Assembly (NCBI GenBank): GCA_003511885.1
Contig: DOIX01000386.1
Location: 9,844 to 28,849, forward strand
DNA: 19,006 nucleotides
DNA from: Cyanobacteria bacterium UBA11153
GTDB taxonomy: Bacteria > Cyanobacteriota > Cyanobacteriia > Cyanobacteriales > Coleofasciculaceae
Direction: 5' to 3'
Made by a program: the position numbers and the translations under genes
Shown: positions 1 through 19,006 of the stretch, in pieces
Numbering within the stretch: the first letter of the stretch is position 1
Layout: every line of letters starts with the position of its first letter
The notes under the pieces: model-generated
Database searches by the model: none
The model's input: the letters and a program-made list of their open reading frames with translations, nothing else
What the model was told of the DNA's origin: nothing

Positions 1-4
1 CGCG

Positions 5-259
5 ATGTGCTACACACCAGAATGTGGAAGGGTTTCAGCCATAGTTGTCGCCCCGTCAGATCTCATTAGCGAGTTGACATCCCCCATTACGGCTGGCTCA
101 TTTCCACAGTACACGATTGTTCAAATCCATCAGCAATTAGAAAAACCCGGTACTCAAACTACCTATCGCTGGATTTTCCGAGATCTTGAGAAGAATGAAA
201 TATACAGACAAATTGATACACCTAATCCGACAAACCTCATCGTATTCAGCGTGAGTTAA
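5..259 (+). CDS. Possible hypothetical protein, or the 3' end of a gene entering from the left edge
   Basis: I do not recognise this 84-residue frame. The frame stays open to the left edge of the window, so the ATG at position 5 may be internal and the real gene may begin outside. No Shine-Dalgarno site can be judged because only four bases precede the ATG. The second half has an ordinary soluble composition (around residues 35-65, with YTIVQIHQQLE and TTYRWIFRDLEKNE), and the protein ends in a short hydrophobic stretch. The repeat-rich spacer starts right after the stop. It could be a real C-terminal fragment or a chance frame. Confidence 0.35.
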   Translation: MCYTPECGRVSAIVVAPSDLISELTSPITAGSFPQYTIVQIHQQLEKPGTQTTYRWIFRDLEKNEIYRQIDTPNPTNLIVFSVS

Positions 260-296
260 AATAGACCTCTTGCTCTCATTCGATATTTAGGTGTAG

Positions 297-361
297 GGGT
301 GAAGCATAAGCGCCCGGATTTATGCAAAAAATCAATGGTTTTATCCGCTTATGCTTCACCC
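297..361. repeat. Palindromic intergenic repeat (16-bp perfect inverted arms)
   Basis: GGGTGAAGCATAAGCG at 297-312 is perfectly complementary to 346-361, with a 33-base loop. Each arm is followed by a related sequence (cccggatttatgcaaaa after the left arm and ccgggatttacgcaaga after the right one), so the structure also has a direct-repeat component. This is the kind of dispersed palindrome seen between genes in filamentous cyanobacteria. There is no T-tract after the right arm, so it is not an obvious terminator. Confidence 0.7.
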
Positions 362-479
362 TTCCGGGATTTACGCAAGATGTCTAATATATAGCGATTA
401 CCATTCATCCCGTCAATTCCTCTGAATAGCTACTGCATCTCCCTACGAAGTTAATCGCCCTACTAAATCAGAAAAATTA

Positions 480-653
480 TATAGCAATAGACAAGGTAGT
501 TAGGGCATCAATAGTGAAGGGAGGGTGAAGCAAGAGGATATAAATATTTAGGGTTTGTTGCCAAGGGTATCGCCCTCTTGCTAGGCTAACGCCACGCTCC
601 GCTAACACCCCTACGAATCTCTCTGTATCTTAACCACCTTGGCGACTGCTATA
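480..653. mobile_element. MITE-like foldback element with imperfect terminal inverted repeats
   Basis: The left end from 482 (TAGCAATAGACAAGGTAGTTA) and the reverse complement of the right end from 651 (TAGCAGTCGCCAAGGTGGTTA) match at about 18 of the first 24 bases. A second inner pair (aagcaagagg near 528 and cctcttgct near 574) lets the whole ~170 bp fold back on itself. A TA dinucleotide lies outside each end (480-481 and 652-653), as expected of an IS630/Tc1-type target duplication. No transposase is encoded, so it would be non-autonomous. The right end abuts the open frame of the next gene. Confidence 0.6.
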
Positions 654-678
654 CCTGGATGGAATTGAAAATGATAGT

Positions 679-996
679 GTGGATCTGAGTGAAGAGTTTT
701 ATGCTTGGTTAGCTCATTCTCAATTCTCTAAGATTGCCCAAGCCAAGTCAACTCTCTTGGAATTGGAGGAGGAGATGATTAGCGTACCTTTAGTTGAGCT
801 TATTCCTGAAACTAGGGGCAGTTACATTCAGTTTTTGAGTGATAGGATTGTGGAAGGAACGAAGACTTTATTGGAACACCTCGAACAACCCAATCCAGCG
901 GATTTACTTGATGATGACAAGTATCGGTTGAAAAAGGCGATCGCAATTCTGAATCTGGTCAAAAATCAGGTGTATCAGTATGTTGGCTATTATTAG
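679..996 (+). CDS. Hypothetical protein, possibly truncated at its N-terminus by the adjacent foldback element
   Basis: This is a 105-residue acidic, mostly helical protein that I cannot assign to a named family. A central segment reads ISVPLVELIPETRGSYIQFLSD and the C-terminal half is helix-rich (LKKAIAILNLVKNQVYQYV). The frame contains a HIP1 site (GCGATCGC near 943), which supports it being genuine host coding DNA. The only start is a GTG at 679 with a poor, distant purine stretch. The frame stays open upstream to a TAA at 631-633, inside the MITE-like element, and the codons between the element end and the GTG (reading LDGIENDS) look protein-like. The original start was therefore perhaps removed by the insertion. 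A strong terminator follows the stop. Confidence 0.6.
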   Translation: MDLSEEFYAWLAHSQFSKIAQAKSTLLELEEEMISVPLVELIPETRGSYIQFLSDRIVEGTKTLLEHLEQPNPADLLDDDKYRLKKAIAILNLVKNQVYQYVGYY

Positions 997-1016
997 TTTG
1001 GCTAACCGAAATATAG

Positions 1017-1057
1017 ATGTAGGTTGGGTTTTGTTCCTCAACCCAACCTACATTTTT
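1017..1057 (+). terminator. Rho-independent-type terminator hairpin
   Basis: ATGTAGGTTGGGTT (1017-1030) pairs perfectly over 14 bp with 1040-1053, around a 9-base loop, and is followed by a run of five T. It lies between two genes that converge here (stop at 996 on plus, stop at 1071 on minus). The stem matches a widespread cyanobacterial dispersed repeat, so it may be a repeat reused as a terminator. Confidence 0.75.
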
Positions 1058-1070
1058 AACGGAGATGATA

Positions 1071-1391
1071 TTACATCCTTGCCAGGGCAACTATTTTGGC
1101 AAGCTTATCCTTATCCAATCCCTCCAATTCCTTAATATTTAACCAACCCTCCTTCACTAATCGAGCAAAGACAAAGATGAGGACTGAATTTCTGTACTCA
1201 TACTTGCCATCTAAATCGTGTCTTCTCGCACTTAAGAAATCGTGCAAAACCCACATATCCTTAATTTCTGCGATCGCACTTGCTTGGGCACGCACCTCCT
1301 CAATCAAAGCAGCGATTTCTCGCTGATATGCTTTGTCAAAGGCTTCTTGAGCCACAGTTTCCTCAAAATTAGACCAACCTGTCTCACTCAT
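1071..1391 (-). CDS. Conserved-looking small hypothetical protein
   Basis: This 106-residue charged, helical protein has no signal peptide or membrane segment. The N-terminal half (FEETVAQEAFDKAYQREIAALIEEVRAQA) should form long helices. The middle reads IKDMWVLHDFLSARRHDLDGKYEYRNSVLIFVFARLVKEGWL, a compact helical segment with a conserved-looking WVLHDFL motif. I recognise this general type from cyanobacterial genomes only as an uncharacterised protein and assign no function. A HIP1 site lies inside the frame (near 1270), and codon use matches the neighbours. It is alone on the minus strand; the next minus-strand gene, crtW, is about 300 bp upstream of it. Confidence 0.75.
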   Translation of the reverse strand: MSETGWSNFEETVAQEAFDKAYQREIAALIEEVRAQASAIAEIKDMWVLHDFLSARRHDLDGKYEYRNSVLIFVFARLVKEGWLNIKELEGLDKDKLAKIVALARM

Positions 1392-1692
1392 TTGCCTTAC
1401 TTCAAACTAAACTAAATTATTATTAGTACTCCATTACAACTACTTAACTCCATCTAGATTGTGTAAAAGGAGAATAGCTTCACCAGTTATTTCCTTTTGT
1501 CTAAATCCTAGATGACTTGCCTAGTTTTTTCAGTTTACATCGAATAATATCGACCTAAATTGATGGCATTAGGACAAAGAATACTAGAGGATATATAGTT
1601 GTAATATTGTGCTTTTAAAAGATTAGCATAATCTAAATATAGATATTGACATAAGTTATGATTTAACTAAAAATTATCTTATTATCCTCTCT
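1392..1692. other. AT-rich spacer with no recognisable gene
   Basis: This spacer separates the small hypothetical gene from crtW, both on the minus strand. It is AT-rich, contains no frame worth calling on either strand, and shows no strong inverted repeat or RNA-gene signature that I can see. It must hold the promoter of the 1071-1391 gene, but I cannot point to a convincing -35/-10 pair. Confidence 0.5.
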
Positions 1693-2511
1693 TCAGACTT
1701 TAAGGTTCTGTTGAAAACGGATCTCTGGCAATCGATACCAAGGAATGTTAGGATATTCATGGTGTTCCCAATGATAGCCAAAGTGATAGCAAGTCAAAAA
1801 AGACCAGAATATGGGATAATTAGTGCTGTGAGCGTGATGACTATTGCTAGAATCTTTCTCATTTCCCCCATGAGGCAAATAAGTTCCGAAATAAAATAGC
1901 TGGATGGAACTTAATAGCAACGGTAAAATCCAAAATACAATAAAGTTAACCAGAGAAATATCAAAGATTTGATTCAGGATATAGAAAATTAATCCCCAAC
2001 TACTCCCCAGGATGATAAATTGGGATAAAGGCAAATATTCCCCAATAAATTTTAGATACCAGCGGAGAGGATGACGATGAATACCATCGTGGAAATCCGG
2101 ATCCCTAATTTGCCCTGGATAATGATGATGCTGCCAATGATTTTCACGATATCTTTCATAAGGGAAAAAAGCATATAACCAAATAGCAAACTTCCCAATT
2201 AAGTCATTAGCTACCTTATGATTCGGGACTAAACTCCCGTGCATAGCATCATGAGCAATAATAAATAAGCCAGTATGAAGAAAAGTTCGTACCAATATGG
2301 CAAGCACCAACCAAAAAAGTGAAATATCAGCCAAAGGCAATGGCAGTAGGAATGACAGGCTACCAATCCCCAAAGCTGCGATGCCTGCGGCGGGCAAAGC
2401 CATCGTAATTGCCATCAATACCCCTCTTTGCCCCATCGGAATTATCAACCACCAATCGCCTGAATAATCTTCATTATTTAATTGTGAACTCTTGCTAATA
2501 GTGACTATCAA
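1693..2511 (-). CDS. crtW: Beta-carotene ketolase CrtW
   Basis: This membrane di-iron oxygenase of the fatty-acid-desaturase superfamily should oxidise C4 (and C4') of beta-carotene, giving echinenone or canthaxanthin. The 272-residue length is normal for CrtW. Visible features are an HDAMHG box at residues 87-92, HWQHHHYPG at 125-133, HHAH at 225-228 and HWEHHEYP at 247-254. These are the histidine boxes that bind the two irons, and FGTYLPHG (208-215) is typical of CrtW. Four hydrophobic stretches lie at about 32-50, 64-85, 163-182 and 188-208. The gene follows ocp in the same direction, 369 bp downstream, and OCP binds a ketocarotenoid, so the pair makes functional sense. CrtO ketolases are a different, FAD-binding family and are excluded by the histidine boxes. 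Co-transcription with ocp is uncertain because of the repeats between them. Confidence 0.93.
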   Translation of the reverse strand: MIVTISKSSQLNNEDYSGDWWLIIPMGQRGVLMAITMALPAAGIAALGIGSLSFLLPLPLADISLFWLVLAILVRTFLHTGLFIIAHDAMHGSLVPNHKVANDLIGKFAIWLYAFFPYERYRENHWQHHHYPGQIRDPDFHDGIHRHPLRWYLKFIGEYLPLSQFIILGSSWGLIFYILNQIFDISLVNFIVFWILPLLLSSIQLFYFGTYLPHGGNEKDSSNSHHAHSTNYPIFWSFLTCYHFGYHWEHHEYPNIPWYRLPEIRFQQNLKV

Positions 2512-2579
2512 TTAATTCCTCACCACATTCTGTTATATTTTGTTTTCTCAAACAAATTCGTTTTCCTACAAAAAGCGCC

Positions 2580-2872
2580 CTCACCGGAGAGCGCCCCCTC
2601 CTTAAATCTGTTACCGCTATAGTTAGACAATCCCCATTTATAGGGTGCGTTATGCACCGCTAACGGTAGCATCCCGTGAGGGAAGAAATGCAGGTTGTAT
2701 TCTTGCTCCCCCCTTTCACAAGGGGGGCTGGGGAGGGCGAAAACTTTGGCAAAAGCAAGTATCTTTGCCTTCATTGGGATGCTCCCTCGCTAACACATCA
2801 CCACAAACTATCTCATTTGTAGGATGCGTTATGCACTGCTAACGCACCGCTAACGCACCACAAGAAACTATC
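2580..2872. repeat. Cluster of short dispersed repeats between ocp and crtW
   Basis: This spacer is largely repeat DNA. A GTGCGTTATGCACCGCTAACG-type unit occurs at about 2643-2663 and again, degenerate and partly duplicated, at about 2824-2858. Between them is a GC-rich foldback: CCCCCCTT (2708-2715) pairs with AAGGGGGG (2720-2727) around a TCAC loop, followed by the familiar ctggggaggg. Reading frames on both strands cross this region, but they are made of repeat sequence. No T-run follows the hairpin on the minus strand, so it is not clearly a terminator for ocp. Confidence 0.6.
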
Positions 2873-2880
2873 AAAAGACT

Positions 2881-3840
2881 CTAACGAACCAGATTTAATA
2901 ACTCTTTAGGAGATGCCAACAAATCAATAGCGACAAAGAAAATTTTATTCTCAGGATTGAGCAAAAACCTCCATGCCATATTCATTCCCACACCACCACC
3001 AAACCAAGGAGTTTGCACTTTACCAGTAACCTTGATTTGTGTATAACCATCTTCAGTAGGTTCAGCAACACCTCTTTCTGGCATTAATTTCAGGTTTTGG
3101 CAATCTTCCCGGAAAAACCGCAAAACGGCATCTTTGCCAACAATTGGTCTTTGGAAAGGAGGTTGTAGAGCGCCATCAGGAGTGAATAACTCAATTAGCG
3201 CATCGAAGTCATTGGCATTCATATTGTTCATGTAGTTGAGAACAGTTGAATTATCAATGCCTTCAATAGTTACTTTCGTCCGTTGTGAAGATTCTTTCGG
3301 AACAACAACAGGTTCGCTAACCCGTTTGTAACTACCCAACTTATTCGGATCGAATCCCATGTCAACCACAGCATTTCTTAAGACTGTAATTTGTTGACCT
3401 GACTCTAAATCTCCAATCGCTTTCAATACGGCTGCTGCATTAGCAGAAAGTCGATATCCTTCAGGAATTGGCGCAACAACTCCCTCTTCCATCCATTGTC
3501 CAAGCTTATACCAAAAACCTAGTTTAATGTTGGCAGACCAAGTGGCATAAGTGCGGCATATCGGGGTATCAGTACGATTTGCTAAATCGCACATTGCTTG
3601 AGATTGCTCTCGGAAAGACATTTGCCGAATCTGATTGAGAGTTCCCTCTGCAAGCACCATGCTCGCAGCCCCTGGTGCAGCAATAGTGATTGATTTACCC
3701 ATTTCCAGGTAAGCAAACCAAATCAAGGCAAGTTGATCTTCAGCACTAAGCTGGCTAAACCTGGCAATTGTTGCAGGTACTGCATCAGCGGCTAGAGTGT
3801 TGGGAAAAATACTACGAGCTGTGTCAATCGTAAACGGCAT
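2881..3840 (-). CDS. ocp: Orange carotenoid protein (OCP1-like)
   Basis: OCP is a soluble blue-light photoreceptor that binds a ketocarotenoid and, once activated, docks on phycobilisomes and dissipates excess energy as heat. The 319 residues match the usual length. The N-terminal carotenoid-binding domain covers about 1-165 and the NTF2-like C-terminal domain about 192-315, joined by a linker near 166-191. From my recollection of Synechocystis OCP, Tyr44, Trp110 and Arg155 are at the same positions, and Tyr203 and Trp290 correspond to Tyr201 and Trp288, the residues that hold the carotenoid carbonyl. The partner of Arg155 (Glu244 in Synechocystis) appears here as Asp246, in REDCQNL. No fluorescence recovery protein gene is present in the window. 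The gene is divergent from the 4122 gene, with a 281-bp spacer, and crtW lies downstream. Confidence 0.96.
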   Translation of the reverse strand: MPFTIDTARSIFPNTLAADAVPATIARFSQLSAEDQLALIWFAYLEMGKSITIAAPGAASMVLAEGTLNQIRQMSFREQSQAMCDLANRTDTPICRTYATWSANIKLGFWYKLGQWMEEGVVAPIPEGYRLSANAAAVLKAIGDLESGQQITVLRNAVVDMGFDPNKLGSYKRVSEPVVVPKESSQRTKVTIEGIDNSTVLNYMNNMNANDFDALIELFTPDGALQPPFQRPIVGKDAVLRFFREDCQNLKLMPERGVAEPTEDGYTQIKVTGKVQTPWFGGGVGMNMAWRFLLNPENKIFFVAIDLLASPKELLNLVR

Positions 3841-4121
3841 CGGATACCTACTTTTCTAGATTTGGTACTGACAAAACGGGCAAAACCAAGGCTTTCGCGG
3901 TATGAAGCTTTGCCTTTCATTTTCAACAATATCACAAAAGTTAACAAATCGCAACATAAGTTTACATAATGCTTAATAATGGTTTGGTCATTGGTTGATT
4001 GTCACAATGCCTTACATACTTGGGCGTAATTCGGCGTGCCTATACTCCAGGCGAGGATTTGAGGGCTTAGATTGTGTGAAGTCGCCAGCCCCATTCTTTA
4101 TTTCACTGAGGAAAAAAATGG
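3841..4121. promoter_or_regulatory. Divergent intergenic region: ocp promoter (minus) and promoter of the 4122-5200 pair (plus)
   Basis: Both flanking genes start outward from this 281-bp spacer, so it must contain both promoters. It is AT-rich in the middle and has no gene. A GAGGA at 4109-4113 sits 8 bases before the GTG of the plus-strand gene and acts as its ribosome binding site. I cannot identify convincing -10/-35 pairs. Confidence 0.5.
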
Positions 4122-4340
4122 GTGAAATTTGTAAAGTTTTTTGATATCGATTTACAAAAGGAAAAACTTCAGCAGATCAATGTATATAGAAGCAAAAAGC
4201 CATCAGGTATCTTAGGTGAGATATGTCTTTACTATCTTGGACGAGCAGATGAAATAAATAATCCCCGGTTACAAGACATTGAATTGCGAAGTTTAAAGGA
4301 CTCCGATCTACGCTTTACAGAGCATAGAAGTGAGATATGA
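4122..4340 (+). CDS. Small hypothetical protein, translationally coupled to the next gene
   Basis: I do not recognise this 72-residue protein. It is charged and soluble (KFVKFFDIDLQKEKLQQINVY at the start, then a short beta-like stretch GEICLYYLGRA). The GTG at 4122 is preferred because GAGGA at 4109-4113 is well spaced from it. An ATG at 4118 is closer but out of frame and stops within nine codons. The last bases overlap the next gene in an ATGA arrangement, so the stop of this gene and the start of the next share bases. The two are almost certainly one operon and the products may act together. Confidence 0.6.
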   Translation: MKFVKFFDIDLQKEKLQQINVYRSKKPSGILGEICLYYLGRADEINNPRLQDIELRSLKDSDLRFTEHRSEI

Positions 4341-5200
4341 TGAACACTAAAGATAAACGTTCCCTTTGGAGCAATTCTACACAAACTCAATACTTCCTCA
4401 TTCCCGACGACGAAGCACTACCGACTGGAAACTTCATTCTTTGTAGCCTAAAGGGGGATAAAAAAAACGTTGATTCCACGGCAATTACCTCCTTTGAAAT
4501 TACAGAATCAGAGGCAAAAGCTTACCTTCAGGCTGAAATGAACCAAGCTTTAGAGGAAGCTAAAAATGCCTTTTCTAATTTCATGGCATTTTCAACACAG
4601 TCATCACAAGAAATCCCATCAAATTCCACTCCATCATTAGAGCAAACCCGATCAAACCAAAACCTTATCTCAGCACTCCTTGGTGTCACCCCTGAAGAAC
4701 TCCAAAATAATCCTGATGCCGCTAAAACTGCCTTTCTAAATCTCTACACTCAGCTCAAGAAATTTGTCGGTGAATCAACGTCTAAAAACCCTACCGAAGT
4801 TGATGCGGTGCGATCGCGTTTACAATCACTTCGAGAAACTTTTTCTACTCAGGGAATCAAGATAAGTGGGGAAATAGAAGAATTACCTAAAAAGTTACAA
4901 GAGGTGCTTTCTTCTTCAAATATCGAGGAGTATCTCAAAGAAATTGTAGATAAACTGCGGGATTTTGCAGATCAAATTGACAAGTCACCTGATGCAGTTG
5001 GGCAGAAAATTGATGAAATGATTCACTCGTCGCTCAAGGATTTATTCATCGAGGAAGAGAAGCGCTTAGAAGAAAAGAGAAAACAACAGTACAGACAATC
5101 AGCACAAGATGCGATCGCACAATCCTTTAAAAACATGGGAATTCCTTCATTTGCTGGGGGGGATTTGAAGGTAGAGACTAGTGAGGAGGATGAGACTTAA
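4337..5200 (+). CDS. Hypothetical coiled-coil protein
   Basis: This 287-residue soluble protein shows no family I can name. Residues 1-45 look like a small globular beta segment (YFLIPDDEALPTGNFILCSLKG). Residues about 60-80 form a helix (EAKAYLQAEMNQALEEAKNAF), and 85-110 are Ser/Thr/Asn/Gln-rich and probably flexible. About 115-255 are long amphipathic helices rich in Glu, Lys, Leu and Ile, likely coiled coil (SLRETFSTQGIKISGEIEE, KEIVDKLRDFADQIDK, EEEKRLEEKRKQQYRQ). The tail is acidic (VETSEEDET). Two HIP1 sites in the frame (near 4808 and 5108) support long residence in this genome. It overlaps the preceding gene by four bases. The coupling to a small partner and the coiled coil suggest a structural or scaffolding role, but that is a guess. 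Confidence 0.75.
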   Translation: MMNTKDKRSLWSNSTQTQYFLIPDDEALPTGNFILCSLKGDKKNVDSTAITSFEITESEAKAYLQAEMNQALEEAKNAFSNFMAFSTQSSQEIPSNSTPSLEQTRSNQNLISALLGVTPEELQNNPDAAKTAFLNLYTQLKKFVGESTSKNPTEVDAVRSRLQSLRETFSTQGIKISGEIEELPKKLQEVLSSSNIEEYLKEIVDKLRDFADQIDKSPDAVGQKIDEMIHSSLKDLFIEEEKRLEEKRKQQYRQSAQDAIAQSFKNMGIPSFAGGDLKVETSEEDET

Positions 5201-5256
5201 ATACTGCATCCAAAAACAAGACACTTAGCTGCCCAATCCTACGAGTGAAAGCGATA

Positions 5257-5277
5257 TTCGCCTTCTGGAGAGGCGAA
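5257..5277. repeat. Short hairpin between the coiled-coil gene and the YbjN gene
   Basis: TTCGCCT (5257-5263) pairs with AGGCGAA (5271-5277) around a 7-base loop. No T-run follows, so it is weak as a terminator. It could affect readthrough between the 4337-5200 and 5310-5780 genes. Confidence 0.35.
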
Positions 5278-5309
5278 ATCCAGAAACTGCCAATGCCACA
5301 CCTCAAAAT

Positions 5310-5780
5310 ATGCCCTCAAATCAATCGATTTTTGACGCACTAGTCAACTTCTTCACACAAGACAATTGGTCATTCACTAAAATAGAAAAACAATCAACCT
5401 TACGTCTAGCCTTCAACGGAAAAAACGGTAAATGTGACTGTTATGCCCAAGCTAGAGAAAAACAAAAGCAATTCATCTTTTACTCCGTTTGCCCTGCTAA
5501 AGTTCCCAAACCCAAGCGTCGGGCTTTAGGAGAGTTACTATCTAGAATAAATTATGGTCAAATTATCGGGAATTTTGAACTAGACTTCAATGACGGTGAA
5601 ATTCGCTACAAAACTAGTATTAGTGTTAATCATAACCCGCTCGCTGCTAAGATAATAAAAGAGCTGGTTTATATTAACCTGATGATGATGGATCGATATT
5701 TACCGGGGATTAGGTTGGTCATTTCTGGAGATTTATCCCCAGAAGCAGCAATTCTAGAAATAGAAAATGAGGCAGAATGA
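5310..5780 (+). CDS. YbjN domain-containing protein
   Basis: This 156-residue protein has the YbjN/T3SS-chaperone-like alpha/beta fold pattern: an N-terminal helix (IFDALVNFFTQDNWSF), several strands including TLRLAFNGKNGKCDCYAQARE and QFIFYSVCP, a helix (RRALGELLSRINYGQIIGNF), strands over the ELDFNDGEIRYKTSISV segment, and a long C-terminal helix ending LMMMDRYLPGI. YbjN proteins are common in cyanobacteria and their biochemical role is not established; E. coli YbjN influences motility and stress responses. The ATG at 5310 lacks a clear ribosome binding site. The gene is 109 bp downstream of the coiled-coil gene in the same direction and may share its transcript. Confidence 0.85.
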   Translation: MPSNQSIFDALVNFFTQDNWSFTKIEKQSTLRLAFNGKNGKCDCYAQAREKQKQFIFYSVCPAKVPKPKRRALGELLSRINYGQIIGNFELDFNDGEIRYKTSISVNHNPLAAKIIKELVYINLMMMDRYLPGIRLVISGDLSPEAAILEIENEAE

Positions 5781-5890
5781 GGCTGTAGTAAATTACATGA
5801 AATATGTGGATCGGTTAATACATCAATAACGTCATGAATAGAGCCGACAAGCCTTCCTGAGTAAAGGGTTTGATTTACATCAAATAACTA

Positions 5891-5914
5891 TCAACTGTCC
5901 ACTGTCAACTGTCC
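5891..5914. repeat. Short heptamer-type tandem repeat
   Basis: TCAACTGTCC occurs at 5891-5900 and again at 5905-5914, a 14-base spacing (two heptamers). This resembles the short tandemly repeated heptanucleotides known from filamentous cyanobacteria. A reverse-complement relative (agcagtggacagtt) occurs at the right edge of the window. The rest of the 5781-6026 spacer shows no gene. Confidence 0.6.
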
Positions 5915-6026
5915 ATTGCTATCAGTGCTGGATATGTCAACGTCAATTGCGGTGTGAGGTAGATAGACGAAGAGAGCTAAAATAAATGATGTAGAGTTAG
6001 GAGCCAGATTACTGGTCAAATAGCCT

Positions 6027-6212
6027 ATCGAAACGATATACGGACACCTTCAAGGTCTCAAGTCCAGCCAACTCAAGCAGCTACAAAAGTTATATCACCA
6101 ACGAGTACCGGGCGATCGCATTACTACTCCCGAATTTGCCCAACGACTGGCTGCGATTAGCGCTGAGATTAAACAGCCGCTGTGTATTTACATCAATCGC
6201 CGGGGGCAGGTA
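6027..6212 (+). other. hflX: In-frame N-terminal extension of HflX with no canonical start codon
   Basis: From a TAG at 6021-6023 the hflX frame is open all the way to the ATG at 6213. Its translation (starting IETIYGHLQGLKSSQLKQLQ, later AISAEIKQPLCIYINRRGQV) matches what I remember of the N-terminus of cyanobacterial HflX, where the first residues are normally MET. Here the corresponding codon is ATC (6027-6029). No ATG, GTG or TTG lies in frame between 6024 and 6213. An AGGAG at 5999-6003 is 23 bases away, too far for normal use. The segment holds a HIP1 site at 6112. Confidence 0.65.
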
Positions 6213-7727
6213 ATGCGGGTAGGCGTAGGTACGCCGAATCAAACAAAAATACCGCCTCTTGAATTACCTCGCTACGGTGCGGAGCGTTTGTGCGGGATTC
6301 GTTGTATTGCTACTCAGCTTAAGTCCGAAATACCGAAAAAAGTGGACTTAACTGCGATGGCGATTCAGCGGCTAGACGCATTAGTAATTTTAACTGTTAC
6401 TGAGTCGGGATTTGAAAAGCGAGGGGGTGGTGCGACGGGATTTGTGAAAGAAACTTATTTAGCCCATCTGATTCCAGTTACTGCCGCAGAAAATTCCGAG
6501 CAAAATGCTTGGCATGTATCGCTTCCTCAAAGCTTGGATATGTTAACCAAACAAGATTTCTTGGATTTGGTGGTGGGATTGGAAGCCGAGTTTAGCCAGG
6601 AATTTATTGCCCAACAGGTTGAAGTTGATGCGGATCGCGTTTTGATAGTAGGCTTAATGACACAAGACTTAACTGAGGCAGATTTTGAAAATGGTTTAGC
6701 GGAAATTGCCCGTTTAGTAGAAACTGCTGGCGGCGAAGTTTTGCAAACCATGCGCCAAAAACGTTCCCAACCTCATCCTCAAACAGTAGTTGGTGCAGGA
6801 AAAGTTCAAGAAATTGCTTTAACGGTACAAACTATTGGGGCAAATTTAGTAGTATTCGATCGGGATTTATCTCCTGCTCAAGTTCGCAATTTGGAAGCAC
6901 AAATTGGGATGAGAATTGTGGATCGTACTGAAGTAATTTTAGATATTTTTGCTCAACGCGCTCAATCTCGTGCCGGGAAATTACAAGTGGAATTAGCCCA
7001 ATTAGAATATATGTTACCTCGTCTGACTGGGAGAGGTGAAGCTATGTCGAGATTGGGAGGTGGAATTGGTACGAGAGGTCCCGGTGAGACTAAGCTAGAA
7101 ACGGAACGCCGTACTATTAGTCGTCGCATTACTCGATTACAACAGGAAGTTAATCAATTACAAGCCCATCGTTCCCGAATGCGACAAAGGCGGCAAAAAC
7201 AAGATGTCCCAACTATCGCACTTGTGGGCTACACTAATGCCGGAAAATCGACATTATTAAATATACTAACTAATGCCGATGTTTATACCGCAGATCAACT
7301 TTTTGCTACTCTGGATCCCACCACGCGACGGCTACCGATTATGGATGCTGAAACAGGCGATCGAAAATCTATTTTACTTACAGATACTGTGGGATTTATT
7401 CACGAATTACCGCCACCTTTAGTAGATGCTTTCCGGGCTACTTTGGAAGAAGTTACCGAAGCAGATGCCCTACTCCATTTAGTAGACTTATCTCATCCGG
7501 CATGGCAAAGCCAAATTCGTTCAGTCATGTCAATTTTATCAGAAATGCCTGTAACACCAGGTCCCATTCTCCTAGCATTGAATAAAATAGATTGCGTAGA
7601 TGGTGAAACATTAGCATTAGCGAGAGAAGAATGTCCCCAGGCTGTATTTATTTCTGCCAGTCAACGTTTAGGTTTAGACAACCTACGTCAGAAAATGTTG
7701 CAGTTAATTGAGTATGCCTTTACCTAA
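6213..7727 (+). CDS. hflX: GTPase HflX
   Basis: HflX is a ribosome-associated GTPase that splits stalled or stressed ribosomes and binds the 50S subunit. From the ATG at 6213 there are 504 residues. The HflX N-terminal nucleotide-binding domain covers about 130-270, the conserved GGGIGTRGPGE segment lies at 282-292, and a basic coiled linker spans 295-330. The G domain then shows GYTNAGKS (G1, 339-346), DTVG (G3, 391-394), NKID (G4, 457-460) and SAS (G5, 481-483). The true protein is probably about 566 residues, because the frame and the homologous-looking sequence continue upstream to 6027, but no canonical start exists there. I give the first canonical start and describe the extension separately. 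A hairpin follows the stop, and the M20 gene lies 137 bp downstream. Confidence 0.95.
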   Translation: MRVGVGTPNQTKIPPLELPRYGAERLCGIRCIATQLKSEIPKKVDLTAMAIQRLDALVILTVTESGFEKRGGGATGFVKETYLAHLIPVTAAENSEQNAWHVSLPQSLDMLTKQDFLDLVVGLEAEFSQEFIAQQVEVDADRVLIVGLMTQDLTEADFENGLAEIARLVETAGGEVLQTMRQKRSQPHPQTVVGAGKVQEIALTVQTIGANLVVFDRDLSPAQVRNLEAQIGMRIVDRTEVILDIFAQRAQSRAGKLQVELAQLEYMLPRLTGRGEAMSRLGGGIGTRGPGETKLETERRTISRRITRLQQEVNQLQAHRSRMRQRRQKQDVPTIALVGYTNAGKSTLLNILTNADVYTADQLFATLDPTTRRLPIMDAETGDRKSILLTDTVGFIHELPPPLVDAFRATLEEVTEADALLHLVDLSHPAWQSQIRSVMSILSEMPVTPGPILLALNKIDCVDGETLALAREECPQAVFISASQRLGLDNLRQKMLQLIEYAFT

Positions 7728-7753
7728 AAGTTAGGTTGACGTAAACAATAATA

Positions 7754-7786
7754 AAACCCAACAAAGCCACCGTTAATGTTGGGTTT
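7754..7786 (+). terminator. Probable terminator hairpin after hflX
   Basis: AAACCCAACA (7754-7763) pairs perfectly with 7777-7786 around a 13-base loop. The following bases (tcgttcct) are only partly T-rich, so termination may be weak. The stem is related to the dispersed AACCCAAC repeat also seen near 1017-1057. Confidence 0.5.
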
Positions 7787-7864
7787 CGTTCCTCAATCAA
7801 ACCGACATCTATTCTATTCTCTATTACCTACTCCCTACTAGCCACTTCCGATTCCCCATAATCT

Positions 7865-9034
7865 ATGCTTACCCGAATCAAAGACTTAGCCCAACAATTC
7901 GCCCCTCGCCTGATTGAAATTCGCCGCCATATTCATGCCCATCCTGAATTAAGTGGACAAGAATATCAAACAGCAGCTTATGTTGCTGGCGTGCTATCTT
8001 CCTGCGGGATTATTGTTCAAGAAGGGATTGGTAAAACTGGAGTAATTGGTGAATTAGTCGGAGGTACTGATGATAGATTAGTGGCACTTCGTACAGATAT
8101 GGATGCCTTACCTATCAATGAAATTAGTAATCTAGAATTTGCATCTCGAAAGATGGGAATTATGCACGCTTGCGGACATGATATCCATACTACAGTAGGT
8201 TTAGGTACGGCGATGGTACTTTCTAGTTTAGGAGAACAATTACCAGGAAATGTCCGCTTTTTATTTCAACCTGCCGAAGAAATTGCCCAAGGTGCAAATT
8301 GGATGGTACAAGATGGGGTAATGAACGATGTCAGTGCCATTTTTGGTGTCCATGTTTTCCCCACAATTCCTGGAGGCTCGATTGGTATTCGCTACGGTGC
8401 ATTAACCGCGGCCGCCGATGATTTAGAAATATTTATTACCGGAGAATCGGGGCATGGCGCGCGCCCTCATGAAGCAATAGATGCGATTTGGATTGCTGCC
8501 CAAGTTGTTACTACCTTGCAGCAAGCAATCAGTCGCACGCAGAATCCATTACGCCCCATCGTACTGACAATTGGGCAAATTAGCGGCGGGCGCGCACCCA
8601 ACGTCATCGCCGATAGAGTCCGATTAGCAGGCACAGTGCGATCGCTCCATCCGGAAACTCATGCTAATCTACCTAAATGGATTGAAAATATTGTCACAGG
8701 TGTTTGTCAAACTTACGGCGCTAAATGTGAGGTAAATTATCGGCGCGGCGTACCTTCAGTCCAAAACGATTTAGCTTTAACTCAACTATTAGAAGCCGCC
8801 GCCAAAGAAGCATGGGGTAATGAGAGGGTGCAAATTTTACTTGAGCCTTCTATGGGCGCTGAAGATTTTTCCATGTATTTACAACACGCACCTGGTACAA
8901 TGTTTCGTCTTGGTGTCGGATTTAAAGATAAACCTAATTATCCCCTACATCACCCTCAATTTGACGTAGATGAAACAGCAATTGTCACAGGAGTAGTGAC
9001 ACTTGCTTATGCTATTTATCGATATTGGCAATAG
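7865..9034 (+). CDS. M20 family metallopeptidase (amidohydrolase)
   Basis: This 389-residue enzyme is of the M20D type (N-acyl-amino-acid or hippurate hydrolase-like), which hydrolyses amide bonds of N-acylated amino acids or similar small molecules using two divalent metals in the cytoplasm. The full set of motifs is visible: RRHIHAHPELSGQE (20-33), LRTDMDALPI (75-84), MHACGHDIHT (100-109, with Cys103 and His105 as metal ligands), LFQPAEE (133-139, catalytic and ligand glutamates), GVHVFP (161-166, His163) and a C-terminal LHHPQFDVDE (361-370, His362). The dimerisation lid domain lies at about 185-295 (ITGESGHGARPH). Length is normal. The start lacks a strong ribosome binding site but fits the family. 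The exact substrate cannot be read; auxin-conjugate hydrolases share the fold. Confidence 0.93.
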   Translation: MLTRIKDLAQQFAPRLIEIRRHIHAHPELSGQEYQTAAYVAGVLSSCGIIVQEGIGKTGVIGELVGGTDDRLVALRTDMDALPINEISNLEFASRKMGIMHACGHDIHTTVGLGTAMVLSSLGEQLPGNVRFLFQPAEEIAQGANWMVQDGVMNDVSAIFGVHVFPTIPGGSIGIRYGALTAAADDLEIFITGESGHGARPHEAIDAIWIAAQVVTTLQQAISRTQNPLRPIVLTIGQISGGRAPNVIADRVRLAGTVRSLHPETHANLPKWIENIVTGVCQTYGAKCEVNYRRGVPSVQNDLALTQLLEAAAKEAWGNERVQILLEPSMGAEDFSMYLQHAPGTMFRLGVGFKDKPNYPLHHPQFDVDETAIVTGVVTLAYAIYRYWQ

Positions 9035-9097
9035 AAATTACCTCTCCCCCAACCCCTCTCCTCAAATGAGAGGGTAGTCATCACTTTATCGTCAGGT

Positions 9098-9149
9098 CAG
9101 TGTGGGTAGTTTACAATAGATATAATTCCCTAAATCTAACCTAGCAACC
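9098..9149 (+). promoter_or_regulatory. Putative promoter and leader of the first Uma2 gene
   Basis: A TATAAT lies at 9121-9126, 23 bases before the ATG, with no good -35 box. The leader (ccctaaatctaacctagcaacc) is nearly repeated upstream of the other two Uma2 genes, at about 15545-15577 and 16468-16506, where the element is TAAAAT. The conserved leaders have no Shine-Dalgarno sequence. Conservation of the leader suggests that the duplicated unit includes the promoter. Confidence 0.4.
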
Positions 9150-9971
9150 ATGACACTCACCCAAGAATTAGCCCCTCTCCAAGAAATATCAGCACCAGAG
9201 ATACCAGAAAATGTTATCTTTCCTTCAGGCGATTTATATAGCGATGAACCTCCCGTGGAAACTGAACTACATCTGAGACAAATCATCATCCTCCTCAACT
9301 GCTTAGAATGGTTGTGGCGAGAGCGAAATGACTTCTATGCCGCAGGAAACCTGACTATCTATTACAGTCCCCGTCAAAAAAAATCACAAGACTTTAGGGG
9401 ACCAGACTTTTTTGTAGTATTAGACACGGAAAAAAAAACTCGGAAAAGTTGGGTAGTCTGGGAAGAAGATGGAAAATATCCCAATGTCATTATAGAAATA
9501 CTCTCGCCAAATACGGCTGATGTGGATAAAGGATTTAAGAAAAAGTTATACCAAAATACATTTAGAACACCGGATTACTTTTGGTTTGACCCTTATAGTT
9601 TAGAATTGGCTGGATTTCATTTAGTAGATGGAAAATATCAATCAATTCCAGAGAATGAGTCAGGATACTTATGGAGTGAGCAGTTAGGTTTGTATCTGGG
9701 AATATATAACAAACAACTGCGATTTTTTACCTCCTCTGGAGAACTAGTTCCGACACCAGAAGAAGTAGCAGAATCAGAACGTCAGGAGAAAGAATTGGCT
9801 CTACAACAATTAGCCTTAGAACGTCAGGAGAAAGAATCAGCAATTCAGGAAAAAGAAGTAGCAATTCACGAGAAAGAATCAGCAATTCACGAGAAAGAAT
9901 TAGCGATAACACAAGCAGAGAGATTAGCAGCCAAACTCCGGGAATTGAATATCAATCCAGATACAATTTAG
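9150..9971 (+). CDS. Uma2 family (DUF820) nuclease-fold protein, copy 1, with C-terminal coiled coil
   Basis: Uma2 proteins have a PD-(D/E)XK nuclease fold and are greatly expanded in cyanobacteria; their cellular role is unknown. In this 273-residue protein the putative active-site residues are Asp86 (RGPDFF), Glu116 (VIIEILSP) and Lys/Asp around 126-132 (DVDKGFKKKLY). The core spans about 35-195. Residues about 205-260 are a run of heptads of the form xAIQEKE and RQEKE, encoded by a 21-base repeated unit, probably a coiled coil. The protein ends in AAKLRELNINPDTI, a tail shared with the two other Uma2 proteins and with the STAND protein of this island. It precedes the divergent spacer and the HTH-iSTAND gene. 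A possible promoter lies close upstream. Catalytic competence is not proven. Confidence 0.9.
   Translation: MTLTQELAPLQEISAPEIPENVIFPSGDLYSDEPPVETELHLRQIIILLNCLEWLWRERNDFYAAGNLTIYYSPRQKKSQDFRGPDFFVVLDTEKKTRKSWVVWEEDGKYPNVIIEILSPNTADVDKGFKKKLYQNTFRTPDYFWFDPYSLELAGFHLVDGKYQSIPENESGYLWSEQLGLYLGIYNKQLRFFTSSGELVPTPEEVAESERQEKELALQQLALERQEKESAIQEKEVAIHEKESAIHEKELAITQAERLAAKLRELNINPDTI
9780..9920 (+). repeat. 21-bp coding minisatellite (heptad repeats) in Uma2 copy 1
   Basis: Codons 211-257 are built from degenerate units such as gcaattcaggaaaaagaagta and close variants (cacgag or cgtcag replacing caggag). Each unit encodes one heptad. Two nearly identical adjacent units (gcaattcacgagaaagaa) occur near 9864-9902. 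Confidence 0.7.
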
Positions 9972-9985
9972 CTGTTTAGTGTGGC

Positions 9986-10013
9986 TGGTGCGCTAGTTTC
10001 GCATAGCGCACCA
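9986..10013. repeat. Perfect 10-bp hairpin after Uma2 copy 1
   Basis: TGGTGCGCTA (9986-9995) pairs with TAGCGCACCA (10004-10013) around an 8-base loop. It lies between the stop of Uma2 copy 1 and the stop of the small minus-strand gene. No T-run follows on either strand, so it may be a dispersed GGTGCGYTA-type repeat rather than a true terminator, although it could still reduce readthrough. Confidence 0.55.
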
Positions 10014-10056
10014 CAGATAGATTCTTTACCTAACTGCCGTTAAAGCTAACTATAGC

Positions 10057-10203
10057 TTACTTTTCTATAGTATTATCCTCCTTCAAGACTTGATAGAGAA
10101 ATCCTAATATAAATATGGTAGCCAGAAATGGTGCATACTGGGGAAATGAGATAAAAATTACGATGATTTCCAGGATTGTCTTGATGGCTTCGATGTTTTC
10201 CAT
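10057..10203 (-). CDS. Small 48-residue membrane peptide
   Basis: The start at 10203 is chosen because AGAGGA sits about nine bases upstream on the minus strand. The longer frame beginning at 10314 has no ribosome binding site and its extra residues look random. The 48-residue product has two hydrophobic runs (TILEIIVIFISF, about 9-20, and FLATIFILGFLYQVL, about 26-40), split by PQYAP, and a charged tail KEDNTIEK. It is likely a small inner-membrane peptide. I do not recognise a family. It is divergent from the HTH-iSTAND gene and shares its regulatory region, so it may belong to the same system, but that is inference. Confidence 0.5.
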   Translation of the reverse strand: MENIEAIKTILEIIVIFISFPQYAPFLATIFILGFLYQVLKEDNTIEK

Positions 10204-10248
10204 GAGTGGTTTCCTCTTGATTGGGATAATTTCATCTTGAAATATGGC

Positions 10249-10305
10249 TGTCGGAGTAGGTGTCAAAGCTGTGTAGGAGTTATTTCCGACAAAAGTCCGA
10301 CAAAA
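10249..10305. promoter_or_regulatory. TCCGACA motif array in the divergent promoter region (candidate operator)
   Basis: TCCGACAAAA occurs twice in direct orientation at 10285-10294 and 10296-10305, exactly 11 bp apart (one helical turn). TGTCGGA, the inverted form, occurs at 10249-10255. All lie between the start of the small membrane gene and the start of the HTH protein gene. The HTH protein is an obvious candidate binder, but this is inference. Confidence 0.4.
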
Positions 10306-10342
10306 AACTGACATGAGGAGAATGACTGTAAAATAATTAGCT

Positions 10343-10855
10343 ATGCCGAGATCATCCCTTAAGGTAGCCCCACCCTATATTGACAAAGTTAAAAATGCTC
10401 TAATGCGGAATGGTTTTCCACGCCAACAGGATTTAGCTGAAGCTGTGGAAATATCCAGAGATACCGTCAGTAAGTTTCTTAATGGTAAGCCGATTAATTA
10501 TCTGAATTTTGTCGTACTTTGTGATAAGTTGAATTTCAACTGGAAAGAAATTGCTGATTTTCAGGATAGTGAATCTCTAGATATAGCCACTAGGGAAGAT
10601 CCAAATGGAGTAAATCCTTTAATAGGGATAGGTGATTTTGTACCAGATGATACTCTAACGGATGATAAACTGTCTGCTATAAATGAAAAATATATTGCAA
10701 AATGCTTTGTTCGTGATTCATTACTGTTTGATTTATTACTGCAAATGGACTTTAAGCCACAGGTGGGATTAGTGAGGGAAGTTATCCAAATTCATCGCAC
10801 GGCGGCTTTCTTAGTTCATGGCGAAATTAAATTGACTGTGGACATGATTTATTAA
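10343..10855 (+). CDS. N-terminal half of a split HTH-iSTAND-like protein (frameshifted)
   Basis: This is the first conflict-island gene. Residues 1-75 form an HTH domain of the kind found at the N-terminus of cyanobacterial STAND and AAA-like proteins (MPRSSLKV, then QQDLAEAVEISRDTVSKFLNGKPINYLNFVVLCDKLN, with KEIADFQ after it). Residues about 100-150 are a second region leading to FLVHGE (156-161). After that the last nine residues (IKLTVDMIY) are out of register. A 5-bp tandem duplication, AAATT twice at 10824-10833, explains this: removing one copy lets the reading continue without a stop into the next frame to 11481, giving one 377-residue protein. The stop (TAA, 10853-10855) overlaps by one base with the ATG of the following frame. 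The start has no strong ribosome binding site. Whether this half is functional alone is unknown. Confidence 0.75.
   Translation: MPRSSLKVAPPYIDKVKNALMRNGFPRQQDLAEAVEISRDTVSKFLNGKPINYLNFVVLCDKLNFNWKEIADFQDSESLDIATREDPNGVNPLIGIGDFVPDDTLTDDKLSAINEKYIAKCFVRDSLLFDLLLQMDFKPQVGLVREVIQIHRTAAFLVHGEIKLTVDMIY
10824..10833 (+). other. 5-bp tandem duplication (AAATT x2) causing a frameshift
   Basis: The sequence is ggcg AAATT AAATT gactgtgg. With one copy deleted the reading is HGEIDCGHDLLMTRLFRL, continuous through both frames. HGE followed within a few residues by CG and LxxRL is the degenerate P-loop region I associate with inactive STAND domains. The duplication is the only change needed to restore a single gene. 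Confidence 0.75.
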
Positions 10856-11481
10856 TGACTCGTTTATTCCGCCTCAAATCAGGGTGGAGAAATAATAGTC
10901 AAATTAAAAATGATGTGACTAATAATGGGGCTTATCGGAGTATCGAAAGGTTGTGGAGACAACTAGCGCGTTCCTTGTTACTCCCAGCGGATACGGAACC
11001 AGAAAAGATTATGGCGGGGATTTGCGATCGCTGGCAAACTCAAGATGTTATTATTATCTTTGATAAAGTGGATTTTATGCCGCCAAATATTCTGGCTACT
11101 TGGTTGGATGTATTTTGGAAACCGCTGGTGAAAAGGGCTAGGCAAAAGCTACCGGAGAAGGATACTAACTTGTTACTTTTTTTATTGGATAATGATGGTA
11201 AAGTTGGTCAGTCTAACCTGATGGTAGCAGAGCAATTTAGGCAAATAAACGATCCGATAATGCCGCTAAAATTACCTGGTGTTAGTCCATTTTCCTTGGA
11301 AGTAATTACTGATTGGATGGATATGGTGACAGCGATGGAGTCGGTGCCGATTCCTGATGGATTAACTGCGCAAAGTTTGTTTGATAATTCCGAGAATGGT
11401 ATACCGCAATATCTTTATGAGGAAATTTGCGATCGCTTCGGTTATAGTTGGGAAGGAGGTTTGGCAAAATGGCTGATTTAG
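10855..11481 (+). CDS. C-terminal iSTAND-like half of the split HTH protein
   Basis: This 208-residue frame is the downstream part of the interrupted gene. It contains a Walker-B-like strand DVIIIFDKVDFM (about 64-75), a following strand NLLLFLLDNDGK (about 104-115), and an LKLPGVSPFSLEVITDWMD segment (about 138-156), the pattern I associate with the inactive STAND (iSTAND) domain that accompanies vWA-MoxR systems. The assignment is from memory. No Walker A is present: the region that would hold it is the frameshift point. The ATG at 10855 could be reached by re-initiation after the overlapping stop (TAATG), so the two halves may still be made as separate polypeptides. The end overlaps the MoxR gene by 13 bases, supporting one operon. 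Confidence 0.72.
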   Translation: MTRLFRLKSGWRNNSQIKNDVTNNGAYRSIERLWRQLARSLLLPADTEPEKIMAGICDRWQTQDVIIIFDKVDFMPPNILATWLDVFWKPLVKRARQKLPEKDTNLLLFLLDNDGKVGQSNLMVAEQFRQINDPIMPLKLPGVSPFSLEVITDWMDMVTAMESVPIPDGLTAQSLFDNSENGIPQYLYEEICDRFGYSWEGGLAKWLI

Positions 11482-12374
11482 CTGCGATACTGCCTGCTAA
11501 GGGTAAGCCCTGTTACAGGGGTAATTTGATTTCAGTTGAGGCGTGTCAGGAGTATGGCATTTCTCCTTATTTACCAGCGCCGGAATTGATTAATGCGGTC
11601 AATTTGGCTATATTTTTAGAACGTCCTCTTTTATTAAAGGGGGAACCTGGTTGTGGGAAAACTCGGTTGGCGGAAGCGGTATCTCGCGAATTGGGATTGC
11701 CCTACGAACCCTGGTATATTAAGTCTACAACTAGGGCAAAGGATGGACTATATAGTTATGATGCTGTCAGGCGGTTACACGATGCTCAATTGGTGCGAAT
11801 TGGAGAAGAAAATAAAGCGAAAGTCGATAATTTAGAATTATATATAAAAATGGGAGTCTTGGGACGTGCTTTTGCCAATTCACAGCAGACGGTAGTACTG
11901 ATTGATGAAATTGATAAGGCAGATATTGACTTTCCTAACGATTTATTACGGGAACTAGATGAGCAGAAATTTATCATTGAGGAAACTGGAAAAGAAGTCA
12001 AGGCAAATTTACCGCCGATTGTCTTTGTAACTAGCAATGATGAGAAGGATTTACCCGATGCGTTTCTGCGGCGTTGTCTGTTTTATTATATCGAGTTTCC
12101 TTATTCACAATTAACTGATATTGTGAAAGTACATTTTCCGGAATCACCGCCAGAATTAGTAGAGGTAGCGGTGCAGCGTTTTCGGGAATTGCGAGGGAAA
12201 ATGGAGAAGGGAAAATCGGGGAAAAAGGTGAGTACTAGTGAGTTATTGGATTGGTTTGCGGTGTTGCGGGAGTTTCCGAAAGATGAGGTATTAGGGAAGT
12301 TGGAGGGAGAGTTACCTTTTGCGGAGATTTTGTTGAAAAAATGGGAGGATTATTTGCGGTATCTAAAAACCTAA
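11469..12374 (+). CDS. MoxR family AAA+ ATPase
   Basis: MoxR ATPases are AAA+ chaperones that usually work with a vWA-domain partner, and one follows here. The start at 11469 is supported by a full AAGGAGGT at 11453-11460, eight bases upstream; a TTG at 11448 has no such site. The product has 301 residues. Visible motifs are Walker A GEPGCGKT (58-65), Walker B VVLIDEID (142-149), sensor 1 VFVTSNDEKDLPDAF (186-199) and an arginine-finger-like LRRC (200-203). The C-terminal lid covers about 215-300. It overlaps the end of the iSTAND-like gene by 13 bases. The next gene is 216 bp away because a tandem repeat separates them. Confidence 0.92.
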   Translation: MADLAAILPAKGKPCYRGNLISVEACQEYGISPYLPAPELINAVNLAIFLERPLLLKGEPGCGKTRLAEAVSRELGLPYEPWYIKSTTRAKDGLYSYDAVRRLHDAQLVRIGEENKAKVDNLELYIKMGVLGRAFANSQQTVVLIDEIDKADIDFPNDLLRELDEQKFIIEETGKEVKANLPPIVFVTSNDEKDLPDAFLRRCLFYYIEFPYSQLTDIVKVHFPESPPELVEVAVQRFRELRGKMEKGKSGKKVSTSELLDWFAVLREFPKDEVLGKLEGELPFAEILLKKWEDYLRYLKT

Positions 12375-12395
12375 CCCCCCAGCCCCCTTCCCTGC

Positions 12396-12588
12396 AAGGG
12401 AAGGGGGAGTATGAAAGAAAGTTTTTTTCTTGAAATTAGCCCCTCTCCTCTTAGGGGAGGGGTTGGGGAGGGGTTTCATGGGATATTTGAAAAGGGAAGG
12501 GGGAGTATGAAAGAAAGTTTTTTTTCTTGAAATTAGCTCCTCTCCTAAGAGGAGAGGGGTTGGGGAGGGGTTTCATGGGATATTTGAA
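12396..12588 (+). repeat. Direct tandem repeat, ~97 bp x 2, between the MoxR and vWA genes
   Basis: Copy 1 is 12396-12491 (96 bp) and copy 2 is 12492-12588 (97 bp). Both begin AAGGGAAGGGGGAGTATG, contain a T7 or T8 tract, and end TTTCATGGGATATTTGAA. Each has a GC-rich foldback (cctctcct ... aggagagg, perfect in copy 2 around an AAG loop, one mismatch in copy 1) next to the gggttggggagggg sequence typical of cyanobacterial spacers. Copies differ by one T and a few substitutions in the hairpin. The vWA start codon lies two bases after copy 2. Confidence 0.85.
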
Positions 12589-12590
12589 AT

Positions 12591-13682
12591 ATGAAACTTG
12601 AAGAATTACCACTAATCGATATTTTCAATAATTTGCGTCAACGACATGGGTTACCGTTGGGGGTGGATGATTATCTGGTAGTATTGCGATCGCTACAATC
12701 TGGTTTTGGTATTGGTACTCGTGAGGAATTGGTACAGCTTTGCTGTTTAGTGTGGGCTAAGTCTGAGGCTGAGAGTCGTTTAGTGCGACGGTTATTTGAG
12801 CAAATGTGGCGATATTCTCTTCCTGAGTTGGAGAATAGAGAAAATATTTCTGTAGATGCTACTTCATCCACCTCAGTCAAGCCAAAAATTACTAAAAATG
12901 AAACCCTAGAATCGTTCCCAAATTTACCCACACAACCCAGTATAACCCCCGAACCCGTGCAAGCGGTGCAAGCTGTGCGGAGTAGTCGGCGACATCGGGA
13001 ATTGAAACCACCTCGCTATAGTTTTCTAGGCGAATATTTCCCCGTTACTCGCAGACAAATGAAGCAAAATTGGCGTTATTTGCGTCGTTTAATCCGAGAA
13101 GGATTACCGATAGAATTAGATGTAGAAGCGACGGTAGTAAAAATGGGGCGAGAGGGTATTTTACTGGAACCAGTATTAGTACCGCGTCGTTGTAATAGAA
13201 CCAAATTGGTGTTACTAATAGATCGAGAAGGTTCAATGGTTCCCTTTCATGATTTATCCAAACAATTAGTAGATACGGCACAGCGCGGTGGCAATTTTCG
13301 GCAAACTCACGTCTTTTATTTTCACGATTATGTTGATGAATATCTCTACCACCATCCAGCCTTAATGAATGCTCAACCCATATCTGAAGTTTTAGGAGAA
13401 ATGGCAGAAGATACAGTGGTATTAATTGTCAGTGATGGGGGTGCAGCGCGGAGAAGTTTTGATGAAGAAAGGGTGAAAAGTACTAAAATATGGGTGGAAA
13501 AGTTGCGAGATTCAGTGCGCTATTTAGCTTGGCTGAATCCCATGCCAAATCAGAGTTGGGAAAATACAACAGCGGTGGAAATTGCTAGTTTTGTTCCGAT
13601 GTTTGAGATGAGTCGTCAGGAGATGAATAGGGCGATTAGGATTTTGCGGGGTGGTGATGATGATTCTAGGGTTAGAATATAA
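12591..13682 (+). CDS. vWA domain-containing protein of a MoxR-vWA system
   Basis: This 363-residue protein has three parts: an N-terminal helical domain (about 1-85, with LPLIDIFNNLRQRHGLPLGVDDYLVVLRSLQ); a low-complexity linker (about 86-140); and a segment EYFPVTRRQMKQNWRYLRR (148-166) leading into a vWA domain (about 203-353). The metal-binding (MIDAS) loop reads LIDREGSM (209-216), with Asp211 and Ser215, but Glu where classic DxSxS motifs have Ser. A second Asp is in VSDGGA (280-285). Conserved AWLNPMP (313-319) and FVPMFEMSRQ (334-343) mark it as the cyanobacterial system type rather than a generic vWA protein. It should be the adaptor of the MoxR ATPase. The start at 12591 lacks a good ribosome binding site, probably because the repeat was inserted just upstream. 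It is two bases from the STAND gene. Confidence 0.9.
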   Translation: MKLEELPLIDIFNNLRQRHGLPLGVDDYLVVLRSLQSGFGIGTREELVQLCCLVWAKSEAESRLVRRLFEQMWRYSLPELENRENISVDATSSTSVKPKITKNETLESFPNLPTQPSITPEPVQAVQAVRSSRRHRELKPPRYSFLGEYFPVTRRQMKQNWRYLRRLIREGLPIELDVEATVVKMGREGILLEPVLVPRRCNRTKLVLLIDREGSMVPFHDLSKQLVDTAQRGGNFRQTHVFYFHDYVDEYLYHHPALMNAQPISEVLGEMAEDTVVLIVSDGGAARRSFDEERVKSTKIWVEKLRDSVRYLAWLNPMPNQSWENTTAVEIASFVPMFEMSRQEMNRAIRILRGGDDDSRVRI

Positions 13683-13684
13683 GA

Positions 13685-15502
13685 ATGGCTACCAGAAATA
13701 AAGATAGGGAAATGCAAGTTGCTATCAAACGGGTGGAAGGATTTGCCAAAGAATTTGGCGAGGCACATCGCCACCTAGCCCGTCTCGCTGCATTTCCACT
13801 AGTACTCACTCCCGATTTACTCTATCAAATTTGGGCAAACTTTGTCCCAGAAGCGCCTTGGAGTGCTGTAGCGATGGTATTGCTGTCCCGATTATGCCGG
13901 GAAGTAGGATATGAAATATATCAGATGGATAATTGCGATCGCAATTTGTTATTACGGGAATTAAAGCAAGAATTTGGGCAAAAAATATTAGATGAATTGG
14001 GTGAGTTTTTACTGGATTATGTGGCGCAGCAATTAATTGGAGATGATCCGGATACGGAGGATTTGCAAGAAGCACAAGAGTGGACAGCATTAGCTTATAC
14101 AAAGCCAAATCAAGCAGCGCAGGAGTTAGCTTTGGCGCTGAAGGAGAAGGTGAAAAATGAGGATATGGGAGAGGTTTTGCGGCTGGCTTCTTTGGTGGAG
14201 ACTTTGGCGGAACCTTTGGTTGATGCGGGGTTTGAGCCTTTATTAGTTTATATTCGAGGGATGATAAATTATGTTCGTGGTAATAGAGAGATGGCAGCTA
14301 ATCAATTTAGAAAGTTGCATGTAAAGGGTAGCCAAGTTAAAATTGCTGGAGTAACGTTGGATATCCCATTAAATAATGTACAACGTCGAGATTTCCAGGT
14401 TGCAGGAGTTTTACCTCCCGATGCTCCTAGTTATGTAACAAGGCAAGGAGACATCGATATTTATGAGGGATTGAAAGCAGGAGAATTTTGCTACATATTC
14501 AACTCGCGGCAGATGGGAAAATCTAGCTTAATAGTGCGAACTGGGCCAAAGCTGAGATCAGACGGTTTTGCTTGTATTCTTATTGATATGTCAAACTTGG
14601 GCACTCAAATGACTCAAGATCAGTGGTATGCAACTCTGATAGATAAAATTGCCAAGAGTTGTGCTATAAATTTTAATTTGAGTACTTGGTGGAAGGCTCA
14701 CAGCCTCCTGTCTCCAATTCTTCGATTGGGTAAGTTTATCGAAGAAGTATTACTAGTCCAGATTAAACAACCTATTGTTATTTTTATTGATGAAGTAGAT
14801 AGTATATTATTCCTAAAATTTTCCACTGATGATTTCTTTGCGTTTATTCGTTACTGCTACAATCAACGTGCTAATAACCCAGAATATCGAAGGCTTACAT
14901 TTTGCCTAGTAGGAGTAGTCACTCCCTCTCAGCTAATTCAAGATAAAAAGAGAACGCCATTTAACATTGGTCGGGCGATTGAACTTAACGGTTTTAAATT
15001 GGATGAAGTTGCACCATTAGCACAGGGATTAGCGGGGAAGGTAGATAATCCTCAAACTGTCCTCAGAGAGATTCTTGACTGGACAGGTAGACAACCTTTT
15101 CTCACTCAAAAGATTTGTTCATTGATTGCAAAGTCTAAATTTCCTATTCATGCAGGGAGTGAAGCAGAGAGGGTAGAAGAGATAGTGCGATCGCACATTA
15201 TCAATAACTGGGAATCGCAAGATAGCCCTGAACATTTGCAGACGATAAGAGATAGGATTTTCTGGATTCAGCAGAGTTCTGTTAAATTGCTAAGGCTATA
15301 TCAGCAGATTTTACAAGAAGGAGAGATCCGAGGGGATAATAGTCGCGAGCAAATCGAATTACTGCTATCTGGTTTAGTTGTTCAACAGGATGGTAGTTTA
15401 AGAGTTTATAATCGTATTTACGAAGCTGTCTTTAATCAAGCTTGGATTGAGAAAGAAGCAGCAAAATTGCGGGAATTAAATATTGATCCAGATACAATTT
15501 AG
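13685..15502 (+). CDS. Two-part protein: vWA-MoxR-associated helical domain fused to a STAND-like AAA NTPase
   Basis: This 605-residue third component follows the vWA gene by two bases. Residues 1-228 are a helical, partly TPR-like domain (FAKEFGEAHRHLARLAAFPL; later AEPLVDAGFEPLLVYIRGM) that I recall only from MoxR-vWA operons of cyanobacteria. Residues about 240-585 are an AAA-like (AAA_35 type) NTPase: VLPPDAPSYVTRQGD (242-256), a Walker A variant NSRQMGKSSL (273-282), Walker B PIVIFIDEVDSI (363-374), then a winged-helix-like region ending in VYNRIYEAVFNQAW (574-587). The protein stops soon after, in AAKLRELNIDPDTI, a tail shared with the Uma2 proteins, rather than continuing into the WD40 or other C-terminal modules I would expect. 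A nucleotide-driven switch acting with MoxR and vWA is the likely role. The helical domain could instead be a binding platform. Confidence 0.88.
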   Translation: MATRNKDREMQVAIKRVEGFAKEFGEAHRHLARLAAFPLVLTPDLLYQIWANFVPEAPWSAVAMVLLSRLCREVGYEIYQMDNCDRNLLLRELKQEFGQKILDELGEFLLDYVAQQLIGDDPDTEDLQEAQEWTALAYTKPNQAAQELALALKEKVKNEDMGEVLRLASLVETLAEPLVDAGFEPLLVYIRGMINYVRGNREMAANQFRKLHVKGSQVKIAGVTLDIPLNNVQRRDFQVAGVLPPDAPSYVTRQGDIDIYEGLKAGEFCYIFNSRQMGKSSLIVRTGPKLRSDGFACILIDMSNLGTQMTQDQWYATLIDKIAKSCAINFNLSTWWKAHSLLSPILRLGKFIEEVLLVQIKQPIVIFIDEVDSILFLKFSTDDFFAFIRYCYNQRANNPEYRRLTFCLVGVVTPSQLIQDKKRTPFNIGRAIELNGFKLDEVAPLAQGLAGKVDNPQTVLREILDWTGRQPFLTQKICSLIAKSKFPIHAGSEAERVEEIVRSHIINNWESQDSPEHLQTIRDRIFWIQQSSVKLLRLYQQILQEGEIRGDNSREQIELLLSGLVVQQDGSLRVYNRIYEAVFNQAWIEKEAAKLRELNIDPDTI

Positions 15503-15577
15503 CTCCGGCTTTGCCCAATCCAGACATCCCAGAGCGGAACTACTCTAAAATAAAAACAACCCTCCAACCTAGCAGCC

Positions 15578-16420
15578 ATGATACTCACCCAAGAATTAGC
15601 CCCTCTCCAAGAAATAGCAGCACCAGAGATACCAGAAAATGTTATCTTTCCTTCAGGCGATTTATATAGCGATGAACCTCCTGTGGAAACTGAACTACAT
15701 CTAGAACAAATACTACTATTCCTCAAATGTCTCAAATGGTTGTGGCGAGAGCGAAATGACTTCTACGCCGCCGGAAACCTGACTATCTACTATAGTCCCC
15801 GCCAACGGAAATCAGAAGACTTTAGAGGACCAGACTTTTTTGTAGTATTAGACACGGAAAAGAAAACTCGCAAAAGTTGGGTAGTCTGGGAAGAAGATGG
15901 GAAATATCCAAATGTCATTGTGGAAATACTCTCGCCCAAAACTGCTGATGTGGATAAAGGATTTAAGAAAAAACTCTATCAGAATACATTTAGAACACCA
16001 GATTACTTTTGGTTCGATCCCTATACGCTAGAATTTGCCGGATTTTGTCTGGTGAGAGGCAATTACCAAGCAATAGAACCCAACGAAAGAAAACATTTAT
16101 GGAGTCAGGAGCTAGGTTTGTATCTGGGAATATACAACAAACAACTACGATTTTTTAGCCCTGATGGACAATTAGTTCCGACACCAGAAGAAGTAGCGGA
16201 ATTAGAACGTCAGGAGAAAGAATTGGCTCTACAACAATTAGAATCCGAACGTCAGGAGAAAGAATTAGAACGTCAGGAGAAAGAAGTAGCAATTCAAGAG
16301 AAAGAATTAGCAATTCAGGAGAAAGAGGTAGCAATTCAGGAGAAAGAATTAGCGATAACACAAGCAGAGAGATTAGCAGCTAAACTCCGGGAATTAAATA
16401 TAGATCCAGGTAGCATTTAG
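15578..16420 (+). CDS. Uma2 family (DUF820) nuclease-fold protein, copy 2
   Basis: This 280-residue paralogue aligns with copy 1 without gaps over its first 200 or so residues, and the DNA is also closely similar. The active-site-like residues are conserved: Asp86, Glu116 (VIVEILSP) and the Lys cluster at 127-132. The coiled coil after residue 205 is one heptad longer than in copy 1, which accounts exactly for the 7-residue length difference. The tail is AAKLRELNIDPGSI. It lies 75 bp after the STAND gene, with its own conserved leader, so it could be transcribed separately or as the end of the operon. Role unknown; a nuclease effector is possible. Confidence 0.9.
   Translation: MILTQELAPLQEIAAPEIPENVIFPSGDLYSDEPPVETELHLEQILLFLKCLKWLWRERNDFYAAGNLTIYYSPRQRKSEDFRGPDFFVVLDTEKKTRKSWVVWEEDGKYPNVIVEILSPKTADVDKGFKKKLYQNTFRTPDYFWFDPYTLEFAGFCLVRGNYQAIEPNERKHLWSQELGLYLGIYNKQLRFFSPDGQLVPTPEEVAELERQEKELALQQLESERQEKELERQEKEVAIQEKELAIQEKEVAIQEKELAITQAERLAAKLRELNIDPGSI
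16208..16351 (+). repeat. 21-bp coding minisatellite (heptad repeats) in Uma2 copy 2
   Basis: Codons 211-258 consist of RQEKE and xAIQEKE units. Three consecutive near-identical 21-base units (gcaattcaggagaaagaatta type) occur at about 16290-16350, a longer pure run than in copy 1. Confidence 0.7.
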
Positions 16421-16506
16421 CACTATTGTTCTCCCGAAAACTTTTCTCTGAGCGCAACTCCCCAACGCTAAAATAGAAACAATCCCCTAAATCTCACCTA
16501 CCCGCC

Positions 16507-17265
16507 ATGACACTAATCCAAGAATTAGCCTCCCCTCAAGAGATATTAGAACCAGAGATACCAGAAAATGTTATCTTTCCTCCAGGCGATTTATATAGTG
16601 ATGAACCTCCCTTGGAAAGTGAACTCCATCTCAGACAAATAATTCTCTTCCTCAGCTCCTTACAATGGCTATGGCGAGATAGAAATGACTTCTATGCCAT
16701 GGCAAACCTCACTATCTACTACAGTCCCCGCCAACTGCAATCCCAAGACTTTAGAGGACCAGACTTTTTTGTGGTATTGGATACGGAAAGGAAAACTCGC
16801 AAAAGTTGGGCAGTCTGGGAAGAAGATGGAAAATATCCTAATGTTATTGTGGAACTTCTGTCACCAGAAACAGCTTCAACAGATAAAAACGATAAGAAAA
16901 AAATTTATCAGAATACATTTAGAACCCCTGATTACTTTTGGTTTGACCCCTATACACTAGAATTTGCTGGATTTCATTTAGTAGATGGTAAATATCAAGT
17001 AATTGACAAGAATGAACAAGGATATTTGTGGAGTCAGCAGTTGAGTTTATATCTGGGAATATATAATAAACAACTGCGATTTTTTACCCCTGATGGAGAA
17101 CTAGTTCCGACACCGGAAGAGGTAGCAGAATCAGCACTCCAGAAGAAGGAATTAAAACGTCAGGAGAAGGAATTAGAACGTCAGGAGAAAGAATTAGCTA
17201 TAGCAAAAGTAGAAAGATTAGCAGCCAAACTGCGGGAATTAAATATCGATCCAGATACAATTTAA
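16507..17265 (+). CDS. Uma2 family (DUF820) nuclease-fold protein, copy 3
   Basis: This 252-residue third paralogue is the most diverged but aligns without gaps over the first ~205 residues. Asp86 and Glu116 (VIVELLSP) are kept. The following lysine region reads STDKNDKKKIY, differing from the DVDKGFKKKLY of copies 1 and 2. The coiled coil is three heptads shorter than copy 1 and four shorter than copy 2, which accounts for the whole length difference. The tail AAKLRELNIDPDTI is identical in residues to the end of the STAND protein. It is 86 bp after copy 2, with a related leader. Its stop is only 13 bp from the stop of the convergent transporter gene, leaving almost no room for a terminator. 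Confidence 0.9.
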   Translation: MTLIQELASPQEILEPEIPENVIFPPGDLYSDEPPLESELHLRQIILFLSSLQWLWRDRNDFYAMANLTIYYSPRQLQSQDFRGPDFFVVLDTERKTRKSWAVWEEDGKYPNVIVELLSPETASTDKNDKKKIYQNTFRTPDYFWFDPYTLEFAGFHLVDGKYQVIDKNEQGYLWSQQLSLYLGIYNKQLRFFTPDGELVPTPEEVAESALQKKELKRQEKELERQEKELAIAKVERLAAKLRELNIDPDTI

Positions 17266-17278
17266 CTGCTACCGCACC

Positions 17279-18772
17279 TTACTCGTCGCTTATCTCCTTC
17301 TTTTCTAGCCCAAGCTTACGTTCCCTCAACTTTAACAGAATTTCCGCATGAACTTCGCGAGTAATAGGATAAAAATAAGCCAGAATTAAACCACAAATCA
17401 AGAAAAAAGTGGGGAGAGGACCGACAGCAAAACGAATAGCGAAAAGTGCTGATTCAGGTTGGACTGGTACGATCGATTCACCTGGTTTTGGCGTAATTAA
17501 TCCAGCTTTACCTAATGCTACTCCTACTAACCACAAACCAAAGGCTAATCCAAATTTTTGCAAAAGTACCATAAACGCATAAAAAATTCCTTCCCTCCGC
17601 TTACCTGTTTTTAATTCGTCTAATTCAATCACATCTGGTAACATTGACCAAGGAACTAGATAAGCGGTAGCAACACCAAACCCCGCCATAGCAAATAGTA
17701 CATACATGAACCCAACTTGATCTGGCGGTAAAAAGAACAATCCTCCTTCTGCGATAATCCACAAACTCATTCCCATAAAATAAACCCCCCGTTTCCCAAC
17801 TCTCCGACTCATAAAATTCCAGACAAACAGCATCACTAACGCCACACCTTGCACAACTAAAGCTGCTGTGAAATAGGAATCTTGGCGCATCCAGCAAATC
17901 AGAAAGTAGGGAATAATAGCAGCAGTTAACTGGAAAGCTAGCCAGGAAAATAGATAAATTCCGATGACATAAAGAAAGGGTTTATTCGTGAAAGCAATTA
18001 AAAATTGCTCGAAAAAAGGAATTGATTCTTCCTCACTTTCAGAATTTTGATGATTCTCCTCAATTTCCACATAACGAGATCCGCCAACCGCAGTAGGATC
18101 TTGAGTTCCCCAGACACACCAATAAGTTGGTAATACCGAAAAAAGCGTACAGATGAGTGCTAAAACTAAATATCGTTGTTGGTCATTAGAAATAGTAGCA
18201 AAAATGATTTGACCTAATGCGAGTGAAAAAATACTACCGCCAATGGAAAAAGCAAAGCGAAAATTGTTTAAACTTGTCCGTTCGTTATAATCTTGAGTTA
18301 ATTCTGCTGTTAGTGCAGTATAAGGCAAATTTACACCAGTAAAAGCCATATTGAATAAAATACTAACAATTGCGTAGTACCAAAATAAAATCCACTGATT
18401 CGTTTCTCCGTTATCGGAAAAGTGAGGTACAATCCACTGGAGAAAAAAGAAAATACCAAAAGGAATAGCTGCAAAAATCATCCAAGAGTGACGACGACCC
18501 CAACGAGAACGAGTGCGATCGCTCAATACCCCAACTATGGGATCGTTTATCGCATCCCAAATTTTCCCAATTAACAGTACTGTACCTGCTAGTTCTGGTT
18601 TTAAACCAGCGACATTCGTCAGGAAAATTAGCAAGGAAAAAGCTAAGAGGGTAGAAGTAATCCCAGCACCCATATCACCCGCACCGTAAGCGAGCTTGGT
18701 ACTGAAACTCAACTTTTGAGATGGGGATTCATTCTGCGCAACTGCAGCATCTTCATGGGAATGGTTAGTCAT
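17279..18772 (-). CDS. GPH (MelB-like) family MFS transporter
   Basis: This 497-residue integral membrane protein should have twelve transmembrane helices. The N-terminal part carries the family signature around IWDAINDPIVGVLSDRTRSRWGRRHSWM (71-98): an Asp-rich first segment and the conserved loop between helices 2 and 3. This places it in the glycoside-pentoside-hexuronide:cation symporter group (MFS_2), to which MelB belongs. A soluble acidic loop near the middle (YVEIEENHQNSESEEESIP, about 233-251) separates the two six-helix halves. The substrate cannot be told; a sugar or related organic solute with a cation is likely by family. It faces the Uma2 array and is not part of it. A HIP1 site lies in the gene (18515-18522). 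Confidence 0.92.
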   Translation of the reverse strand: MTNHSHEDAAVAQNESPSQKLSFSTKLAYGAGDMGAGITSTLLAFSLLIFLTNVAGLKPELAGTVLLIGKIWDAINDPIVGVLSDRTRSRWGRRHSWMIFAAIPFGIFFFLQWIVPHFSDNGETNQWILFWYYAIVSILFNMAFTGVNLPYTALTAELTQDYNERTSLNNFRFAFSIGGSIFSLALGQIIFATISNDQQRYLVLALICTLFSVLPTYWCVWGTQDPTAVGGSRYVEIEENHQNSESEEESIPFFEQFLIAFTNKPFLYVIGIYLFSWLAFQLTAAIIPYFLICWMRQDSYFTAALVVQGVALVMLFVWNFMSRRVGKRGVYFMGMSLWIIAEGGLFFLPPDQVGFMYVLFAMAGFGVATAYLVPWSMLPDVIELDELKTGKRREGIFYAFMVLLQKFGLAFGLWLVGVALGKAGLITPKPGESIVPVQPESALFAIRFAVGPLPTFFLICGLILAYFYPITREVHAEILLKLRERKLGLEKKEISDE

Positions 18773-19006
18773 AGCAGTCTCTTCACTCTTGAGTCAGACT
18801 CGAAATTGCCTAACTGTACCATAACCTCATAATGGGAGTTCATCATCCCCTTTCCCAGACTCAAGGCAAACATTATGGGACTAAGATTGGGATGGGGATC
18901 CCACGGATGTCTGTGGGAGTAAGCTGCGGCGCATCTAAATTGGATCGTAAATTTATCGAAAGGGGTGTGGGGTGCAGGGTGTGGGGATATATAGCAGTGG
19001 ACAGTT
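18773..19006. other. Spacer with short repeats at the right edge
   Basis: This presumably holds the promoter of the transporter gene. It contains a small hairpin TCCCAC GGATGTCT GTGGGA (about 18899-18918), then a G-rich ggggtgtggggtgcagggtg run and a final agcagtggacagtt, the inverse of the heptamer repeat at 5891-5914. No gene is visible. Confidence 0.5.

Follow-up and report, generated by a model that had tools for sequence, protein, structure and literature searches.

The genes between positions 9150 and 17265 of the window, by which we mean the whole 19,006-nucleotide stretch of Cyanobacteria bacterium UBA11153 DNA that was analysed, raise the question of which type of conflict system they form and what its output may be. 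The sequence-only reading had placed them in the MoxR–vWA ternary conflict class of Aravind and co-workers, in a cyanobacterial form, with Uma2 proteins as a possible nuclease output. The eight items that it listed, from Uma2 to Uma2 and including a divergent membrane peptide, are all present in that order according to the open reading frames (ORFs) and profile matches, and the assignment to this class is supported by matches to PF07728, PF05762 and PF19995. The features are the following, the cut-off for PF05685 being 27 bits.

9150..9971, plus strand: Uma2 protein A (273 aa; PF05685, 81.1 bits), judged a neighbour
10060..10203, minus strand: small single-helix membrane peptide (about 48 aa, with a hydrophobic segment), probable extent from comparison with relatives
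10249..10313, no strand: operator-like repeats, with inverted TGTCGG at 10249 and direct CCGACA at 10286, CCGACA at 10297 and CTGACA at 10308
10343..10855, plus strand: HTH (PF13443, 24.2 bits, cut-off 22) followed by the beginning of the iSTAND domain, the reading frame breaking off at the end
10855..11481, plus strand: remaining iSTAND domain in another frame (PF19995, 54.3 bits, cut-off 24)
11448..12374, plus strand: MoxR-type AAA+ ATPase (PF07728, 57.7 bits)
12591..13682, plus strand: CoxE-like vWA protein (PF05762 VWA_CoxE, 46.4 bits)
13685..14389, plus strand: helical N-domain, read as the published vWA-L linker (model pLDDT 94.6, pTM 0.88)
14390..15502, plus strand: AAA_35 STAND-like NTPase fused to vWA-L (PF14516, 125 bits)
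15458..15502, plus strand: Uma2-like 3' end of the AAA_35 gene, encoding the tail KLRELNIDPDTI (base matches)
15578..16420, plus strand: Uma2 protein B (280 aa; PF05685, 79.7 bits), neighbour
16507..17265, plus strand: Uma2 protein C (252 aa; PF05685, 81.3 bits), neighbour

At its core, the locus is an iSTAND ternary conflict system from a cyanobacterium, of a published kind (PMC7159879, 2020; vWA-L in PMC8195603, 2021). As far as the text of these papers describes them, such systems have the same operon of iSTAND, MoxR and CoxE-like vWA genes, carry variable effectors behind a helical linker, and are concentrated in cyanobacteria among other groups. Their vWA proteins are of the CoxE type with a 4-helical N-domain, and their MoxR proteins are free of the N- and C-terminal extensions that occur in VMAP systems. 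The association exceeds chance: of 52 vWA-L genes for which 6 kb or more of upstream sequence was available, 45 have all of iSTAND, MoxR and vWA in the same orientation no more than 6 kb away, or fused, whereas none of 40 control stretches (796,039 bases) contains any of the three. The window MoxR (308 aa) adjoins the vWA gene, as in iSTAND systems, and scores 520 bits (phmmer) against the MoxR of an intact related operon, L058, from Iningainema tapete. The vWA protein reaches 61.9 bits with NCBIfam SAV_2336_NTERM, far under the cut-off of 200, and its metal-site motif reads DREGS in place of DxSxS; this motif is also altered in most relatives, the canonical form being found in 11 of 73 vWA proteins. 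Profile searches of the core proteins, which the earlier reading had suggested, recovered the MoxR, vWA and iSTAND families but no VMAP-named one: among the families listed for nine window proteins, no VMAP component was matched, and what VMAP ternary systems share with the window is the MoxR and vWA pair. The same reading had taken the STAND fusion for the third component; this role is filled instead by the HTH–iSTAND protein encoded upstream, the fusion being the vWA-linker/effector protein. PADLOC returned no match for the vWA or the vWA-L–AAA_35 protein of the window, and weak matches to its MoxR and HTH. To our knowledge, ternary conflict systems have been predicted mostly without experimental test.

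The HTH plus iSTAND-like protein of the sequence-only reading is confirmed as to its two domains, but these are distributed over two ORFs in different frames. The first ORF (10343-10855) scores 14.9 bits with PF19995 from residue 132, below the cut-off of 24, and aligns with residues 4-157 of a close relative, P0182 (365 aa), whose residues 158-365 align with the second ORF and which holds both halves within one open frame. Judged from this alignment, the iSTAND gene of the window is broken by a frame change, with an intact relative in existence, and the window copy may be inactive because its frame is broken; the break could also be an error of the draft assembly (437 contigs). At the P-loop position, 13 HTH–iSTAND proteins display G-x4-G followed by QQ in at least 90% of cases, with Q at the place of the lysine, again in at least 90%. 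By these residues, iSTAND has an eroded NTPase site, and the system has an inactive STAND NTPase as its third component. The tally of this HTH subtype over 388 genomes is a lower bound, no more than five candidates having been scored in each genome, and many of its entries are HTH only.

The 605-aa protein encoded downstream of the vWA gene combines a helical N-domain with AAA_35 (PF14516, 122.4 bits for the whole protein). The helical domain of the window, for which the Pfam search gave no match, fits by analogy the published vWA-L, having the same position and the same partners (PMC8195603), and the proposal of a new unnamed domain was dropped since vWA-L is already described there. VIA-align found the vWA-L fold to resemble MalT and suggested a detached STAND module of winged helix, arm and TPR-like helices, which profiles did not confirm. 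The modelled AAA_35 domain matches ORC/Cdc6, plant NLR and Avs4 folds (Foldseek matches to ORC2, Sso1545, NRC2, NRC4 and Avs4, E-values of 3.1e-4 or better); it is STAND/ORC-like by this predicted fold and keeps its P-loop, with the residues NSRQMGKSSL. This part of the protein is the variable effector or sensor module. The C-termini of vWA-L proteins do vary, with an FGE-sulfatase domain in 30 of 75 and CHAT, HEAT, TPR, Csm6-like and other domains besides, in keeping with iSTAND systems, where variable effector domains follow vWA or vWA-L. The vWA-L–STAND fusion itself is not new, because the text of PMC8195603 and PMC7159879 already reports separate vWA-L–effector genes for 'a minority of iSTAND systems' and, for the VMAP class, effectors linked to vWA that are STAND NTPases.

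What looks new is the control region, where a peptide gene and evenly spaced repeats precede the HTH–iSTAND gene. The HTH on iSTAND, the divergent membrane peptide and the 11-bp repeats distinguish the window from the iSTAND systems as presented in the text of PMC7159879 and PMC8195603, which names TIR, DRHyd, peptidases, EADs and a Death-like domain as iSTAND N-termini and in which the HTH does not appear. The set of HTH–iSTAND, repeats and peptide was not found described in open-access literature text. The repeats occupy the gap between the peptide gene and HTH–iSTAND, their direct copies following one another at an 11-bp period. On the period-11 score, the window attains 16 out of 22, and the related loci L058 and L083 attain 17 and 15, values reached at that period by none of 500 shuffles in each case, while the highest score among 26 control divergent gaps is 14; in a scan open to all periods of 8-30 bp, the value of the window is reached by 4 of 500 shuffles, that of L058 by 1 and that of L083 by 24. 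The strict repeat triple is found once in the window, but a period-11 score of this size is not confined to it, as a repeat at 2824 that is unrelated gives up to 18. Beyond these loci, arrays precede 13 of 40 other cyanobacterial HTH–STAND genes in a second sample versus 9 of 266 control upstream stretches (Fisher p about 1e-7), the remaining 27 of 40 falling under the array threshold. Three YGASW cores at period 11 were recorded in 7 of 20 cases in one set and 6 of 39 in another, versus none of 266 controls.

The small membrane peptide that had been proposed on the divergent side was corroborated by a hydrophobic minus-strand ORF with relatives at L058 and L083. This ORF (10057-10314) spans the peptide plus extra 5' codons, and the gene itself is probably 10060-10203, as comparison with the relatives indicates. 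The window peptide is 65% and 58% identical to those divergent to HTH–iSTAND in L058 and L083, respectively. All four fetched loci in which iSTAND bears this HTH at more than 30 bits (window, L058, L083 and L195), none of them found via the peptide, carry it divergent to HTH–iSTAND, including L195, where the period-11 array was not found; the family is beside none of 259 control genes. The peptide gene also adjoins seven other genes that encode the same HTH, three of which belong to one genus. The repeats do not need it, since a further 51 genes with this HTH (11 plus 40, a few hundred upstream bases being examined for the 40) have no peptide upstream. A profile built from these very peptides places the family in 11 of 243 genomes, with nine weak matches. 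A wider claim, of a membrane peptide beside all iSTAND genes, was rejected: some hydrophobic divergent ORF accompanies 14 of 56 iSTAND genes, no better than the 70 of 259 control genes, and only the peptide sequence family together with the HTH subtype counts, because such ORFs are common in controls.

With regard to function, we lean slightly towards an iSTAND-type system with a transcriptional arm, in which the HTH reads the repeats and controls the membrane peptide. The N-terminal HTH of HTH–iSTAND most likely binds the 11-bp-period repeats facing the peptide gene, and in the bound state would repress this gene, perhaps with its own operon. An encounter of the vWA-L–AAA_35 protein or of iSTAND with an invader would be the trigger, and the switch would be the MoxR–vWA chaperone pair acting on iSTAND, a role that we assign to this pair because the iSTAND NTPase site is eroded. 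Release from the repeats would then raise the level of the peptide, and the membrane damage that it would cause would bring the infection to a halt. Against this reading speak the broken iSTAND gene of the window, L195 with its peptide but no period-11 array, the 27 of 40 HTH genes under the array threshold, the 51 genes with this HTH but no such peptide upstream, and the poor PADLOC matches. A candidate operator spaced at one helical turn, with a small peptide gene next to it, offers a direct handle on iSTAND function.

A standard iSTAND system, whose HTH regulates itself through autoregulatory repeats, whose output is vWA-L–AAA_35 and whose peptide is unrelated or accessory, seems to us rather unlikely. 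The arrays before peptide-less HTH–STAND genes speak for it, as do the STAND NTPase effectors in the text of PMC7159879 and PMC8195603, whereas the retention of the peptide at four of four HTH–iSTAND loci and at the seven further genes argues against. We are equally doubtful of a decaying, non-functional island: the frame break and the Uma2 tail exchanged onto the AAA_35 gene would suit a remnant, as would the relative G236, in which the genes flanking the operon are adjacent and the island is absent from the junction, but the MoxR, vWA, vWA-L and AAA_35 frames are open, the AAA_35 P-loop is present, and draft assembly could account for the break. The Uma2 proteins as nuclease output are very improbable and were rejected on density: the operon is bordered by three similar Uma2 copies, whose C-terminal tail the AAA_35 gene shares, and the PADLOC candidate model PDC-S03 matches all three (34.6-39.1 bits), but Uma2 adjacency, whose neighbourhood statistics the earlier reading had called for, is no higher near 60 related systems than in control stretches (0.107 versus 0.113 per 10 kb; 11 in 1,026,316 bases versus 9 in 40 controls of 796,039 bases), which is the outcome that this reading had named as refuting its Uma2 link, the genome has 99 Uma2 matches, and the tail is confined to one protein among the vWA-L proteins compared. 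Per-genome Uma2 counts across the order (at most about 13 candidates scored in each) were not used as background.

The transcriptional reading of the control region invites comparison with other DNA-bound STAND proteins. MalT-type STAND regulators join an HTH to a STAND NTPase and read several DNA boxes, their HTH being at the opposite end from that of HTH–iSTAND; the window differs in its apparently NTPase-dead iSTAND, linked to MoxR–vWA. Cyanobacterial HTH–AAA_35 proteins share the HTH domain of the window, often the 11-bp repeats and in some loci the divergent peptide, and unlike the window those scanned have no iSTAND domain. We can tentatively, and with some scepticism, propose a broad cyanobacterial HTH–STAND family, many members of which would lie behind exact 11-bp repeat arrays and serve as oligomeric DNA-bound immune switches. 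One branch would have entered the MoxR–vWA system, its dead NTPase being remodelled by the chaperone pair so as to fire a peptide that kills through the membrane, and this ternary conflict system would have transcription as its output. If the repeats are general HTH–STAND binding sites, such switches could be found and classed from DNA alone.

In other respects, the Uma2 genes beside the operon look incidental, and the PDC-S03 matches leave room for a defence role of their own. Uma2 A shares 85% identity with Uma2 B and 80% with Uma2 C, and the 3' end of the AAA_35 gene matches the three Uma2 3' ends at 38-41 of 45 bases, the best elsewhere in the window being 25 of 45. It is probable from these matches that the AAA_35 gene acquired its final codons from one of the Uma2 genes, and we read the tail as a recombination scar, rather than as a Uma2–AAA_35 adaptor, because among the best 120 of 381 vWA-L proteins it occurs only on P0001, the database copy of the window protein. 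A tail of this kind also ends eight Uma2-matching ORFs at other fetched loci.

The core of the locus belongs to the iSTAND class, an assignment with strong support. As published, iSTAND ternary systems unite iSTAND and MoxR with a vWA of the CoxE type, and their effectors vary (Kaur et al. 2020, PMC7159879), the helical linker was named vWA-L in 2021 (PMC8195603), and vWA-L with its effector forms a separate gene in a minority of iSTAND systems (PMC8195603). The MoxR-vWA ternary conflict-like layout proposed by the sequence-only reading matches this published kind (PMC7159879, PMC8195603), and its gene order was borne out: Uma2, a divergent hydrophobic ORF, HTH plus iSTAND, MoxR, CoxE-like vWA, helical domain plus AAA_35, Uma2 and Uma2.

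G000:C17:9844-28849, the window, from a cyanobacterial draft assembly totalling 6,645,592 bases over 437 contigs

Both domains of the "HTH plus iSTAND-like protein" are present, but the gene is split over two ORFs, which align to residues 4-157 (first) and 158-365 (second) of P0182, an intact relative, and the split reflects either a mutation or a draft-assembly error. A second system in the same genome, on contig C368, has an intact iSTAND frame and, by eye, an FGE-like C-terminus. Two similar G-rich intergenic repeats were seen by eye between MoxR and vWA genes (window 12374-12590). Among 73 vWA proteins, the DxSxS metal-site motif is changed in most and canonical in 11; the window's vWA gene lies at 12591-13682.

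In the window's 605-aa protein the N-domain agrees with vWA-L, as matched by the published description rather than by alignment, since it lies directly behind the vWA gene, is sometimes fused to vWA (7 of 79 distinct proteins) and precedes highly varied C-termini. Scans of 75 C-terminal parts found FGE-sulfatase (30), HEAT_2 (8), CHAT (5) and Csm6-like (3) domains, with 154 Pfam families matched overall, repeats of one kind being counted many times. A profile of this N-domain, A1, matches 79 of the 243 genomes of the order. Sixty system stretches, a subset drawn from the A1 matches listed and mostly higher-scoring, to which the window and C368 locus were added, yielded 63 vWA-L genes, 52 of them with at least 6 kb of upstream sequence. 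The partners of these 52 are vWA in 50 (6 fused), MoxR in 49 and iSTAND in 45, with all three in 45; A1 seeds are mostly separate vWA-L genes, and fused ones may be under-counted. All three partners accompany 3 of the 11 genes with shorter upstream sequence, and 40 control stretches contained no vWA, MoxR or iSTAND. A 212-aa gene, absent from the window, sits between vWA and vWA-L in nine other loci (L060, L061-L064, L067, L068, L070 and L073). The 610-aa protein P0033 matches the vWA-L domain, PF19961 and iSTAND, and is possibly a direct fusion of two components. Contigs C418, C345 and C267 of the window's genome each carry a high-scoring AAA_35 gene and, within the next ~320 bases, a low-scoring AAA_35 match lying in an ORF that is far longer, and L058 (Iningainema tapete) has two AAA_35 matches behind a single vWA-L; AAA_35 may thus work in pairs.

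The suggested link between Uma2 and the system did not hold up. One home-made profile (24 seeds), applied alike to both sets, found 11 Uma2 ORFs, spread over 10 of the 60 system stretches (1,026,316 bases), and 9 ORFs, spread over 8 of the 40 controls (796,039 bases), giving a ratio between the two rates of 0.95. The window's genome has 99 Uma2 matches; the second (B) and third (C) Uma2 genes are 85% and 80% identical to the first (A). The AAA_35 gene shares 38-41 of its last 45 bases with the 3' ends of the three Uma2 genes, compared with 25 for the best place elsewhere in the window. Since the PADLOC candidate defence model PDC-S03 matches all three proteins, Uma2 may be of importance independently of this system. 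The block as a whole probably forms an island. In genome G236, matches to the two flanking genes lie ~260 bases apart, masked stretch included, versus 8.3 kb in the window; in the congener G225 they fall on separate contigs, and the pieces of these contigs that were examined contain no other match to the window.

The gap between the peptide and HTH-iSTAND genes (window, 139 bases; L058, 142; L083, 140) carries repeats that are well supported by sequence as a putative operator. In the window these are:

10286, direct repeat, CCGACA
10297, direct repeat, CCGACA
10308, direct repeat, CTGACA
10249, inverted repeat, TGTCGG

Self-matching at period 11 scores 16 (window), 17 (L058) and 15 (L083) out of 22, values that 0 of 500 dinucleotide shuffles each attained at that period; with any period of 8-30 allowed, 4, 1 and 24 of 500 did so. 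The top score among 26 control divergent gaps was 14. Seven of 11 peptide gaps tested scored at least 15, those of L195, L235, L242 and L243 falling below (L237 and L238, nearly the same as L236, were omitted). A first set covered the 300 bases upstream of 21 HTH genes, including near-identical loci (L228, L230, L231) and loci found via the peptide; 14 of the 21 scored at least 15. A second set comprised 40 HTH places with the match starting at profile position 1 to 3, picked before the upstream DNA was seen, some genomes occurring twice and the G390 and G545 genes being near-identical; 13 of these 40 reached 15, versus 9 of 266 control stretches upstream of ORFs of at least 300 aa, some inside operons or before chance ORFs. 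Three YGASW cores ([CT]GA[CG][AT], defined after both sets had been examined) occur at period 11 in 7/20 and 6/39 versus 0/266 controls, at periods 8-10, 12, 13, 15 and 16 in 0/59 versus 2/266, and at period 14 in 1/59 versus 6/266. This triple is present in the window and L058 and absent from L083; the strict repeat triple occurs once in the 19-kb window. A Pfam scan of ten proteins with this HTH found six with AAA_35 and one HTH-iSTAND, the remaining three having AAA_16, AAA_22 or nSTAND1 matches below Pfam cut-offs.

The divergent peptide family (profile A8) was found in 11 of 243 genomes, of which two (the window's and G133) contributed to the model and nine give weak matches (24-36 bits). 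Over all loci examined, the peptide occupies 13 distinct places. It is divergent to HTH-iSTAND at four (window, L058, L083, L195), all found independently of the peptide, and to a gene with the same HTH at seven (L226, L228, L230-L234; L228, L230 and L231 share one genus), with AAA_35 confirmed by Pfam in all five of those scanned (L226, L228, L231-L233). It is divergent to a different HTH gene at L229, and no HTH gene was seen beside it at L227. Eight of these peptides served to build the profile and so score by construction; the profile found no peptide at 11 + 40 further genes with this HTH or at 259 control genes. At C368, the iSTAND HTH is more distantly related (25.9 bits), and the divergent hydrophobic ORF, of 84 aa, is a different one.

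Beyond iSTAND class membership and the operator, we offer a proposal. Judged from sequence, the variant with HTH-iSTAND seems to be a ternary system that includes a predicted transcriptional arm. As the repeats lie about one helical turn apart, several HTH domains would line one face of the DNA in an oligomer-like manner, and since the iSTAND NTPase site is eroded, MoxR-vWA would have to bring about any change of state. The peptide would be the putative killing output, the weakest step.

Elsewhere in the window, two genes close together at 1693-2511 (-) and 2881-3840 (-) are, by eye, what we take to be carotenoid ketolase-like and orange carotenoid protein-like. Beside the latter coordinates, at 2824-2867, a separate 11-bp tandem repeat (GCTAACGCACC type) outscores the operator-like array on period 11.
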